Shown: positions 1 through 64,000 of the stretch, one piece after another
Layout: every line of letters starts with the position of its first letter
How positions within the stretch are numbered: position 1 is the first letter of the stretch
Source: Nitrososphaerota archaeon
Lineage (GTDB): Archaea; Thermoproteota; Nitrososphaeria_A; Caldarchaeales; Calditenuaceae
Length of the DNA stretch: 64,000 nt
Assembly: GCA_009889515.1 (NCBI GenBank)
Contig: WUQR01000139.1
Span: 620,001 to 684,000, forward strand
Direction of reading: 5' to 3'
The notes under the pieces: generated by a model
The model's database searches: none
The model's input: the letters and a program-made list of their open reading frames with translations, nothing else
Told to the model about the DNA's origin: nothing
Position numbers and translations under genes: made by a program

Positions 1-169
1 GGTCGTGTCCAAACCATTTCCTAAGCCCAGTACTAGGAGCTATTTCCCGCAACCAGAGGTCAATATGAGCTGACTCCCTACTCAAACCCCTGGGCCAGAT
101 CCTGTCTACCAGGACTCTAAACCCATCATCCTTAGCAGGCGGGTCATACACCCTTTTAATCTTAAACAC
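1..169 (-). CDS. DUF488 family protein, partial (runs off left edge)
   Basis: Reading the minus strand from a GTG at 169 gives about 56 residues that match the start of DUF488 (YeaO-like) proteins: KRVYDPP, then [15 protein letters not shown], then LWLREIAPS and RKWFGHD. The gene continues beyond base 1. A TTTTATAG box on the minus strand centred near 195 lies 26 nt upstream of the GTG, as expected for a leaderless archaeal transcript. DUF488 proteins are small soluble proteins of uncertain function. The family assignment rests on motif recognition from about half a protein; the start is inferred from the TATA spacing. Confidence 0.8.
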
Positions 170-190
170 TACCGCGTGGCCTGCAGGCCC

Positions 191-199
191 CTATAAAAC
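191..199. promoter_or_regulatory. TATA element, possibly bidirectional
   Basis: TATAAAA reads on the plus strand and TTTTATA on the minus strand. It is 26 nt upstream of the GTG of the DUF488 gene on the minus strand and about 37 nt upstream of the small ORF on the plus strand. The minus-strand use is better supported. Confidence 0.5.
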
Positions 200-231
200 A
201 TTTCAAGATTTACAAGGGGACGTGTCTTTGG

Positions 232-423
232 GTGTTGTTAATGGGTGTCCTGCTGGGTGACATAGTCACTGCCCCAAGGTTTGGGCTGATGTACATCGAG
301 TTCGCAGACTATCTTTTCAGTCTCTGGTCATTCACCGGGCTAGTGCTAAGCCAGCTTGGGATAGCATCCTCTGTGATAATGTGCCTGTATAGAGGGAGGA
401 GGGGTTCAAAGACCAGAGGTTAA
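232..423 (+). CDS. Small hypothetical membrane protein
   Basis: This reading frame of 63 residues (TTG start; an ATG two codons later at 238 is an alternative) has one or two hydrophobic stretches and a basic C-terminal tail (YRGRRGSK), as in a small membrane protein with the tail inside. A TATAAAA box lies about 37 nt upstream and an AAGGGG stretch about 15 nt upstream. I recognise no family. It fills the space between the divergent DUF488 gene and the ATPase D gene region. It could be a chance open frame. Confidence 0.35.
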   Translation: MLLMGVLLGDIVTAPRFGLMYIEFADYLFSLWSFTGLVLSQLGIASSVIMCLYRGRRGSKTRG

Positions 424-431
424 GACCGATT

Positions 432-590
432 TCAGTGCCCCTTCTCCTCTCTACGCCTCGCCCCAGATAAGACCTTCTCCAACACGCTCCAAGTGTCCTT
501 CTCAACTTCGGCTGCTAGCTGGGCTGTTCGACCCCTAATTTTCGCCTCGCACTCTTTGAGGACCTCCTTTACCCTCTCCTCGATGCTCAA
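432..590 (-). CDS. 52-residue charged helical protein downstream of V-ATPase subunit D
   Basis: A TTG at 590 preceded by GAGGTGA (7 nt spacing) opens a 52-residue frame ending in TGA at 432-434. The product is rich in Glu, Lys and Arg, with heptad-like spacing (SIEERVKEVLKECEAKIRG, then QLAAEVEKDTW). This resembles the coiled-coil stalk subunits (E or H/G) of A-type ATPases. It lies 36 nt after the stop of subunit D, in the same direction. Seen: frame, ribosome binding site and composition. Inferred: a stalk-associated small subunit or assembly factor. No family assignment is possible from so short a sequence. Confidence 0.5.
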   Translation of the reverse strand: MSIEERVKEVLKECEAKIRGRTAQLAAEVEKDTWSVLEKVLSGARRREEKGH

Positions 591-626
591 CTCTGCCTCA
601 CCTCTGAGGCCTGCCCCTATTAAGCT

Positions 627-1277
627 TTAACCCGCCGCCTTTCTCTCTAGAACTTTCTTGATGTGCTTAAGCTTTACGAAATAGTCCCTGTCCGCCTCCT
701 CAAGCGCCATTGAGATGGTCTTGATAGCCTCCTCGTACCTCGGTATGATTATGTATTCGAGGGCGTTTAGGAGTCTTTGGGTCTTTCGAAGCTCATTCGC
801 TACCCTGAAGATGTTGTTCTCGGTTGCAGCCGCCTTGCAGATGTCCGTTATCACCCTCCTAATCTTCCTAGCCGCCTCGTCTAAGCTTATCGATGTGTCT
901 CCGAAACCGTATAGTAGGCCCGCCTCTTGGCTCTGGGCGTTTAGCGTTACGAGGGAGATGCCCATCATCGTGAAGGTGTCCATGCTTATGGTCACTGTCT
1001 CGGGGGCTGTGCGCGCTATAGACTCGATTTTCTGAGGGCCAAGCTCCATGTATGCTGAGAGCAGGTGTCTGTAGGACTCGGAAAGGTTTGAGAGTGCCCT
1101 GTTCCTCAGCTCTTGGGCCTCCTCCACAAGCTCGTTCAGCCGCGATATCAGAACATCCCGCTTATCCTCCAAGATCCTGTAGACCCTTTGGGCCGTCCTT
1201 ACAGCCCTCCTCAACCTTATCAGCTCTAGGCGGGTCCTAAGATAGCCCCGCCCGAACGAGACCGACATCCAAGTCAT
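627..1277 (-). CDS. atpD: V/A-type ATP synthase subunit D
   Basis: Subunit D forms the central rotor shaft of the archaeal A-type ATPase. The 216-residue product carries the family N-terminal pattern RTRLELIRLRRAV..AQR...LEDKRDVLI and the long C-terminal helix (NALEYIIIPRYEEAIKTISMALEE), so both arms of the coiled coil are visible. The frame is open further upstream to 1400, but family length and an AAATACTTATT element about 27 nt upstream of ATG 1277 favour this start; a second ATG at 1268 is also possible. It is divergent from the subunit B gene rather than downstream of it, which is unusual. A small charged ORF follows. Confidence 0.9.
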   Translation of the reverse strand: MTWMSVSFGRGYLRTRLELIRLRRAVRTAQRVYRILEDKRDVLISRLNELVEEAQELRNRALSNLSESYRHLLSAYMELGPQKIESIARTAPETVTISMDTFTMMGISLVTLNAQSQEAGLLYGFGDTSISLDEAARKIRRVITDICKAAATENNIFRVANELRKTQRLLNALEYIIIPRYEEAIKTISMALEEADRDYFVKLKHIKKVLERKAAG

Positions 1278-1360
1278 AGCGAAAGCCGCTTCAATAAGTA
1301 TTTTGCAAACCTCCATGAACCACTGAGGGTTTTTTAACAGGCAGTGTGTCTCAAGCATGG

Positions 1361-2761
1361 ATGAGAAGAAGTCGGGCAGGGGGAGGCGTGGAATATACAA
1401 CCGTTAGGGAGATTCGCGGGCCTCTGCTAGTCGTGGACCGTGTGGTGGGCGTATCCTATGACGAATTAGTCGAGGTTGAGACGCCGAGCGGTGAGACTAG
1501 GCTGGGACGCGTGTTGGAGGTGGGCGAGGGCAAGGCCATAGTGCAGGTGTTCGAGGGTACCAGCGGTCTCTCAATCGAGGGTGTAAAGGCAAGGTTCCTA
1601 GGCGAAACAATGAAGCTCGGAGTATCCGAAGAGCTACTTGGCAGGGTCTTTGACGGATTGGGCAGGCCTATAGACGGTCTCCCACCACCACCCGCCGAGG
1701 ACTACAGAGACATTAGCGGCGAACCAATAAATCCAGAGCAGAGAGAGTATCCGAGCGACTTCATCCAGACCGGCATCTCCGCAATCGATGTGATGAACAG
1801 TCTCGTCAGAGGTCAGAAGCTACCAGTATTCAGCGGACCCGGCCTGACCCACAACATACTCGCAGCCCAGATTGCGCGGCAGGCGGTAGTGCCGGGTAAG
1901 GAGGAGGAGTTCGCCGTCATCTTCGCGGCCCTCGGTGTCCAGAACGATGAAGCCCGCTTCTTCAGGCGAAGCCTAGAAGAGAGCGGGGCCATGGGGAGGT
2001 CCGCCCTCTTCCTAAACCTGGCCGACGACCCTGCCGTCGAGAGGATTATAACACCGCGCGTAGCCCTCACACTGGCCGAATTCCTAGCCTTCGAGAGAGA
2101 CTACAACATCCTAGTAATCATCACAGACATGACGAACTACTGTGAGGCGCTCAGAGAGATTAGCGCCGCGCGTGAGGAGGTTCCTGGGAGGAAGGGCTAC
2201 CCCGGCTACATGTACAGTGACTTGGCCTCCATCTACGAGCGGGCTGGCAGGATAAAGGGGAAGAAAGGGACGATAACTCAGATGCCAATACTCACCATGC
2301 CCAGTGACGACATAACACACCCCGTACCTGACTTGACGGGCTACATCACTGAGGGGCAAATAGTTCTGAGCAGGGACCTGCATAGGAAGGGTATATACCC
2401 GCCGATCAACGTTTTGATGAGTCTCTCAAGGCTCATGGGGCCCGGAGTCATAGCCCCCAAGAAGACGAGGCCAGACCACGGCGATGTCTCGAACCAGCTG
2501 TACGCCTCATACTCTAGAGCCGTCCAGCTGAGATCACTGGCGGAGATAGTGGGAAAGTCCAGCCTCTCACCCCAAGACATAAAGCTTATCGAGTTCGGTG
2601 ACCTATTCGAGAACCGCTTCCTAAGGCAGGGAGTGGATGAGAACAGGTCTCTCGACGAGTCACTGTCTATTGCTTGGGAGATATTGAGCACACTCCCCGA
2701 AGACAGCCTAACAAAGATTAAGCCAGAGTTCATTAAACAGTACTATAGAAAAGCAGGGTGA
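1361..2761 (+). CDS. atpB: V/A-type ATP synthase subunit B (non-catalytic)
   Basis: This is the regulatory nucleotide-binding subunit of the A1 head, alternating with catalytic subunit A. The 466-residue protein begins near [17 protein letters not shown], has the degenerate phosphate loop FSGPGLTHN around residues 157-165 (the catalytic GxxGxGKT is absent, as expected for B) and ends with the conserved [18 protein letters not shown] and [14 protein letters not shown] segments. A TTTTTTAAC box at about 1329-1339 is 26 nt upstream of ATG 1361, supporting a leaderless start; GTG 1346 and GTG 1388 are alternatives in frame. Subunits A, C, E, F and K are not in the window, and its 3' end overlaps the convergent DUF92 gene by 29 nt. 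Confidence 0.95.
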
Positions 2762-3554
2762 TAGCCGCTCCCACAACCGCGCCGCTTAAACTGCATACAA
2801 TATTTACGGCGTGGTTATCCATAAGCCTGTAGCCCTTAACCAATTTAGCCACTCTCCCACAATGCGTGCTGAACTCAATAATTTTTCCACACGATTCGCA
2901 TCTGTATCGACCCTGTAGAAGTTGACCCACTATACTATCCACCGTCGTCCCCACTAAGCTCGCCGCTACAACTGAAGACCCTACTATGTGTGGGGCGAGG
3001 GGGTTGGATCCTCCTAGTGTCAAATAGGCTGTAATCAAGATAAGTGCTGAGAACAGAGCACCCATGTATCCTAGCAGGGAGACTCCTCCAGGTGTCCCTG
3101 GCTCGACCCTCCTGAAGCCTATGATTAGTATCGGTTCTTTCTTCTGGAGTAGGCCGACCTCAGTTGCCATTGTGTCAGCGAATACTGCGGCTATTGCTCC
3201 GATGTAACCGCTTAGAATGACCTCTGAGTATTGGGGGGCCAGTGCGTAGGCTATAGCGGCAGCAGCCGCGACGAGACCATTCCCCACCACATTTCTCCAG
3301 CCCCTCAACCCCTTTCTTGGCTCAGCCGCGCCCACTAGGCTCTTCCTATCATATCCGAGCTTCGTGAATAGGCCTGCGACGACTACAAAGACTGTCAACA
3401 GGAATATACCAATCCTACCCACCGTTAGGTAGACTATTCCTCCAATAGTTGCTGCAAGCAGCGTGCCATAGAGGTCGAGGATTTTTAACTTGTATGAGAG
3501 TAGAGAGAGTGTGGTGAGGACTATAACTATTTCGAGGGCAGGGATGGAGTTCAT
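2733..3554 (-). CDS. DUF92 family polytopic membrane protein
   Basis: The 273-residue protein has about seven hydrophobic segments and the DUF92/TMEM19 hallmarks: [19 protein letters not shown] near residue 85, [10 protein letters not shown] near 130, [11 protein letters not shown] near 155 and a C-terminal Cys/His pair region ([16 protein letters not shown]) before DNHAVN. Plant members of this family (VTE6) phosphorylate phytyl phosphate, so archaeal members may act on polyprenyl phosphates, but this is inference. Its ATG overlaps the stop of the histidyl-tRNA synthetase gene (ATGA), so the two are probably cotranscribed. Confidence 0.85.
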
Positions 3555-4870
3555 GACCCCACCCTTGTCCTGCCTAGAAGCGACTCCGCCCGCTCATATA
3601 TTTCTTCAACTCGCCATTCCTCCTGAAACCTCCCCTCCAAATCCCTCACACTCACAGTCTTGCTCTCAACCTCACGCCTCCCAATCAATACGAGGAATCT
3701 CGCACCACGCCTCTCGGCCCTGCGTATCGCCTCCGAGGGACTGTAGGCCGCCATCTCAAGCTCTGTCGGCACACCAGCCCTCCTGAACTCGTGGGCCGCC
3801 CTGAATGCAAACTCTATAGACTCCTCGGCAAGAGGCGCGACTAAGGCTAGTGGAGAGTCGGGCTGTGGCTTAACCATCAATCTGTCCGTGAGATACTGCA
3901 TGATCCTTGTTAAACCTATTGCGAAGCCAACTCCAGGGGTCTCAGGGCCACCGATCAGCGATACTAGGCCGTCGTAGCGTCCCCCACCGCCCAGCGCTAT
4001 CTCGGCACCTTGCCCAAATACCTCGAAGATGAAGCCGGTGTAGTATGAAAGCCCCCGCGCAAACCCGGGATAGTATATGATTCTAGCGGGCTCGACGACC
4101 TGTGACGCTAATTTTACAATCTTTCTCAGGTTCTCCAACTCCTTACACGCCCGCTCAGCTTTAGATAACTTCGCCATCAACTCGTCTATAGTTTCTATTG
4201 CAGGGCCTGCTGGATGCGCGGCTACTTCTTTAAAGAGGGTTGCCGCCTCTCTGTCCTTTGCCAGTTTGCGGACGCTTTCCTCCGCCTCCTCCACCCTACC
4301 CCTGTCTAAGAGGCCTAGAATCGTATCCTGGTCATCGTCCTCGATGCCCGCCGCGGACATGATTGCCCTATGGACGCCCACATGGCCCACCTTGAAGTAG
4401 TAGTCCCTGATTCCAACCCGTCTCAGGAAGTCGTCAAAGATGACCATGCACTCGGCGTCAGCTGCTGGCTCCTTTGAGCCGAAGATCTCGAAGCCCCCGT
4501 GATAGAACCTCCGCCTCCTCCCCCACTGGGGTTCATCTAGCCTGTAGCAGTCTGCAACATAGCCCAGCCTGATGGGCCGCGGGCTCCTACTAAGCTTACC
4601 AGCCACCAAACGCGCGATCGGTGCAGTCATCTCGGGTCTAAGGACGAGTCTGCGGCCGTGCACATCCTCGAAGACATACATGTGGCTGAGGATCTCTTGG
4701 CCAGACTTCACCGCGAAGAGCTCATAGTACTCGACCGGCGGAGTCTCAACTTCCCTGTACCCGTAGAGCCTGAATAGGAGTCTGACTGTCTCCACCAGAC
4801 TCCGGTGCAGGGGAATCTCCTCTGGCAGGATGTCGTCCATTCCCCGTGGAGGAGCTAGCGGTACCTTCAC
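3551..4870 (-). CDS. hisS: Histidyl-tRNA synthetase
   Basis: This class II synthetase charges tRNA-His. The 439-residue form starts just before PLAPPRGMDDILPEE, the conserved family start. Motif 2 is present (LRPEMTAPIAR, then CYRLDEPQWGRRRRFYHGGFE), as are the histidine-binding segments LSYYTGFIFEVFG and ALGGGGRYDGL, and a C-terminal anticodon-binding domain. The frame is open upstream to 5005, but that extension is hydrophobic and unlike the family. A TATA box at 4901-4908 lies 30-35 nt upstream of TTG 4873/GTG 4870, so the message is nearly leaderless. The downstream partner is the DUF92 gene. Confidence 0.95.
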   Translation of the reverse strand: MKVPLAPPRGMDDILPEEIPLHRSLVETVRLLFRLYGYREVETPPVEYYELFAVKSGQEILSHMYVFEDVHGRRLVLRPEMTAPIARLVAGKLSRSPRPIRLGYVADCYRLDEPQWGRRRRFYHGGFEIFGSKEPAADAECMVIFDDFLRRVGIRDYYFKVGHVGVHRAIMSAAGIEDDDQDTILGLLDRGRVEEAEESVRKLAKDREAATLFKEVAAHPAGPAIETIDELMAKLSKAERACKELENLRKIVKLASQVVEPARIIYYPGFARGLSYYTGFIFEVFGQGAEIALGGGGRYDGLVSLIGGPETPGVGFAIGLTRIMQYLTDRLMVKPQPDSPLALVAPLAEESIEFAFRAAHEFRRAGVPTELEMAAYSPSEAIRRAERRGARFLVLIGRREVESKTVSVRDLEGRFQEEWRVEEIYERAESLLGRTRVGS

Positions 4871-4900
4871 CAACCGTCTATGCAGAAGACAAACGCCACC

Positions 4901-4909
4901 ATATAAAAG
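4901..4909 (-). promoter_or_regulatory. TATA box of hisS
   Basis: On the minus strand this reads TCTTTTATAT. It lies about 32 nt upstream of the chosen start and within the over-long open frame, which is the main reason for rejecting the upstream start. Confidence 0.6.
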
Positions 4910-5016
4910 ACCACCTCGGAACCCCATCGATAAGGCAGGGAGAAGACACGCCCATAACATAACCATCCAGAACACCCACATAACGTTAAATCCACGAGAC
5001 ACCAAACCGAATATGT

Positions 5017-5090
<74 letters not shown>

Positions 5091-5199
5091 TATTTCTAAT
5101 ACGCGTCCTTACACAGCAACAACAATGACACAGGATAGTCTTCCACGTTTGTAAACAGCTTACCCTACTGTGTTACTCATATGGTTAAAAGGAGAAAAT

Positions 5200-5739
5200 C
5201 TATCTCCTACTGCTCCGCAGTTGCGTGTAGAGCCCCAGTGCCGCAAGTAGGACTGTCAAGGTGAGGGTGATGAGTAGCGGCACGCCCAATATGTTAAGTG
5301 ATTGGATGAGGAGGAGGCTCCCCAACAAGACGGTTGTTACAGCTAGGATTTTGTCGGAGAGTAACACGCCTATAACGAATAGTATAATGCTAACCACTAT
5401 GCCGATGACCATGTTTGCACCAAGCCCTGATGCTAGGTTGTACCCCAGTATGCCGAGGGCTATCCCGATACCGAGCCTAAGTATGAAGATGGCTATGAGG
5501 CCGCCCAAGACAAAGCCCACTATCGCCGCGACTAGGGTCAGTAGGCCGCCTAGGTAAGGGTATAGAAATGCTGCAGTTATGAGGGCGACCGCTACACCAC
5601 CCGTAATGAAGACGAGGGCTTTCGCTATCTTCCTACCTATGAAGATCAGCGCCAGCGCCACCACGACCAATACAGCAACCGGTACAAAGGATACGGGTGA
5701 GGGTAAAAACGAGTACAACAGATCAAGACCCGCGTACAA
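5200..5739 (-). CDS. Hypothetical polytopic membrane protein
   Basis: The 179-residue product is almost entirely hydrophobic, with about six predicted membrane helices rich in Gly, Ile, Val and Leu (for example GGLLTLVAAIVGFVLGGLIA) and short polar loops (GRKIAK, SDKIL). It ends in a basic tail (QLRSSRR). The glycine spacing recalls TMEM198-type proteins, but I make no firm assignment. It stands alone between tRNA-Lys and a 200-base promoter region, so context gives no clue to its role. Confidence 0.65.
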   Translation of the reverse strand: MYAGLDLLYSFLPSPVSFVPVAVLVVVALALIFIGRKIAKALVFITGGVAVALITAAFLYPYLGGLLTLVAAIVGFVLGGLIAIFILRLGIGIALGILGYNLASGLGANMVIGIVVSIILFVIGVLLSDKILAVTTVLLGSLLLIQSLNILGVPLLITLTLTVLLAALGLYTQLRSSRR

Positions 5740-5940
5740 GGATTCTCCTACTACCCTATTCTAAAGACCCGGGACTTAAACATGATTATGGTGATGCTTA
5801 CCTGTGTATAGAGGGTTTTTCGGTAATATCTGCCTGACATCGCTCTCTTGCATGCTTTTGTTTGGGACGGTTTGTATTAGTGGGTAGAATATCTATTTTA
5901 TGGTTAAAGCTTATATTTGGATCACCTCTACCCTAATTGT

Positions 5941-6375
5941 GTGAGTGGCCGATACGTTTTCGGTTCCAAGGAGTGGATTGAGGCTTTTGTGAACATTTTG
6001 AACAGTGATAAGGAGTATGAGTCAGCTGCGCGGAATTGGGAGGACCCTATCATATTGGCCATAACTAGTCTGCCGCCGCCGGTTAAAGAACACTTTAAGG
6101 CGGAGCAGGTTGCCGTCTGGCTTGACCTCTATCATGGGAAGTGTCGCGGTTTTGAGATGTTGTCGAGGGCTGAGGAGAAGGAGGCTCCCATAGTGATAAT
6201 GGGCTCGTATGAGGTGATGAAGAAGGTGGCGCAGGGCAAGCTCAGCCCAACTGTGGCTGTGATGACTGGGCAGCTGAAGGTAAAGGGTAATGTAGCCAAG
6301 CTCCTCTCTAATGCGGCGGCTTCCTCCGCCTTCGTCAATGCTATCAAGAAGGTTCCTACCGAGTTCTTGGCATGA
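5941..6375 (+). CDS. SCP-2 sterol-transfer domain protein
   Basis: This 144-residue protein is a stand-alone SCP-2-type lipid-binding domain: WIEAFVNILNSDKEYESAARNWE at the start, then a hydrophobic sheet and the end motif SPTVAVMTGQLKVKGNVAKLL. Such domains bind acyl chains or acyl-CoA and often sit near lipid-degradation genes, as here. A TTATATTTG box at 5911-5919 is 27 nt upstream of GTG 5941, which supports that start over the TTG at 5917. The next gene follows after 9 nt with its ribosome binding site at the SCP-2 stop, so the two form an operon. Confidence 0.85.
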   Translation: MSGRYVFGSKEWIEAFVNILNSDKEYESAARNWEDPIILAITSLPPPVKEHFKAEQVAVWLDLYHGKCRGFEMLSRAEEKEAPIVIMGSYEVMKKVAQGKLSPTVAVMTGQLKVKGNVAKLLSNAAASSAFVNAIKKVPTEFLA

Positions 6376-6384
6376 GGTGTCTCT

Positions 6385-7425
6385 ATGCGGGCGGTTAAGT
6401 GGTATGGTCCTTTTGACGTGAGGGTCGAGGAAGCTCCGGAGCCCACCATCAAGCTGGATGAAGACGCGTTAGTCAGGCCTACCGCTGCAGCTATCTGCGG
6501 GACAGACTTACACGTCTACACTGGTGCGCTGACAGTTGTGCCTGGAGGGATTTTAGGGCATGAGTTCATGGGTGTGGTGGAGAAGGTGGGTCGTGGTGTC
6601 AGACGCTTCAGGGAGGGGGACAGGGTTATAGTATCTGCTTGGATTGCTGATGGAAGTTGCTGGTTCTGTCGAAGACAGCTGCATACCCAGTGTGAGAATA
6701 CGAATATATTCGGTATGGGTCCTGCCTATGGTGAGAGCCTCGACGGTGCCTTCGCAGAGCTTGTAAGGGTTCCATATGCGGACACTGTGATGATAAAGGC
6801 TCCGGAGAATATTCCTGATGAGAAACTGGTCATGGTTAGTGATGCGCTTCCCACAGGCCATGACGCAGTTGTTAACGCCGGTATGGAGCCTGGCGACGTA
6901 GTAGCTGTTTTAGGATGTGGGCCGATCGGATTGTTGAGTGGCATGTGTGCCGCCGCCTTCGGCGCCTCTCAAGTGATAGCTATCGACGTGGTGAAAGAGA
7001 GGCTAGAGGTGGCTAAGTCTCTCGGCTTCACCACTATTAACGCGTCGGAGGTGGACCCGGCTGAAGAGGTTCGGAATTTGACTGATGGGCGTGGAGCTGA
7101 CATCGTAGTTGAGGCTGTGGGAAAGACTGTAGAGCCGTTGCGCACTGCCATTGACATGGTGAGGAAGAAGGGCACTGTCTCGGTTGTCGGCTTCCACCTC
7201 CAAGAATACAGTGTTCCGGTTGGTGGGCTGTGGCTGACAGAGAAGAGGGTCATCTTCTCAATAGGCAACCCTATAAGGAGCGGTGAGAGGCTAACTAGAC
7301 TAGTCGCCAGCGGAAGGATCGATCCAAGCAAGATAATATCACATAGAGTCGACTTGGAAAATGTTCCCAAGGGGTTTGAACTCTTCGAGAAGAAGAAGGC
7401 CTTGAAGGTCCTCGTGAAGTATTAG
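6385..7425 (+). CDS. Zinc-dependent alcohol dehydrogenase, medium-chain family
   Basis: A 346-residue MDR-type NAD(P)-dependent dehydrogenase. Catalytic zinc residues are recognisable at C38 (AAICGTDLH) and H59-E60 (GHEF). The structural zinc lobe DGSCWFCRRQLHTQC has three cysteines plus an Asp in place of the first. The nucleotide-binding fold starts at VAVLGCGPIGLL, with D following the second strand (IAIDVV), which favours NAD over NADP. GAGGTG lies 6 nt upstream of the ATG. The substrate is unknown; the neighbouring ThDP enzyme and fatty-acid genes suggest short-chain alcohols or diols. Its stop overlaps that of the convergent ThDP enzyme. Confidence 0.9.
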   Translation: MRAVKWYGPFDVRVEEAPEPTIKLDEDALVRPTAAAICGTDLHVYTGALTVVPGGILGHEFMGVVEKVGRGVRRFREGDRVIVSAWIADGSCWFCRRQLHTQCENTNIFGMGPAYGESLDGAFAELVRVPYADTVMIKAPENIPDEKLVMVSDALPTGHDAVVNAGMEPGDVVAVLGCGPIGLLSGMCAAAFGASQVIAIDVVKERLEVAKSLGFTTINASEVDPAEEVRNLTDGRGADIVVEAVGKTVEPLRTAIDMVRKKGTVSVVGFHLQEYSVPVGGLWLTEKRVIFSIGNPIRSGERLTRLVASGRIDPSKIISHRVDLENVPKGFELFEKKKALKVLVKY

Positions 7426-9200
7426 CGCGACGCCTGCGCCCTAGCCTCTACCTCTTCTTCTTTATACTCCCTCTCAGGCGGCTCGCAGCCCTCCAGCCAG
7501 ATGGCAGCAAGCGTCTCTAGGTCCGGAGGGGTTAGATTAGCCTCGCTGTCAACCCTGACATCCACGACGGCGGGCTTCCCGGCAGTAGCCGCCTCTTCAA
7601 GCGCACCCCTCAGCTCCTCCGCCCTCTCAACGCGTATACCCACACAGCCCATCGCCTCGGCGATAAGGTCATGTCGCACGTCCGAAAAGTCTACACCGAT
7701 GTATCTAGAGCCGAAGTATAATTTCTGTGCACCTTTTATCATGCCCCACTGGGTATCGTTGAAGACTATTGCGACTATCTCGGCCTTGAGCCTCGCAGCC
7801 GTCTCGAGCTCCTGTACATTGAGCATGAAGGCGCCGTCGCCGGTTAGAAGGTAGACGGGCTTTTCGGGCTTAGCGATCTTCGCTGCTATCGCGTATGGGA
7901 GGCCTGAGCCGAGGTGGCCCGAGTCTGCTGCCCATAGGAAGGTGTTAGGCTCGTAGATCCTGTTGAGGTAGTGGGCCCAGACTGCTGTGTTTCCACCGTC
8001 TACTACGCTGATTGCGTCGCGGGGGAAGAATCTCCTAGCTTCGTAGACTACTCTTAGTGGATGTATTGGGTGGGAACTCTTAAGCGCTATCTCGAGGAAT
8101 CCCTTCTCCCACTCCTCAGTCAGTCTCCTAAACTCTGCCAGGTCTCTCACAGGCTCGATGCGCATAGCCCGCAGCTCCTCAATCAACTGTTGGAGAACAG
8201 CCTTGGCGTCTCCGACGAGCGCGAGGTCAACAGGCCTATTCAATCCTATCATCTCGGGGTCGATATCTATCTGTATCCACCTCTGCACCCCTACCTCCCC
8301 CCACGGGGGAGACCGCCCCCACATATCGGTGTCGCCCAGCTTACCTCCCACATGCAGCACCACGTCAGCCATGGACTGTGCAGCAAGCGCCCCCGGACTA
8401 CCGGGTATCAAGCAATATTCAGAGTCCTCAGGGACCACACCCCTACCCGAGAGGCTTGTCACGACAGGCGCTTTCAAAAGCTCAGCCAGAGCTTTGACCT
8501 CTTCAGATGCCCCGCTTCTAAGAACACCGGCACCTGCATGTATCAGTGGAAGCTTGGCATGGGCTAACATTATGGCGGCCTCCCTAACGAGGGCCTTATC
8601 CGTATGGATCGGATGTGTGGGTCTATACATGTGTGGTGGATGGATGGTTTTCTCCGGCTCAATATCCATCTCGCCAAATACTACGTCAGATGGGACGTCC
8701 AGGTGGACGGGGCCCGGCCTTCCAGTCAATGCGACTCTAAAGGCTCTCTGGACCAGCTCTGGAATCCTTGATATGTGGTTTATCACGGCGGTCCACTTTG
8801 TAATTGGCTTGAACAGCCCATGCTGGTCGAGAGATTGCATACTCCCGTGCTCGGGGTAGATTCTAAAACTCTGGTTCTGGGCAGTTATTATTACCATCGG
8901 TATACTGTCGGCAAATGCAGCGTAGACACCTGGCACTAAATCAGCCGCACCGGGACCGACTGTCCCGGTACATACTGCAACCTTCCCCGTAACACGGTAG
9001 TAGGCATCCGCCATGTGAGCGGCTGCTTGCTCATGCCTCGTCATCACAAACCTCAATCCGCGCTTGGAGCCTATCCTGTAGATCGCGTCATAGAATGGAA
9101 TACACCGGTCTCCCGGAATTCCAAAGACATACTCTACACCCTCCTTCAGGAGGCACTCGACCAGTATCTCTCCACCGGAGAGTTTTACCAAACCGCCCAC
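7422..9200 (-). CDS. ThDP-dependent enzyme of the acetolactate synthase family
   Basis: About 592 residues with the three-domain layout of acetolactate synthase-like enzymes: N-terminal pyrimidine-binding domain with the catalytic Glu in TRHEQAAAHMADAY, a central domain, and the C-terminal diphosphate-binding motif GDGAFMLNVQELETAARL...FND. No regulatory small subunit (ilvN) is adjacent, so it need not be the branched-chain enzyme; decarboxylase or 2-hydroxyacyl-CoA lyase activity is equally possible beside acyl-CoA genes. GTG 9200 lies about 30 nt downstream of a TTAATATA element; TTG 9191 is an alternative. The open frame extends to 9275, but that part does not look like the family. Confidence 0.85.
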   Translation of the reverse strand: MGGLVKLSGGEILVECLLKEGVEYVFGIPGDRCIPFYDAIYRIGSKRGLRFVMTRHEQAAAHMADAYYRVTGKVAVCTGTVGPGAADLVPGVYAAFADSIPMVIITAQNQSFRIYPEHGSMQSLDQHGLFKPITKWTAVINHISRIPELVQRAFRVALTGRPGPVHLDVPSDVVFGEMDIEPEKTIHPPHMYRPTHPIHTDKALVREAAIMLAHAKLPLIHAGAGVLRSGASEEVKALAELLKAPVVTSLSGRGVVPEDSEYCLIPGSPGALAAQSMADVVLHVGGKLGDTDMWGRSPPWGEVGVQRWIQIDIDPEMIGLNRPVDLALVGDAKAVLQQLIEELRAMRIEPVRDLAEFRRLTEEWEKGFLEIALKSSHPIHPLRVVYEARRFFPRDAISVVDGGNTAVWAHYLNRIYEPNTFLWAADSGHLGSGLPYAIAAKIAKPEKPVYLLTGDGAFMLNVQELETAARLKAEIVAIVFNDTQWGMIKGAQKLYFGSRYIGVDFSDVRHDLIAEAMGCVGIRVERAEELRGALEEAATAGKPAVVDVRVDSEANLTPPDLETLAAIWLEGCEPPEREYKEEEVEARAQASR

Positions 9201-9292
9201 CCGCCCGTATTTAACATTTAGCAGGTATATTAATAATGTCCTTAACAAAGACTTATTAGAGCTAGAGAGAGTCAAGCCTCGGTGGCTATAGA

Positions 9293-10375
9293 ATGCCCAC
9301 TGGCTCAGTACTGGTTCTGGGTGGTGCGGGTGATATGGGTAGTGGGGTGGTGGAGGAGCTGGTGAAACTGGGGGTTCGCGTCGATATCGGGGATATCAAC
9401 GTGGCAAAGGCTCAGAATATTGCGCAATCTCTCAGGGATATGGGCGAGATTGGCGTGGTCAGGGTGGATGCGTCATCTAGGGAGGGGTTGATCGCTGTTG
9501 TTAAGGATTATGACGTGGTAGTCAACGCAGTCGGCCCCTTCTACAAACATGGCTATGCGATTGCGGAGGCGGTAATAGCTGCTGGCAAAAACGGGATAGA
9601 CCTATGCGACGACCATGACGCGGCTGAGCAGATCCTCAAGCTTTCAGATCAGGCCTCGAAGAATGGTGTGACGTACATAACTGGGCTTGGGTGGACGCCG
9701 GGCCTCTCCAACATACTGGCAAAGAGAGGGGTTGAGGAGCTCGGAGGCGAGGCTGAATCCGTCGATATAGGCTGGTTCGGCTCAGCCGCCGACTCAAGGG
9801 GGCTGGCGGTAATCATGCACCTTTTCCACGCCATGACGGGAGAGGTGCCAATGTTTCTTGACGGACACATGACGATGGTCAAGGCTGGCTCTTCTGGGAT
9901 GGCTTTTGAGTTCCCAGTTGTCGGTAAGCTGAAGCTATACTATGTAGGGCATCCTGAACCAATAACAATACCCCGCCACCTTAGGGTCTCGGAGCGGGTT
10001 ACCATTCGCGGATGTCTGATACCTGAGTGGCAGACCGGTCTCGCGAAGCTGTTCGTCAAACTAGGATTAACGTCTACCACGGAAAGGGTTGAAAGGCTCT
10101 CGAATTTCATCAACAAGATAGAAGACGTGTTCAGGACCGGTGGCGTTGCTCTGAGCGGAGTAAAAGTGGTTGTCGGAAGAGGTGGAAGGAAAGTCAGCTA
10201 CGCAGCCGTCAACAGGATGAGAAAACTCACTACAGCCCCCGCAGCACTAGGCGCACACCTAATCCTAAAAGACCAGATAGGGGAGAGGGGCGTATTTCCC
10301 CCTGAGGCCATCATAGACCCCAACCCATTCCTCGAGAAGCTCGAAGCCATGGGAGTCACGGTTTCGACGGAATAG
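9293..10375 (+). CDS. Saccharopine dehydrogenase-like protein
   Basis: A 360-residue oxidoreductase with an N-terminal dinucleotide fold (VLVLGGAGDMGSGVVEELVKLG, Asp in DIGDIN) followed by YDVVVNAVGPFYKHG, GIDLCDD and TGLGWTPGLSNILAKRG, the typical pattern of saccharopine dehydrogenase-family proteins. The family covers lysine metabolism, carboxynorspermidine synthesis and trans-acting lipid reductases, so the substrate is open. It is divergent from the ThDP enzyme and lies just before etfBA; a shared role in acyl-group or amino-acid breakdown is a guess. Confidence 0.8.
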   Translation: MPTGSVLVLGGAGDMGSGVVEELVKLGVRVDIGDINVAKAQNIAQSLRDMGEIGVVRVDASSREGLIAVVKDYDVVVNAVGPFYKHGYAIAEAVIAAGKNGIDLCDDHDAAEQILKLSDQASKNGVTYITGLGWTPGLSNILAKRGVEELGGEAESVDIGWFGSAADSRGLAVIMHLFHAMTGEVPMFLDGHMTMVKAGSSGMAFEFPVVGKLKLYYVGHPEPITIPRHLRVSERVTIRGCLIPEWQTGLAKLFVKLGLTSTTERVERLSNFINKIEDVFRTGGVALSGVKVVVGRGGRKVSYAAVNRMRKLTTAPAALGAHLILKDQIGERGVFPPEAIIDPNPFLEKLEAMGVTVSTE

Positions 10376-10452
10376 CATCTAAAGTTTATATCGGTTGGAA
10401 ATGTATGGGTCTGTCGGCACGGATAGTGGCCGTGCCGGGGTTGTGGCTCGCT

Positions 10453-11235
10453 TTGGATATTATAGTGTGTGTGAAGTACGTTCCCGACGTGTCCTCTACG
10501 GAGCTGAAGGTCGATAGCAGTGGGAGAGACATAGAGAGGCGGGGCCTCAACTATGACATAAACGAGTGGGATGACTATGCTTTGGAGGCTGCACTCATGT
10601 TGAGAGATAAGCACGGTGGAAGTGTGACGGCAGTGTCTATCGGCGGCGAGGAAGCTGACAGGGTCTTGAGAAGGTGCCTCGCCAAGGGGGCCGACAAGGC
10701 AGTCAGGATAGGAGACACCAGACTAAACGTCAATGATCCATTCACGGTTGCTAAAGTCCTCTCAGCAGCCGCAAGGAAGATGTCCTTCGACCTGATACTT
10801 ACGGGGGTCCAGGCAAACGACGATGGCTACGCAATAACAGGGCCAGCCATTGCGCAGCACCTCAACCTTCCACACGCCACCCTAGCGAAGAAGATCGAGA
10901 TAGTGGATGGCCGTGTCATAGTCAATAGAGAGTTGGAGGGTGGGGTTGAGGAGATTGTGGAGCTTGACATGCCGGCGGTGATCACGGTTCAGTCAGGCAT
11001 CGTCGAGCTGAGGTATGTCTCGGTGCTCGGGATTAGAATGGCTATGAGGAGGGAGATCAAGGTCATGTCTCTCGACGATCTTGGCCTGAGTTCAGAGGAG
11101 GTGGGAGAGCCTTGGATAAGGGTTGAAGAGCTATATGCTCCGCGGGTTGAGAGGCGGGTCGAGTTTGTTGGGGGGAGCCCAGAGGAGGTCGCCACAAAGA
11201 TCGTCGAGCTTTTGAAGAGGAGGGGGTTGCTTTAA
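10453..11235 (+). CDS. etfB: Electron transfer flavoprotein subunit beta
   Basis: The beta subunit of the soluble ETF that takes electrons from acyl-CoA dehydrogenases. About 260 residues, starting at IIVCVKYVPD, with GLNYDINEWDDYALEAAL, the AMP/FAD-binding segment LTGVQANDDGYAITGPAIA and QSGIVELRYVS. The TTG at 10453 gives the standard family N-terminus; the frame is open up to ATG 10405. A GTTTATATC box at 10384-10392 would give a 5' leader of about 40 nt. It is immediately followed by etfA (no gap), so both are translated together. The acyl-CoA dehydrogenase at 15.9-17.1 kb is the likely electron donor. Confidence 0.93.
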   Translation: MDIIVCVKYVPDVSSTELKVDSSGRDIERRGLNYDINEWDDYALEAALMLRDKHGGSVTAVSIGGEEADRVLRRCLAKGADKAVRIGDTRLNVNDPFTVAKVLSAAARKMSFDLILTGVQANDDGYAITGPAIAQHLNLPHATLAKKIEIVDGRVIVNRELEGGVEEIVELDMPAVITVQSGIVELRYVSVLGIRMAMRREIKVMSLDDLGLSSEEVGEPWIRVEELYAPRVERRVEFVGGSPEEVATKIVELLKRRGLL

Positions 11236-12216
11236 TTGGGAGAGGTTGTAGTTCTGGCGGAGCAGAGGGGTGGTGAGGTCCGCGAGATAACGCTGGAGGC
11301 GCTTGCAGCGGGGAGAAAGCTTGCCGATAAGATGGGATTGAACTTAGCGGCGCTTGTCTTAGGCTCAGTGGTTGAAAAGCTCGCCGAACAGCTATCTGAG
11401 TACTGCGACACGGTGCTACTGACAGAGGATGAGAGGCTCGCACAATACAACTCCGAGAACTATCAACGGGTTATATCCCACATAGTCAGGGAGAGGAGTC
11501 CTAGGGTCTTAGTAATGGGGCACACCTCTTTGGGAATAGACCTCGCCCCTAGGCTAGCTGTAGAGCTGGGATTCCCACTGATAACAGACTGTATCGACGT
11601 GGAGTTCTTGGATGGGCGACTCTATGCAACACGCCAGATGTATGGAGGAAAGCTTAACGCCAGGGTCAGTGCCAGAGAGGCCGACGGCTACATCCTGACC
11701 GTGAGGCCGGGCTCCTTCCATCCAAGCAAGGCTGCTGGCAAAGGTGTTGTCGTGAGGTTGGCTCCGCCGGAGCTGGGTGGCGAGGCGAGGAAGAGGGTTA
11801 AGGGGCTTGTCGCACCCACCGAGTCTGGAGTCTCTATAGAGTCTGCAGACATCATAGTGGCCATAGGACGTGGGATAGGCGAGAAGACAAACATTCCGCT
11901 CGCGGAGGAACTGGCCAAGCTGCTCGGTGGCGTTGTCGCATGCTCTAGGCCGATCGTGGATAAGGGCTGGCTCCCACCTGACAGGCAGGTAGGCTCCTCG
12001 GGAAAGACCGTCAAGCCCAAGCTCTACATGGCACTCGGCATAAGCGGAGCATTCCAACACATTATGGGCATGATGAATTCCCAGCTAATAATCGCAGTAA
12101 ACAAGGACCCCAACGCGCCCATTTTCAACATAGCCCACTACGGCGTGGTCGACGACCTCTTTAAGATAATACCCGCTCTAATAAAAAAGATTAAGGAAAT
12201 AAAGGGCATGAAATAA
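11236..12216 (+). CDS. etfA: Electron transfer flavoprotein subunit alpha
   Basis: The 326-residue alpha subunit of ETF. The C-terminal FAD domain is clear: VAIGRGIGEKTNIPLAEELA, then CSRPIVDKGWLPPDRQVGSSGKTVKPKLY, and GISGAFQHIMGM, with NKDPNAPIFNIAHYGVVDDL at the end. The start TTG follows the etfB TAA directly, indicating translational coupling. No ETF:quinone oxidoreductase gene lies in the window, so the onward electron acceptor is unknown. Confidence 0.95.
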   Translation: MGEVVVLAEQRGGEVREITLEALAAGRKLADKMGLNLAALVLGSVVEKLAEQLSEYCDTVLLTEDERLAQYNSENYQRVISHIVRERSPRVLVMGHTSLGIDLAPRLAVELGFPLITDCIDVEFLDGRLYATRQMYGGKLNARVSAREADGYILTVRPGSFHPSKAAGKGVVVRLAPPELGGEARKRVKGLVAPTESGVSIESADIIVAIGRGIGEKTNIPLAEELAKLLGGVVACSRPIVDKGWLPPDRQVGSSGKTVKPKLYMALGISGAFQHIMGMMNSQLIIAVNKDPNAPIFNIAHYGVVDDLFKIIPALIKKIKEIKGMK

Positions 12217-12233
12217 TGGGCTGTCCTAGCTGC

Positions 12234-13424
12234 TCAGTACTGGTAGAATCCTCTACCTGTTTTCTTTCCCAGCCACCCTTTGGATAGATATTCCTTTAGG
12301 AGGGGGCAGGGCGAATACATTTCCATTCCAAATTTCTTGTAGAGCTCCTCCAGTTTCTGAACCACCAAATCTATACCCTTTTTGTCAGCATACTCGCAAG
12401 GCCCCATAGGCCACCCTGTCCCCAGCTTCATTCCCGTGTCGATGCTCTCGGGATCGGCTACATCTTCGTGGACAAGCCAGGCCGCCTCATTAATAGCAAC
12501 AGCCCAAGACCTCTCCACGTCATATTCGTCAGAGAACTCAAAGCGGATGCGGGGTCTACCCTTCGACCAGTCGTAAAACCCTCCACCTGTCTTCTGGCCT
12601 AGTTTCCCCTGCTTGATGAGGGGCTCAATAACCTCTGGGCAGGGTTTAAACCTCTCACCGTATGCTTGGTAAAGCACATTTCCAACCTCGTATGCGATGT
12701 CCAGCCCCACGAAGTCGCAGAGCTCAAACCAGCCCATAGGGAACCCGCCAGTATACTTTATCGAGGCGTCTATCCCTTCAATGCTTGCCTCGCCTCTGTG
12801 ATAGGCCCAGAAAGCCTCATTGAAGACTTGGCCTAGGACCCTGTTTACAATGAACCCACGCGCATCCTTCTTACACAGGATGGGCGTCTTACCCAGCGCC
12901 CTACTCAGGGCAATTATCTTATCGACGGTTTCTTGGCTAGTCTTGTCGCCCTTAATCACCTCGATGAGGTTCATGAGCTGTGGCGGGTTAAACCAATGCA
13001 TTCCAGCGACCTTGTCAGGCCTGCCAGTAGCCTCACCCATCTCACTGATACTGAGGGTGGAGGTGTTGGATACTAGAATCGCATGCGAGGGCGCAATCTT
13101 GTCCACTGTACTGAATATCTTCTTCTTCAAATCCATCTTCTCAGGAACAGCCTCGATGACTAGGTCAACATCACCTACACCCGTCTCATAAGAGACGGTG
13201 GGCCTGATCCTCGACAGTGCGGCATCTGCATCTTCCTTCCTAATCCTCTTTTTCTCGACAAACTTCCCAAGGCTCCACTCTATGCTCTGCATCGCCTTCT
13301 TCAAAATATCCTCGCTAATGTCGAGCAGATTCACTTCATATCCTCTCATAGCGAAAACCTGTGCGATGCCGTGCCCCATCATCCCGGCGCCAACAACTGC
13401 TACTTTCCTAATCTCATGCGACAA
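12234..13424 (-). CDS. 3-hydroxyacyl-CoA dehydrogenase
   Basis: Oxidises L-3-hydroxyacyl-CoA with NAD in beta-oxidation. The 396-residue protein has the NAD motif VGAGMMGHGIAQVFAMRGYEV near residue 10, LVIEAVPEKMDLKKKIF, the catalytic His region MHWFNPPQLMNLIEVI, and two successive C-terminal helical domains (around residues 190-285 and 305-396), both ending in KTGGGFYDW or KTGRGFYQY. There is no fused crotonase domain; the hydratase is a separate gene at 15.1 kb. TTG start, with a TATATAT element about 30 nt upstream, so it has its own promoter apart from the upstream thiolase operon. Confidence 0.95.
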   Translation of the reverse strand: MSHEIRKVAVVGAGMMGHGIAQVFAMRGYEVNLLDISEDILKKAMQSIEWSLGKFVEKKRIRKEDADAALSRIRPTVSYETGVGDVDLVIEAVPEKMDLKKKIFSTVDKIAPSHAILVSNTSTLSISEMGEATGRPDKVAGMHWFNPPQLMNLIEVIKGDKTSQETVDKIIALSRALGKTPILCKKDARGFIVNRVLGQVFNEAFWAYHRGEASIEGIDASIKYTGGFPMGWFELCDFVGLDIAYEVGNVLYQAYGERFKPCPEVIEPLIKQGKLGQKTGGGFYDWSKGRPRIRFEFSDEYDVERSWAVAINEAAWLVHEDVADPESIDTGMKLGTGWPMGPCEYADKKGIDLVVQKLEELYKKFGMEMYSPCPLLKEYLSKGWLGKKTGRGFYQY

Positions 13425-13487
13425 TAATGTTCACCACAATAAAAAGAAATGCGTACAGATATATACGTATTAGTCTGAAAGCCCCCA

Positions 13488-13928
13488 CTACGCGCTTGTC
13501 GTCAATGGCTTAAAGACGTAAGCTATTCTTCCGTCTGATAGTTGTTTCGGGACCATTTTTAACTCCATACCAATCTTGATGTCCTTCCTCTTCACATCGG
13601 TGAGCCAAGCAAGCACCTTTACCCCCTCTTTGAGCTCGGCTATAGCGACCGTGTAGGGCTGCTCTTCTTGGAAACTCTTTGGCCTAACTATAACGTGGGT
13701 ATAGGTGATAAGCTTTCCTTCACCGCTCAGCTCGACCCACTCCATATCAGAGGAAAGACACTGGCCGCAGTCCGCAGCGGGTGGGAAGTGTAGCTTACCA
13801 CAATTCCTACACTTCGTCGCCAAGATCTTACCCTCCTTCAAACCCTCCCAAAATCGGACGGTCTTGCTTATGGGAATGTTGTATGTTATCTCGAGTTTGC
13901 GAGATTTTATTACAGGAAGCCCAGACAT
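13488..13928 (-). CDS. DUF35 OB-fold/zinc-ribbon protein (thiolase partner)
   Basis: A 146-residue protein with an N-terminal rubredoxin-like zinc ribbon (C-x2-C at KCRNCGKLHFPP and C-x2-C at DCGQCLS) and a C-terminal OB fold (GEGKLITYTHVIVRP, PYTVAIAELKEGVKVLAWL). DUF35 proteins bind acyl-CoA chains and, in archaea, bridge thiolase and HMG-CoA synthase. Here it is directly downstream of a thiolase (7 nt gap, GGTGAG site) but no HMG-CoA synthase is present, which points to a role in beta-oxidation thiolysis. Confidence 0.9.
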   Translation of the reverse strand: MSGLPVIKSRKLEITYNIPISKTVRFWEGLKEGKILATKCRNCGKLHFPPAADCGQCLSSDMEWVELSGEGKLITYTHVIVRPKSFQEEQPYTVAIAELKEGVKVLAWLTDVKRKDIKIGMELKMVPKQLSDGRIAYVFKPLTTSA

Positions 13929-13935
13929 GTCCCAC

Positions 13936-15102
13936 TCACCTCTTAAGGATGGTTACATAGCAGTAGTGGCCGGTCCCGCCTACGTTGTGTGTGAGGGCTA
14001 TGTAGTTCTTCATCGGCGCTTGGCGTGCAGACGGTTTGACCTCCTCCCGCAGCTGCTTAGTCTGCTCCACTATCATCGAGACGCCCGTAGCACCTATCGG
14101 ATGCCCCTTTGCTTTCAGTCCTCCGTCCACGTTGACAGGGATCTTTCCACCTATCTCGGTCTCACCCTCCCTGATCATCTTGACTCCCTCGCCCCTTCTG
14201 CAGAATCCAAGGTCCTCATAGGCTAAGAGTTCGGCTATGGTGAAACAGTCATGCACGTTGGCTGAGTCTATCTGGTCAGGCCTGACGCCGGCTATCTTAT
14301 ACGCCATCTGAGAGGCCTTCACGGCTGCGTCCAAGCCTAGAAAGTCGGTCCGCTGCGAGAGGGTGCTGGACCCTGAGGAATATCCTATACCCGCTATCCA
14401 TACCGGCGTATCCACCCTGAGCTCCTTAACCTTCTCCTCGGATGCGAGGACTAGTGCAGCGCTTCCATCTGTTATTGGGGAGCAGTCGTAGAGCTTCAGC
14501 GGCCAAGAAATCATGTAGGACGACAAGACATCCTCGATGCTTATTTCTTTTTGGAAGTGTGCAAGTGGATTCAGGGCAGCGTATTTGTGATTCTTAACAG
14601 CGACCAGTGCTAGGTCCTCCTCGGTCGCGCCGTACTTGTTCATGTAGGCTGTGGCGTATAGTGCGTAGTAGCTCGGGAATGTCATGCCGAAGTATTCGAA
14701 CTCCCATAGATAGGAGCCTGCGCGACCAATCAACTCGACAGCCAATGGAGTCTCCACCTCCCTCATCTTCTCAACCCCGATAACCAGCGCTAAATCCACG
14801 GCACCACTGGCTATTGCAGTGTATGCGGAGTACACAGCAGCGCTACCAGTCGCGCATGCCGCTTCAACCCTCACAAGACCCGCTCCAGTCAGTCCACAAT
14901 ACTCGGCAATAGCAACGGCCGGAAGGGGCTCCTCGTACCAGACACCGATGGAGCCGACAGTAACATACGGTATGTCTTTGGGTGTTAGTCCCGCATCCTC
15001 GAGGGCGGGCTTGACCGACTCGAACGCAAGCTCCTTAACATTGACATCCTGCCTATCGCCAAACTTGCTGTGCCCCACACCAATAACTGCGACGCGTCTC
15101 AT
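13936..15102 (-). CDS. SCP-x-type thiolase (acetyl-CoA acyltransferase)
   Basis: Cleaves 3-ketoacyl-CoA, or condenses acetyl-CoA in reverse. The protein (388 residues from ATG 15102; a GTG at 15117 adds five) carries the nucleophile region VEAACATGSAAVYSAY, VIGVEKM, NVHDCFTIAE and KGHPIGATGVS with the catalytic histidines, and NVGGTGHYCYV at the end, the pattern of SCP-x/archaeal thiolases. It directly follows the enoyl-CoA hydratase stop and precedes the DUF35 gene, so the three are translated as a unit with the acyl-CoA dehydrogenase. Confidence 0.93.
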   Translation of the reverse strand: MRRVAVIGVGHSKFGDRQDVNVKELAFESVKPALEDAGLTPKDIPYVTVGSIGVWYEEPLPAVAIAEYCGLTGAGLVRVEAACATGSAAVYSAYTAIASGAVDLALVIGVEKMREVETPLAVELIGRAGSYLWEFEYFGMTFPSYYALYATAYMNKYGATEEDLALVAVKNHKYAALNPLAHFQKEISIEDVLSSYMISWPLKLYDCSPITDGSAALVLASEEKVKELRVDTPVWIAGIGYSSGSSTLSQRTDFLGLDAAVKASQMAYKIAGVRPDQIDSANVHDCFTIAELLAYEDLGFCRRGEGVKMIREGETEIGGKIPVNVDGGLKAKGHPIGATGVSMIVEQTKQLREEVKPSARQAPMKNYIALTHNVGGTGHYCYVTILKR

Positions 15103-15117
15103 GCCCCTGACCCGCAC

Positions 15118-15909
15118 CTAGTCACCCTTAAACTCTGGCTTAGATCTCGACATGAAGGCCTCTATCCCCCTCTTCACGTCGTTAGTGGAGAAGAGTAGCC
15201 CCATCAACGCAGACTCTAGCCTCAGCCCCACTTCTAGTGGGACTTGGCTGCCGAAGTTTAGGGCATATTTAGCATACCTCAATGCTATAGGCGGGCCCTC
15301 GGCCAATCTATTCGCAAGAGACATCGTCTCGTCCCGGAGGTTCTCGAAAGGCACCACTTTGTCCACCAGGCCTATCCGGAGAGCCTCGTCAGCCTTTATC
15401 CTCTCGCCAAGCAGCACAAGCCTCTTGGCATTTCTCAGACCCACAAGCCTCACTAGCTTCTGAGTCCCTCCCCAGCCCGGTATTATACCCAGGTTAATCT
15501 CTGGGGAGCCCAGCTCTGCATGCTCGGAGGCTATCCTGAAGTCGCATGAGATTGCCAGCTCGAGCCCTCCTCCTAGGGCGTATCCGTTAATGGCCGCTAT
15601 GACTGGCTTAGACATCTCCTCTATAGTCGAGAAGACCTTCTGCCCCTTCCGGGACAGCTCCTCCGCCAGTGTGGGCGTGGCCTTTGGGAAGGCAGTGATG
15701 TCGGCGCCTGCACTGAAGGCCCTATCGCCCTCCCCCGTAATCACCACACACCTAACCCCCGGGTCATTCTCAACAGTGTTCAAGGCGTCAAGTAGCTCCA
15801 AAATCATATCCTCGTTAAACGCGTTCAACCTGTGCGGCCTGTTCAGCACTATCCAGGCAACGCGGTCTTCCCGCTCGAGTTTAATAGTCTCATAAGAAGT
15901 TCGAGACAA
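15118..15909 (-). CDS. Enoyl-CoA hydratase/isomerase family protein
   Basis: Hydrates 2-enoyl-CoA in beta-oxidation. The 263-residue crotonase-fold protein shows the oxyanion-hole segments AFSAGADITAF and NGYALGGGLELAISCDFRIAS, and the catalytic Glu region ELGSPEINLGIIPGWGGTQ. The start is TTG at 15909 with AGGAG about 10 nt upstream, lying 14 nt after the acyl-CoA dehydrogenase stop. Position in the operon (dehydrogenase, hydratase, thiolase) matches its pathway step. Confidence 0.93.
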   Translation of the reverse strand: MSRTSYETIKLEREDRVAWIVLNRPHRLNAFNEDMILELLDALNTVENDPGVRCVVITGEGDRAFSAGADITAFPKATPTLAEELSRKGQKVFSTIEEMSKPVIAAINGYALGGGLELAISCDFRIASEHAELGSPEINLGIIPGWGGTQKLVRLVGLRNAKRLVLLGERIKADEALRIGLVDKVVPFENLRDETMSLANRLAEGPPIALRYAKYALNFGSQVPLEVGLRLESALMGLLFSTNDVKRGIEAFMSRSKPEFKGD

Positions 15910-15923
15910 CTTTCATCACACTC

Positions 15924-17075
15924 CTAGTATTTCTGTAGCAGGTATTTCAATATTGTGAGCTTCTGTATCTCGGAAGTCCCCTCATATATCTCTGTTATCT
16001 TCGCATCCCTGAAATACTTCTCGACCCTATACTCGCCCATGTATCCGTAGCCTCCTAGCGTCTGGATCGCAGCGTCGGTAGCCTCTACAGCAACCCTGCT
16101 CGCGTAGAGCTTTGCCATCGATGTCAGCATGGGGTCCATCTGCCCTTTATCGATCAGTGAGGCGGCCTTGTATGTGAGGAGTCTAGCCGCCTCTATCTTG
16201 GTCGCAATCTCGGCAAGCCTACACCCAATCTCTTCGAACTGTATAATGGGCTGGCCGAAGGCCTCCCTAGTCTTTGCGTATCTAAGAGCTATCTCGAAGG
16301 CCCCCTGGGCCGTACCCACGGCTTGGGCCGCCACAATAGTCCTGCTCCGGTCGAAAAACTCTAGTGAGTGGTAGAATCCCCTGTTAAGCTGGCCTACAAT
16401 ATTTGCATCAGAGACCCTAACATCTCTAAGGGCGACCTCGCCCGTAGCTGTACACCTTATACCGAGCTTATTCTTCTGTTTAGTCACCTCGAGGCCCGGG
16501 GTTCCCTTGTCGATTACGAAGAGGGTTTGTCCGCGGTATGTTGGTCTGACGCGGGTGTCTGTCTGGCAAAGGACTATGATAAAATCCGCTATAGGCGCGT
16601 TTGTTATGAAGGTTTTGGTCCCATTTATCCTCCACTCATCTCCATATTTGACGGCTGTCGTGTCCATTTTGGTGAGGTCGCTACCCCTTGAAGGCTCTGT
16701 AAAGGCAGCGGCCGAGATGTATTCCCCTCTTGCTACCTTTGGGATGTATTTCTCTTTCTGCTCTTCAGTGCCATGGACGAGTATGAGTTCGCTTCCAAAG
16801 GACCCAATCATTGTCGCGAGGCCTAGGGAGGAGTCAGCCCTACACATCTCCTCAATTACTAGGCAGGCCTCTAGGTATCCGTAGCCTTGTCCACCATATT
16901 GTTCGGGGATTGCGATGCCGACAAAACCGAGGCTCGCAGCCTTCCTATACAGCTCCATGGGAAACTCTTCCTTCTGGTCCAGCTCTAAAGCCAGTTCGGG
17001 TTTAAACTCCTTCTCGCAAAATTCCCTGACTGCCCTCTTAATCTCTAACTGCTCTTCACTAAGACTAAAATCCAT
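15924..17075 (-). CDS. Acyl-CoA dehydrogenase
   Basis: A 383-residue FAD enzyme for the first beta-oxidation step. Three domains are visible: helical N-terminus (FSLSEEQLEIKRAVREF), middle sheet with AAAFTEPSRGSDLTKMDTTA, and C-terminal helices with RTIVAAQAVGTAQGAFEIAL, REAFGQPI, TLGGYGYMGEYRVEKYFRDAKI and the catalytic Glu in EIYEGTSEIQ. First gene of the minus-strand operon continuing to DUF35. A TTATATAAC box near 17104-17114 lies about 34 nt upstream of the ATG, facing the divergent acyl-CoA synthetase across an inverted repeat. Confidence 0.96.
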   Translation of the reverse strand: MDFSLSEEQLEIKRAVREFCEKEFKPELALELDQKEEFPMELYRKAASLGFVGIAIPEQYGGQGYGYLEACLVIEEMCRADSSLGLATMIGSFGSELILVHGTEEQKEKYIPKVARGEYISAAAFTEPSRGSDLTKMDTTAVKYGDEWRINGTKTFITNAPIADFIIVLCQTDTRVRPTYRGQTLFVIDKGTPGLEVTKQKNKLGIRCTATGEVALRDVRVSDANIVGQLNRGFYHSLEFFDRSRTIVAAQAVGTAQGAFEIALRYAKTREAFGQPIIQFEEIGCRLAEIATKIEAARLLTYKAASLIDKGQMDPMLTSMAKLYASRVAVEATDAAIQTLGGYGYMGEYRVEKYFRDAKITEIYEGTSEIQKLTILKYLLQKY

Positions 17076-17116
17076 ATGGGCTCGATATAGTATATTGTGT
17101 TTAGAGTTATATAAGC

Positions 17117-17172
17117 GTTCAAGGAAAACGGTTCGTTAATCTGTCTCGATTTAAGATCTTCCTTGAACCGTT
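17117..17172. promoter_or_regulatory. Inverted-repeat operator between divergent beta-oxidation promoters
   Basis: GTTCAAGGAA at 17117-17126 is repeated in exact inverted form as TTCCTTGAAC at 17159-17168. AACGGTTC at 17127-17134 is matched by GAACCGTT at 17165-17172. The core TTCNNNGAA is itself palindromic in both arms. The block lies between the TATA box of the acyl-CoA dehydrogenase (about 17104-17114, minus strand) and that of the acyl-CoA synthetase (TTTTTATAC at about 17200-17208, plus strand). This is the expected place for a regulator controlling both directions. The regulator is not encoded nearby. Confidence 0.65.
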
Positions 17173-17232
17173 CTAGGTCACCTTGGACTGGATAAAAAGT
17201 TTTTATACAAAGGATGATATATTGGGGGGTGT

Positions 17233-18936
17233 ATGGAGGAAAGAAGTAGTTTTCTGGAAAGGCCCTGGTTTAAGTTTTGGCCTGAGGGTGTTCCAAAGAC
17301 ACTTGATTATCCAAACGTTCCATTACACACTTTTCTCGAGAGGAGTGCGAAAGAGTTTCCATCAAAGACCTGTATCATCTTTTTCGGGAAGAGGATCACT
17401 TATGGCGAGCTGAATAACCTTGTAGACCGCTTCGCAACTGCTCTTCACCGGCTGGGAATTAGGAAGGGTGATGTAGTCGCCCTCTACCTTCCAAACATGC
17501 CCCAGTTCGTAATTGCCTATTACGCAATCTTAAAGCTCGGGGGCATCGTCTCAGGTATCAGCCCACTTGTCGTCGAGAGAGAGCTTGAGTTCCAGCTTAC
17601 TGACTCCGAGGCGAAGGCCATAATTTTGCTCGATGCGCTATATCCGAGGTTTGAGAAGGTTTGGGAGAAGACTCAGGTTAAGTTTGCAGTGGTGGCGAGG
17701 CTGGGTGAATACATGCCCGGTGTTAAGGCGTTTCTCGGAACCCTGCTAAAGAAGATACCGACTGCTAAGATTCCGCCTAGGCCAAACATATACTTCTTCA
17801 AAGAGCTGGTTGAGAAGACTCCCCCAGAGCCGCCTACAGTGGAGATTAACCCCAAGGAGGACCTCGCCGTGCTCCAATACACAGGCGGTACGACAGGTCT
17901 GCCAAAAGGCGCCATGCTGACTCATGAAAACCTTGTGGCGAATGTTGTCGGATGCGCGGCTTGGCTTAGGGCTGAGAGGGGTGCCGATGTGGGTCTTGCC
18001 GTCCTCCCCTTCTTCCACATATACGGCATGACAGTCAGCATGAACTTCACAATCTATGCGGGGGGAACGATGGTTGTGCTGCCACGCTTCGACGTCCTCG
18101 AAGTGTTAAAGTCGATTCAAAAGTACAAAGTCACACTATTCCCAGGCGTCCCCACGTTATACGCGATGATAGTCAACCACCCCCAGGTCACCAAATACAA
18201 TTTGCGGTCGGTGAAGTTCTGCATTTCAGGCGCGGCGCCGCTTCCACCCGAGGTTCAGAAGAGGTTTATGGAGTTGACGGGAGCGGTTTTGGTGGAGGGG
18301 TATGGTTTAACCGAGGCTGCCCCAGTCACACACTGTAATCCGCTTGACCCCACGATGAAGACGGTAAAGGTAGGGTCTATAGGGATACCTTGGCCGAGCA
18401 CTGATGCAAAGATAGTAGATGCTGAGACGGGGACTAGGGAGCTGCCGGTCGGTGAGGTTGGGGAGCTTGTGGTGAAGGGTCCACAGGTGATGAAGGGGTA
18501 TTGGAAGAGGCCTGAGGAGACCCGCATGGTTCTCCGCGACGGATGGCTCTACACCGGCGACCTCGCCAAGATGGATGAGGATGGCTACTTCTACATCACC
18601 GATCGGAAGAAGGACCTGATCAAGTATAAGGGGTACAGCGTCTACCCACGCGAGCTTGAGGATATACTCTACGAGCACCCAGCGGTGAAGCTTGCCGCAG
18701 TAGTGGGGAAGCCAGACCCTGTCGCAGGCGAGATCCCCAAGGCATTCGTCGTCTTGAAGGAGGGGGCGACCGCAACCGAGGAGGAGATTATGAAGTTTGT
18801 GAATGAGCGTGTCGCGCCATACAAGGCGATTAGGGAGGTTGAGTTTAGAAAAGAGCTGCCGACGACTATGGTTGGAAAAGTCTTGAGGAGGGTGCTCAGG
18901 GAGGAGGAGAAGGCCCGCTCGGCTGGCGGGCAATAG
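17233..18936 (+). CDS. Acyl-CoA synthetase (AMP-forming, long-chain type)
   Basis: Activates a fatty acid to acyl-CoA using ATP. The 567-residue ANL-family enzyme has the A3 phosphate motif YTGGTTGLPKGAMLTHENL near residue 218, the A5 motif VEGYGLTEAAPVTHCNP, the A7 motif LYTGDLAKMDEDGYFYITDRKKDLIKYKGYSV and the A10 lysine in TMVGKVLRR. TTTTTATAC lies about 29 nt upstream of the ATG. It is divergent from the beta-oxidation operon and probably coregulated through the inverted repeat between them. Confidence 0.95.
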   Translation: MEERSSFLERPWFKFWPEGVPKTLDYPNVPLHTFLERSAKEFPSKTCIIFFGKRITYGELNNLVDRFATALHRLGIRKGDVVALYLPNMPQFVIAYYAILKLGGIVSGISPLVVERELEFQLTDSEAKAIILLDALYPRFEKVWEKTQVKFAVVARLGEYMPGVKAFLGTLLKKIPTAKIPPRPNIYFFKELVEKTPPEPPTVEINPKEDLAVLQYTGGTTGLPKGAMLTHENLVANVVGCAAWLRAERGADVGLAVLPFFHIYGMTVSMNFTIYAGGTMVVLPRFDVLEVLKSIQKYKVTLFPGVPTLYAMIVNHPQVTKYNLRSVKFCISGAAPLPPEVQKRFMELTGAVLVEGYGLTEAAPVTHCNPLDPTMKTVKVGSIGIPWPSTDAKIVDAETGTRELPVGEVGELVVKGPQVMKGYWKRPEETRMVLRDGWLYTGDLAKMDEDGYFYITDRKKDLIKYKGYSVYPRELEDILYEHPAVKLAAVVGKPDPVAGEIPKAFVVLKEGATATEEEIMKFVNERVAPYKAIREVEFRKELPTTMVGKVLRRVLREEEKARSAGGQ

Positions 18937-18953
18937 CATATGGTCTCAAACGC

Positions 18954-19979
18954 TTAGCAGATACGTGGAACCAGCTCTCCACTGGGTGGCTCAAGTATTC
19001 TCGCACCTCCAATCAATGTCTTTAGGACAACCAGCCCAACGCTAGAGGCTCTCTCCCTAGCCTCGCCTATTATACGCGCCTCCCTATACCCCAGCTCATG
19101 CATCCGGGACAGAACTTCCTCCGCCTTCTCGGGTGATACGGCTAGTAGTGCTGTACCTTCAGAGGCGAGGTTCAAAGGGTCCACTCCCATCATCTCGCAG
19201 AGGTTTACCACCGGCTCTCTTATTGGTAGCTCCGACTCATACATCACAATCATGGTCTGGGAGCCCCTAGCCCAGTCGTTCAACGCCATGGCGACTCCAC
19301 CCCGTGTAGGGTCCCTAGCCGCGTGAATGTCTTCGGCATAGTCCTCGATTAGGGGGAGCATCAGCTTGGTCAGTGGGGACACATCGCTCTTAAACTCATC
19401 AGACTTTATCCCCTGTTGGGCAGCTAGGATTGCCGCCCCATGCTCACCGATGGTGCCCGAGATGATTATCTTGTCGCCCGGCCTGATGTTCTTATCGGCT
19501 ATTATTTTTGACGCGACTCCTATTCCGGCTGTGGTTATTAAAATGCCGTCGAGCTGTCCCCTCGGCATTACCTTAATGTCTCCCCCGACGAGACATACCT
19601 TCTCCTCCTGCAAAAGACTGATCATAGACCCCACGAGCCTGGAGAGGTCGTCCATGCTTGTGCCTTCCTCGATAACTATTGCGTCGAGAACGGCGACGGG
19701 CTTGCCTCCAAGCATGAGTATATCGTTTATAGTGCCGGCCGCAGCCAGCTTGCCGAGGTCTCCCCCGGGGAAAAAGATGGGACTAACAGTGTATGCGTCA
19801 ATTGTTGTTACAACGTAGCCACTGCCTACTGGGATTGCCGCCGAGTCGTCTGGGAAGTCTAGGCCTAAGCCTCCATCGGGGCTTTTCATCCACTCTGGGA
19901 GCCTGTTAAGTATCAGCCTAGCTAGTAGCTGGGAGGTTTCTATCCCCCCAGAACCATGTGCGAGGGAGATCTTACTCAC
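18954..19979 (-). CDS. hypE: Hydrogenase maturation factor HypE
   Basis: HypE dehydrates a C-terminal thiocarboxamide to thiocyanate, making the cyanide ligands of [NiFe] hydrogenase. The 341-residue PurM-like protein has LAHGSGGIETSQLL at the start, DDSAAIPVG, CLVGGDIKVMPRGQLDGILITTAGIG, DPTRGGVAMALND and the essential C-terminal Cys in VPRIC. It lies 7 nt after hypC in a hypD-hypC-hypE operon. Confidence 0.95.
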   Translation of the reverse strand: MSKISLAHGSGGIETSQLLARLILNRLPEWMKSPDGGLGLDFPDDSAAIPVGSGYVVTTIDAYTVSPIFFPGGDLGKLAAAGTINDILMLGGKPVAVLDAIVIEEGTSMDDLSRLVGSMISLLQEEKVCLVGGDIKVMPRGQLDGILITTAGIGVASKIIADKNIRPGDKIIISGTIGEHGAAILAAQQGIKSDEFKSDVSPLTKLMLPLIEDYAEDIHAARDPTRGGVAMALNDWARGSQTMIVMYESELPIREPVVNLCEMMGVDPLNLASEGTALLAVSPEKAEEVLSRMHELGYREARIIGEARERASSVGLVVLKTLIGGARILEPPSGELVPRIC

Positions 19980-19986
19980 AGTGCCA

Positions 19987-20283
19987 TCACTTTTGTCCTG
20001 AGAGATTTTCCTGCAACCTCACCCTCATACTCTCCAAGTATTCGGCAACCCTGCTCTCGGTCTGGGCTAACTGTCTAGCAGCTTCCTCGACATATCGAAA
20101 AACTTCCGTAAATTCTTCCTCACTGAGTCGCGAAACTATAATGCCCGCGTGAACCACTACGTAGTCTCCTTCTCTAACCTCCTCCACACCCACAAGAGCA
20201 TCCTTAATCAGCCCGCCTCCAAAGTCTACGACTGCCAACTCTCCCTCAACCCTCACCACCTTACCGTAAACTCCCAGACACAA
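19987..20283 (-). CDS. hypC: Hydrogenase maturation factor HypC
   Basis: A 98-residue chaperone that works with HypD to carry the Fe(CN)2CO group. It begins MCLGVYGKVVRV, where Cys2 is the conserved iron-binding residue, followed by the OB-fold signature VDFGGGLIKDALVGVEEVREGDYVVVHAGIIVSRLSEEE. The start is TTG immediately followed by TGT (Cys), placed 1 nt after the hypD stop with GAGGTGGTG upstream. The C-terminal helix is longer than in many HypC proteins. Confidence 0.95.
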   Translation of the reverse strand: MCLGVYGKVVRVEGELAVVDFGGGLIKDALVGVEEVREGDYVVVHAGIIVSRLSEEEFTEVFRYVEEAARQLAQTESRVAEYLESMRVRLQENLSGQK

Positions 20284-20284
20284 G

Positions 20285-21454
20285 TCACACCACCTCTACG
20301 AGGGCCTCTCGGCCACCCATCCTAGCCCAGATTGAGCATGACCCCTCAACAGAGACCATGCAAGGCCCATATGGTGTGCCTGGTGTACATCTCTTCATGA
20401 AGAGTCTGCAGTCGGTGGGCTTAGCGGCTCCCAGTATCACTTGCCCACAGATGCAGCCCGGGAGGAGGTCGTGTCGCCACTCCTCCCTGCTCGGCTCCCT
20501 AATACCGTACAGTCTAAATGCGTCGTACCTGCTGAAGTTTTCGTTAAGAGCATAGCCGCTCTTCTCGATGAACCCAATTCCCCGCCAAGCAGCATCAACC
20601 GTGTCGAAGACTTCAGCGAGGAGTCTCTTCGCGTGCCTGTTCCCCTCCATAGTCACTGTCCGAGAATACTCTATCACGAGTTTAGGCTCATCCTCCAATA
20701 GCTGTTTGAGAATAAGGGTGATGGCTATCAGCACGTCGAGAGGCTCAAACCCAGAGACCACGGTGGGAATATCGAACTCCTCTGGCAGGAACCTCCAGAC
20801 ACCAGCGCCAGTTATTGTCGATACATGACCAGGGGCTATCACGCCCGAGACAGCTCCAACCCTCTCCACCGCAAACCTTGCCGCCGGCGGTGTCAGCCTA
20901 CCAGCCATAATGAGCGCTAGATTCTCTGGGACCAACCTGTTGACAATGCCCGAGGCGTAGGCAGGGCATGTAGTCTCGAAGCCGACGGCTAAAAACACAG
21001 AAGGCTTATCGTGCTTGGCTGCGTCCCTTATCGCATCCAAAAAGCTGTACACTACCCGCACATCAGCCCCCATCATCCTGGCATCCGAGAGGCTCCTACA
21101 CCCATCAATCTCCTTTACAGCCGGGAGCTTATACGCATCACCATACGTGTAGAGGGTTAAACCCTCCAAAGCAAGCTTCACAGCAGCCTCCACATAAAAA
21201 GAAGGAGTGATGCAGACAGGACATCCGGGCCCCGCCACAAGGTTAACACCAGGGGGGAGTACGCTCCTAATCCCATAGTGGGTAGTAGTGTATTCGTGGG
21301 TTCCACAGAAGTTCATTATCTTAACCTCTTCGACACCTTTTCTTGCGCGTAGCAGCTCCCAATACTCCTTAATTATCCTGATGATCTGGGATGCCAGTAC
21401 TTTGTCTCGGAACAGCTTTTTCGTAAGATATCGTAAATCGCCTTGCTGACCCAC
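20285..21454 (-). CDS. hypD: Hydrogenase maturation factor HypD
   Basis: A [4Fe-4S] scaffold protein on which the iron cyanide/carbonyl group is assembled. The 389-residue product has the three signature Cys motifs: NFCGTHEYTTTHYG near residue 49, GPGCPVCITP near 76 and PGCICGQVILGAAKPTDC near the end. First gene of the hypDCE operon. The GTG start is about 44 nt from an AATATAT promoter element; a slightly downstream start is not excluded. Confidence 0.95.
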   Translation of the reverse strand: MGQQGDLRYLTKKLFRDKVLASQIIRIIKEYWELLRARKGVEEVKIMNFCGTHEYTTTHYGIRSVLPPGVNLVAGPGCPVCITPSFYVEAAVKLALEGLTLYTYGDAYKLPAVKEIDGCRSLSDARMMGADVRVVYSFLDAIRDAAKHDKPSVFLAVGFETTCPAYASGIVNRLVPENLALIMAGRLTPPAARFAVERVGAVSGVIAPGHVSTITGAGVWRFLPEEFDIPTVVSGFEPLDVLIAITLILKQLLEDEPKLVIEYSRTVTMEGNRHAKRLLAEVFDTVDAAWRGIGFIEKSGYALNENFSRYDAFRLYGIREPSREEWRHDLLPGCICGQVILGAAKPTDCRLFMKRCTPGTPYGPCMVSVEGSCSIWARMGGREALVEVV

Positions 21455-21491
21455 AAATATAATAACATCTCAAACATTTAATAAGGTTATC

Positions 21492-21503
21492 ATCTTAATA
21501 TAT
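21492..21503. promoter_or_regulatory. Shared TATA region of divergent hypD and hypF
   Basis: CTTAATATATCG reads as a TATA box on both strands and lies between hypD (start 21454, minus) and hypF (start 21553, plus). A second AT-rich element, TTATTATATTT on the minus strand near 21457-21467, is closer to hypD. Confidence 0.4.
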
Positions 21504-21552
21504 CGCAACACCTGCTTGGTATGGGTAGACAGTCTCCAGGCTTGTCTTATCG

Positions 21553-23871
21553 GTGGACCTCTTGAAGGCCGTCAGGCTGAGGCTCTCAGGAATTGTACAG
21601 GGCGTCGCCTTCAGGCCATTCGTTTTTAGAGTTGCTAGGCGGGCCGGTGTAAATGGCTATGTGAAGAATGTGGGAGGAAGCGGTGTGGAGATTCATGTGG
21701 AAGGCGAGTCTGAGAGGGTGGAGGAGTTCATCAAACTATTGTGGGAGTTGAAGCCAGAGAAGGCTAGGATAGACGAGTACTCGATCGTAGAGACAGCCCC
21801 TAAGGGCTACCTAGATTTTAAGATCGAGCAAAGCGACCCGTCAGCGCACTTCAGATCAATTATTCCACCCGACTTCTCGATATGTAGGGATTGTCTAGAA
21901 GAGATACTCTCAAGGACGCGTTGGCACCTATATCCTTTCAATTCATGTGCCTTCTGTGGGCCGCGCTACTCCATGATATACAGTATCCCATACGACAGGG
22001 AGAACACGGCTATGAGGGATTTCCCCCTTTGCCAAGACTGCCTCAGAGACTACTCTGACCCCGAGAATGAGAGGAGGTTTCATGCTCAGGGGATCAGCTG
22101 TCCAGTCTGCGGACCGAGTGTCCGGCTCCAGAGTGGTAGGGGGGAGGTGTTGGCGGATGGTGTGGATGCTATCGATGAAGCTGCTAGGCTGATCGACTCT
22201 GGGCACATCGTGGCCGTAAAGGGGCTGGGCGGGTTTCATATCGCCGCCTCGGCCACCGATGATGATGTTGTAGCGGAGCTCCGCTCAAGGAAGAGGAGAC
22301 CAACTAAGCCTTTCGCCGTCATGTGCTTGGACATAGACACTGTATCGCGCCTTGTAGAACTCGGACCTGACGCTATTAGAATACTCGACTCGCCCGAGAA
22401 GCCTATACTGCTTCTACCCACTCTTGAGAACGCGCCTATATCACGCCTCGTAGCCCCCAACCTGAGGAAGCTCGGCGTCTTCCTCCCCTACACCGGCCTA
22501 CACTACCTCCTCCTCTCAAGGACAAGGGATAAGTACGCAATAATGACGAGCGGCAACCCCCACAACGAGCCCATGTGCACTAGAGACGACGAGGCCTTTG
22601 AGAGGCTGCGCGGAATAGTCGACTACTTCCTCACACACAATAGAGTGATTGTAAATCGAGTGGATGACAGTGTGGCCCGGTTCACGGCAGGACGGTTCAC
22701 ACTACTGAGGAGGGGTAGAGGATATGCACCAAAGTGGCTCCAGCTCCCATTCCGCGCCTCGAGGGAGGTTGTGGCGTTTGGCGCTATGCTGCAGAGCGCT
22801 GGTGCTGTGGCGTTTGACGATAAGGTAGTCCTGACACAGTTTATAGGTGATGTCGACGAGTATGGATCCTTCCTCGACTTGGAGAAGTACTTGGGACTGC
22901 TGATTAGGACGTACCAGATACCTGTAGAGTCATCAGTCATGGTGGCCGACCTACATCCCCTCTACCCCTCAACGCTCCTCGCCGAAGAATGGTCAAGAAA
23001 GTTTGGCGCCGAGCTAGTTAAGGTCCAGCACCACTGGGCCCACATAGCGGCCGTCATGGCGGAGCATGGCGTCATTGAAGAGGAGGTAGTGGGTATTGCG
23101 GTTGACGGTGTGGGGCTTGGAGACGACGGTACAGCTTGGGGCGGGGAGGTGATTATCGCCAGCCTGAACGGATTCAAGAGGGTGGGGTGCCTCAAGCCCC
23201 AGAAAATGCCGGGAGGGGACGTCGCAGTCGAATATCCCGCGAGGATGTTGGCTGGAATACTCTCGGACAAGCTGTCTAGGGAGGAGCTTGCAGAGGTCTT
23301 TCGCGAGTTGGGAATTGTGGAGAGGGGGTTAAGGAGGGGGTGGGAGGAGTTCAACATCATGTTGAACCAGCTCGAAGGAGACCTACCACTCACTTCGAGC
23401 ACTGGAAGGGTGTTAGACGCCGCATCCGTAATGCTTGGATTCTGCGATCGGAGGACCTATGAGGGTGAGCCTGCAATCGTCCTCGAGGACAACTCAAAGC
23501 CAACTACAGAGAGGCTTAAGGTGCACGTCAGAGACGACGGTCTATACGTCGTGGATACAGCCGAGATCCTCTTGCAGGCCCTCGACCTCCTGAGATGTGG
23601 CACTGATAGGAGAGAGATAGGCTACATGGTGCAGCACGCGGTGGGGTATGGTCTGGGATTGGTGGCAAGCCGCTTCATAGGGAGGCGCAGGCTTGTAGCC
23701 CTGTCGGGTGGTGCCGCTGTAAACGACTACCTAGTTCGGGGAGTGTTGGAGGCTCTTGAGGGAAAGGGGGTGGATGTTCTTATGCCTAAAACGGTGCCAG
23801 CGGGGGATGGAGGGATAGCAGTGGGGCAGGCGGCAATAGCGGCGCTAAAGTCTTCCCAGCTCAGAAGGTGA
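21553..23871 (+). CDS. hypF: Carbamoyltransferase HypF
   Basis: HypF transfers carbamoyl groups from carbamoyl phosphate to HypE for cyanide synthesis. The 772-residue protein has all domains: N-terminal acylphosphatase (SGIVQGVAFRPFVFRVARR), two zinc-finger pairs (CRDCLEEI...CAFCGPRYS and CQDCLRDY...CPVCGPSV), a YrdC-like domain (IVAVKGLGGFHIAASATDD, KRRPTKPFAVM) and a Kae1-like domain (QHHWAHIAAVMAEHG, VDGVGLGDDGTAWGGEV, LSGGAAVNDYL). GTG start. Divergent from hypDCE. hypA, hypB and the hydrogenase itself are not in the window. Confidence 0.96.
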   Translation: MDLLKAVRLRLSGIVQGVAFRPFVFRVARRAGVNGYVKNVGGSGVEIHVEGESERVEEFIKLLWELKPEKARIDEYSIVETAPKGYLDFKIEQSDPSAHFRSIIPPDFSICRDCLEEILSRTRWHLYPFNSCAFCGPRYSMIYSIPYDRENTAMRDFPLCQDCLRDYSDPENERRFHAQGISCPVCGPSVRLQSGRGEVLADGVDAIDEAARLIDSGHIVAVKGLGGFHIAASATDDDVVAELRSRKRRPTKPFAVMCLDIDTVSRLVELGPDAIRILDSPEKPILLLPTLENAPISRLVAPNLRKLGVFLPYTGLHYLLLSRTRDKYAIMTSGNPHNEPMCTRDDEAFERLRGIVDYFLTHNRVIVNRVDDSVARFTAGRFTLLRRGRGYAPKWLQLPFRASREVVAFGAMLQSAGAVAFDDKVVLTQFIGDVDEYGSFLDLEKYLGLLIRTYQIPVESSVMVADLHPLYPSTLLAEEWSRKFGAELVKVQHHWAHIAAVMAEHGVIEEEVVGIAVDGVGLGDDGTAWGGEVIIASLNGFKRVGCLKPQKMPGGDVAVEYPARMLAGILSDKLSREELAEVFRELGIVERGLRRGWEEFNIMLNQLEGDLPLTSSTGRVLDAASVMLGFCDRRTYEGEPAIVLEDNSKPTTERLKVHVRDDGLYVVDTAEILLQALDLLRCGTDRREIGYMVQHAVGYGLGLVASRFIGRRRLVALSGGAAVNDYLVRGVLEALEGKGVDVLMPKTVPAGDGGIAVGQAAIAALKSSQLRR

Positions 23872-23933
23872 ACGTCTAATCAGGCATGAGTTATCAGAAG
23901 GGAAGAGAATGCAGCAACACTGTTTATAAAAGG

Positions 23934-24019
23934 CGCCGGGGGAGGGATTCGAACCCTCGCGGCCCGAAACGGGCCACAGGCTCTCAAGGCCTGCGCATTA
24001 TCCACTCTGCCACCCCGGC
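23934..24019 (-). tRNA. tRNA-Ser (anticodon TGA)
   Basis: On the minus strand the acceptor GCCGGGG pairs with CCCCGGC, discriminator G. The anticodon loop CTTGAGA gives TGA and there is a long class II variable arm (GTGGCCCGTTTCGGGCC). The T arm is GAGGGTTCGAATCCCTC. No intron and no encoded CCA. It is nearly identical from the anticodon stem onward to the tRNA-Ser at 46.6 kb. Confidence 0.95.
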
Positions 24020-24040
24020 CCATCGATACTTTATGGCCTA

Positions 24041-24058
24041 GCTTGCTTTAGATTTTCC
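24041..24058 (-). promoter_or_regulatory. Upstream promoter element of tRNA-Ser(TGA)
   Basis: The minus strand reads GGAAAATCTAAAGCAAGC, starting 22 nt upstream of the tRNA. The same 18-mer with one change occurs at exactly the same distance upstream of the second tRNA-Ser (46691-46708), so it is a probable BRE/TATA promoter. Confidence 0.6.
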
Positions 24059-24210
24059 CTCCCCTCACAGCTCAATTTACCAGCCACTACCCTGACAAAG
24101 CGTTACCGGAAGGAGAGGCAGAAGATTTTAAAGCCCAGCACAACATTGGCCGTCACTATTCCTCCTTTAGTTACTAAGATAAATAGGGGGTTCTCTCGCT
24201 CTCCACAGGG

Positions 24211-25779
24211 TTGGAGAGACTTATTCCGAGGACTATGGCGTCTCAGCACCCTGATAACGCTGTTCTCCCCTCCTGGTGTAGTGGTGAGGTGATAGCGGGT
24301 GAGGACGAGGTTAGGGAGGCCTACCTCGCCTATTCCGAGTATGGTTGCCAAGAGGTCATGTGGGATGCCGAGGGGAAGGACATAGATCCATACGTTGTAA
24401 GGAAACTTCTAATCACCTATCCGGAATACTTCCGCGAGAAGGTTCTCGGACGCGACGTGTTCCTCACGTTCAGGGTCCCCAATCCTCTGATAGAGGTGGC
24501 TGAGAGGAAGGTCTTCTTAGAGTCTCTCCAAGCGATCCCTCGCCACAACGATGTGGCCCGAATCTTCTACAACGGCGACAGGGCTGCAGTTTTTGAGGTT
24601 ATACTCCCATTCACATCCAGTCACACAGACATGGTTAGAGTGAGAGAGGTTTACAGGCGGAGCGTCGTAGAGCCTTTTAGCTCTTCTATAGACTTTAGAG
24701 GGTTCACGCTTAGAGACCTCTTAGGAGACGTTACGCCGGAGGACTTGGAGATAATTCCCCTCTTCGAGGACGCAGACACTATTATAAAAATCGATGACAT
24801 TATTACCAAATACGTCGAGCTCTTCGCCCCACCCTATCTCAGGGTCTTCATAGCGCGGTCAGACCCCGCTCTAACCTACGGGTTCATAACCGCAACACTA
24901 TTGGCGAAAATAGCCCTCTCAAAGTGCAAGGCCCTAAACGAGAGGCTCGGTATACCAATATACCCAATCATCGGCGCCGGATGCCTACCCTTCAGGGGCC
25001 ACAACTCACCCACGAATGTGGAGAAGTTTGCCGAGGAATACGCGGGAGTGTGGACAGTTACTATTCAATCCGCGTTCAGATACGACCATCCCAAGGAGCT
25101 TGCTGTCAGGGCAATTGAGAGACTTAATACAAGCCTGCCGGGCGGCAGCCCGATCCTCCTTGAGAAGGAGCATGAAGAGACAGTATTGAAAAGCATCTCG
25201 ACACTAATGAAGAGCTACGGAGACTCACTCGAAAATGCCGCTGAAGAAGTAAATTCAAAGTCTCGCTTCATACCGCAGAGGCGTGCTAGAAAACTCCACA
25301 TAGGCCTATTCAGCTACTCTAGGTCCTTCAGAGGGACAACCCTACCTAGAGCCATACCCTTCACAGCCTTCTTCTACTCACTCGGCCTACCCCCCGAGCT
25401 AATCGGGCTAAGAGCCCTCAGAGAACTGGGAGAGGAGGAATACGACGCTGTCCGAGAGCTTCATGTCAACTTGGTTCATGATCTTAGCTTCGCCGCAAGA
25501 CACCTCAGCTGGGAGAACCTCTCAATCCTCGCAGAGCGGGAACAGCATGTCCAGAAGGTGTTTGGACTAAACTTTCTGGAACGCTTCATACCCAGCTACA
25601 TGGAAGATATAGCTACAGCAGAGGAGTTGCTCGGAATTAAATGCGGGCCACGGACTCTCTCAGACCGGAAATATGTCAACACTGTGGAGAACTTCCTAAT
25701 CTCCCTGCTTGAGGGGAAGGAGGAGGAAGCAAGAGAAGAACTCCTAAGATCCGCCGCTATGAGAAGGAGTCTAGGCTAG
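24211..25779 (+). CDS. ppcA: Archaeal-type phosphoenolpyruvate carboxylase
   Basis: Carboxylates PEP to oxaloacetate, replenishing the citric acid cycle. The 522-residue length and the start IPRTMASQHPDN identify the short archaeal form, as do EVMWDAEGKDIDPYVVRKLL, FRVPNPLIEVAERKVFLESL, PIIGAGCLPFRGHNSP, TIQSAFRYDHP and the RRARKLHIGLFSYSR segment. TTG start with AGATAAATAGG about 27 nt upstream, fitting a leaderless transcript. Its end overlaps the convergent ftsY gene by 9 nt. Confidence 0.95.
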   Translation: MERLIPRTMASQHPDNAVLPSWCSGEVIAGEDEVREAYLAYSEYGCQEVMWDAEGKDIDPYVVRKLLITYPEYFREKVLGRDVFLTFRVPNPLIEVAERKVFLESLQAIPRHNDVARIFYNGDRAAVFEVILPFTSSHTDMVRVREVYRRSVVEPFSSSIDFRGFTLRDLLGDVTPEDLEIIPLFEDADTIIKIDDIITKYVELFAPPYLRVFIARSDPALTYGFITATLLAKIALSKCKALNERLGIPIYPIIGAGCLPFRGHNSPTNVEKFAEEYAGVWTVTIQSAFRYDHPKELAVRAIERLNTSLPGGSPILLEKEHEETVLKSISTLMKSYGDSLENAAEEVNSKSRFIPQRRARKLHIGLFSYSRSFRGTTLPRAIPFTAFFYSLGLPPELIGLRALRELGEEEYDAVRELHVNLVHDLSFAARHLSWENLSILAEREQHVQKVFGLNFLERFIPSYMEDIATAEELLGIKCGPRTLSDRKYVNTVENFLISLLEGKEEEAREELLRSAAMRRSLG

Positions 25780-26679
25780 AACTCTCTCTATTAAGAACTC
25801 TTTTTGGAACGGTATCAGGTCGTCAAGACCTTGACCAACTCCGATAAACAGTATCGGCCTCTTTATCTCGTGGCAGACGGTTAGGGCCAGACCACCCCTA
25901 GAATCGCTATCCATCTTAGTGAGTATAACATAGTCTACTCCCACATCGTTATGAAATATCCGCGCCTGCTCGCGGGCTGTGGAGCCGGTCAGCGAGTCAA
26001 GCACAAGTATGACACAGTCAGGGTTTGAGGTCCTCTTTATCTTCTTCATCTCCTCTAGCAGGTTCTTTTTCGCCTCACTCCTACCGGCCGTATCTATCAG
26101 CACCACTGGCTCCCGTCCAGCCTTAGCCGATAATATGGTGTCCACAGCCACAGCAGCTGGGTCGGCCCCGTACCTTTGGCTAACGGCTCTAATACCTACC
26201 TGTGCAGCCAAGTTCTTCGCCTGCTCTATGGCGGCGGCCCTGAAGGTGTCGGCGCACGCTAGAACCGAAATTAAACGATTCTTCTTTAGCCACCACGCAA
26301 TCTTTGCTATTGTTGTGGTTTTCCCTCCGCCGTTCGGTCCGACGAAGAGTATGACGTAAGGCTCCCCACTCTTATCCTTCTTCAATCTGATTTCTTCAAG
26401 TAGCTTTTCAGGAGAGGCGTCCAGTAGAATCTCAGAGAGTACGTCTCGATAGACCTTCATTACTACCTCCTCGCCGTCGCCGAATCTCGGAACCTGAACC
26501 TCTGCAAGCCTGGGCCTCAAGAGTTCAGCAATATGCTCCGCTGTCTCGATCGAGACGTCACTGCTTACAAGCTGGAGTTTGAAGTCTTCAAGTGCATTTC
26601 TAAGCTCCTTTTCAGAGAGCCTTGTCTTGGAAACCTTTTCAGTAAGTGTTTGGAAGGCCTTCTTAAGGCCCTCCAGCAT
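25771..26679 (-). CDS. ftsY: Signal recognition particle receptor FtsY
   Basis: The membrane-associated GTPase that docks SRP-ribosome complexes at the Sec translocon. The 302-residue protein has an N-terminal helical domain and an NG GTPase domain: P-loop GPNGGGKTTT (114-123), ADTFRAAAIEQ (143-153), DTAGR (196-200) and TKMD (254-257). It lacks a long acidic N-terminal extension, as is common in archaea. The ATG directly follows the pfdA stop, so the two are coupled; secY is at 49-51 kb. Confidence 0.95.
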   Translation of the reverse strand: MLEGLKKAFQTLTEKVSKTRLSEKELRNALEDFKLQLVSSDVSIETAEHIAELLRPRLAEVQVPRFGDGEEVVMKVYRDVLSEILLDASPEKLLEEIRLKKDKSGEPYVILFVGPNGGGKTTTIAKIAWWLKKNRLISVLACADTFRAAAIEQAKNLAAQVGIRAVSQRYGADPAAVAVDTILSAKAGREPVVLIDTAGRSEAKKNLLEEMKKIKRTSNPDCVILVLDSLTGSTAREQARIFHNDVGVDYVILTKMDSDSRGGLALTVCHEIKRPILFIGVGQGLDDLIPFQKEFLIERVLA

Positions 26680-27132
26680 CTAGGTTCCACCCTCACCAGC
26701 CTGACCCGCGCCCGCCACCCTCTCTATAGAGGCGAGAAACCTTCTAATCGCCTCTATCCTCTCGGAATATGACTGTAAAGCCCGGCCAGCCTCTGCCCTC
26801 GCCTGCTCGAGCCTCTGCTTCCGTGCAAGCAGCCAGCCTCTACACTTATCCAAAGACATATCGATGAACACGTTATCGCCGATGTTTACCTTGAAGATGT
26901 CTGGATTCGTGATAACGCCCTCTACAAGGACGCCCCCACCAATCGGCAACAACCCTCTAATCTCGCCCTGTGACTTCGCAATCTCGTCTAGAAGTTCTAG
27001 ACATCTATTGTGCTCACCTATGGAGTTCTCTAGAGCTAGGAGCCGGGCCTGAAGCTCGCGGGCTATCCTCTCTAGGATGGTCAGCTCCGATATGGCTCTT
27101 TCAACGTCCTCGCGGGTTATCTTGACACTCAT
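26680..27132 (-). CDS. pfdA: Prefoldin subunit alpha
   Basis: Part of the hexameric jellyfish-shaped chaperone that delivers unfolded proteins to the thermosome. The 150-residue protein has two long coiled-coil arms (about 8-50 and 100-145) joined by the beta-hairpin core LLPIGGGVLVEGVITNPDIFKVNIGDNVFIDM. It lies between aIF6 and ftsY, an order common in archaea. The LX (L18a/L20e) gene that often sits between aIF6 and pfdA is absent; only 85 nt separate them. Confidence 0.9.
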   Translation of the reverse strand: MSVKITREDVERAISELTILERIARELQARLLALENSIGEHNRCLELLDEIAKSQGEIRGLLPIGGGVLVEGVITNPDIFKVNIGDNVFIDMSLDKCRGWLLARKQRLEQARAEAGRALQSYSERIEAIRRFLASIERVAGAGQAGEGGT

Positions 27133-27217
27133 TTCCTCAGGACAAATAGCGTGTGTCGATAATATAAATACAGTTTCAGTGGCGCCTAGTATTACAAGGA
27201 AGCCGTTTAAGGATCTG

Positions 27218-27922
27218 TTAAAGGCCCAGTGCAGTCGATATCGTCATTAATTCTGGCCCAACCGTCCTAGCTCCAATCAAGGCCCCCTTAGTGTTAGCCA
27301 GCACACCGCTCTTTACGAAGACATTTCCATTATTCACGGTAGCCCTCAGGACCCTAACCCTCGAGTACTCCTCAATGACTCTAACCTCCTCGTCAGTAGC
27401 CTCGACATGAACTAACCCTCCCCGGTTGGTGAGTAGACAGATTGAGCCCACATGCTTTCTACCTGCTATGGTCATGGATATGGCCTCGACCCCCAGTGTA
27501 TCGGCTATGGCCCTAACCTCGCCTGACTGAACCTCGGGAGATATTACGGCACAGTGGTCGTTGGCGCTCACCAGGTTACCCATTGCCGTCTCCCTTCCCC
27601 TGTAGATATAGACGTTGAGGTCAGGTGCCACAGACTTTATCAGTGATATTTCCTCTTCTAGGACTGTTTTTGGCAGTATCACGCCTGTGCTGTTAATGCA
27701 GATGAGCGGACCTATCAGGATGGATCCCGCAATATATGTTTGGACGGGCTTGGAGCCCAGAATGCCAGCCATAAGCCCAACCTTCTTAGAGGGGAGACCC
27801 GGTGGAACTATTAAGAGGTCTTCACTGTTGGCTGCGAAGAGACCTACATGGGGGGTGCCAAAGACGTCGACGAAGAGTACACTATTGGTCTGAGCCCTGC
27901 TCGGCAGCCACCTCACCCCCAA
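27218..27922 (-). CDS. eif6: Translation initiation factor aIF6
   Basis: aIF6 binds the large ribosomal subunit and blocks premature subunit joining. The product (up to 234 residues) has the pseudo-fivefold repeats of the family: FGTPHVGLFAANSEDLLIVPPGL, GSILIGPLICINSTGVILPK, TAMGNLVSANDHCAVISPEV, HVGSICLLTNRGGLVHVEA and NTKGALIGARTVGPELM. The start must lie inside the end of the L31e gene: TTG 27922 or GTG 27916 are the only candidates before the conserved core. The overlap is 35-41 nt in a different frame, implying coupled translation. Confidence 0.92.
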   Translation of the reverse strand: MGVRWLPSRAQTNSVLFVDVFGTPHVGLFAANSEDLLIVPPGLPSKKVGLMAGILGSKPVQTYIAGSILIGPLICINSTGVILPKTVLEEEISLIKSVAPDLNVYIYRGRETAMGNLVSANDHCAVISPEVQSGEVRAIADTLGVEAISMTIAGRKHVGSICLLTNRGGLVHVEATDEEVRVIEEYSRVRVLRATVNNGNVFVKSGVLANTKGALIGARTVGPELMTISTALGL

Positions 27923-28166
27923 GCTTCACGATTGCTTCTCCCTCCTCGTCCTTCTCCACAACTATAGTCACCTTTCTTGGAGGACGTTCAATGCTTCTGG
28001 AAAAGATGAACCGAGCCAAGTCCTCTGAGATCTTCACCCTCTCAGCCTTCGCAATCCGAGCCGCCTTCTCGCGTATAATGTTGAGGGCTCGCTTCGCTCG
28101 GCGGAGCTTAGGGGCCTCGTAAGCCTCCCTCAAGTTTAATGTTACTTCCTTACGGAGCTGGGACAT
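27882..28166 (-). CDS. rpl31e: Large ribosomal subunit protein L31e
   Basis: A 94-residue protein of the large subunit near the peptide exit tunnel. Recognisable by the N-terminal VTLNLREAYEAPKLRRAKRA and IIREKAARIAKAERVKISEDLARFIFSRSIERPPRKVTI. The C-terminal tail (VAAEQGSDQ) is an acidic extension. GGTGAT lies 4 nt upstream of the ATG. It follows L39e by 11 nt and overlaps aIF6. Confidence 0.95.
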   Translation of the reverse strand: MSQLRKEVTLNLREAYEAPKLRRAKRALNIIREKAARIAKAERVKISEDLARFIFSRSIERPPRKVTIVVEKDEEGEAIVKLGGEVAAEQGSDQ

Positions 28167-28177
28167 GTAGTCATCAC

Positions 28178-28330
28178 CTAGGGCTTAATAGATCTTGAGT
28201 GGCGCCAGTTTCTCCGTCTACGGCTTGCCCTGATCTCACCGCCGGTCCTCAGTATAATCCAAGCAGGGACACTCTCTGCCCTCTTGAGGGCTGAGGCGAG
28301 CCGCTTCTTAACCGGGAGAGTCTTAGCCAT
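28178..28330 (-). CDS. rpl39e: Large ribosomal subunit protein L39e
   Basis: A 50-residue very basic protein lining the exit tunnel. From ATG 28330: MAKTLPVKKRLASALKRAE, then VPAWIILRTGGEIRASRRRR and NWRHSRSIKP, which matches L39e including the conserved VPAW and final RNWRHS..K motif. It stands directly before L31e and aIF6, the usual archaeal order. Confidence 0.95.
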   Translation of the reverse strand: MAKTLPVKKRLASALKRAESVPAWIILRTGGEIRASRRRRNWRHSRSIKP

Positions 28331-28379
28331 CCCTACTCACCAACTAATCTCTAAACCAGCTCTATATGAGTGTTAGAGA

Positions 28380-28727
28380 CTATAACTCGTCCTTGCTCAT
28401 TCTCACTATCTTGGTCTCCCTTTTAGGGGGCATTACCTTCTCTAGAATCTGTCTAAGAAGGTCGTCGGTGATCTGGGACTTGAGACTACCTGAGCGGGCT
28501 AGGTTTACTAGGTAGTTTTCCACCGCCTCGGCCACGTCTGGCCGCGCCATCTTTATGTTTGCAAGCCTCTGCCGGGCCTCTTGCGTCAAGACTACGCGGA
28601 GTATGGCTGCCTTCTCCGCCTCAGCCCTTCTCCTGGCCTCCTCCTGTGCGGCCCGAGCCTGTAGCTCAGCCATCTTCCTTCTCCGAATCTCCTCAAGCTC
28701 CTCGTCCTCCGGCTCAGGCATTGCCAA
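28380..28727 (-). CDS. PDCD5-related DNA-binding protein
   Basis: A 115-residue homologue of eukaryotic PDCD5/TFAR19. The N-terminal third is a highly charged helix (DEELEEIRRRKMAELQARAAQEEARRR) and the core is the helical bundle ILRVVLTQEARQRLANIKMARPDVAEAVENYLVNLARSG...LLRQILEKV. The family is universal in archaea and clusters with ribosomal genes; nucleic-acid or prefoldin/chaperonin contact is proposed but the role is not settled. TTG 28727 or ATG 28721 may be the start. Confidence 0.9.
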   Translation of the reverse strand: MAMPEPEDEELEEIRRRKMAELQARAAQEEARRRAEAEKAAILRVVLTQEARQRLANIKMARPDVAEAVENYLVNLARSGSLKSQITDDLLRQILEKVMPPKRETKIVRMSKDEL

Positions 28728-28798
28728 CTAAGGTCACCTGACGTATGAAAAATGGCGACTACTTAAATACATATCCAGTGAATACATGTTTGCGGCCC

Positions 28799-29119
28799 CT
28801 ATGCCGCTGCCTTCCCTTTTCCTTTCTCGGCCTGAATCACACCCATCCTGACAAGCCTGTAGCGAGGTTCAACGAACATTAACGTCTGGGGCGAGTCGTA
28901 TACCCTAACATGTATGAGGGATTTTGGGGAGCCAAAGCTCGGCTCTATCTTCACTATGGATATCCTGTTAGCATCGATTTTCAGCCAATCGGAGACAGCT
29001 TTAAGGACTTCGCCCCTACTCGGGGTGCCGCCCTCAACTGTTGCCGAGAGCCTAAGCTCGCTTCTACCAATCACGTCGTTCCTCTTCTCTGAGAGCTTCT
29101 CAAGCATCTTTATCCCCAA
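28799..29119 (-). CDS. rps24e: Small ribosomal subunit protein S24e
   Basis: About 106 residues with the S24e pattern: KRNDVIGRSELRLSATVEGGTPSRGEVLKAV followed by RISIVKIEPSFGSPKSLIHVRVYDS and the C-terminal PRYRLVRMG. GAGGAG lies directly before the TTG at 29119 and 12 nt before ATG 29107, so the ATG may be the real start. It is upstream of the PDCD5 gene in the same direction. Confidence 0.93.
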   Translation of the reverse strand: MGIKMLEKLSEKRNDVIGRSELRLSATVEGGTPSRGEVLKAVSDWLKIDANRISIVKIEPSFGSPKSLIHVRVYDSPQTLMFVEPRYRLVRMGVIQAEKGKGKAAA

Positions 29120-29165
29120 CTCCTCTAAAGACTTCTCCCCCTCCTCTTATTTTACCATGATGCGG

Positions 29166-29792
29166 TCATCGAGACCTGTATACTGTTGCGAGCCTTATCA
29201 GCTCCTCGTGAAATGCTGTGCTCCCGGATAACTCAGGATGGAATGTGGTCCCCATTATGTTGCCCTGTCTCACAGCAACGGGCTTGTTCGCCAAGCTGGC
29301 TAGAACCTCTACACCCGGGCTTGTCTCGAGTATTGCCGGAGCCCTTATGAAGACGGCTCTGAACGACTTCAACCCCAGGGCAGGTATATCGATCTGGGCT
29401 TCGAACGAGTCTTTCTGCCTGCCATACGTGTTTCGCTCAACAAGTATGTCTAGAACTCCTAGGACCGGTTGTCCAGTCTCCCCAACTACGCGGTCGTAAA
29501 CCCGCCTAGCCAGCATTATCAGGCCTGCGCATGTACCGAGCACGGGTAGCCCCTCATTAATCCTCGTCTTGAGCACATCCAGAGATTTTTTGTAGCTGGA
29601 GAGCTTCGCTATAACCGTGCTCTCTCCGCCCGGAATTACCACAGCGTCAACAGACTCGATCTCCTCCGGCAGCCTAGTGGTGGAGACGGTGCCTTTGACC
29701 CCTGTTTTCTTCAGAGCCTCTCTCAATGCTGCTAGGTGCTCCTCAACATCTCCCTGAAAGGACGCCACACCCACTGTTATCTCCATAACCAT
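29166..29792 (-). CDS. pdxT: Pyridoxal 5'-phosphate synthase glutaminase subunit PdxT
   Basis: Releases ammonia from glutamine for PLP synthesis by PdxS. The 208-residue class I amidotransferase has VASFQGDVEEHLAAL, PGGEST (54-59), the nucleophile elbow GTCAG with Cys88 and the catalytic pair in FHPEL (His185, Glu187). PdxS is not in the window. It lies 20 nt after the sugar-modifying operon that includes a PLP-dependent aminotransferase, so it may be cotranscribed with that operon. Confidence 0.94.
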   Translation of the reverse strand: MVMEITVGVASFQGDVEEHLAALREALKKTGVKGTVSTTRLPEEIESVDAVVIPGGESTVIAKLSSYKKSLDVLKTRINEGLPVLGTCAGLIMLARRVYDRVVGETGQPVLGVLDILVERNTYGRQKDSFEAQIDIPALGLKSFRAVFIRAPAILETSPGVEVLASLANKPVAVRQGNIMGTTFHPELSGSTAFHEELIRLATVYRSR

Positions 29793-29812
29793 ACCCTATA
29801 GCACCGCCCCCT

Positions 29813-31090
29813 CTATTTATCTGAGATTAGGCCTATATCTCGATTTATCCTCGCCTGATAGCCCTCAACCTTGAGTTCCAGCACATCCTCGAGCCTAACG
29901 CTTCTTCCTGCATAGGATGACTCGAGGGCCGCAACAACCATCGCTACGGAGAGCATCCCCTCCCTACCGCCAGTCTCAGGGACTCCGCCCTCCTCCACGC
30001 AGCGGAAGAAGTCGGCGAGCTCAAGTGCTATGAGCTTACTGTCCGCCTCCCAGAAATCCATTTTATATCCGTTGAGTATTCCGGGAAAGAGGGCTCTGGT
30101 CTCCCTGTCATATATTTCCTCCGCTGCGGTTTGTGAGACGCTATATGGCTCTCCCGGCTTCTGGCCTAGGAAGGCTGTGTGAGGCATCAACTCTAGGTAG
30201 TCTTGGTCAAGAGGCTTGGAAACCCTCAGCGGCTCCCCTGTCCTCTCCATCGGTATCTCCATTGAGCCACCCTCAAAGAAGACGAGCCTGCGCCAAACAC
30301 CCTCTCCAGTGACAGCAAGGTTTGCTACAAATTTAGCGACGATGTTATCTCGGTAGTGGAGAGTCGTGTCAAGGAAGTCTTCGGCCTCCGCCTCGACTGG
30401 AGTCTTCTTCACCGCATTCCCTCCAGCTTCTCTGAGGTATCTCACCTTTCTGAGGAGTGCCGCGAACCCAGATACTCTCTCCGGCGCGCCGAAAAAATAG
30501 TTGAAGATATCCATGTAGTGGCAGCAAAGGTCGATCAATATTCCTCCAGACAGTTTATGCCGCCACGGCGATAGTAGAACAGCATCTCCTCCACCTGCGA
30601 TTATATGGAGAGCCCCAATCCAGCCGCCCAGTTCACCACCATCTATGATGGCCTTGGCTAGCCTGTTTACGGGGTCTCTTCTATAGTTCTCCGCAACAGC
30701 CAGCACTGCTCCACCCTTGATCGAGGCGTCCAATATTCGCCGACAGCCCCTAACAGTTATTGAGAGTGGTTTTTCCACGAGGCAGCTGACACCAGCCTCT
30801 AAGAGTGGCTCAGCGACCAGATGGTGCGAGGCAGGTTCTGTGCATACGTCGGCGGCCTCGAACTCGACACCTTCCACGGCATCCTCCAGCGATGTGAAAA
30901 CCGCCGGCCTTTCACCGAGAAGCCTCTCAGCAAGCTCTGCAGCCTCGGAGGCCCTATCGGAAACCTTATCGATAACACCTACAAGCCTCGCCCCGCATAG
31001 CCCGTGCCGTCTAGCCTCTGCGAGCCCCCGGATGTGCCTTTTACCCATTAGGCCGCATCCGACCAGTATAAAGCGTGTCCCGCCGCTCAA
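29813..31090 (-). CDS. Gfo/Idh/MocA family oxidoreductase
   Basis: A 425-residue NAD(P)-dependent dehydrogenase of sugars or cyclitols. N-terminal Rossmann fold FILVGCGLMGKRHIRGLAEA, the family motif CLVEKPLS near residue 115, VAENYRRDP and the catalytic-region segment GGILIDLCCHYMDIFNYFFG. Family members oxidise inositol, glucose-6-phosphate or UDP-sugars. Its start overlaps the stop of the nucleotidyltransferase gene by 4 nt, making it the third gene of an operon with an aminotransferase; a keto-sugar for transamination is the likely product. Confidence 0.88.
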   Translation of the reverse strand: MSGGTRFILVGCGLMGKRHIRGLAEARRHGLCGARLVGVIDKVSDRASEAAELAERLLGERPAVFTSLEDAVEGVEFEAADVCTEPASHHLVAEPLLEAGVSCLVEKPLSITVRGCRRILDASIKGGAVLAVAENYRRDPVNRLAKAIIDGGELGGWIGALHIIAGGGDAVLLSPWRHKLSGGILIDLCCHYMDIFNYFFGAPERVSGFAALLRKVRYLREAGGNAVKKTPVEAEAEDFLDTTLHYRDNIVAKFVANLAVTGEGVWRRLVFFEGGSMEIPMERTGEPLRVSKPLDQDYLELMPHTAFLGQKPGEPYSVSQTAAEEIYDRETRALFPGILNGYKMDFWEADSKLIALELADFFRCVEEGGVPETGGREGMLSVAMVVAALESSYAGRSVRLEDVLELKVEGYQARINRDIGLISDK

Positions 31091-32337
31091 GGATGGTCGC
31101 TTCTGTGCCCCAGATGGCCCTGCCTTTCAGGCCTGGTGAGCTCGTAGAGATGTCTTATAAGCTCGAGGTAGTTTTCACTTGGCTTCAAGCCTCTTCTCCT
31201 CATCATCCTCTCCACTACCCTAAGCTCGGCCCCCAGCTCGAGCTCATACATCTCCCTTGTGAAATTAATCCCAGTGAATGGTGGGATATTCTTGGCTACA
31301 ACACCGCTGAGAACGTTGAAGGGCCCAACGAGCTTCCCAGTCATTATAGAGGTGTCGATCATCGTGCGTACGTGATCACCTATTACTGCTCCGAGGAATT
31401 GTCTCCCAGTGTGTATGGCCTCTCCGTCGAGTACCACTTTTATCTCGCCATAAGTCGTCTTAAGGTTAGACGTAGTTGTTCCCGCAGCTATGTTAACCCA
31501 CTCCCCTATGATTGAGTGTCCAATGTATCCGTAGTGGTGTTTGTTGCTGTAGCCAAACATTATGGTGTATTCTATCTCTGCCGATATGCGGCAGACCGGG
31601 CCGGTGTATAGATGTGGCCCCACCCTGCCGCCATAGACTATCGAGTCGTCGCCGATCACGCACGGCCCTATCAATTTTGTCCCCGACTCAACCTTCACAC
31701 CCTCGCCTAGGATTACTGGCCCCCTCCGCGTATCGATTACTGTGAATGGCTCAATCTCGCAGGTTGCCGGAATAGACATGTTTGCCGGGTCCCCGAGGAC
31801 TGCAACCCGATTGTCAAGCTGGAGTTCTTCACCCATACGGGGAACCGATACCGGCTGGCCGTCCAAAACCTCCCAAGGATACTGGTATATGCTCTCGGGA
31901 GGGGCTTCGAGGGTCTCAATGGCACCCACAAGCGAGGCCAGCCTCTCAATTATCTCTGTGGGCCTCTCAACCCCTGCAATCCTCTCACCCCTAAGCCTAG
32001 CTGCTAGAAACCTACCCTTAGCTAAGAGGATAAACTCGCGCCCCACCGTCTTCTCCGCGAGCGAGGCCACTAGTTCAGGCCGCCTTGCCAGCCCGTTAAT
32101 CAGTAGGGCTTCATCATCTTGGTCTGGGCTTGAATTGAACTTCATGTGGGGGTCGCGCTCACTCTCCACCCGACTCAGGTATTCTCGGGCATAGGCGTAT
32201 ACTTGGACATCCCTGAAGTTTTTCAAAATGTTTCTAATTAGGGGGCCGCTGGGGGTAAGTATCCTATAGACAGGCCTCATGTATGTGAGCTGTTTAAAGT
32301 TACGCCAAGCCTCATCCTCAAAGACCAGAAGGTTCAC
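31087..32337 (-). CDS. GlmU-like sugar nucleotidyltransferase/left-handed beta-helix protein
   Basis: A 416-residue protein. The N-terminus (LLVFEDEAWRNFKQLTYMRPVYRI) resembles the atypical GlmU-like family with F-D-D/E...PLT..RPV rather than the classical LAGGxGTR loop. The C-terminal half is a hexapeptide-repeat beta helix (VILGEGVKVESGTKLIGPCVIGDDS, then SNKHHYGYIGHSIIGEWVNIAAGTTTSNLK), as in acyltransferase domains. It overlaps both neighbours by 4 nt. The role is probably to make, and perhaps N-acylate, a nucleotide amino sugar; the exact substrate is unknown. Confidence 0.8.
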   Translation of the reverse strand: MNLLVFEDEAWRNFKQLTYMRPVYRILTPSGPLIRNILKNFRDVQVYAYAREYLSRVESERDPHMKFNSSPDQDDEALLINGLARRPELVASLAEKTVGREFILLAKGRFLAARLRGERIAGVERPTEIIERLASLVGAIETLEAPPESIYQYPWEVLDGQPVSVPRMGEELQLDNRVAVLGDPANMSIPATCEIEPFTVIDTRRGPVILGEGVKVESGTKLIGPCVIGDDSIVYGGRVGPHLYTGPVCRISAEIEYTIMFGYSNKHHYGYIGHSIIGEWVNIAAGTTTSNLKTTYGEIKVVLDGEAIHTGRQFLGAVIGDHVRTMIDTSIMTGKLVGPFNVLSGVVAKNIPPFTGINFTREMYELELGAELRVVERMMRRRGLKPSENYLELIRHLYELTRPERQGHLGHRSDHP

Positions 32338-33536
32338 GCCAAATCACCCGCATGCTGCTCAATCTTCTTTAAGGCTCTGTATACATCCTCAACCTCTCTA
32401 CTATCACCTAGCAGCACTCTGTGGTGCACGAAGAGGTACTCGGCAGCCGCCCTCTCCGCGTTGGGGAACTCGCCCGGACTTATCCTGATGCCGTGATGCT
32501 CGAGGTATCTCTTGATTGGTGGAAAGCGGTATAGAGGTACAGGCCAACCGACAGAGGCCGGTATCCCCTCGGCGCGAAGTGCCTCCACAATCTTCTGCTT
32601 TGAGACATTCCTAAAGTATCCGCCATCAGCCTGAATGATAACGAGGTAGTGGGGAGTCCTATCAGTTCCCTCGGGAGGCCTTATCAGCCTGAAGCCCTCT
32701 AGGTCTCGGCAGAGTCTAGCAAGCTCCTCAAAGTTTCTCTGACGCCTCTCAATCTGCTCGTCCAGCCTCCTCAGCTGGGATAAGAGTATAGCCGCTTGGA
32801 ACTCTGTCATCCTGTAATTGTAGCCTAGAAGGTCGCCCTCGTACCAGTCCCTGTTAGGCCTTCGCCCACAGTTCACCAAGGCGCTACACGTATCCGCAAG
32901 CTCCGGGTCGTTCAGCGTGATTATCCCTCCCTCACCACTCGTCATGACTTTGCTGGACTGGAAGCTAAAACACCCCATAACGCCTATGCTCCCTATCCTC
33001 CTACCCCTCCACTCAGCCCCATGAGCCTCGGCAGCATCCTCAACCACAGGCACGCCAAAACTCTTTGAAGCCTTTTCTACGAGATCCATCTCTACTGGAT
33101 GCCCACCGATATGGACGGGTAGGATAGCTTTGACACCGCCATCAACCGACTCCCACACCAGCCTAGAGTCGATATTAACCCCGCCCTCAACAACGTCAAC
33201 ATAAAGCGGTATTGCCCCCAGCTCTAATATTACTGAGGATGTTGCGAGGAACGTGTAAGGCGTAGTCACAACTCTATCTCCGGGACCTATGCCAAGTGCT
33301 CTCAGAGCTATTTTCAGGGCTGTGGTCCCGTTCATGCATGGGACGCCGTATCTGCACCGTACATAGCCTGCAAATTCCTCGCCGAACCGCCTCACCATCT
33401 GGCCGCCCAGACCCCAAACCCCAGACCTCAGCACCGATAGGAGCATCTCCTCTTCCTCCCTACCCCATACCGGCCAGCTGGGAAACGGCTCTGAGCGGAC
33501 CGGTTTCCCACCCTTAATCGCCAGCAAGGCACCCAC
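32334..33536 (-). CDS. DegT/DnrJ/EryC1/StrS family aminotransferase
   Basis: A 400-residue PLP-dependent aminotransferase of the sugar/aminocyclitol type. The PLP lysine is K196 in FSFQSSKVMTSGEGG, the pyridine-binding Asp is D167 in VVEDAAEAHGA, and the end of the active site is LGYNYRMTEFQAAILLSQL. This family transaminates 3-keto or 4-keto sugars and keto-inositols. First gene of a three-gene overlapping operon with the nucleotidyltransferase and oxidoreductase, and pdxT (PLP synthesis) follows. Confidence 0.92.
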   Translation of the reverse strand: MGALLAIKGGKPVRSEPFPSWPVWGREEEEMLLSVLRSGVWGLGGQMVRRFGEEFAGYVRCRYGVPCMNGTTALKIALRALGIGPGDRVVTTPYTFLATSSVILELGAIPLYVDVVEGGVNIDSRLVWESVDGGVKAILPVHIGGHPVEMDLVEKASKSFGVPVVEDAAEAHGAEWRGRRIGSIGVMGCFSFQSSKVMTSGEGGIITLNDPELADTCSALVNCGRRPNRDWYEGDLLGYNYRMTEFQAAILLSQLRRLDEQIERRQRNFEELARLCRDLEGFRLIRPPEGTDRTPHYLVIIQADGGYFRNVSKQKIVEALRAEGIPASVGWPVPLYRFPPIKRYLEHHGIRISPGEFPNAERAAAEYLFVHHRVLLGDSREVEDVYRALKKIEQHAGDLA

Positions 33537-33626
33537 TACAATCCCTGCCCAGGAGTATATTTGCGTGCCTCATTTCCAAGAGTAGAAGAACGCCTGTCTA
33601 GAGATTAAACAGGGGACTGCGTCGTC

Positions 33627-35663
33627 CTAATCCCTGAAAACCACCCTTATCCTCTCAGAGTTGAGTGAGAGAGGTTTGAAGAGTATACCCTCACCCGTGA
33701 AGAATTTGGTGAAGAACTCGTAGAGGTGGAGCCTCAGAGCCTGTATGAAGACGAGCAGCCCCTCAAGCCCCATGACACCTATGTTACCGATCAAGAGGAT
33801 TCCTATAGAGGCCAGGCCGAGCGCCTCCCAAGCCGCATTAATCAAGAGCATCAGAGCCACGTGAATAATCATCAGAATAGAGATCCTGAGGTAGCTGAGG
33901 GTGTTCGACATGAAGTGGATAATGTTCTCAAGTATTTCGAGAAGCCCTGTTCCGAAGTGCCCGAGAATACTTCCACGTGGAAAGAGGCCAATGAACGATC
34001 CAACAATTCTTCCTCCAACGATTAGGGCCATGGCGGTCAATAGGCCGTAAACACCTATGGCTCCTACGAGGCTGGCGGGGAGTCCTAGGAGTGGGACTGG
34101 CTGGCTGCTCGTGAGTAGGGTCTCGAATCCTCTTGTAGTGATGAATGCTAGTGCGAATAGAAGCCCGCTGACATACATTCCAAGTGATGCTGCCTTAGAG
34201 AATATAGCCTCCCCCACCTCGCCGTGCTTGATTAGAATGTAAGCTGAGATGGCCAGGCCGATTGAGACATGTATGAAGCCCAAGAGTGGGGCGAATGTGA
34301 AGAGCTTGATGACTGCTTCCGAGCTAATAGCTGCCGACTCGCCATGGTGCTCAATCAACTCAAGGATAGGCTTCATTCCGGTTACTGGTGAGAGCTTGAA
34401 CCCGAAGGCTTCCTGTATGAAGAAGCCGGCAATCGATGAGGAGATTCCCAGCATCATTATGAGCCGCCCCCACAGCTTCAAACCGCTCCTAGCCCTAATG
34501 GATAGAATGAGGCCTAGGATGGCTAGGACGAGGCCCTGCCCCAGGTCCGCGAACATGACTCCATAGAATACTGATAGGAAGACTGAGACGAAGGGTGTTG
34601 GGTCCACCTCGTAGTAGGAGGGTGGGCCTTGGATGAGAGTAACGGGTTTGAAAGACTCTGTAATCCAGTTATTCTTGAGGCGGGTTGGGGGCTTTTCCTC
34701 CGAGCCGTGGTGGTGGGTAGTTGGGTATAATTGGACGTAAGCCATGCCGCCCACCTCTCGGATGAAGTCTCCACTCAGCCTTTCAGGTAGATAGCCTTCA
34801 AGGACTAGCAGCCTGCCTCTCTCCCCCCTTAACCTCTGGACAGAGTCGATTATGCCCTGAGCAAGCGTTCTCAGTGTAGCAATCTCCCGTCCCCTCTCCT
34901 CACGAATCCACCTCTTCCTCCCCTCTACACTCTCGACCTCAGCCCTCAACGTGGAAAGCCGCTCCTCAACCTCCCTAAGCTTCTCAGAGAGCTTCTCAAG
35001 AGGCTCATCAACCCGCACATCGACCTGCGTCAGGTTAAACGTCCTCAAGACCCTCTCAATCTTCTCCCGATGCACGGGTTTTGACACAATAATTATGAGG
35101 ACCGTGTCCTTCTGTATCGGCTTGAAGGCGACCGAGGCCTCCTCGAGCGACTTGGTTATCTCGTCTAGGTCGCGGGCCGAGGCTATGAATGCTCCAGCGT
35201 ATACGTGTCTGAGCCGTGATATTCTTGAAAGATCTAGGCCTAGCTGGACATATATGGAGAGCCTAGCCCTCTCCCTCTCCAGCCTCTCAATCTCCGGCCT
35301 AATCTCCTCCATCCTCTTGTTCAGCTCTCTCAGCTCCGATAGGATGGGCTGGGCTCGGCTCGTTAGAGAGTCCAAAAGATCCTCCAGATCCTTGACGCTT
35401 ATACTCTCGGGCTCAGGCTCTCCCTTCAGGAGGACTTCTATTACACCACCTCCAGCCTCCACCTCCAGCTCTCTAGCCGCGGCCTCAAGCTCAAGGAATA
35501 GCCTTCTCGCCCGCTCATAGAGCGGTTCAAGCCTCTTTGCGAGTTTTTGGTCTTCATGTGACGTGGGGTGAAACTCTCCGAAACGGACCAGTGCCTTTAA
35601 AAGGTCTTGCGCCCTGCTCGAAGGTGCCACCACTGTCGCCTTCAGCAGCCGTTCTACTACCAT
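33627..35663 (-). CDS. atpI: V/A-type ATP synthase subunit I (a)
   Basis: The membrane stator subunit forming the ion half-channels. Of 678 residues, about the first 330 are soluble with coiled coils (for example LSELRELNKRMEEIRPEIERL), and the rest contain about seven to eight membrane helices. The Arg facing the rotor ring is in SNTLSYLRISILMIIHVALML, and a second conserved Arg is in IQALRLHLYEFFTKFF. It lies alone, about 31 kb from subunits B and D, between the sugar operon and a divergent thiol oxidoreductase. Confidence 0.94.
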   Translation of the reverse strand: MVVERLLKATVVAPSSRAQDLLKALVRFGEFHPTSHEDQKLAKRLEPLYERARRLFLELEAAARELEVEAGGGVIEVLLKGEPEPESISVKDLEDLLDSLTSRAQPILSELRELNKRMEEIRPEIERLERERARLSIYVQLGLDLSRISRLRHVYAGAFIASARDLDEITKSLEEASVAFKPIQKDTVLIIIVSKPVHREKIERVLRTFNLTQVDVRVDEPLEKLSEKLREVEERLSTLRAEVESVEGRKRWIREERGREIATLRTLAQGIIDSVQRLRGERGRLLVLEGYLPERLSGDFIREVGGMAYVQLYPTTHHHGSEEKPPTRLKNNWITESFKPVTLIQGPPSYYEVDPTPFVSVFLSVFYGVMFADLGQGLVLAILGLILSIRARSGLKLWGRLIMMLGISSSIAGFFIQEAFGFKLSPVTGMKPILELIEHHGESAAISSEAVIKLFTFAPLLGFIHVSIGLAISAYILIKHGEVGEAIFSKAASLGMYVSGLLFALAFITTRGFETLLTSSQPVPLLGLPASLVGAIGVYGLLTAMALIVGGRIVGSFIGLFPRGSILGHFGTGLLEILENIIHFMSNTLSYLRISILMIIHVALMLLINAAWEALGLASIGILLIGNIGVMGLEGLLVFIQALRLHLYEFFTKFFTGEGILFKPLSLNSERIRVVFRD

Positions 35664-35756
35664 TCGAGATTGGATATTCTCGTCATAATTTAATCCTTGG
35701 CTCCTGAGTTGGGGGCTTAGATAATAGTTATAGGCTCGTAGTCGAGTGTCTATTCT

Positions 35757-36404
35757 GTGAGCTCGATTCTAAAGCCGCGCGACAGGGAATTTGTGAAGAA
35801 GAAGCTAAGTGAGGAGGTGTCCTCCACTGTCCGAATACTATACTTCACGCAGGAGTTTGAGTGCGAGTATTGCGAGGTCACTAGGCGGCTCCTGAGCGAG
35901 CTGGCAGAGCTGAACGGGAACCTTAGACTGGAGATATACGACCTAGAGCGTGACAGAGACTTGGCTGAGAAGTGGCGCATAGACAAGATACCTGCGACAA
36001 TCCTCCTCGGTGAGAGGGAGTCGTGGATACGCTTCTTTGGGGTCCCCAGTGGATACGAGTTTACAACCTTGCTAGAAGACATTGTGGACGTCTCAAGGGG
36101 GAGGTCTAGGCTCTCGCCCCGCGCCCTTGAGATGGTCAAGTCCGTGGATAAGCCCCTCCATATACAGGTCTTCGTAACGCCTACCTGCCCCTACTGCCCC
36201 CGAGCCGTCAGAATCGCACACCAAATGGCTCTCGAGAATCCGAAAATAGTAGCCGACATGGTAGAGGTCATAGAGTTTCCGCACTTGGCTCAGAAGTATC
36301 ATGTGATGGCTGTCCCTAAAACGGTCGTCAACGATAAGATAGAGTTTGAAGGCGCTCTCCCCGAGATACACTACATCGAACATGTTCTCCAAGCCCTCTC
36401 CTAA
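35757..36404 (+). CDS. Protein disulfide oxidoreductase (two glutaredoxin-like domains)
   Basis: A 215-residue PDO of the type found in thermophilic archaea, where it forms disulfides in cytosolic proteins. Two thioredoxin folds each carry a CxxC: CEYC (36-39) and CPYC (144-147), with cis-Pro segments KIPATILLG and AVPKTVVND. GTG start with GATAATAGTTATAG about 30 nt upstream. It is followed after 34 nt by the Rqc2-homologue gene. Confidence 0.93.
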   Translation: MSSILKPRDREFVKKKLSEEVSSTVRILYFTQEFECEYCEVTRRLLSELAELNGNLRLEIYDLERDRDLAEKWRIDKIPATILLGERESWIRFFGVPSGYEFTTLLEDIVDVSRGRSRLSPRALEMVKSVDKPLHIQVFVTPTCPYCPRAVRIAHQMALENPKIVADMVEVIEFPHLAQKYHVMAVPKTVVNDKIEFEGALPEIHYIEHVLQALS

Positions 36405-36438
36405 ATCTTGATAAAAACGACTCCACCCTGAATTATCA

Positions 36439-38337
36439 GTGCTAGAGAAGCCCCGACTCGAGTTAAACAGCCTAGACTTGGGCGTGCTAGTTAGGGAGAT
36501 TAGCGCGTCCCATCCAAGATACGTCTCCCAAATTTACAGGGGTGTGGACTCATCATACATCCTCAGGCTTAGGGGTGAGGAGGATGTAAGAGACCTAAAA
36601 ATGGTCCCGGGCAAGGCCATCTTTCTCGCACCAGGCATATACCCGGTCCACGGCCAACTAGACGATTTCGCATCCATGCTTAGGAAGTATCTCAGGGGAT
36701 GTATGCTGAGGTCTGTCGAGCATGTCGCAGGTGAAAGGATAGCTAGACTCCGTTTTGAAGGGCGAGGGGCAGTGTACGACCTTATCGTAGAGGTCTTCCC
36801 CGGGGGAGGGTTAAGTCTCCTTGATGAGAGGGGTGTAGTAATTTTATCAACCAGCCTGAGGAGGGGTGAGCCCTACTCCTGGCCCGAAAGGAGGGCGACA
36901 GTATCCGGACGTGATGACGCCCTTAGGCTGCTTTCTAGTGTGGAGGGGAGGCTCAAAATTGGGGTGGCCCTTGCAAGAGAGTTCGGACTGGGCACTAAAT
37001 ACTCAAACGAGGTATTGGCGAGGGCTGGTATCCCTCCATCCAAAAAGGTTGCCGAACTAGATGCTGGCGATAAAGAGAAGATTGCTGATACTGTAGAGTG
37101 CCTTCTTAAACTGCTTGAAAACCCGAAACCCACAGCATACAAGACCGGCGACGAGTATGTAGCGTTCGCCCCATTCCCACTCATTCACATATCCATGCAA
37201 GGCCTTGAAGAAGTCCACACAGCCAGTCTGAATGAGGCTGTTAGCCTAGCCTACGAGTCCTATGCTAGGGCGGTTGAGGCCTCCGAGCATAAACAGAGAA
37301 TAGAGGAAGAGATTAGGAAGATTGAAAAGGAAATTGCCGAGAAGAGAGCCCTAGCTGACCAGCTAAGGCTTAAGGCCCAAGAACTCAGGGAACTAGCATC
37401 CATCCTTCATATGAGATTGGCTGAGCTAAAGGACTTGTGGGCCGAGCTCAAGGCAGGCGGCTCGCCAAGCGGGATCTTGAAGTCTCTGGACAGAAGCACT
37501 GGTGTAGCTACAATCGAGCTAGATGGAAGGACCGTGCAGCTAAGCATCAGGGAACCGGTCACAGACCAGATCGACAGGCTCTTCAACAACGCTAAAACGA
37601 CGATGAAGGGTGCAGAGAACATACTCAGAGAGATCTCAGAGCTCGAAGAGAAGGTCATGCGCCTTAAGTCTAAAGTCCCAGCCCCTCAGGCAGCCGCGGT
37701 TGTCGAGGTTAGGAGGCGGGGTACAGAATGGTTCCACAGGTATAGGTGGTCAATGACGAGCGGGGGTAGACTCATCGTCCTCGGGAGAGACGCCAGCTCA
37801 AACATCCGGCTACTGAAGAAACATCTAGACAAGAGCGACATCGTTTTGCATGCGGAGGTTAGGGGCTCGCCTGTCGCAATTCTGAAAGATGGGGCGGGGT
37901 CTGGAGAAGAAGAGCTACGCGAGGCTGCCATACTCTGTGCTTCTTTCAGCCGAGCTTGGCGGGAAGGACTCTCCACAATGTCCGTATACTGGGTAGGGCC
38001 TGATCAGATAAGCTTCACACCACCCCAGGGGACATATCTTCCCCGAGGCTCGTTTATCGTTAAGCCTCCCAAAAACTACATCCACGTGCCACTCCAAATC
38101 TGTATAGGGTATTCTGAGAGGCTTGGCCCGATTGTGGGTGTCGAGTCTTGGGTCAAGTCGGAGGCAGTTGTCTACGCCGTAATCACGCCTGGCCAAGAAG
38201 ACGCCTCCACGGTTGCTAAAGCCCTCGCAGCTAAGGTTGCCGAATCACTAGGGCTTCGAGAAGACAGTTTCAGGCTGAGCGATTTCGAAGCCCTCATCCC
38301 CTATGGCAGATGCCGCGTGCTCAGATGGTCGCGCTGA
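36439..38337 (+). CDS. rqcH: Rqc2/NEMF homologue (NFACT protein, ribosome quality control)
   Basis: A 632-residue NFACT protein. In other organisms it binds stalled 50S/60S subunits with peptidyl-tRNA and adds C-terminal tails. Domains: NFACT-N (LELNSLDLGVLVREISASHPRYVSQIYRG), helix-hairpin-helix and long coiled coil (about 280-330 and 385-420), then NFACT-R (WFHRYRWSMTSGGRLIVLGRDASSNIRLLKKHL, DIVLHAEVRGSPVAILK, SVYWVGPDQIS, GSFIVKPPKNY). GTG start with GATAAAAAC about 26 nt upstream. This is the full-length archaeal form. Confidence 0.92.
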   Translation: MLEKPRLELNSLDLGVLVREISASHPRYVSQIYRGVDSSYILRLRGEEDVRDLKMVPGKAIFLAPGIYPVHGQLDDFASMLRKYLRGCMLRSVEHVAGERIARLRFEGRGAVYDLIVEVFPGGGLSLLDERGVVILSTSLRRGEPYSWPERRATVSGRDDALRLLSSVEGRLKIGVALAREFGLGTKYSNEVLARAGIPPSKKVAELDAGDKEKIADTVECLLKLLENPKPTAYKTGDEYVAFAPFPLIHISMQGLEEVHTASLNEAVSLAYESYARAVEASEHKQRIEEEIRKIEKEIAEKRALADQLRLKAQELRELASILHMRLAELKDLWAELKAGGSPSGILKSLDRSTGVATIELDGRTVQLSIREPVTDQIDRLFNNAKTTMKGAENILREISELEEKVMRLKSKVPAPQAAAVVEVRRRGTEWFHRYRWSMTSGGRLIVLGRDASSNIRLLKKHLDKSDIVLHAEVRGSPVAILKDGAGSGEEELREAAILCASFSRAWREGLSTMSVYWVGPDQISFTPPQGTYLPRGSFIVKPPKNYIHVPLQICIGYSERLGPIVGVESWVKSEAVVYAVITPGQEDASTVAKALAAKVAESLGLREDSFRLSDFEALIPYGRCRVLRWSR

Positions 38338-38415
38338 GGAGGGAGTAGTGTCTCTTCATCGACGGTGAATTAGGTTAGGATACGTTTTTATCAGGCTACA
38401 TCAAGTATTCTTTGG

Positions 38416-38994
38416 ATGGGCCCATTCCTGAGCGAGGAGATAACGGTCAGGGAAGTAATGACAAGCCCTGTCATAGAGTTGGGTGCTGAGAGCACAGCAA
38501 ACGTCGCTGCCGAGATGATGGCCAAGTACAAGATAAGCAGCATATTAGTGAGAAAAGATGGACGGCCTGTGGGCATAGTGACTAAGAGGGATCTCGTAGA
38601 GAAAGTTGTGGCTCAGGATAGGAGGCCCAGCGAGGTGAAGCTTGAGGAGATAATGTCCTCTCCCCTCGTAACAGTAGACCCATCCGCGACAATCGAAGAC
38701 GCCGTCCGGCTGATGACTAGGCTTGGCATCAGCAGGCTGATAGTAAGCTACAAGGGGAATGTCCAGGGAATCATAAGCCTGAAGGACGTTCTCAAGATCA
38801 CTCCGGATATAATATCAGTCATAAAGGAGCAGTTCAAGCTCAGTGGTGGGCCTATCTTGAAGAGGGAATCTTACCTCGAGGGATACTGCGACTCCTGTGG
38901 TGAGTGGAGCGACATGCTTGTGAGGATTGATGACCAGTACCTCTGCGAGGAGTGCCGACTGGAACTTGAGAAGGGAAGCATCGCGGGAACCTAA
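38416..38994 (+). CDS. CBS-domain pair with C-terminal zinc ribbon
   Basis: A 192-residue protein. Two CBS motifs (VREVMTSPVIELG...GIVTKRDLVEKVV and LEEIMSSPLVTVDPSATIEDAVRLM...GIISLKDVLK) form a nucleotide-sensing module. The last 40 residues hold C-x2-C (GYCDSCGEW) and C-x2-C (YLCEECRLE), a zinc ribbon. TTTTTATC lies about 29 nt upstream of the ATG. Such pairs often regulate partner enzymes by binding AMP/ATP or S-adenosylmethionine. Its end overlaps the next gene by about 29 nt. Confidence 0.88.
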   Translation: MGPFLSEEITVREVMTSPVIELGAESTANVAAEMMAKYKISSILVRKDGRPVGIVTKRDLVEKVVAQDRRPSEVKLEEIMSSPLVTVDPSATIEDAVRLMTRLGISRLIVSYKGNVQGIISLKDVLKITPDIISVIKEQFKLSGGPILKRESYLEGYCDSCGEWSDMLVRIDDQYLCEECRLELEKGSIAGT

Positions 38995-39442
38995 ATTCCT
39001 CACAGACTCGATGCATGGTAAACTCACGCGCTGGCTAAGAATGCTCGGATACGACACAGTCTACTACCCCCGAGGAGATGACGAGATTATTCAAAAAGGG
39101 TCAGAAGAGGGGCGTATAGTCCTCACCTCAGACACCGAACTCTATAGACGAATATTGTCTAAAGGTGGTCGCTCCATTCTCCTGCCGCTTAGCGGTACCG
39201 AGAGCCAGCTCTCCCAAATCGCCATCCACTTGATGAGCGAGTACGGAATACCTTTTGAGGAGTTCTTAGCCTTGAAGTTTAGGCTCTGCTCCCTCTGTAA
39301 CGGACAGCTCCAGCCATCCTCTGACAACAGGTGGAGGTGCGGGTCGTGCGGTCAGGAATACTGGGTTGGGAGCCACTGGAAGAACATTTCACAGACCTTG
39401 GAGAGAGTGAGAAGGCTGCTAAAGGGTTTGAGCAAGGAATAA
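38966..39442 (+). CDS. Mut7-C RNase domain protein
   Basis: From TTG 38966 the product is 158 residues with the Mut7-C (DUF82) pattern: KFLTDSMHGKLTRWLRMLGYDTVYY, then RIVLTSDTELYRRI, a PIN-like fold with acidic residues. A C-terminal zinc ribbon follows: C-x2-C (RLCSLCNG) and C-x2-C (WRCGSCGQEYW). Family members are proposed RNases. The start is inside the preceding CBS gene in another frame, suggesting coupled translation. Confidence 0.85.
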   Translation: MRREASREPKFLTDSMHGKLTRWLRMLGYDTVYYPRGDDEIIQKGSEEGRIVLTSDTELYRRILSKGGRSILLPLSGTESQLSQIAIHLMSEYGIPFEEFLALKFRLCSLCNGQLQPSSDNRWRCGSCGQEYWVGSHWKNISQTLERVRRLLKGLSKE

Positions 39443-39469
39443 AAGAATGGTTTCACATGTGTTGCTGGA

Positions 39470-40084
39470 ATGATAAGTGAAGAGGTGGGGGTGGGGCTGG
39501 TAAGGCTGGCTAGGTCTGCTATTATGAGAGACCTCGGACTCAAGAAAGAGTTGGATTTGACAGACTCTCTCAAGAACCTATCTATCCGTAGAGGAGTCTT
39601 CGTAACACTCTATCAACACGAATCAAAGGAGTTGAGGGGTTGCATGGGCCTGCCACTCCCGCGCTCCAATATCGTGGACGATACGATAACTGCTGCCAGG
39701 CTTGCAGCCTTCTACGACCCGCGTTTCCCACCCCTGACACAGTCCGAGGCAGATGAAGTGGTTGTAGAGCTGACGCTCCTCACAGAGCCCGAAGAAATCA
39801 AAGCTGAGCCGCGGTCCTCGCTCCCTGAGCACATCAGGATAGGCCTCGACGGCCTAATCATTGAAGCCGATGAGGGCGCAGGCCTTCTACTCCCCCAAGT
39901 CCCTGTGGAGTATGGCTGGGATGCGGAGGAGTTCCTTATGCACCTATGCTTAAAGGCCGGGTTAAGGCCCACTGACTGGCTGAGAGGGGATGTGAAGATC
40001 TACAGGTTTAACGCGGATATTTTTGCGGAAGAGACTCCGCGGGGCGTCATCAAGAGAATAACGCTCAGGGCACATCATACCTAA
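39470..40084 (+). CDS. AMMECR1 domain protein
   Basis: A 204-residue single-domain protein of the universal AMMECR1 family, with the hallmark LRGCMGLPLPRSNIVDDTITAARLAAFYDPRFPPL and VELTLLTEPEEI, and LLLPQVPVEYGWDAEEFLMHLCLKAGL. The molecular function is unknown; archaeal members are often paired with MEMO or radical SAM genes, which are not seen here. An AATAAAAG element about 26 nt upstream of the ATG suggests its own leaderless promoter. Confidence 0.92.
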   Translation: MISEEVGVGLVRLARSAIMRDLGLKKELDLTDSLKNLSIRRGVFVTLYQHESKELRGCMGLPLPRSNIVDDTITAARLAAFYDPRFPPLTQSEADEVVVELTLLTEPEEIKAEPRSSLPEHIRIGLDGLIIEADEGAGLLLPQVPVEYGWDAEEFLMHLCLKAGLRPTDWLRGDVKIYRFNADIFAEETPRGVIKRITLRAHHT

Positions 40085-40110
40085 AACATCATAGAGGGAA
40101 GGCCGACTCT

Positions 40111-41250
40111 ATGGCGCGCATCCACTTCAGCGTATGCGGAATAGGGCTAGGACATGCGTCTAGGTGCCGGCCGATAATCTTGGAGGCCATCAAGAGGGGG
40201 CATGACGTTTCGATATCCACCTACGGTGATGCAGTCAGCTATTTTGAGAGGCTGGGTCTAAACGTCTTGGAGGTACCCGCTGTCGACTATGGGCGGGATG
40301 CGCGGGGCGCGGTGAGCATAAAGGCAACACTGCTTCAAAACATCTTCCTACCATTGAAGGTTACTGCCCAGACACTCATCGAGGCTAGAATCATTGAGGA
40401 GTTTGGAGCTGATGCAGTAGTTTCGGACACTAGGGCTTCCGCCATCCTAGCCGCACGCCTAACCGGCATACGAAGCACCCTCATCCTCAACCAATACAAT
40501 GTCCTGTTGCAGAAGGACCGCCTACCCAGACTAGCCGCATTCTTCGAAGACATCATAAACTCGTTCACAGTTGCTTGGAGCCTCTCCCACAGGCTCCTAA
40601 TAGCAGACTACCCGCCACCTCTCACAATCTCCAGAGAGAACCTGAGGATGCGTAGGGTGGATGAACTGCGTGCAGAGTATGTGGGCCCGATACTGGAGAG
40701 ACTACCGGGCGACTACCCCCCTCGCGATAAGCTCAAAGAGAAGCTCGGATTCGACCCATCAAAACCACTAGTAGCGGTAGTACCCACAGGCCCCCACCCA
40801 GATCGTACACGCTTCAGAGACCTCCTAGTACCTCTCCTCCATCGCCAGAAAGGGTTTCAAGCCATAATGACAGGGGCTGTAGGTGGCCAGGTAAACGAAG
40901 GCGTGAGGCTTGTGGAGTGGTATGAGGACGAGTATGAACTGCTCGCGGCCTCAGATGTTGTCGTGACGCGGGCAGGCCAGACGCTCGCAGCCAAGGCCCT
41001 AGCCTTCAACTGCAGGCTCGTCGTGATCCCAATACCAAGGCAGACAGAGCAGGAATCAAACGCAAAATCGCTGGCCGAAAATGGGGTGGCCGTTATCCTC
41101 AGAGAGGGGGATTTAAGTGTTGAGAGCCTCTCAGCATCTGTCAAGAAGGCTTTAGACGAGATAGACACCGCGGCTTTGCAGAAGTACTCTCGTCATGCAG
41201 CCAATGCCAGGCCAGTTGAGAGAATACTGGACATGGCGCTGAGCCCCTGA
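40111..41250 (+). CDS. GT28/MurG-like glycosyltransferase
   Basis: A 379-residue GT-B-fold enzyme. N-terminal VCGIGLGHASRCRPIILEAIKRGHDVSI, a linker, and C-terminal donor-binding domain with PLVAVVPTGPHPD, EYELLAASDVVVTRAGQTLAAKALAFNCRLVVIPIPR, in the style of UDP-GlcNAc transferases. It probably moves a hexosamine to a lipid or protein. It follows the AMMECR1 gene after 26 nt. The acceptor cannot be judged. Confidence 0.85.
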   Translation: MARIHFSVCGIGLGHASRCRPIILEAIKRGHDVSISTYGDAVSYFERLGLNVLEVPAVDYGRDARGAVSIKATLLQNIFLPLKVTAQTLIEARIIEEFGADAVVSDTRASAILAARLTGIRSTLILNQYNVLLQKDRLPRLAAFFEDIINSFTVAWSLSHRLLIADYPPPLTISRENLRMRRVDELRAEYVGPILERLPGDYPPRDKLKEKLGFDPSKPLVAVVPTGPHPDRTRFRDLLVPLLHRQKGFQAIMTGAVGGQVNEGVRLVEWYEDEYELLAASDVVVTRAGQTLAAKALAFNCRLVVIPIPRQTEQESNAKSLAENGVAVILREGDLSVESLSASVKKALDEIDTAALQKYSRHAANARPVERILDMALSP

Positions 41251-41343
41251 TTGAAAGATTACATATCGCTCTTTTTCAGGTGAATCTTCCAAATATAAAT
41301 CCGCATGGTTATATATGAGAAATTAGAGTAATTCAGTGATAGG

Positions 41344-41847
41344 GTGTTGGACCAACAGGGGCCTAGATGCCCCCTCCGCGTTACGCCTGCAATGGTTTCG
41401 GGGTTGGTTGAGATCCTAGAGCTGCTGAATGGTAGGGCAGACGTAGCTACGCTTGTAAGTGAGGCTGGGATGGAGTCGGGGCTTGTGCTGGAAATCCTCG
41501 AGGCATGCGAGGCCCTAGGCCTAGTGAAGGTTGATGAAGGTGACGCAATACTAACCGATCTGGGCAGATCCTTCTCGAGGCGCAGGCACTCCGGGAAGAT
41601 ACGGATGCTCCGAGAGCTGACCAGAAACGCCGAGCCCTTCAAATCAATAATCCGCTATGTGGCTGAAAAGAAGGGCCCCATTCCCGTTGACCAGATCTGC
41701 AGAGACCTAAACCTCTGCGACAATAGTCCTGAGAGCGTCACTATGGCTAAGTCTTTCCTCCTCGACTGGCTAGTTACGACTGGCTATCTAGAGTATGATG
41801 GTGAGGAAGGATTATTCAAGGCTAGGCGGGGGGTAAAGGCTAGCTAA
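41344..41847 (+). CDS. Stand-alone AAA-associated-domain protein (ABC-linked)
   Basis: A 167-residue protein resembling the C-terminal AAA-associated domain (PF09821 type) that is fused to some nitrate/sulfonate ABC ATPases. It looks winged-helix-like: VSGLVEILELLNGRADVATLVSEAGMESGLVLEILEACEALGLVKVDEGDAILTDLG, then a second helical part and WLVTTGYLEYDGEEGLFKAR. GTG start; GGTTATATATG lies about 32 nt upstream. It converges on the transporter ATPase gene with an 8-nt overlap, so it is probably a partner or regulator of it. Confidence 0.75.
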   Translation: MLDQQGPRCPLRVTPAMVSGLVEILELLNGRADVATLVSEAGMESGLVLEILEACEALGLVKVDEGDAILTDLGRSFSRRRHSGKIRMLRELTRNAEPFKSIIRYVAEKKGPIPVDQICRDLNLCDNSPESVTMAKSFLLDWLVTTGYLEYDGEEGLFKARRGVKAS

Positions 41848-42607
41848 TAAGAGAGAATATCTCATCGACCAGTCTGTAGAACTCCTCTGACTTCTTGTTC
41901 CTAGGTCGCGAGAGTTCTATGGGGACCTCAGCCAGAATCCTTGCGGGACGCCCACCAAGCACAATCACCCTGTCAGCAAGCATGACAACCTCCTCGATGT
42001 TGTGAGAAACCATCACTACAGAGATGGGTGGGAGGGTCGTGTCAAACCACATGCCCTCCAGCTCGCGAATTAAGCTGAGCGAAGTGAGGGGGTCAAGGTT
42101 GCTGAACGGCTCGTCCAAGAGGAGGAGGTCTGGGTCTGTGACGAGTGCTCTGGCGAGCGCGACTCTCTGTCTCATTCCCCCACTCAGCTCGTAGGGGTAT
42201 GCGGACTCGTAGCCGCTGAGTTCAACCAGCTCAAGTAGTTCAGACACTTTCAACTGCTTCTCGCGCTCGGTCAGATCCTTCCTAGCCATGAGGGCGAGGT
42301 AAATGTTCTCTTTGACCGTTAGCCAGGGGAGCAGTGTTGGCGTCTGATGCATCAGGGATATGCGCGGCGTAGTGCCATTCAACACTTCACCGCGAAATAT
42401 CACTGTTCCAGACAGAGGCTTGATGAGCCCGGCCATAATCCGGAGTATGGTGCTCTTTCCGCACCCACTCGGCCCCACTATCCCTAGAAACTCGCCGTAC
42501 CTGACCTGTATGTTCAGGTTCTCGATAACTTTGAGAGTCGACCCCGCCCTCAGGCTATAACCATGTGTAACGTTTCTAAGCTCTAATAGTATTTCAGAGT
42601 TGCTCAT
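41840..42607 (-). CDS. ABC transporter ATPase, nitrate/sulfonate/taurine type
   Basis: A 255-residue ATPase with Walker A GPSGCGKST (45-53), signature LSGGMRQRVALARAL (141-155), Walker B LLLLDEPFSNLD (161-172) and switch His in VMVSHNIEEVVMLADRV. Similar to SsuB/TauB. It lacks the AAA-associated C-terminal domain that is instead a separate gene next door. Its start overlaps the permease gene by 14 nt. Confidence 0.93.
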   Translation of the reverse strand: MSNSEILLELRNVTHGYSLRAGSTLKVIENLNIQVRYGEFLGIVGPSGCGKSTILRIMAGLIKPLSGTVIFRGEVLNGTTPRISLMHQTPTLLPWLTVKENIYLALMARKDLTEREKQLKVSELLELVELSGYESAYPYELSGGMRQRVALARALVTDPDLLLLDEPFSNLDPLTSLSLIRELEGMWFDTTLPPISVVMVSHNIEEVVMLADRVIVLGGRPARILAEVPIELSRPRNKKSEEFYRLVDEIFSLIS

Positions 42608-44189
42608 GAATCCTCAGCGCTCTTATGGAATAGTCATAGAGTTTTCGCCATAATAGTCTGTTGACGAGTATCACGAAGACCGTCATGACTATGACTGTGA
42701 ACACTAGGCCCGGTGTGTCAGCCATTTCCGCCAGCACGGACATTAGCTTACCTAGACCCGGCGTCTGGACCTCGAATATTCTCCCACCCTCACCAAGCCT
42801 CTCCGCCACTATAACAGTATTCCACGCACCGCCTGTCGCGGTTATCAACCCCGTCACTATCGATGGTGTCGCGAATGGGAGGTAAATATACCTAAACTTG
42901 CTGAAACCCGAGAGTCTATACAGCCTGGCAAGCTCTCGATATTCCCCGTGAACCTTGTTGAACCCGCTTAGTGTCGAGTAGAATACATACCACACAGAAC
43001 CCAGCGACATAAGCAGTATCGCCCCAAGCTCTCGGGAGTAGATACCGCCCTCAAAGAAGCCCGAGATGATCGGGAAAATTAGCGGCGATGGGAGAGAAGC
43101 AATGATTTGAAGGATGGGTAGGAGGGTATTCCTGACATCCGGCTTCTCGGAAATGATGTAAGCGATGGGCAGGCTGATTGACAGCATTAGTGCCAAGCAT
43201 ATTAATACACGAGAGAAGGAATAGGCGAGTGCCTCTCCGATGCTCAGTATCCCCAGCCTAACACCGGCAGCCGCCACACTGGCAACAGCCGCCCACACAT
43301 CATCTATGTTTGCGTATATCCTCGGCCCAGCGAAGACAAGCAGAACAACGATAAAGACTATGAATATTAGACGCTTAACATCACTCCCCACATACTTTAT
43401 GTTGACTAGCTGGATTGGGAAAACTCGGTGGGTAAGCCCTGCTATGCGCCTCTGCTCCATCCTCAATGGGGATTGGATGGACTTGATGCGGGTGTAGAGT
43501 CCCATGATCATCGGTGTCCTCTGAACAGCGGGGGGCTGGGCTATGTCGAACCTATACCTGTCCGAGTATGAGATGAGGGGCATCAGAACTAGGAGGTATG
43601 CGGCGATAATGCTGAGGGCCGTAGCAACCAGACCTATCGCGATGCCAGTATAGTTTCCCATCCCCAAGTATCTCAGGATGAGCGTCCCTATACCCGCCAC
43701 CCTCACCTCAGCCTCTCCGAGAGCTATCACCTCGCTGGCTGCTAGGAAGTAGAAGGCGTTGGATAAGCTCGCGGGCAACTGGTCCACAATCTTGGGGAAA
43801 ACGGCCGGGACGTAGATCTTCCCAAACCTATCTTTCAGTGACAACTTGCTGAGCTCCGCAACCTCGATCATGGACTGCGGTATAGATCGGGCCCCCTCAT
43901 AGACTGCGAATGCCAGGTTCCAGAACGTGCAGGTAAATATGAGGAAGATTGATGCGATCTCATAGCCTAGTACGGGTACGGCACTCGCCAGCACAAAGAC
44001 TGCCAGGGGGAAGAAACCCAATATCGGCACACTCTGGAGAACATCTAGGATGGGGATAACAATCCTATCAACCCGCCTACTTATCCCAGAATATATGCCG
44101 ACAATTACAGCCGCGAAGACGGATATGGCTAGGGCTGCAGCAATCCTAGCCCAAGATAGTGCTACAGCCACTAATACCTCCCACAGCAA
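42594..44189 (-). CDS. ABC transporter permease, duplicated anion-transport type
   Basis: A 531-residue membrane protein that fuses two permease domains, each with an EAA-type coupling loop: EVAELSKLSLKDRFGKIYVPAVFPKI near residue 115 and ELARLYRLSGFSKFRYIYLPFATPSI near 415. About 12 membrane helices are visible. This is the duplicated-permease form of nitrate/sulfonate importers; one polypeptide can replace the homodimer. No substrate-binding protein gene is adjacent. It is the first gene of the two-gene operon. Confidence 0.9.
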   Translation of the reverse strand: MLWEVLVAVALSWARIAAALAISVFAAVIVGIYSGISRRVDRIVIPILDVLQSVPILGFFPLAVFVLASAVPVLGYEIASIFLIFTCTFWNLAFAVYEGARSIPQSMIEVAELSKLSLKDRFGKIYVPAVFPKIVDQLPASLSNAFYFLAASEVIALGEAEVRVAGIGTLILRYLGMGNYTGIAIGLVATALSIIAAYLLVLMPLISYSDRYRFDIAQPPAVQRTPMIMGLYTRIKSIQSPLRMEQRRIAGLTHRVFPIQLVNIKYVGSDVKRLIFIVFIVVLLVFAGPRIYANIDDVWAAVASVAAAGVRLGILSIGEALAYSFSRVLICLALMLSISLPIAYIISEKPDVRNTLLPILQIIASLPSPLIFPIISGFFEGGIYSRELGAILLMSLGSVWYVFYSTLSGFNKVHGEYRELARLYRLSGFSKFRYIYLPFATPSIVTGLITATGGAWNTVIVAERLGEGGRIFEVQTPGLGKLMSVLAEMADTPGLVFTVIVMTVFVILVNRLLWRKLYDYSIRALRIHEQL

Positions 44190-44230
44190 GAGTCCCGTCT
44201 CACGTAGATGCTGTCTACGGTAAATATCTT

Positions 44231-45550
44231 CTACTTACCCGACCCGCGAACGGTTTCGAGAATACCTCTTCGCCCCAGCCTGACCCTAAGTGATATCAGC
44301 CTCTCCCCGCTAAAGATCCATGCCGCAACGCCCAGCAACAACACAAGATAGGCAAGAGTGACTAGGATGTGGGTGAGGGCTGCGGGTATATCCGAAGCTG
44401 TTGCAGACTCTAGCGCTAGGAACACGTGTGTCACGGGGTTTAACATCATTATGGTTAGGAGAGTTGGGTCAAGTGTACTAAGCCCGCCGAGCAGCTGTAG
44501 CATGAATGGGGGGAGAAAGAGTAGTGATAGAAGGAGGGATGCGAGTTGCTGACCACCGCGAACATCCCCCGCGACTACTCCCGCCAAAATACCGATTGAC
44601 AGTGTCAGAGCAAGCGAGATTATAACAATCAATCCCAGGAGAAGCAGGACCGGTCCGGACAAGCTGTAAAAAGTGGACAACATTTCGGCACCTGTTTGGA
44701 CACCCTCTACCGGGGGCTGACGAATCATCGACATTATCCCTTGGAAGTAAATGAGGAATCCTATCATGAAGGAGGCTCCGCCCAGCGCCGCCAAGACGAT
44801 CGAGCTTAGAAGCTTAGATGCGAGGAGCTTCAGCCTGTGTATGGGTAGGGTTAGAAGTATCTCAAGGGTTTTCGCCTCTTTCTCCAAGGCTACGCTGGTT
44901 GCTGAGACGCTGCCGGCTGTAACGGCTATTATGAATATTCCGATCGGAATTGTCAGGGAGAGGTATAGCACGGGTTGGAAAACAGTAGTTGAAACCCCGC
45001 CCAATACTTGACCCTGATAGACGATAAACTCTGAGGCCGTGAATGGCGACTTATAGAACCTCACATCTATTCCCTCACCGCTGGCAAGCCTCTCGCCAAA
45101 AATAGTCGAAGAATAGCTGACGAGGGCCTGGAAGTTTGAGAGGCCCTGTAGCTCACTAATCGATAGTCTCTCGAGACGGTAGTATAATTGTATTGAGGCT
45201 TGCCTATAGTTGGTGATGTTCTGGGAGAAGCCTTCGGGGATGATTATGAGAAGCCTCGAATCCAGCCCCTCCAGAATCTCGTTTAGATCACCACCACTTG
45301 GAGTGGGCTTTAGTCTGACACCGGCTCTCTTCAGCGTCTCTAGCAATTCGCGCGACGCCCACCCGTCGTCTCTGTCCAGAACTGCTGCCTCGAAAACCTG
45401 CTGAGCCCTCCCTGCTGAGGAGAATCCCGCAACCATCGTGAGCCCGAGGAGAGGGAAGAGAATGAGTGGCATTAGTAGAATGCCTATTAGGATTGTTTTC
45501 TCGGCGAGCAGCTCGCGTAGCTCCTTCCAAACAAGAACACTAAAACTCAT
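44231..45550 (-). CDS. ABC-2 type exporter permease
   Basis: A 439-residue permease of the NatB/ABC-2 kind: first membrane helix near residues 20-45 (KTILIGILLMPLILFPLLGL), a large external loop of about 140 residues, then five to six helices, with the coupling segment VALEKEAKTLEILLTLPIHRLKLLASKLL. It overlaps the ATPase gene (45547) by 4 nt. Substrate unknown; sodium, drugs or lipids are typical. Confidence 0.9.
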   Translation of the reverse strand: MSFSVLVWKELRELLAEKTILIGILLMPLILFPLLGLTMVAGFSSAGRAQQVFEAAVLDRDDGWASRELLETLKRAGVRLKPTPSGGDLNEILEGLDSRLLIIIPEGFSQNITNYRQASIQLYYRLERLSISELQGLSNFQALVSYSSTIFGERLASGEGIDVRFYKSPFTASEFIVYQGQVLGGVSTTVFQPVLYLSLTIPIGIFIIAVTAGSVSATSVALEKEAKTLEILLTLPIHRLKLLASKLLSSIVLAALGGASFMIGFLIYFQGIMSMIRQPPVEGVQTGAEMLSTFYSLSGPVLLLLGLIVIISLALTLSIGILAGVVAGDVRGGQQLASLLLSLLFLPPFMLQLLGGLSTLDPTLLTIMMLNPVTHVFLALESATASDIPAALTHILVTLAYLVLLLGVAAWIFSGERLISLRVRLGRRGILETVRGSGK

Positions 45551-46269
45551 TGAGCCCCCCTCTTCAGCGAGAGGAAAAGTTCTTCAAGATTCTCTGCACC
45601 CGCGCTCTCCTTCAGATATTTTGGCTGACCCTCCGCGATTATCACTCCCTCATCTATGATGGCGATTCTATCACAGAGATACTCCACCTCCAGCATGTTA
45701 TGGCTCGAGATGAGAAAAGTCATGCCTTGGCGCGAATACTTCTTTATCACGTCTCTCACATATACTGCGTGCATAACATCTAGGCCGGATGTAGGCTCGT
45801 CTAGGATGGCTACCTTTGGGCGGGCGATCAGCGCGCCTGCCAGCAGAATACGCCTTCTCATCCCCAGGCTGTAGGAGCCCATCCTAGACCGAAGCGCATC
45901 ACCAAGACCTGAGACTTCCTCAGCCTCATGCAGCGCCTCCACCTCATCCCTGTTATAGATCCTTGCCAGAAATCGGATGTAGTCCACACCACTCAGGCTC
46001 CTGTAAACCCCGGCCTCCTCTGGAAGATACGAGATTAAACTCCTGACCTCCTGCGCATCTCTCACCACATCAAACCCGAATATCTTTGCACCACCCCTAC
46101 TGGGCCTCAAAATTGTGGCGAGTATCCGGAAACATGTCGTCTTCCCTGCGCCGTTTGGTCCAATCAGGCCGAAAACCTCACCTGGACTGACCCTGAAGCT
46201 GACTCCCTTCAAAGCCGCGCGCTCCCCGAAAAACTTCCAGACACCATCCACCTCAACAGCCGCGGCCAA
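45547..46269 (-). CDS. ABC-2 type exporter ATPase
   Basis: A 240-residue ATPase with Walker A GPNGAGKTT (37-45), signature YSLGMRRRILLAGAL (133-147; LGMRR in place of LSGGQ) and Walker B VAILDEPTSGLD (153-164), then ISSHNMLEVEYLCDRIAII. TTG start. Translationally coupled to the permease that follows. The degenerate signature loop is usual for this subfamily. Confidence 0.93.
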   Translation of the reverse strand: MAAAVEVDGVWKFFGERAALKGVSFRVSPGEVFGLIGPNGAGKTTCFRILATILRPSRGGAKIFGFDVVRDAQEVRSLISYLPEEAGVYRSLSGVDYIRFLARIYNRDEVEALHEAEEVSGLGDALRSRMGSYSLGMRRRILLAGALIARPKVAILDEPTSGLDVMHAVYVRDVIKKYSRQGMTFLISSHNMLEVEYLCDRIAIIDEGVIIAEGQPKYLKESAGAENLEELFLSLKRGAQ

Positions 46270-46374
46270 ACCTACAGAAGAAACGCCCGCCCAACTAGAT
46301 ATAGGTGATGAGGGGCAGCGGAGTGATTCCCGCCTCTAGAATTTTTATACAGGCTTCATACCTGAACCCTTGAA

Positions 46375-46467
46375 GCGGCGGTAGTCTAGCCTGGTAGGAC
46401 ACCAAGCACATAGATGCGTGGAAGCCTGCCACGCTGGGGGTCGCGGGTTCAAATCCCGCCCGCCGCA
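46375..46467 (+). tRNA. tRNA-Gly (anticodon GCC) with 19-nt intron in the anticodon stem
   Basis: The acceptor GCGGCGG (46375-46381) pairs with CCGCCGC (46460-46466), discriminator A. The T arm is GCGGGTTCAAATCCCGC. The 3' anticodon half CTGCCAC-GCTGG needs a 5' strand CCAGC, but the DNA has CCA, then 19 nt, then GC. Removing 46405-46423 (or shifted by one, since an A is repeated) gives a normal 74-nt tRNA-Gly(GCC). The intron therefore lies near position 29/30, not at the canonical 37/38. TTTTTATAC lies about 30 nt upstream. There is no encoded CCA. Confidence 0.9.
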
Positions 46468-46583
46468 CAGCTGATTTATCGCTTGTAAGATGGGCTAAGC
46501 GCTGGATATTGTTTGAGCCGGAATTGACGGATTAGTAAATGCCTTTCTTCCAGCCTGACGTTATCTATAACCCGCATTTGGTA

Positions 46584-46669
46584 CGCCGGGGGAGGGATTC
46601 GAACCCTCGCGGCCCGAAACGGGCCACAGGCTCTCCAGGCCTGCGCATTGACCTCTCTGCCACCCCGGC
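46584..46669 (-). tRNA. tRNA-Ser (anticodon GGA)
   Basis: On the minus strand, acceptor GCCGGGG/CCCCGGC with discriminator G, anticodon loop CTGGAGA (GGA), long variable arm GTGGCCCGTTTCGGGCC and T arm GAGGGTTCGAATCCCTC. It starts 7 nt after the cbf5 stop codon, in the same direction. It differs from tRNA-Ser(TGA) at 23.9 kb mainly in the D arm and anticodon. Confidence 0.95.
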
Positions 46670-46675
46670 CCTCTG

Positions 46676-47729
46676 TTATGTTGTGGGCTGGCTTGTTTTA
46701 GATTTTCCTTTCCCCCATCTTGGGGGGTAGGTGCCTCGCGCCATGAAGACCCTGTCGGTCTTGGCTATGATTCCCCCTTCTCTCAGGATTTCTTCAGTGG
46801 ATTTTAATGCTTTGGCTATTGCGACTATCTCGCCCTTAAGTGTGTAGATTCCGATTGTTGCTCCTCGGGTGATTCTTGTCTCTGCTTGGGCGACTCCGGG
46901 CTTGGCTAGGGGTGCGCCGTGGCAGATGGCGTCGACTGCAGAGTCGAGGACGACTATTCTGGGTATGTATTCTAGGAGCTCCTCTATGGGTCTGACGATG
47001 CTGCGCAGCATCTTCTCATCCCCGCCCTCACGGTACTGCCAGGCTGCGCGCTGTAGCTGCTGGACTGTTACCGCTTCCTTCTCAGACTTGGGGCCTATCC
47101 GTATGCGCCTCAGCTCGACCATGTGGGCCCCAACACCAAGGACCAGTCCTAAGTCGTGGCAGAGCTTTCGGACGTATGTGCCGCCGCTTACGATCATTCT
47201 TAGGAGGACGTCGCGCCCATCCCTCTCCAAGACCTCGGCCTCGAACAATTCCTTCTTCCTGACCTGTCTCGCGACGTTGGACCTCACGGGCGGTGTCTGG
47301 TAGAACTCTCCGATGAACTGTGAGAGCCCCCACTCGAGGTCGTTGTCGTCGACGTCTCCGTGGAGCCTAAGCAGGCAGACGTACTCCTTCGGGTAAGTGT
47401 GGATCTCCGCAGAGGCCTTTGTTGCGTTTCCTAGGAGGATTGGGAGTAGCCCGGAGACTGCGGGATCTCCCCCACCCGTTAGGGTCTAGGGTCCCGCCGT
47501 GCCCAGCCCTCTCAACTCCCAGCAGTCTTCTGACCCGCTCGGTTATCTCGCCGCTTGTGGGGCCGCGGGGCTTGTCCAAGGGGATGTAGCCATAGTTGAG
47601 CATGTCTTGGATTGGGCGTTCCTCAGGTCTAGAGCCGTATCGCGGGTCTGTTTCGGCCTCCTTGATGGTTACGTATTCGCGTTCAGCAGGCCAGGGGCTT
47701 ACGCTGTGCCGTAGGAAAATGCCTACCAC
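46676..47729 (-). CDS. cbf5: tRNA/rRNA pseudouridine synthase Cbf5, interrupted by a 19-nt intron
   Basis: Cbf5 is the catalytic subunit of H/ACA guide RNPs. Exon 1 (47729-47479) encodes the N-terminus through GHGGTLDP; exon 2 (47459-46676) continues [69 protein letters not shown] and a C-terminal PUA domain ([23 protein letters not shown]). The frames are joined only if 47460-47478 is removed, giving 344 residues and restoring the conserved DPKVSG after the catalytic Asp. GTG start overlaps the L14e stop. The C-terminal tail [11 protein letters not shown] is encoded by the promoter element of the downstream tRNA-Ser. Confidence 0.88.
46691..46708 (-). promoter_or_regulatory. tRNA-Ser(GGA) promoter element inside cbf5
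   Basis: GGAAAATCTAAAACAAGC on the minus strand, 22 nt upstream of the tRNA, matches 17 of 18 bases of the element at the same distance before tRNA-Ser(TGA). Here it lies within the last codons of cbf5. Confidence 0.6.
47460..47478 (-). other. Putative BHB-type intron in cbf5 (19 nt)
   Basis: Minus-strand sequence CGGGTGGGGGAGATCCCGC. Removing it joins GACCCTAA to AGTCTCC, giving codons for Asp-Pro-Lys-Val-Ser. GGG and CCC (or CGGG and CCCG) inside can pair around a loop of about 10 nt, and AGAC before it can pair with GTCT after it. Cuts would fall as AA^C and GC^A, the cut pattern of a bulge-helix-bulge site, although the bulges are not a perfect 3-4-3 arrangement. Splicing would be by the tRNA-splicing endonuclease. 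Confidence 0.75.
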
Positions 47730-48004
47730 CTAGATATCTCAGCCCTCCTCTTCATGTAGTCGATAAGCCCACTCTCCTCCAGTGCCTTTACCACCTCCTC
47801 ATCACTCGCGTCCCTCTTCACCTCGATCTTATACTGTGTTGGCAGGATGTGGAGGATGTTTACGGCGCGCCTCCTAAGACCAGTTAAGCCGGGCGGACCA
47901 GTAACGAGTACCCTATTGCCTCCTACAACATTCACTACAACTCCTTTTAGACCGGCGTCGCGCCCTGCAACCTTCACCACTATTCTTCCAATCTCGGCCA
48001 CCAT
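47723..48004 (-). CDS. rpl14e: Large ribosomal subunit protein L14e
   Basis: About 93 residues from ATG 48004 (GTG 48016 adds four). KOW-type fold: [54 protein letters not shown], typical of L14e. GGTGG lies 8 nt upstream of the ATG. Directly upstream of cbf5 with overlapping stop and start, the standard archaeal order. Confidence 0.93.
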
Positions 48005-48095
48005 ACCTGAATCCACCTATCACTAATGCCCTGTAATAAATCTCAGCCGCGCAGTGATCTCTACCCTTTTTAACTCGCTATGCGAATCAATATCT

Positions 48096-48671
48096 GTGCC
48101 TAAGACGGACATCGTGGTTATAGTGAGTGGTCTAGCGGCTTCGGGGAAGAGTACCTTATCGCGCCTTCTCGCCGAGAGGCTGGGTGTTGAACGCTACTCT
48201 GGGGGAGAGGCTTTGAAATCGATCGCCAAGCAGAGGGGCTTCGACACATCTGGGAACAGGTGGTGGGAGAGTGAGGCAGGTATGCAGTTTCTAGCACTGA
48301 GGGAGAGGGATGGGAGCCTGGACAGGATGGTTGATGAGGAGCTTCTCAGGTTGGCTCGGCGTGGCGGGGTCGTTATTGATAGCTGGGTCTTACCATGGCT
48401 CTTCGACGGCGGGTTCAAGGTCTGGCTCAAGGCGGATAAAGAGGTGAGGGCGGAGAGGCTGGCCAAGAGGGCTGGGCTCAGACTCGAGGAGGCGCGAAGG
48501 ATACTGGATGAGCGAGATGCAAGAAACGTGGAACTCTACCATCGTCTGTATGGCATGAAGCTGGGCGAGGATTATACCCCATTCCACCTCATATTGGACA
48601 CTTCGCGCCTTAGTGGTGAGGAGGTTTTTGAGATAGTGTACTTGGCCGTCAGGCACTACTTTGACTTGTAG
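48096..48671 (+). CDS. cmk: Cytidylate kinase, archaeal type
   Basis: Phosphorylates CMP/dCMP. From GTG 48096 the protein has 191 residues: P-loop [52 protein letters not shown] and a lid region [41 protein letters not shown] at 48067-48074 is 26 nt upstream of the GTG, favouring it over the start at 48054. It overlaps the convergent L34e gene by 23 nt. Confidence 0.92.
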
Positions 48672-48855
48672 GGCTGCTCGCTGCAGCCTCCTTCACAACC
48701 CATCTGAGAATCGCATCTCTTAGACAGGCGTGGCAGAGATATCCCCCATATAGCCTCTCCACCCGCTTCTCACTAGCTGGCAGCTTCCGCCCATCAGAGA
48801 CGCCCCCCAGCGGCCGGCCACACCACGCGCATCTCCGAGTCAACTTCTGAAACAC
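48649..48855 (-). CDS. rpl34e: Large ribosomal subunit protein L34e, short form
   Basis: Up to 68 residues. The zinc-binding core [10 protein letters not shown]...[26 protein letters not shown] is clear L34e, with both C-x2-C pairs. The N-terminal segment of about 25 residues found in typical L34e is missing, and only 6 nt separate the gene from the preceding DUF106 stop, so it cannot be restored upstream. GGAGGAG overlaps the GTG at 48855; TTG 48843 has better spacing and may be the true start. Confidence 0.85.
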
Positions 48856-48861
48856 CTCCTC

Positions 48862-49335
48862 CTACTTCTTTGCGGTGTCTGAAGTAGTAATCTTCATACC
48901 TAAAAACTTGTTTATCGGCAGGCTGATAGCGAAGAATGTCAATAGATACCAGCCGAAAAACTGTATTTTCCCCGCCACCGAGATGAATGGCAGCTCGAGC
49001 CCGGGCGGCATGGTTAGGAGCGGTGTGTGGCCATACCTCGCATTTGCGAAGAAGAAAAAGGTGAAGAAGATTACCATGGAGATTAACATGAGTATCATGT
49101 TTTTTCCGAATATCTTGGCTTGGACCTTCTGCATGTATTCCTTCTTCTTCTCCAGCCTCTCCACGGCTTTCATGTCCTTCTCCCTCAATGCCTTCATGAG
49201 CTCCCGATTATATTTGGTAACCTCTTGCATTGCGAGCATGTCCTCCTTGCTTAAGATTACGCGTCGAAGGCCGGCTGAGACTACTGCCAGCATAGCGGAG
49301 AAGCCTAATATCTCGAAGACAGCAGCCTCAACCAT
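48862..49335 (-). CDS. DUF106/EMC3-TMCO1 family membrane protein
   Basis: A 157-residue membrane protein of the archaeal Get1/EMC3/TMCO1 family, related to Oxa1/YidC insertases. N-terminal helix (EILGFSAMLAVVSAGL), a coiled-coil cytosolic segment (SKEDMLAMQEVTKYNRELMKALREKDMKAVERLEKKKE), then two more helices (MILMLISMVIFFTFFFF and IQFFGWYLLTFFAISLPINKFLGM). It follows secY with GAGGAG at the start, suggesting joint work in membrane insertion. The adk gene usual between them is missing. Confidence 0.92.
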   Translation of the reverse strand: MVEAAVFEILGFSAMLAVVSAGLRRVILSKEDMLAMQEVTKYNRELMKALREKDMKAVERLEKKKEYMQKVQAKIFGKNMILMLISMVIFFTFFFFANARYGHTPLLTMPPGLELPFISVAGKIQFFGWYLLTFFAISLPINKFLGMKITTSDTAKK

Positions 49336-49337
49336 CC

Positions 49338-50768
49338 CTACTCCTCACCCACGAGCCGCGCGAGGGCCGGGTAGGTCTCGGCTACGCGCTCCCTCACCAG
49401 TATCTGGTAATACTGGTAGAGGATTCCAATCATTAGTAGTAGTCCAGTCCCTGTCCCGAAGGCGTTGACATAGTTTGCTGTACTTGCCAAGAGGCCTACT
49501 ATAATTGAACCTATGATGGCTACTGTATAGATGTATCGGCGGAGGATTGAAGAGATAATGACAGGCGACCTTCTGAAGCCGGGAACCTGCATGCCTGCAG
49601 CTATTAGCTGGTCTGCAACCCTCTCAGGCGATAGCCCACCGACAGTAATCCAGAACCGCCCCAGCATGAGGCAGAACCCTACCATAAGCCCCACAAAGGC
49701 GAGAGACCTTATTGGGTCGGCAACAGCCTCTGTAAAGTTTGATGGGCCTAGCGCGTAGTAGGCTAGGCCGCCGGTGGGGATGGGCTGGTTTCTCCCCTCG
49801 GCGACTGTGAATGTGCCTAGGAGGTTTAGGATCGGGTTTGAGTTGTCCGAGTTGTATCTTGACCACACGATTGAGGAGAGGTAGTAGATGTTTGTGAAGA
49901 TTGTTGAGGCGAAGATGACTGGGACGTTGGAGACGTAGAGCAGCTTGATCGGGTATGTTCCTCTAAACCCGCTATACCTCGAGTGGCTGATTGGAATATT
50001 GACTCTAACACCCTCCAAGTAGATTAGAGCCAGGATTATTGAGATGGTTGATATGAGCCCAAGGATGTCGCCGCGTTGAGCCACGTGTCTTATGAAGAGC
50101 GGCCCAATACCATCGGGCGTGAATAAGCCCTGGACAACTGCGAGGATGACTCCGTGGAAGTACCCGTCTTGGAGGATGAGGGGTGAGAAGAGGTCGGAGA
50201 ATATCTGTCCAGCCACACCCGCGGCGATGAAGAGGCTTATCCCGCTTCCAAGACCCCACCCCTTCTGAACCAGCTCGTCCATCAGCATTATCACGACTGT
50301 TGCGAAGAAGAGCTGTGCGAATACGAGGAGTTGTGCGGTGGGTGTAAGCGTCCCGAAGTATCCCGCGAATATGTAGGCCGCCCCTTGAAATATCGCTATC
50401 ACCAGTGTGAAGACTTTGCTGAGTGCTGTGAATAGCGCTCTATCCTCACTCTTTTTTAGGTCTAGGCGCAGTATCTCAGCCCCCACGAGGAGCTGGAGGA
50501 TCAGGCCACCGGTGACTATTGGGCCTATCCCCAGGGTAGTTAGTGTACCGATGTTGGATGCGAAGATTATGTTGAGGAGTAGGGGGCTGGCCTGCTGGGG
50601 TGAGACTGATACTCCGTAGAGTGCGGTGCTGCTCATGGCCTCGTATATCACAAGGACTAGTGCTGTCCAGATGAGTCGTTCTGAAAGCGTAAGCCTCTTG
50701 ATTGGCTTAGCGGCCTCTGGCAGAAGTCTTGTAAGAACCTCGCCGAGCCTTCTCCTCTCCTCACTCAT
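49338..50768 (-). CDS. secY: Preprotein translocase subunit SecY
   Basis: The protein-conducting channel. The 476-residue protein has about ten membrane helices, with the plug region near YGVSVSPQQASPLLLNIIFASNIGTLTTLGIGPIVTGGLILQLLVG, LVQKGWGLGSGISLFIAAGVAGQIF and ELVQKG motifs, VNIPISHSRYSGFRGTYPIKLLYVSNVPVIF and the C-terminal YIYTVAIIGSIIVGLLASTANYVNAFGTGTGLLL. It follows L15 by 4 nt. Confidence 0.97.
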   Translation of the reverse strand: MSEERRRLGEVLTRLLPEAAKPIKRLTLSERLIWTALVLVIYEAMSSTALYGVSVSPQQASPLLLNIIFASNIGTLTTLGIGPIVTGGLILQLLVGAEILRLDLKKSEDRALFTALSKVFTLVIAIFQGAAYIFAGYFGTLTPTAQLLVFAQLFFATVVIMLMDELVQKGWGLGSGISLFIAAGVAGQIFSDLFSPLILQDGYFHGVILAVVQGLFTPDGIGPLFIRHVAQRGDILGLISTISIILALIYLEGVRVNIPISHSRYSGFRGTYPIKLLYVSNVPVIFASTIFTNIYYLSSIVWSRYNSDNSNPILNLLGTFTVAEGRNQPIPTGGLAYYALGPSNFTEAVADPIRSLAFVGLMVGFCLMLGRFWITVGGLSPERVADQLIAAGMQVPGFRRSPVIISSILRRYIYTVAIIGSIIVGLLASTANYVNAFGTGTGLLLMIGILYQYYQILVRERVAETYPALARLVGEE

Positions 50769-50772
50769 CTCC

Positions 50773-51216
50773 CTATTCAGCCGCCACTATTACTGAGTTT
50801 GAGGCTAAAATCTTCTCTTCAGCCCTAGGTGTCCAGGCCTTCGCCACTATCTTTACTGGAATGGTAAGACGGCCTTTACCGAGAACCTTGTCATACCCAA
50901 GTGATGGGAGGTCGACTACTATCTTTCCATCTTCACTTTTTGCCGTTCCCCTAGTTTTAAGCTTCTCGGCAATCACTGAGACTTGGTCCAAGTTTATCGC
51001 TTTAACTTCCCTTGACGTGGGTGGGTGGAACCCCTTCTCCCCAAAATGGTCTGGCGCGTATTTTATAATCCATGTCCACTTGTGCTTATGTCCTCCCGCC
51101 ATTCCTCGACCTCCTTTGGCTCCATGCTTTCTATGCTGGCCTATCTGCCCCCAACCATGCGTACGGGATCCACGCCTCTTCCGCACCTTCCGAAGCCTCG
51201 TGGGCATCAGAGACAC
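50773..51216 (-). CDS. rpl15: Large ribosomal subunit protein L15
   Basis: A 147-residue protein beginning MPTRLRKVRKRRGSRTHGWG (from ATG 51207) with QHRKHGAKGGRGMAGGHKHKWTW and VDLPSLGYDKVLGKGRLTIPVKI. GTG 51216 lies 27 nt downstream of a TATATAT element, so a leaderless start adding three residues is likely. First gene of the L15-secY-DUF106 unit. Confidence 0.96.
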   Translation of the reverse strand: MSLMPTRLRKVRKRRGSRTHGWGQIGQHRKHGAKGGRGMAGGHKHKWTWIIKYAPDHFGEKGFHPPTSREVKAINLDQVSVIAEKLKTRGTAKSEDGKIVVDLPSLGYDKVLGKGRLTIPVKIVAKAWTPRAEEKILASNSVIVAAE

Positions 51217-51240
51217 CCTAACTTCTCACACCAACCCCTG

Positions 51241-51249
51241 ATATATATC
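51241..51249 (-). promoter_or_regulatory. TATA box of rpl15-secY unit
   Basis: GATATATAT on the minus strand, centred about 27-29 nt upstream of GTG 51216 and in the short gap after the L30 stop. It marks a new promoter inside the ribosomal block. Confidence 0.6.
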
Positions 51250-51263
51250 CTCCCGACCACCCG

Positions 51264-51737
51264 CTAGCACATAGCCTCTATAAGCCTTCCAATCCTCTCG
51301 CCCGCATACCCTATGACCCCCTTCTGACTTACAGGGCGCTTTATACTCCCCTTGAAGCCTCCTCGGGGCGGATGGAGCCTAAAAGCGGGCTTGAAAATCC
51401 TTCTTAACACTCTAACATCCAGCTCACCTTTGCAGATCTTCTCAGCCAGCTCTTCATAGCTTGAGACGCCGAGCCTGCTGAGCTCCTCCTCAACCTTTAC
51501 ACCGGGCTGGAGATCAGCCCTCCTGAACAGCTTAACCAGCATCTCAGGCGTGGCCTCCCCCCAAGTCACATAGGGTTCAACCTTCCTTAGGATACCTCTA
51601 ACACTCGGGTTCAGGGGGAGTATGGCTGCGTGGTTCGCTCTCTTCAGGTTCAAAAGCCTCAGTGAATACTCTGTCTCAGAGTCCATCCCGGAAGGACCTC
51701 TGATCCTAATGACGATCACGGGTGGGGCTTTATCCAA
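51264..51737 (-). CDS. rpl30: Large ribosomal subunit protein L30
   Basis: A 157-residue archaeal-length L30: VIVIRIRGPSGMDSETEYSLRLLNLKRANHAAILPLNPSVRGILRKVEPYVTWGE, then LFRRADLQPG and FRLHPPRGGFKGSIKRPVSQKG. TTG start, 7 nt after S5. The order S5-L30-L15-secY is conserved. Confidence 0.95.
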   Translation of the reverse strand: MDKAPPVIVIRIRGPSGMDSETEYSLRLLNLKRANHAAILPLNPSVRGILRKVEPYVTWGEATPEMLVKLFRRADLQPGVKVEEELSRLGVSSYEELAEKICKGELDVRVLRRIFKPAFRLHPPRGGFKGSIKRPVSQKGVIGYAGERIGRLIEAMC

Positions 51738-51744
51738 AGCCTCT

Positions 51745-52353
51745 TCACCACATGCTTGGCAGAACTATGTAGTTTGTTCTCTTTAACGCGTCGTATACAG
51801 CCCCGGCCATGCTTAATGGCGTTCGCGTCTCGCCGAAGCTCCTTAGCCAGCAATCGCTTACGCCGGCCAGCCTCAGCATGATCTTGGCGATATCGCCGGC
51901 CACAAGCCCCAGCCCGCGGGGAGCAGGGAGTAGATGGACCTCGACACTACCGCACTTACCCTTCACTGTTACTCGGAGGCTGTGGGGCTCCCCGCAGGCG
52001 CACTCCCAGCTGCCACACCCCCTCTGGACATATATCAGGTTCATCTTAGCCCTGTTAACAGCCCTTTCAATAGCCATAACCACCTGGGTTGACTTGGCGG
52101 TTCCGAGCCCGATAAGACCATCTCCGTTGCCCACCGCGACTATCGCCTTATACCGCGACTTCTCGCCTGCGTCTGTCTGCCTCTGCACGAGCTTGATGTC
52201 GATTACCTCCTGCTGGAGGTTGGGGACAAGTAGATCGACTATTTCGGGCTCGGTTATCCTGTAGTTATTGGCGAATAACTCTTCTATGGAGGTTATTTTC
52301 CCCTCCTTGACAAGCCTCCCAACCAGTGTCTTCGGCTCCCACCCTGTACTCAT
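51745..52353 (-). CDS. rps5: Small ribosomal subunit protein S5
   Basis: A 202-residue protein with the S5 N-terminal double-stranded RNA-binding domain (QRQTDAGEKSRYKAIVAVGNGDGLIGLGTAKSTQV) and C-terminal fold (VEVHLLPAPRGLGLVAGDIAKIMLRLAGVSDCWLRSFGETRT). A Cys-rich insertion GCGSWECACGEPH is present, as in many archaea. Confidence 0.96.
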   Translation of the reverse strand: MSTGWEPKTLVGRLVKEGKITSIEELFANNYRITEPEIVDLLVPNLQQEVIDIKLVQRQTDAGEKSRYKAIVAVGNGDGLIGLGTAKSTQVVMAIERAVNRAKMNLIYVQRGCGSWECACGEPHSLRVTVKGKCGSVEVHLLPAPRGLGLVAGDIAKIMLRLAGVSDCWLRSFGETRTPLSMAGAVYDALKRTNYIVLPSMW

Positions 52354-52395
52354 CTATCCATCCGAGTTGCCACACCCGCCTTAAGAACCTTAGCC

Positions 52396-54663
52396 CTACG
52401 AACCAGCCCTCAAAGCTGTTGTGCCAAGAGTTAGACGGTAGGGGATGTATCTCGAGGCGAAGTAAATCACAAACCCTCTATTAATCAGGGAGGAGAATGT
52501 GTCAACTTGGAGCTGGACCTGTACTGCTGGTATGAGCCAGCCGCTGGAGAAATCCATCACATTAACAGAGTAAAGTATGTGCGACTTTCTCTGTTCATCA
52601 ATCTGGTCTAGCACAGCCCTAAGCTGCTCAGTATATTCGGGGCCGAGCCGCGGCTCTTCCGAGGCTATCTCGCGGATCCAAATAGGCGATCTTATGACTA
52701 TGTAGTCGGCGTAGCTCATCAATCTCTCCATAGCATCGCCGCCGAGTAAGGGGTCTACACCATCGACGAAAACTTCTTTCGAGCTGTCGAGATTGGCTCG
52801 CAGCTCAACCAGCAGAGGTTCAATCCACTCCACATCCCCAATTGAGACCAGACCTTCTTGTGGAGACAACACGTATACGCCGTCGAAGCCTAAAGAGTAG
52901 ACTGCCGCTGAGACTCGCCGTGCATAAAACTCGGCCAGACTAGTGTTCATGGGGAGCATCACTCCAAAAGCCATCCTATCATTCTTAACAACGAGGTGCT
53001 GATTTGCACTGAACCAGCTTGACTCATATCCCTGCATCCCATAGGACACAAGTAGATCCTTGCTCTTCGTAAACACTCCTGCTAAAACCTTAAGCCCAGA
53101 AGCCCTCAGCCCTCCCACAAGTTTGGAAAGATCGAGAAGCGTCCATCCACCCGAATCCAATCTAAACCTAAAGTACTTGGAGACTTCGCTGCGGAGGCTC
53201 AGCTGCGGGTAGTCTATGAAGAAGTCTGGAGAAAGAGGGATTACTATGTGTGTAGGCTCTCCTATGTTCCGGTATAGGTCTGGAGGTATGGTCGTGGAGC
53301 CTACTTGAAATATAGAGTCGGGGCTCTCTAGGATTGCGACTCTTAGTGGATGTGCAGGTAGCCTAACACCTGCTGGGCTGGGTAGGACAGTAACGACTAT
53401 TAATGCAACCACTATAATCGATGCAATCCCTGCCCTCTCATCCAACCTTCTCTTAAGAACTGTAAGCTTGTTCAGTGCGAGTGTGAGCTTTACAGACTCC
53501 CAGCCAGCAACTCCAGCCGCCACGAGGATTAGAGACCCTGCAAGCCCAGATTCTACTAGGCTTAGGTTGGAAACCTTCCCCATGTTTGCGGGGTCATAGC
53601 CGATAATGAAAATGCTGCCAACGATGAAAACTAGGGCAGCCATGTGAAGTAGTGTGAGTCTCCTCCTAATCTCCTTCCGCGACTCAGGGTCGTCGTGGAT
53701 CCAAGCCGCCAGCAAGAGGAGCGGAAGCCCAAGCACTAGGTATTGAACGTTTATCTTTGGAGAAGTTGCTAGAAAGAGTGTGAAGATGCCCGCAAACATT
53801 ATGGTCAAATTTCTACTGCGGTTGGGGTCAGTATACTGTTTGTAGAGTGTTATGGCGAGGGTTGCCGTGAATAGTGTCCATCCGATAGCGCCAGCAACCT
53901 CGCCTCCGATGAAAATTCCTAGTAGTGTCCAGTAGGTGAATTGCCCAACATTTGATCTGTGGTAGAGGAGCTTGCCTAGGTAGCTGGTCAGGTCGCCTAG
54001 GAATGGGAGTGAGACAACGAGGAGTATGGATGCGAATGGGATGATAAGGTTTGTGATGACACGTCTGAGACCCTGCTTTCTGATCTGGGCTAGGATTATT
54101 GATGGCAGAAGGATGACTGGATATATTTTGAACGCAGTTGCAAGGCCTAGTGAAGCTGACGCTGCCGCCATTCTCCCCGACAATAGGAGATAGAGGGCTA
54201 GCAGTGTGAAAAGGGCGGGTATTGCGTCAAACATTCCCCAGATGCTTGAGATGAAGACGGTCAGGGGGTTTAGGAGGTATATTGTGGCCAATTTGTAGGC
54301 ATCTTCCTCGCCTAGGCCCAGCTGCTTGGCCGTGAGCCACAAAACGAGCCCGCAGAGAACATCGGCCACGATGATCGGTAGCTTCAAAAAAAGGATGGAT
54401 ACCTCTCTACCTCCACCCAGCAGTGATGCAATATAGGTCGAACCGGCCAGCAGATATAACCAAGGGGGTGGATAGGCGTAAAAGCCCCATGGAAACCCCT
54501 CAAACTGTGGATAGCTGTATATGTTGATCTGCTCGCTGAGAAAAAGCTCTGAGGTTCTTAGCCACACAAATAGGTCCCAGCCATGCCCAGTATAAGCTGA
54601 GGGGGCTAGCCTAACTGCGAGGGCTAGGGCTACTATGCCGGCTAGCCTTCTCCCTCCAACCAA
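52396..54663 (-). CDS. GT-C membrane glycosyltransferase fused to an extracytoplasmic barrel-like domain
   Basis: A 755-residue protein. Residues 1 to about 430 form 10-12 membrane helices with GT-C features: an acidic first loop (GHGWDLFVWLRTSELFL) and YPQFEGFPWGFYAYPPPWLYLLAG, as in GT87/mannosyltransferases using lipid-linked sugars. After the last helix (ASIIVVALIVVTVLPSPAG) a soluble part of about 320 residues resembles an alpha/beta barrel (SLGFDGVYVLSPQEG, KVLAGVF, LYSVNVMDFSSGW). TTG start; TTAAATAAG about 30 nt upstream. Probably an envelope glycan enzyme; fold and activity of the second part are inferred. Confidence 0.75.
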   Translation of the reverse strand: MVGGRRLAGIVALALAVRLAPSAYTGHGWDLFVWLRTSELFLSEQINIYSYPQFEGFPWGFYAYPPPWLYLLAGSTYIASLLGGGREVSILFLKLPIIVADVLCGLVLWLTAKQLGLGEEDAYKLATIYLLNPLTVFISSIWGMFDAIPALFTLLALYLLLSGRMAAASASLGLATAFKIYPVILLPSIILAQIRKQGLRRVITNLIIPFASILLVVSLPFLGDLTSYLGKLLYHRSNVGQFTYWTLLGIFIGGEVAGAIGWTLFTATLAITLYKQYTDPNRSRNLTIMFAGIFTLFLATSPKINVQYLVLGLPLLLLAAWIHDDPESRKEIRRRLTLLHMAALVFIVGSIFIIGYDPANMGKVSNLSLVESGLAGSLILVAAGVAGWESVKLTLALNKLTVLKRRLDERAGIASIIVVALIVVTVLPSPAGVRLPAHPLRVAILESPDSIFQVGSTTIPPDLYRNIGEPTHIVIPLSPDFFIDYPQLSLRSEVSKYFRFRLDSGGWTLLDLSKLVGGLRASGLKVLAGVFTKSKDLLVSYGMQGYESSWFSANQHLVVKNDRMAFGVMLPMNTSLAEFYARRVSAAVYSLGFDGVYVLSPQEGLVSIGDVEWIEPLLVELRANLDSSKEVFVDGVDPLLGGDAMERLMSYADYIVIRSPIWIREIASEEPRLGPEYTEQLRAVLDQIDEQRKSHILYSVNVMDFSSGWLIPAVQVQLQVDTFSSLINRGFVIYFASRYIPYRLTLGTTALRAGS

Positions 54664-54756
54664 AACTTTTCAGGATATCACGGGTTAGACTTATTTAAGT
54701 TGATTTTCTCTGGATAGAAAAACGCTTATACAGCTAATGAGCCAACAACAATTTAG

Positions 54757-57270
54757 ATGCAGTCAAGACAAGATCAAGGGAATAAGCTTCTCCTCCTGTC
54801 TGCCGGATACGACGGCGAGAAAGGACTCGCATATCTCAAGCTTCTCAGACAGGACACTGGTAGAGTAGAGGTTAGGTATGACGACTCGGGGCATCTCCCC
54901 TACTGCTATACCGACCTCTCGCCGCAAGAGGTTCTAGAAGCTCTCAAGGACATAAGGGACAACATCGTCGAGGTGAAAGAGGAGGAGAAATTTGACGCCC
55001 TCAGACTGCGAAAGGTCAAGTTAACAAAGATAGTTGTGAAGGATCCGCTCACCATAGGCGGTAGGAAGAACTCGGTCAGAGAGCGGATAAAGACGTGGGA
55101 ATCCGACATCCCCTACCACATCAACTACCTCTACGACAAGGGCCTAATCTGCGGGATGCCCTACTATGCTTCAGGGAACAGCCTAATACCGGCGACACTG
55201 GGCTTAGACGAAGCTAGGAAACTGGCATCACAGATCAAAAAGCTAAGTGAGGAAGACCTGCACGAGGTTTCCAGCTGGATAACAGTTATGGAGGCTGAAC
55301 AGCTCGAACCTCCCTACTGTGCCCTCGACATCGAGGTTTTTAGCCCAGTAGCGACTCGCCTCCCAGACCCCTCAAAGGCCGAAGACCCTGTAATCGCCGT
55401 CTCTATCTGCGGATCTGACGGCCGGCGAGAGGTGTTCATGCTGAGAAGAGGGGACTTCTCGCTCGACACCACTGGACTGGATTTCAAGGTCTCGGTGTAT
55501 GACTCTGAGGAAAAGATGCTTGGAGACGTCTTCGACGCTCTCTCCAACTACGCGATAATCGCCACCTTCAATGGCGACCAGTTCGACCTGCCCTACCTTC
55601 ACAACAGGGCCAAGAGGCTTGGAGTTAACCGGGGCAGGAATATGATCGTGATAGGGAGGGAGGGGGCGACATTCCAGAATGCCGCCCACATTGATCTCTA
55701 CAGCTTTTTCCTAAACAAGTCTATCCAAGTCTACGCATTTGACAACAAGTACCGTGAATACACTCTAGAAGCGATCTCGCAGGCGCTTCTGGGGAAGGGG
55801 AAGATCCAGATTGAGAGGCCGATCTCGGAGCTCTCACCCCGTGAACTAGCCACATACAGTTTCGGAGACGCCCTGCTAGTCTATGAACTCCTCTCAAACA
55901 ATGAGAGGCTCATCATCAGGCTGATCCTCGTTCTATGCCGGATCAGCCGGCTCCCAATTGAAGATCTCTGCAGACACGGCGTCTCGGGCTGGATAAAGAA
56001 TCTCATCTACTTTGAGCATAGGCGAAGGGGGTGGCTGATACCTAGGCCTGAGGAGATCCTGCAGGAGAAGGGCATGACCACCACCAAGGCGATTATAGAG
56101 GGGAAGAAGTATAGGGGTGCTATAGTTGTTGAGCCAATACCTGGGATACATTTCGGAGTTAAGGTGCTCGACTTCGCCTCCCTCTACCCCTCAGCGCTGA
56201 AGAGGTGGAACTTAAGCTACGAAACTATACGCTGCCCGCACGAGGAGTGCAGGTCTAACGTCGTGCCTGAGACTGGCCACTGGGTCTGCACGAAGAGGCG
56301 CGGCCTCCAGAGCCAGATCATAGGGTCTCTCAGAGACATCAGGGTGGGGATATACAAGCCGAGAAGCTCAGACCCGTCGATACCGAGAGAAAAGAGGATA
56401 TGGTACGACGTTATACAGAAGGCTCTCAAAGTTTTCCTCAACGCCAGCTACGGCGTCTTCGGATTCGAGGAGTTCCCACTATACTGCCCGCCGCTCGCAG
56501 AGAGCACCGCGGCTATCGGCAGATACGTCTTCTCAGAGGCGATTGAAAAGGTGAGAGGGCTTGGCGGAACGATAATCTATGGTGACACTGACTCACTGTT
56601 CCTGAAAGGCTATGACGAGGAAATGCTCAAAACGCTCATCAGGTGGGCAGACGAAAGCCTAGGCCTAGACCTTGAAGTAGATAAGGAATACGTCTACGTC
56701 GTCTTATCACAGAGGAAGAAGAACTACTTAGGGCTAACCGTCAAGGGAGTGGTAGATGTAAAGGGGCTTACGGGTAAAAAGAGACACATCTTCAACCTCG
56801 CCCACCAGCTCTTCGAGCAGATGATAGAGGGTTTGAAACAGATCAGGCGGCCTGAAGACTTCGAGAAGTTCAAGGCAGACCTGGTAAAGCTGATAAGGGA
56901 AAGTTACAACAAGTTGATAAACAGAGAGTTCGAGGTCTCAGACCTCGCCTTCAGCGTCATGCTATCCAAATCCCCCGAGCAATACACCAAGACAACCCCG
57001 CCCCACGTCAAGGCCGCTCAAAAACTGGCCGCAATAGGCGTCAAAGTAGGCTCAGGCGACATAATCCAATACGTCAAGACAAAGGACAGATTGGGAGTTA
57101 CACCACTACACCCCAGAATAGAGATCAACAAGAACCAAGTGGACGTGGAGGCTTATGTCGAATACCTTAAGGGCGTTTTCCAGCAAGTGCTGGATAGCTT
57201 GGACATGGACTTCGACGAGATAGTCAGCGGCGGCAAGACTGTTAAGCGGACACTAGACGAGTTCCTTTAG
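54757..57270 (+). CDS. polB: Family B DNA polymerase with intact proofreading exonuclease
   Basis: The 837-residue replicative-type polymerase has Exo I DIE (191-193), Exo II NGDQFD (272-277) and Exo III YSFGD (367-371), so proofreading is complete. Polymerase motif A is DFASLYPS (472-479), motif B KVFLNASYGVFG (558-569), motif C YGDTDS (608-613). A Cys cluster after motif A (C493, C498, C511 in RCPHEECRSNVV...HWVC) may bind zinc. GCTTATAC lies about 30 nt upstream of the ATG. Its stop overlaps that of the convergent GTPase. Confidence 0.96.
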   Translation: MQSRQDQGNKLLLLSAGYDGEKGLAYLKLLRQDTGRVEVRYDDSGHLPYCYTDLSPQEVLEALKDIRDNIVEVKEEEKFDALRLRKVKLTKIVVKDPLTIGGRKNSVRERIKTWESDIPYHINYLYDKGLICGMPYYASGNSLIPATLGLDEARKLASQIKKLSEEDLHEVSSWITVMEAEQLEPPYCALDIEVFSPVATRLPDPSKAEDPVIAVSICGSDGRREVFMLRRGDFSLDTTGLDFKVSVYDSEEKMLGDVFDALSNYAIIATFNGDQFDLPYLHNRAKRLGVNRGRNMIVIGREGATFQNAAHIDLYSFFLNKSIQVYAFDNKYREYTLEAISQALLGKGKIQIERPISELSPRELATYSFGDALLVYELLSNNERLIIRLILVLCRISRLPIEDLCRHGVSGWIKNLIYFEHRRRGWLIPRPEEILQEKGMTTTKAIIEGKKYRGAIVVEPIPGIHFGVKVLDFASLYPSALKRWNLSYETIRCPHEECRSNVVPETGHWVCTKRRGLQSQIIGSLRDIRVGIYKPRSSDPSIPREKRIWYDVIQKALKVFLNASYGVFGFEEFPLYCPPLAESTAAIGRYVFSEAIEKVRGLGGTIIYGDTDSLFLKGYDEEMLKTLIRWADESLGLDLEVDKEYVYVVLSQRKKNYLGLTVKGVVDVKGLTGKKRHIFNLAHQLFEQMIEGLKQIRRPEDFEKFKADLVKLIRESYNKLINREFEVSDLAFSVMLSKSPEQYTKTTPPHVKAAQKLAAIGVKVGSGDIIQYVKTKDRLGVTPLHPRIEINKNQVDVEAYVEYLKGVFQQVLDSLDMDFDEIVSGGKTVKRTLDEFL

Positions 57271-58475
57271 GCCCCCCTCTTAGCAGCTGAGACGATGGAG
57301 ATCACGTCTCCGGGTCTCAGCTTGTAATCGGATGAGAGCTTAAGCTTTCTTCGCGCGTCTATGGCGTAGAGGTAGGCCTCACCTAGTTCGGAATGGATCT
57401 TGTATGCTAAGTCTCTGGGGCCTGATCCTGGCTTGAGAAGGTACACGTCTGGGAGGACATTTCCGTTCCTGTCTGTTAGCCTCGCAGGGTCTTCGACGGG
57501 AAATACCGGGATATAGCCCAAAACCCCTAGATATACCCTGTCTATGAGGTCTTGGACGCCTGTTCCCCCGTTCTTCTCCATGAAGCCTGCAAGCCTGTCA
57601 AGGGCTTTTTTCTGGGCTGGGCTGAGCTTGGATTCGTCAATTATCTTGAACGACTTGTCCCCAGGCCTATAGCTTATCAGCCCTCGCTCAGCCGCTATTC
57701 TCAGGGCCCGTTCAGCTTCCGCGCTGCAGGGGATAGTCTCATACCCGGCCTCGACGAGCCTTTTGACTCCCTTCTGTGCTCCTGGCACATCGGCCTTGTT
57801 CGCAGCAACTATTATTGGCTTTGACAACTTTCTCAGCTCGTTCACGAAAGAGCGGAGCTCCTCTTGTTTCCAGCCCGTCGGATGAGCCGGGTTTAACTCC
57901 GCCCTGCTTATAGCGGCCTCGACATCTTCCCTGCTAATCCCGAGGCCAGAGAATACGCGCGCAATCTCGTCCGAAAGAGAGGCTTGTTTCGCCTCTACGG
58001 CCCGCGCAATCCTCGGCCAGTCTCTAGAGATGATGCTTAGAAACCACTCAGCCAGCTCCCGCTCAACCAGCCTCACGTCCTCTACAGGGTCCTGAGTCCC
58101 AGGCTCAACAATGTTTCCCTCAAGATCTGTCCCACCAGAAGCATCAGCAACAACAATCAAGGCACTGGCCTGCCTAATCTCGTCAAGGAACTGGAGACCC
58201 AGCCCTCTCCCCATATGGGCTTGAGGAACGATGCCAGGGCAGTCAATAATCTGGATGGGAATAAGCCTTACACCATCCACACAGAGCGAGTTTCTGGGAT
58301 TATCCTTCACGCCCAGCTCTCTGCAAACACAGTTAAACCGGAGATAGGTCACCCCCCTGTTAGGGCTTTTAGTAGTGAATGGATAATTCGCGATTGGAAC
58401 ATCTACCATAGTCAAGGCGGAGAAGAGCGTACTCTTACCCACGTTCGGCTTCCCCACCAACCCCGCAAGCTCCAT
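57267..58475 (-). CDS. Obg/YchF-like GTPase with TGS domain
   Basis: A 402-residue translation-associated P-loop NTPase of the archaeal Obg-like family. G1 is GLVGKPNVGKSTLFSALT, the switch region is VPIANYPFTT, G3 is IDCPGIVPQAHMGRGLGLQFLDEIRQA, G4 is NKAD and the C-terminal TGS domain begins near VYLLKPGSGPRDLAYKIHSELGEAYLYAID. Residues 160-200 form a helical insertion. It converges with polB. Confidence 0.9.
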   Translation of the reverse strand: MELAGLVGKPNVGKSTLFSALTMVDVPIANYPFTTKSPNRGVTYLRFNCVCRELGVKDNPRNSLCVDGVRLIPIQIIDCPGIVPQAHMGRGLGLQFLDEIRQASALIVVADASGGTDLEGNIVEPGTQDPVEDVRLVERELAEWFLSIISRDWPRIARAVEAKQASLSDEIARVFSGLGISREDVEAAISRAELNPAHPTGWKQEELRSFVNELRKLSKPIIVAANKADVPGAQKGVKRLVEAGYETIPCSAEAERALRIAAERGLISYRPGDKSFKIIDESKLSPAQKKALDRLAGFMEKNGGTGVQDLIDRVYLGVLGYIPVFPVEDPARLTDRNGNVLPDVYLLKPGSGPRDLAYKIHSELGEAYLYAIDARRKLKLSSDYKLRPGDVISIVSAAKRGA

Positions 58476-58644
58476 CCAACTACAAGACTACAAACTGAGC
58501 TATAACCCCAGCGTCCCGCTAGGGCTCGATGAAGAATCATGGCCCGTGGACACTTCAAAGCATCTACTAACAGTCAATCATTTACAATTCAACTCAGTTC
58601 CTAAAAAGTAGGCCAGTCAGCATTTGTGTCGCCAGATGAGATGG

Positions 58645-58697
58645 TGCATTACTTTATGCATTCAACTGCATACTAATAACAGTTAGTTTTATATTAA
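58645..58697 (+). promoter_or_regulatory. hyuAB promoter with TGCAT repeats
   Basis: TGCAT occurs at 58645, 58657 and 58667, spaced 12 and 10 bases, one of them within ATGCAT; adjacent copies form inverted pairs (TGCAT...ATGCA and ATGCA...TGCAT). They lie just upstream of the TATA box GTTTTATATTAA at about 58687-58697, about 40-50 nt before the hyuA start. This is a plausible activator or repressor site. The rest of the 261-base intergenic region 58476-58736 shows nothing else I can support. Confidence 0.55.
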
Positions 58698-58736
58698 TGA
58701 GAGTTCCGCCTAAAGGTTGATGACAGGTGATAATAT

Positions 58737-60797
58737 TTGGTGTATAGGATAGGGATTGATATCGGTGGAGCCTTCACCGACCTAGTAGGTTACGACGATG
58801 AAACTGGCGAGCTCATCTGGGTCAAAGATGAGACAACTCCCCACGACCCCTCAATCGGCGTATTAAGAACAATTTCCAAGAGTGGAATAGACTTTTCTAA
58901 GGTACTCTCCATTATACACGGACAGACCCTAGTCATCAACACAATCATCGAGAGGAAAGGCGCTAAGGTCGGCCTAATAACAACAAAGGGATTTAGAGAC
59001 GTCTTAGAACTTCAAAGGTCTAACAGAAGGGACATGTATAATTTCAGGTATCAAAAACCTGACCCAATAGTTCCGAGATATCTGCGCTTGGAGGTTGAGG
59101 AGCGAGTCACTGCCGATGGAGAGATTCTTAAACCTATGAAGGAGGAGGACGTAGAGAGTGCGCTTGAAAAATTTAAGAAAGAGGGTGTTGAGAGCGTTTG
59201 TATAAGTTTTATAAACTCTTATGCAAACCCCGCCCACGAGCTTAGAGCAGGCGAGATAGTTCAGGAGCGTTTGGATGTCCCTGTAACTCTAGGGCATGAA
59301 ATAACCAGGGAGTGGAGGGAGTATGAACGCACTATGACGGCTGTTCTCAACGCCTACGTCAAACCTAAACTCATAAGATACTTGACAAAGCTGGAGGAGG
59401 CTTTCAAGGAGAGAGGCTTCAAAAGAAACCCATTCGTTATGCTCTCCAACGGCGGTGTAGCAACCTTCGACATAGCTAAGAAGTTCCCCATATACACGAT
59501 AGAGTCAGGCCCGGTAGCAGGCGTAATAGGAGGGGTATACATTGCTAAACTGGTGGGGGACACTAACGTAATCGTCCTAGACGGTGGGAGCACCACGACA
59601 AAAGCCAGCCTTGTAGAAGGCCTAACCCCCCGAGTCCACACAGAGTACTATGTTGAGAGAACCAAGACTTCTGCTGGATATCCGGTGAGGGTGCCGGTCG
59701 TAGACACATTTGAGATAGGAAATGGGGGAACAAGTATTGCTTGGATCGACTCGATAGGAAACCTGAGGGTCGGGCCGAAGGCGGCCGGAGCCTATCCTGG
59801 GCCTGCATGCTATGGGAAAGGAGGAACAGAGCCCACCGTAACCGACGCCTATGTTGTGAACGGTTTAATCAATCCTGAATACCTCCTTGGCGGGGCCATG
59901 AGAATACATAAAAAACTCGCCCACGACGCAATTGAACAAAAAGTTGCGGACCACTATAACATCTCTGTCCAAGAAGCGGCTGAGGGCATCATTAAACTCG
60001 CAAATGAGAATGCAGCCTTCGCTATAAGAGTGGTTTCGGTCCAGCGCGGCTATGATCCAAGAGACTTCACCTTAATAGTGCATGGTGGATCAGGGCCGAT
60101 GTTCGCCCCCTTCATAGCTCAAGAACTTGAAATAAAGAAGATAATAGTTCCAGTAATCCCGCCAGGGGTTTTCAGTGCGTGGGGAATGCTCACCACAGAT
60201 ATACGGCACGACCTCGTTTACACAGAGATTGTCCGGCTGGATAAGGAGCAGGCGATAAAGCGGATAAATGACATATATTCACAGCTTGAGACGAAAATCC
60301 TCGAAATTTTCAAGGAGGAGCTAGGCGTAGGTGAGGTTGTGATCCAGAGGTACGCTGACATGCGATACTATGGCCAAGAGCATACGGTGAAAGTCCCGAT
60401 TCCAATAGTAAATATCAGCGCCGAAGAAATCGACTTGATAGTAAACAGGTTTCACGAGTATCATGAACGAGAATACGCATTTAGACTAGAAGGCCCGGTT
60501 GAAATTGTGAACTTCCACGTCGTCGGCGAGTATAAGATAAGAAAGTTTGAGCTCAAGGAGATTGAGAATCCAGCAGGGTCGTCCGATGACGCTCTAATTG
60601 GGGAGAGGCGGGTCTATTTGAATGGTGATGATTTAACGTTGCCTGTCTATAATAAGCAGAAGCTATCTCCCCGATTCAAGATTGACGGGCCGGCGATTAT
60701 AGAGGATCCGACGTCAACAGTTCTTGTTTTGGATACGCAGAAGGTATCGGTAGATAAATATGGTAACGTAATCATCTCTGAGAGGGGAGGAGTATGA
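58737..60797 (+). CDS. hyuA: Hydantoinase/5-oxoprolinase subunit A
   Basis: An ATP-dependent amidohydrolase subunit of the ASKHA fold, 686 residues: IGIDIGGAFTDLVGYDD at the start, HGQTLVINTIIERKGAKVGLITTKGFRDVLELQR, HEITREWREYERTMTAVLNAYVKP, the ATPase segment VIVLDGGSTTTKASLVEG and VVHGGSGPMFAPF-like LIVHGGSGPMFAPFIAQEL. TTG start with AGGTGAT 7 nt upstream. Overlaps hyuB by 4 nt. Substrate class: hydantoins, 5-oxoproline or similar cyclic amides, or a carboxylase. Confidence 0.93.
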   Translation: MVYRIGIDIGGAFTDLVGYDDETGELIWVKDETTPHDPSIGVLRTISKSGIDFSKVLSIIHGQTLVINTIIERKGAKVGLITTKGFRDVLELQRSNRRDMYNFRYQKPDPIVPRYLRLEVEERVTADGEILKPMKEEDVESALEKFKKEGVESVCISFINSYANPAHELRAGEIVQERLDVPVTLGHEITREWREYERTMTAVLNAYVKPKLIRYLTKLEEAFKERGFKRNPFVMLSNGGVATFDIAKKFPIYTIESGPVAGVIGGVYIAKLVGDTNVIVLDGGSTTTKASLVEGLTPRVHTEYYVERTKTSAGYPVRVPVVDTFEIGNGGTSIAWIDSIGNLRVGPKAAGAYPGPACYGKGGTEPTVTDAYVVNGLINPEYLLGGAMRIHKKLAHDAIEQKVADHYNISVQEAAEGIIKLANENAAFAIRVVSVQRGYDPRDFTLIVHGGSGPMFAPFIAQELEIKKIIVPVIPPGVFSAWGMLTTDIRHDLVYTEIVRLDKEQAIKRINDIYSQLETKILEIFKEELGVGEVVIQRYADMRYYGQEHTVKVPIPIVNISAEEIDLIVNRFHEYHEREYAFRLEGPVEIVNFHVVGEYKIRKFELKEIENPAGSSDDALIGERRVYLNGDDLTLPVYNKQKLSPRFKIDGPAIIEDPTSTVLVLDTQKVSVDKYGNVIISERGGV

Positions 60798-62545
60798 GCA
60801 AATCCGACCTCTTCACTCTGGAGATAATTAAGAGCGGCCTCATCACGGCTAATGAAGAGATGTTTTACGCCTTCGGGAGGACGGCAAAGAGCCCTGTAAT
60901 CTATGAAGTTCTAGACTACGCGGTCGCCATGACCAACTCCGAAGGCGATTTAATAGCCCAAGCGCCCGGTGTCCCAGGTTTCTCAGGCGTCCTCGACTTC
61001 GCTGCGAGAGAAGTGCTCGATAAGTGGAATGGTGAGCTATATCCGGGCGATGTAGTTGGGCTCAATGTTCCATACAAATCGGGTACACATTTAAACGATG
61101 TTACATTAGCGATGCCTGTCTTTTATAAGGATGAGCTCCTCTCCATAATTTTGAACAAGGGGCACTGGAGCGAGGTTGGTGGAATGCACTTCGGCAGCTG
61201 GACATCTGATTCGACTGAGATTTATCAAGAAGGACTGCTTTTGCCCTGTATTAAAATATACAAAGAGGGAAAACCGAACAAAGATGTTATAGATATTATC
61301 TTGGAGAATTCGAGGCTTCCTCAACATACTCTCGGCGACATGGAGGCACAAGTGGCCTCTATGAAGGTTGCATCACGTCGAGTTGAAAGACTTGTGGAGA
61401 AGTATGGCATTGACATGGTGAAGAAAGCAATGGAAAAAATCATAGATGATGGATACAAACTTGCTTTATTGAATATTGGGAAGTTGCCGAAGGGCGTTTT
61501 TGAAGCGGAGGATTACATTGATGACGATGGTTTAACAGATAACCCGGTATACGTAAGGGTAAAAGTTACTATAAGCGAGAACGAGATTGTGGCAGACTTC
61601 ACTGGGAGTGGCTCAGCGAAGGGCTCGATCGCCTCACCCTATGCCGCAACGGTCTCGGGCGTGAGAGAAACGTATATGGCCGTTACTGACCCACATGTTC
61701 ATTTCAACAGTGGTTACTTCAGGCCGTTGAAAGTAATTGCGCCGCCGGGCTCCGTTTTTCACCCGGTTAAACCTACCCCAACTTCCACATACTGGGAGTC
61801 GATGGCATACGCAACCGATTTGGTCTGGAAAGCTCTTGCACCCCACGTACCCGACAAGCTGACTGCAGGTCACTTTTTGTCGATTCTCGCAACGATACTT
61901 GGAGGAGTAGATAATAGGACAGGAGAGCCCTTCGCAATCGTAGAGCCTCAGCCAGGTGGATGGGGTGCAGGATACGACAAAGATGGTGAGAGTGGACTAG
62001 TAGCCTGTGGAGACGGTGAGACTTTCATAGCATCCAACGAGGTTTACGAGAAACGTATGCCCATAATGGTGGACAGGTATTGTCTAAACGTAGAAGGAGG
62101 GACAGGTCATGGAAAATTTAGAGGAGGTTTTGGAGTGATAAAAGACTACCGCGTCCTATGCGACGAGGCCTACTTTACCGTCTCGATAGGTCGGAGCAAA
62201 TTCCCGCCATGGGGGGTTGATGGGGGAATGAATGGCACACCCAACTATTGCGTAATCTTCAAGCACGGCGAGGAGCCCAAGGTTACCAGAAAGATTGCCG
62301 CCCTCAGATTGAGAAAAGGCGAAGTAGTGAGTCTAAGGTCCGGTGGCGGTGGAGGATGGGGTGATCCGCTGGAAAGGGATCCAGAGAGGGTCAGGATGGA
62401 TGTGAAGAACGAATACATAACAATCGAAGTGGCGAGAGAAATATATGGTGTAGTGCTGGATCCAAACACCTTGGAGATTAATTGGGACGCTACGAACGAG
62501 TTGAGGCAGAAAAAGAAGAAGGAGAGGCAGAAGAAAACTGCATGA
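60794..62545 (+). CDS. hyuB: Hydantoinase/5-oxoprolinase subunit B
   Basis: The 583-residue partner subunit: LEIIKSGLITANEEMFYAFGRTAKSPVIYEVLDYAVAM, DVVGLNVPYKSGTHLNDVTLAMPVFY, LNKGHWSEVGGMHFGSWTSDSTEIYQEGLLLPCIKIY, DFTGSGSAKGSIASPYAATVSGVRETYMAV and the glycine-rich SLRSGGGGGWGDPLERDPERV end. ATG overlaps the hyuA stop. Codon use is AT-richer than most of the window. The C-terminal tail is strongly basic. Confidence 0.93.
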   Translation: MSKSDLFTLEIIKSGLITANEEMFYAFGRTAKSPVIYEVLDYAVAMTNSEGDLIAQAPGVPGFSGVLDFAAREVLDKWNGELYPGDVVGLNVPYKSGTHLNDVTLAMPVFYKDELLSIILNKGHWSEVGGMHFGSWTSDSTEIYQEGLLLPCIKIYKEGKPNKDVIDIILENSRLPQHTLGDMEAQVASMKVASRRVERLVEKYGIDMVKKAMEKIIDDGYKLALLNIGKLPKGVFEAEDYIDDDGLTDNPVYVRVKVTISENEIVADFTGSGSAKGSIASPYAATVSGVRETYMAVTDPHVHFNSGYFRPLKVIAPPGSVFHPVKPTPTSTYWESMAYATDLVWKALAPHVPDKLTAGHFLSILATILGGVDNRTGEPFAIVEPQPGGWGAGYDKDGESGLVACGDGETFIASNEVYEKRMPIMVDRYCLNVEGGTGHGKFRGGFGVIKDYRVLCDEAYFTVSIGRSKFPPWGVDGGMNGTPNYCVIFKHGEEPKVTRKIAALRLRKGEVVSLRSGGGGGWGDPLERDPERVRMDVKNEYITIEVAREIYGVVLDPNTLEINWDATNELRQKKKKERQKKTA

Positions 62546-62648
62546 TAGATGATTGACAGGCGGCCCTCCGGAGAATTATTTTTCTGAAGATCCTACCACT
62601 TCTTAACCAACAATTTTATAGCTTACCACCACGCTTTGATGATTCGCC

Positions 62649-63752
62649 ATGTACTTAGATAGGTTAAAGAGATTGAGGGAGAATATGGATCGCTTAAGCC
62701 TCGACGCTGTCATGCTGACTTTCGAGCCTAACATGTATTATTTATCAGGCTATAGCGCAATTTCTCTAGAGCGTTTAGTCGCGCTATTGATATTCAGAGA
62801 ACAAGAGACGGCGTGTCTAATAGTTCCTAAGCTTGAGAAGGATCGGGCGGAGGAGAATTGTAAGTTAAAAAACGCTGAGATTCTAGCTTATAGTGACGTG
62901 GAAGACCCGATAAATGTAATGAGGGGACTTTTTTCAAAATACCATGTTGAAAACTTAGGCTTGGATGGAAGCACCCCATACAGATTTGTTTACCCAATAA
63001 TTTCTAGAGGCCTCGCTTCGAGTCTTTCGCTCGTTGATGATGTAATGTACTCTTTAAGGGTCGTTAAAGATGGTGAGGAGGTTAGATGTCTTGAAAGGGC
63101 TGCAGAGATCAACAATAAACTAATGGTAGAAAGTATCGGTCAGGTCAAGCAGGGCTTATCGGAGAAGCAGCTCGCCGCCTACGTAAGGACGAAGGCATTA
63201 GAGTTAGGTGCTGACGAGGTCGCATTCACTCTGATCCAGTCAGGAAGTAATTCAGCTCTCCCTCATCAGGAGCCAACTGATAGGAAAATTGGTGACGGAG
63301 AAATAGTGCTTCTCGATATTGGCATCAGGTATATGGGGTATTACTCGGACATTACTCGGACTATCACTTGCGGGAAGCCTTCGCAGCAGCAACAACAAAT
63401 CTTTGACATTGTGTATAAAGCCCAGTCAGCCGCCCTAGCGATGGCTAGGGAGGGCTCGAAGGCTGGCGACCTAGACAGGGAGGCTAGACAGACCATATCT
63501 AAAGCCGGGTATGGGGAATACTTCATTCACAGGACTGGGCATGGACTAGGATTAGAGGTTCATGAACCCCCCTACATTAAAGGTGATAACAGCCAAGAGT
63601 TGAGAAAAGGGATGACGTTCACAGTAGAGCCCGGAATATATTTACCGGGGAGGTTTGGAGTTAGGCTGGAAGACAACGTTATAATTACTGAAGACGGGCA
63701 CACAAACCTAACTAAATTGCCAAAGTCCCTCTCAATTGACGAATACCTATAG
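62649..63752 (+). CDS. M24 family metallopeptidase (Xaa-Pro aminopeptidase-like)
   Basis: A 367-residue two-domain enzyme with a creatinase-like N-terminus (LDAVMLTFEPNMYYLSGYS) and a pita-bread C-terminus. The five metal ligands are visible: Asp in VLLDIGIRY, Asp in YSDITRTI, His in HRTGHGLGLEVHE, Glu in FTVEPGIYLPG and Glu in RLEDNVIIT. Likely removes N-terminal residues before proline in imported peptides. TTTTATAG lies about 35 nt upstream of the ATG. Follows hyuB and faces a peptide transporter ATPase. Confidence 0.93.
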   Translation: MYLDRLKRLRENMDRLSLDAVMLTFEPNMYYLSGYSAISLERLVALLIFREQETACLIVPKLEKDRAEENCKLKNAEILAYSDVEDPINVMRGLFSKYHVENLGLDGSTPYRFVYPIISRGLASSLSLVDDVMYSLRVVKDGEEVRCLERAAEINNKLMVESIGQVKQGLSEKQLAAYVRTKALELGADEVAFTLIQSGSNSALPHQEPTDRKIGDGEIVLLDIGIRYMGYYSDITRTITCGKPSQQQQQIFDIVYKAQSAALAMAREGSKAGDLDREARQTISKAGYGEYFIHRTGHGLGLEVHEPPYIKGDNSQELRKGMTFTVEPGIYLPGRFGVRLEDNVIITEDGHTNLTKLPKSLSIDEYL

Positions 63753-63759
63753 CCAAACT

Positions 63760-64000
63760 CTATTCATAAAGCCAGCATCTGACGACGTGTCCGCTATCTG
63801 CTACAACATCTGGTGGATCGCGCTCGCTACAAATAGGCTTTGCAAACGGGCATCTCGTGTGGAATCTACACCCCTTTGGCGGGCTTAGTGCACTCGGGAT
63901 TTCACCCACAGCCTCAACCCCCTTCGGTTTAATTTCTTCGTCCTGCCTAGTCAGTGTTGGGATTGAGGAGAGTAGCATCTGAGTGTATGGGTGTAGTGGT
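63760..64000 (-). CDS. Oligopeptide/dipeptide ABC transporter ATPase, C-terminal fragment (runs off right edge)
   Basis: About 80 residues on the minus strand, continuing beyond base 64000: HPYTQMLLSSIP, then the C-terminal oligopeptide-transporter Cys motif PPKGCRFHTRCPFAKPICSERDP and GHVVRCWLYE. This is the standard tail of OppD/OppF-type ATPases, where four cysteines hold an iron-sulfur cluster or zinc. It ends 7 nt after the convergent M24 peptidase, so peptide uptake and cleavage are neighbours. Confidence 0.9.
   Translation of the reverse strand, partial: PLHPYTQMLLSSIPTLTRQDEEIKPKGVEAVGEIPSALSPPKGCRFHTRCPFAKPICSERDPPDVVADSGHVVRCWLYE

Follow-up and report, generated by a model that had tools for sequence, protein, structure and literature searches.

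A candidate 19-nt bulge–helix–bulge intron in the catalytic Asp codon of cbf5 from a Calditenuaceae archaeon

The broken cbf5 frame and the borders of the insertion

The cbf5 gene in the 64,000-nt stretch of DNA analyzed here (the window) raises the question of how a full-length Cbf5 could be produced from a reading frame that breaks beside the codon of its catalytic Asp. The gene lies on the minus strand between a small gene directly upstream (47723–48016), presumably encoding ribosomal protein L14e as judged from its sequence, and a downstream tRNA-Ser gene (46584–46669), and it is single-copy in a genome assembled into 154 contigs. As an earlier note on this DNA had described, the frame breaks past GGTLDP: the open frame translates to 120 amino acids, and the part encoding TruB_C_2 and PUA sits in a different frame. 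With 19 nt taken out, translation and Pfam analysis gave a 344-amino-acid Cbf5 containing DKCLD, TruB_N, TruB_C_2 and PUA. The 19 nt are very probably a bulge–helix–bulge (BHB) intron in the catalytic Asp codon, cut out by EndA with RtcB joining the exons, and a vertically inherited representative of the cbf5 introns already published.

Because the cbf5 frame is kept wherever in this stretch 19 nt are removed, the frame cannot by itself fix the cut. The borders were set by the BHB fold, combined with the rule that cleavage falls past the second base of each bulge (PMC2738675) (Table 1). The resulting cut separates the first base of the catalytic Asp codon from the other two (CTAG^...^ATCCC), giving GAT and a spliced GGTLDPAVSG. 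Among 41 orthologs from the host's own order, 37 read DPAVSG, three DPAVTG and one DPNVSG, and DPAVSG is found in 14 of 14 intronless genes of that order. The earlier note had the length of the insertion right and its borders 7 nt off: removal of exactly 47460–47478 ignores the BHB, whose cut lies upstream on the coding strand, and yields DPKVSG, which was held to be the conserved motif and occurs in none of the 41 orthologs. Those borders were rejected. The CGGG and CCCG described as self-complementary insert ends are able to pair, although CCCG is exon sequence and part of the outer helix.

Table 1. Features of cbf5 and its predicted intron in the window (all on the minus strand)
Feature	Position	Strand	Basis and remarks
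cbf5 exon 1	47486..47729	-	GTG at 47729 taken as start; last base is G, the first of the catalytic Asp codon; translation, Pfam DKCLD/TruB_N on the spliced protein
cbf5 exon 2	46676..47466	-	Begins AT|CCC, completing Asp-Pro; stop codon at end; translation, Pfam
Predicted 19-nt BHB intron, ACCCTAACGGGTGGGGGAG	47467..47485	-	Frame restoration, BHB fold, same position in relatives, covariation
Outer helix h, 5' strand GCGGGA (exon 1)	47492..47497	-	MFE fold
Outer helix h, 3' strand UCCCGC (exon 2)	47460..47465	-	MFE fold; GGGA/UCCC pairs in 75/133 intron-bearing but 2/63 intronless genes
Central helix H, 5' strand CCCU (exon 1)	47488..47491	-	Fold, covariation
Central helix H, 3' strand GGGG (intron)	47469..47472	-	Fold, covariation
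5' bulge AG^A, predicted 5' cut 47486/47485	47485..47487	-	AGA is the 5' bulge in 121/150 distinct introns; cut rule PMC2738675
3' bulge AG^A, predicted 3' cut 47467/47466	47466..47468	-	3 nt unpaired in MFE fold

Published cbf5 introns follow the first base of the catalytic Asp codon and are 16–44 nt long, with several species at exactly 19 (PMC2738675). The insertion in the window has the identical position and falls within this range. Nineteen nucleotides, regarded as very short in the earlier note, is an ordinary length for a cbf5 intron, and lengths down to 12 nt were encountered in the survey described below. Rfam matched no family at the intron site, four tRNAs being its sole matches.

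Pairing at the junction and the splicing genes of the host

Folding of the precursor gave an MFE structure with a 6-bp outer helix (GCGGGA/UCCCGC), a 4-bp central helix (CCCU/GGGG) and an unpaired AGA as the 3' bulge, so that the bulge–helix–bulge sought in the pre-mRNA is present. On the 5' side, the central helix is followed by AG and then by an inner ACCC/GGGU stem. The intron-side loop is relaxed, with AG opposite G instead of a strict 3-nt bulge, and cleavage would therefore require a relaxed endonuclease. The minimal, relaxed BHB suggested in the earlier note is thus borne out for this loop only, the central helix, 3' bulge and outer helix being standard. The isolated fold is of unremarkable stability (z −1.6), and 12 of 200 shuffles fold equally well.

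Pairing was assessed by fixed-column pair counts. Across the four pairs of the central helix in 150 distinct introns, 98.8% of cells hold standard pairs, compared to 49–68% when the partner is slid by 1–3 bases. Exon position −5 is occupied by C-G in 115 introns, U-A in 24 and A-U in eight, and position −4 by C-G in 133 and U-A in 13. It is hard to see three pair types arising at one position without selection for pairing. In a Thermoproteota-dominated set of 133, Watson–Crick pairs number 130 at −5 and 129 at −4, against maxima of 112 and 119 in 5000 permutations, which ignore relatedness. The outer helix forms four of four pairs in 75 of 133 intron-bearing genes versus two of 63 intronless ones (Fisher p 1e-14), and its synonymous exon positions are constrained in the former and unconstrained in the latter. 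Together, the fold and the pairing across the 150 introns identify the precursor as a BHB or relaxed BHB with its predicted cuts in the bulges. In the phylum of G410 (L253, L280–L291 and L298), to which a Lokiarchaeota genome belongs, some cbf5 introns pair GGGACACUAG with the intron end CAGUGAA, which adds another type of compensated pair.

Two EndA genes (PF01974) are present in the genome, located on contig C139 of G000 at about 1,000,240–1,000,800 and 774,160–774,700. The alpha chain is of catalytic type (E=7e-55 to 3p1z), with aligned FAVYKYGP, DHAPYIV and VRKNF stretches that we take to hold the catalytic Tyr, His and Lys. The beta chain is a weaker match (E=4e-23 to 5x89), with SKYLIF aligned where the catalytic chain has its His-bearing stretch. 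On gene content, with two PF01974 genes of which one has the Tyr/His/Lys regions, the genome is predicted to encode a hetero-oligomeric splicing endonuclease. It also encodes RtcB (E=2e-165), the archaeal joining ligase. Heterotetrameric EndA has been associated with relaxed BHB sites (PMC2738675), and a catalytic plus a second EndA gene would fit that enzyme.

In the proposed mechanism, exon sequences around Gly-Thr-Leu-Asp-Pro would pair in the precursor mRNA (GCGGGA with UCCCGC), and the last bases of exon 1 would pair with the intron end (CCCU with GGGG), exposing two bulges. EndA would then cleave AG^A in both bulges, and RtcB would ligate the exons to restore the GAT codon of Asp and a full-length Cbf5. 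From the anatomy, position, conservation and covariation of the intron and from the enzyme genes, we infer that it is cut and joined in the host and that the EndA subunits assemble. An intron of the tRNA-endonuclease type, as the earlier note had proposed, is supported by the position, phase, BHB helices, covariation and EndA and RtcB genes alike.

Distribution of the interruption and rival explanations

The host shares its genus with archaeon HR02 (contig BEHE01000004), the nearest named record, which NCBI places in Caldarchaeales, Calditenuaceae. It belongs to neither Desulfurococcales nor Sulfolobales, a difference of range and not of mechanism. Comparison of the site in related genomes, a check raised in the earlier note, revealed 16–20-nt inserts at the identical point in each of the five congeneric genomes, and the HR02 junction is identical to that of G002, also of this genus. 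An intron occupies the site in 11 of 11 genomes read from the host's family and in 27 of 41 from its order (f1, 11/11; f2, 2/2; f4, 8/8; f3, 6/20). Within f3, genus g6 has a 20-nt intron in six of six genomes and the other genera are intronless in 14 of 14, which makes f3 well suited to the study of a recent loss or gain.

For a wider survey, 397 Thermoproteota genomes were searched at the protein level and 102 were re-searched, and after DNA was fetched the junction could be read in about 190. The same-site intron was found in 44 of 63 sampled families (39 intron-only, five mixed and 19 with none), counts that are not prevalence estimates because sampling favored split genes. Intron lengths spanned 12–67 nt and were mostly 13–40. 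The automatic junction finder returned no answer for L086 and L293. In complete genomes that we take to be S. tokodaii (G185), A. pernix (G135), S. hellenicus (G082) and C. lagunensis (G258), it gave 31, 38, 36 and 29 nt, respectively, equal to the published table if these identities hold. Beyond Thermoproteota, the phylum named through L009 as Parvarchaeota has the intron in four genomes of a sample of 70 (12, 13, 22 and 22 nt). One of these inserts, in Parvarchaeota archaeon UBA446 (L009, position about 1708), has 12 nt and an in-frame TGA, compared to a published minimum of 16 nt. The phylum named through L006 as Lokiarchaeota yielded 14 distinct introns of 17–41 nt in a sample of 79 genomes.

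The survey also turned up cbf5 genes of unusual build. L152 (genome G044, 98–2461, minus strand) encodes a Cbf5 with an apparent intein, which starts CVPENTELILNNGG and ends VMVISN before Cys, together with a 22-nt BHB intron. Similar open frames of 836–902 amino acids, split near residue 185, occur in the Lokiarchaeota-phylum genomes G497, G525, G526 and G529.

Two explanations that dispense with splicing were weighed against this distribution. A programmed ribosomal frameshift across the stretch would account for the correct GGTLDP residues before the break, and early cbf5 cases were indeed mistaken for translational frameshifting (PMC2738675), but it would leave about six foreign residues beside the catalytic Asp. 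The inserts of 12–67 nt cover all three classes modulo 3, some with in-frame stops, and the covariation tracks the BHB instead of a slippery site with a stimulator; the genomes show no constant shift of +1 or −1 tied to a conserved slippery site. Frameshifting was rejected as highly improbable on the strength of the three phases and the BHB covariation. Even less credence is due to an assembly error or a genuine frameshift in a dying gene. Isolated frame breaks often arise as artefacts, and the assembly comprises 154 contigs, but the same position is interrupted in the five congeners by inserts differing in length and sequence, and in many families, closed genomes included. A dying gene is further contradicted by the intact downstream domains and by cbf5 being single-copy. 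Both variants were rejected, the interruption of relatives at the same position being decisive.

A third alternative accepts that the insert is spliced and holds that it was gained independently in the host's own lineage, at a hot spot, instead of being inherited with the Sulfolobales/Desulfurococcales intron. The GGTLDP codons easily provide an outer helix and might attract insertions; the introns are patchy, with mixed families (f3, f5, f6, f15 and f25) and four carriers among the 70 Parvarchaeota-phylum genomes sampled; and support for the deep branches of the Cbf5 tree is weak. On the other hand, most families are uniform, the phase is identical everywhere and the AG^A bulge is common to most. 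When intron presence was mapped on a tree built by FastTree from 272 Cbf5 proteins, 24 changes were required, whereas shuffled labels needed 89 on average and never fewer than 80, which argues that the trait was mostly inherited, with several losses or gains. Independent gain is therefore considered rather unlikely, and the inherited BHB intron is retained as the preferred reading.

Age of the intron and its relation to known systems

The gain of the cbf5 intron has been dated to an ancestor shared by Desulfurococcales and Sulfolobales, with absence in Thermoproteales, Korarchaeum, Nitrosopumilus and Cenarchaeum (PMC2738675), and a 2020 paper still described the one in cbf5 as the sole further BHB intron on record for archaea and as limited to crenarchaeota (PMC7714728). 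A search of the open-licence literature, with subscription papers outside its reach, found no report of the intron outside Desulfurococcales and Sulfolobales. The kind of intron is thus already known, and the novelty lies in the breadth of its distribution: this rare mRNA intron is far more widely spread, and possibly far older, than published. Its presence, accompanied by compensated base pairs, in 44 sampled Thermoproteota families and in the Lokiarchaeota and Parvarchaeota phyla cannot be reconciled with the published date, except by many separate insertions at the site or by exchange of the gene. Somewhat short of an even chance, in our estimate, is the proposal that the intron predates the split between Thermoproteota and the Lokiarchaeota phylum and was kept or repeatedly lost, instead of being gained in the Desulfurococcales–Sulfolobales ancestor; weak deep-branch support and an unresolved direction of change on the Cbf5 tree leave an ancient origin as a possibility only. 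If the proposal is true, persistence in a catalytic codon would imply a selected function, such as regulation of the amount of Cbf5 through splicing. In practical terms, cbf5 is likely mis-annotated as frameshifted or broken in many archaeal genomes, and the survey supplies more than 100 natural BHB variants as a data set.

The closest known system is the cbf5 intron of Desulfurococcales and Sulfolobales (Watanabe 2002; Yoshinari 2006; Yokobori 2009, PMC2738675), with which the window's insertion shares gene, codon, phase, BHB, cuts past the second bulge base and length range, with a hetero-oligomeric EndA expected for both. The two differ in host, which is here a member of Caldarchaeales/Calditenuaceae (HR02), and in that splicing in the window is predicted from sequence.

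Archaeal tRNA BHB introns share the substrate type, the presumed enzymes (EndA and RtcB) and similar sizes, whereas the cbf5 intron interrupts a protein-coding gene and offers the enzyme no tRNA body to hold on to. A tRNA gene near cbf5 (46375–46468, plus strand), for which ARAGORN gave '???' or Ser(aga), forms a clean tRNA-Gly(GCC) cloverleaf once 46405–46423 (19 nt) is removed and thus probably contains a non-canonical intron inside the anticodon stem. If so, the neighborhood of cbf5 would hold two non-standard substrates.

With archaeal rRNA BHB introns, the cbf5 intron has in common the BHB motif and the cleavage rule. Many of the rRNA introns encode homing endonucleases, whereas the cbf5 intron, at 19 nt, is too short to encode any.
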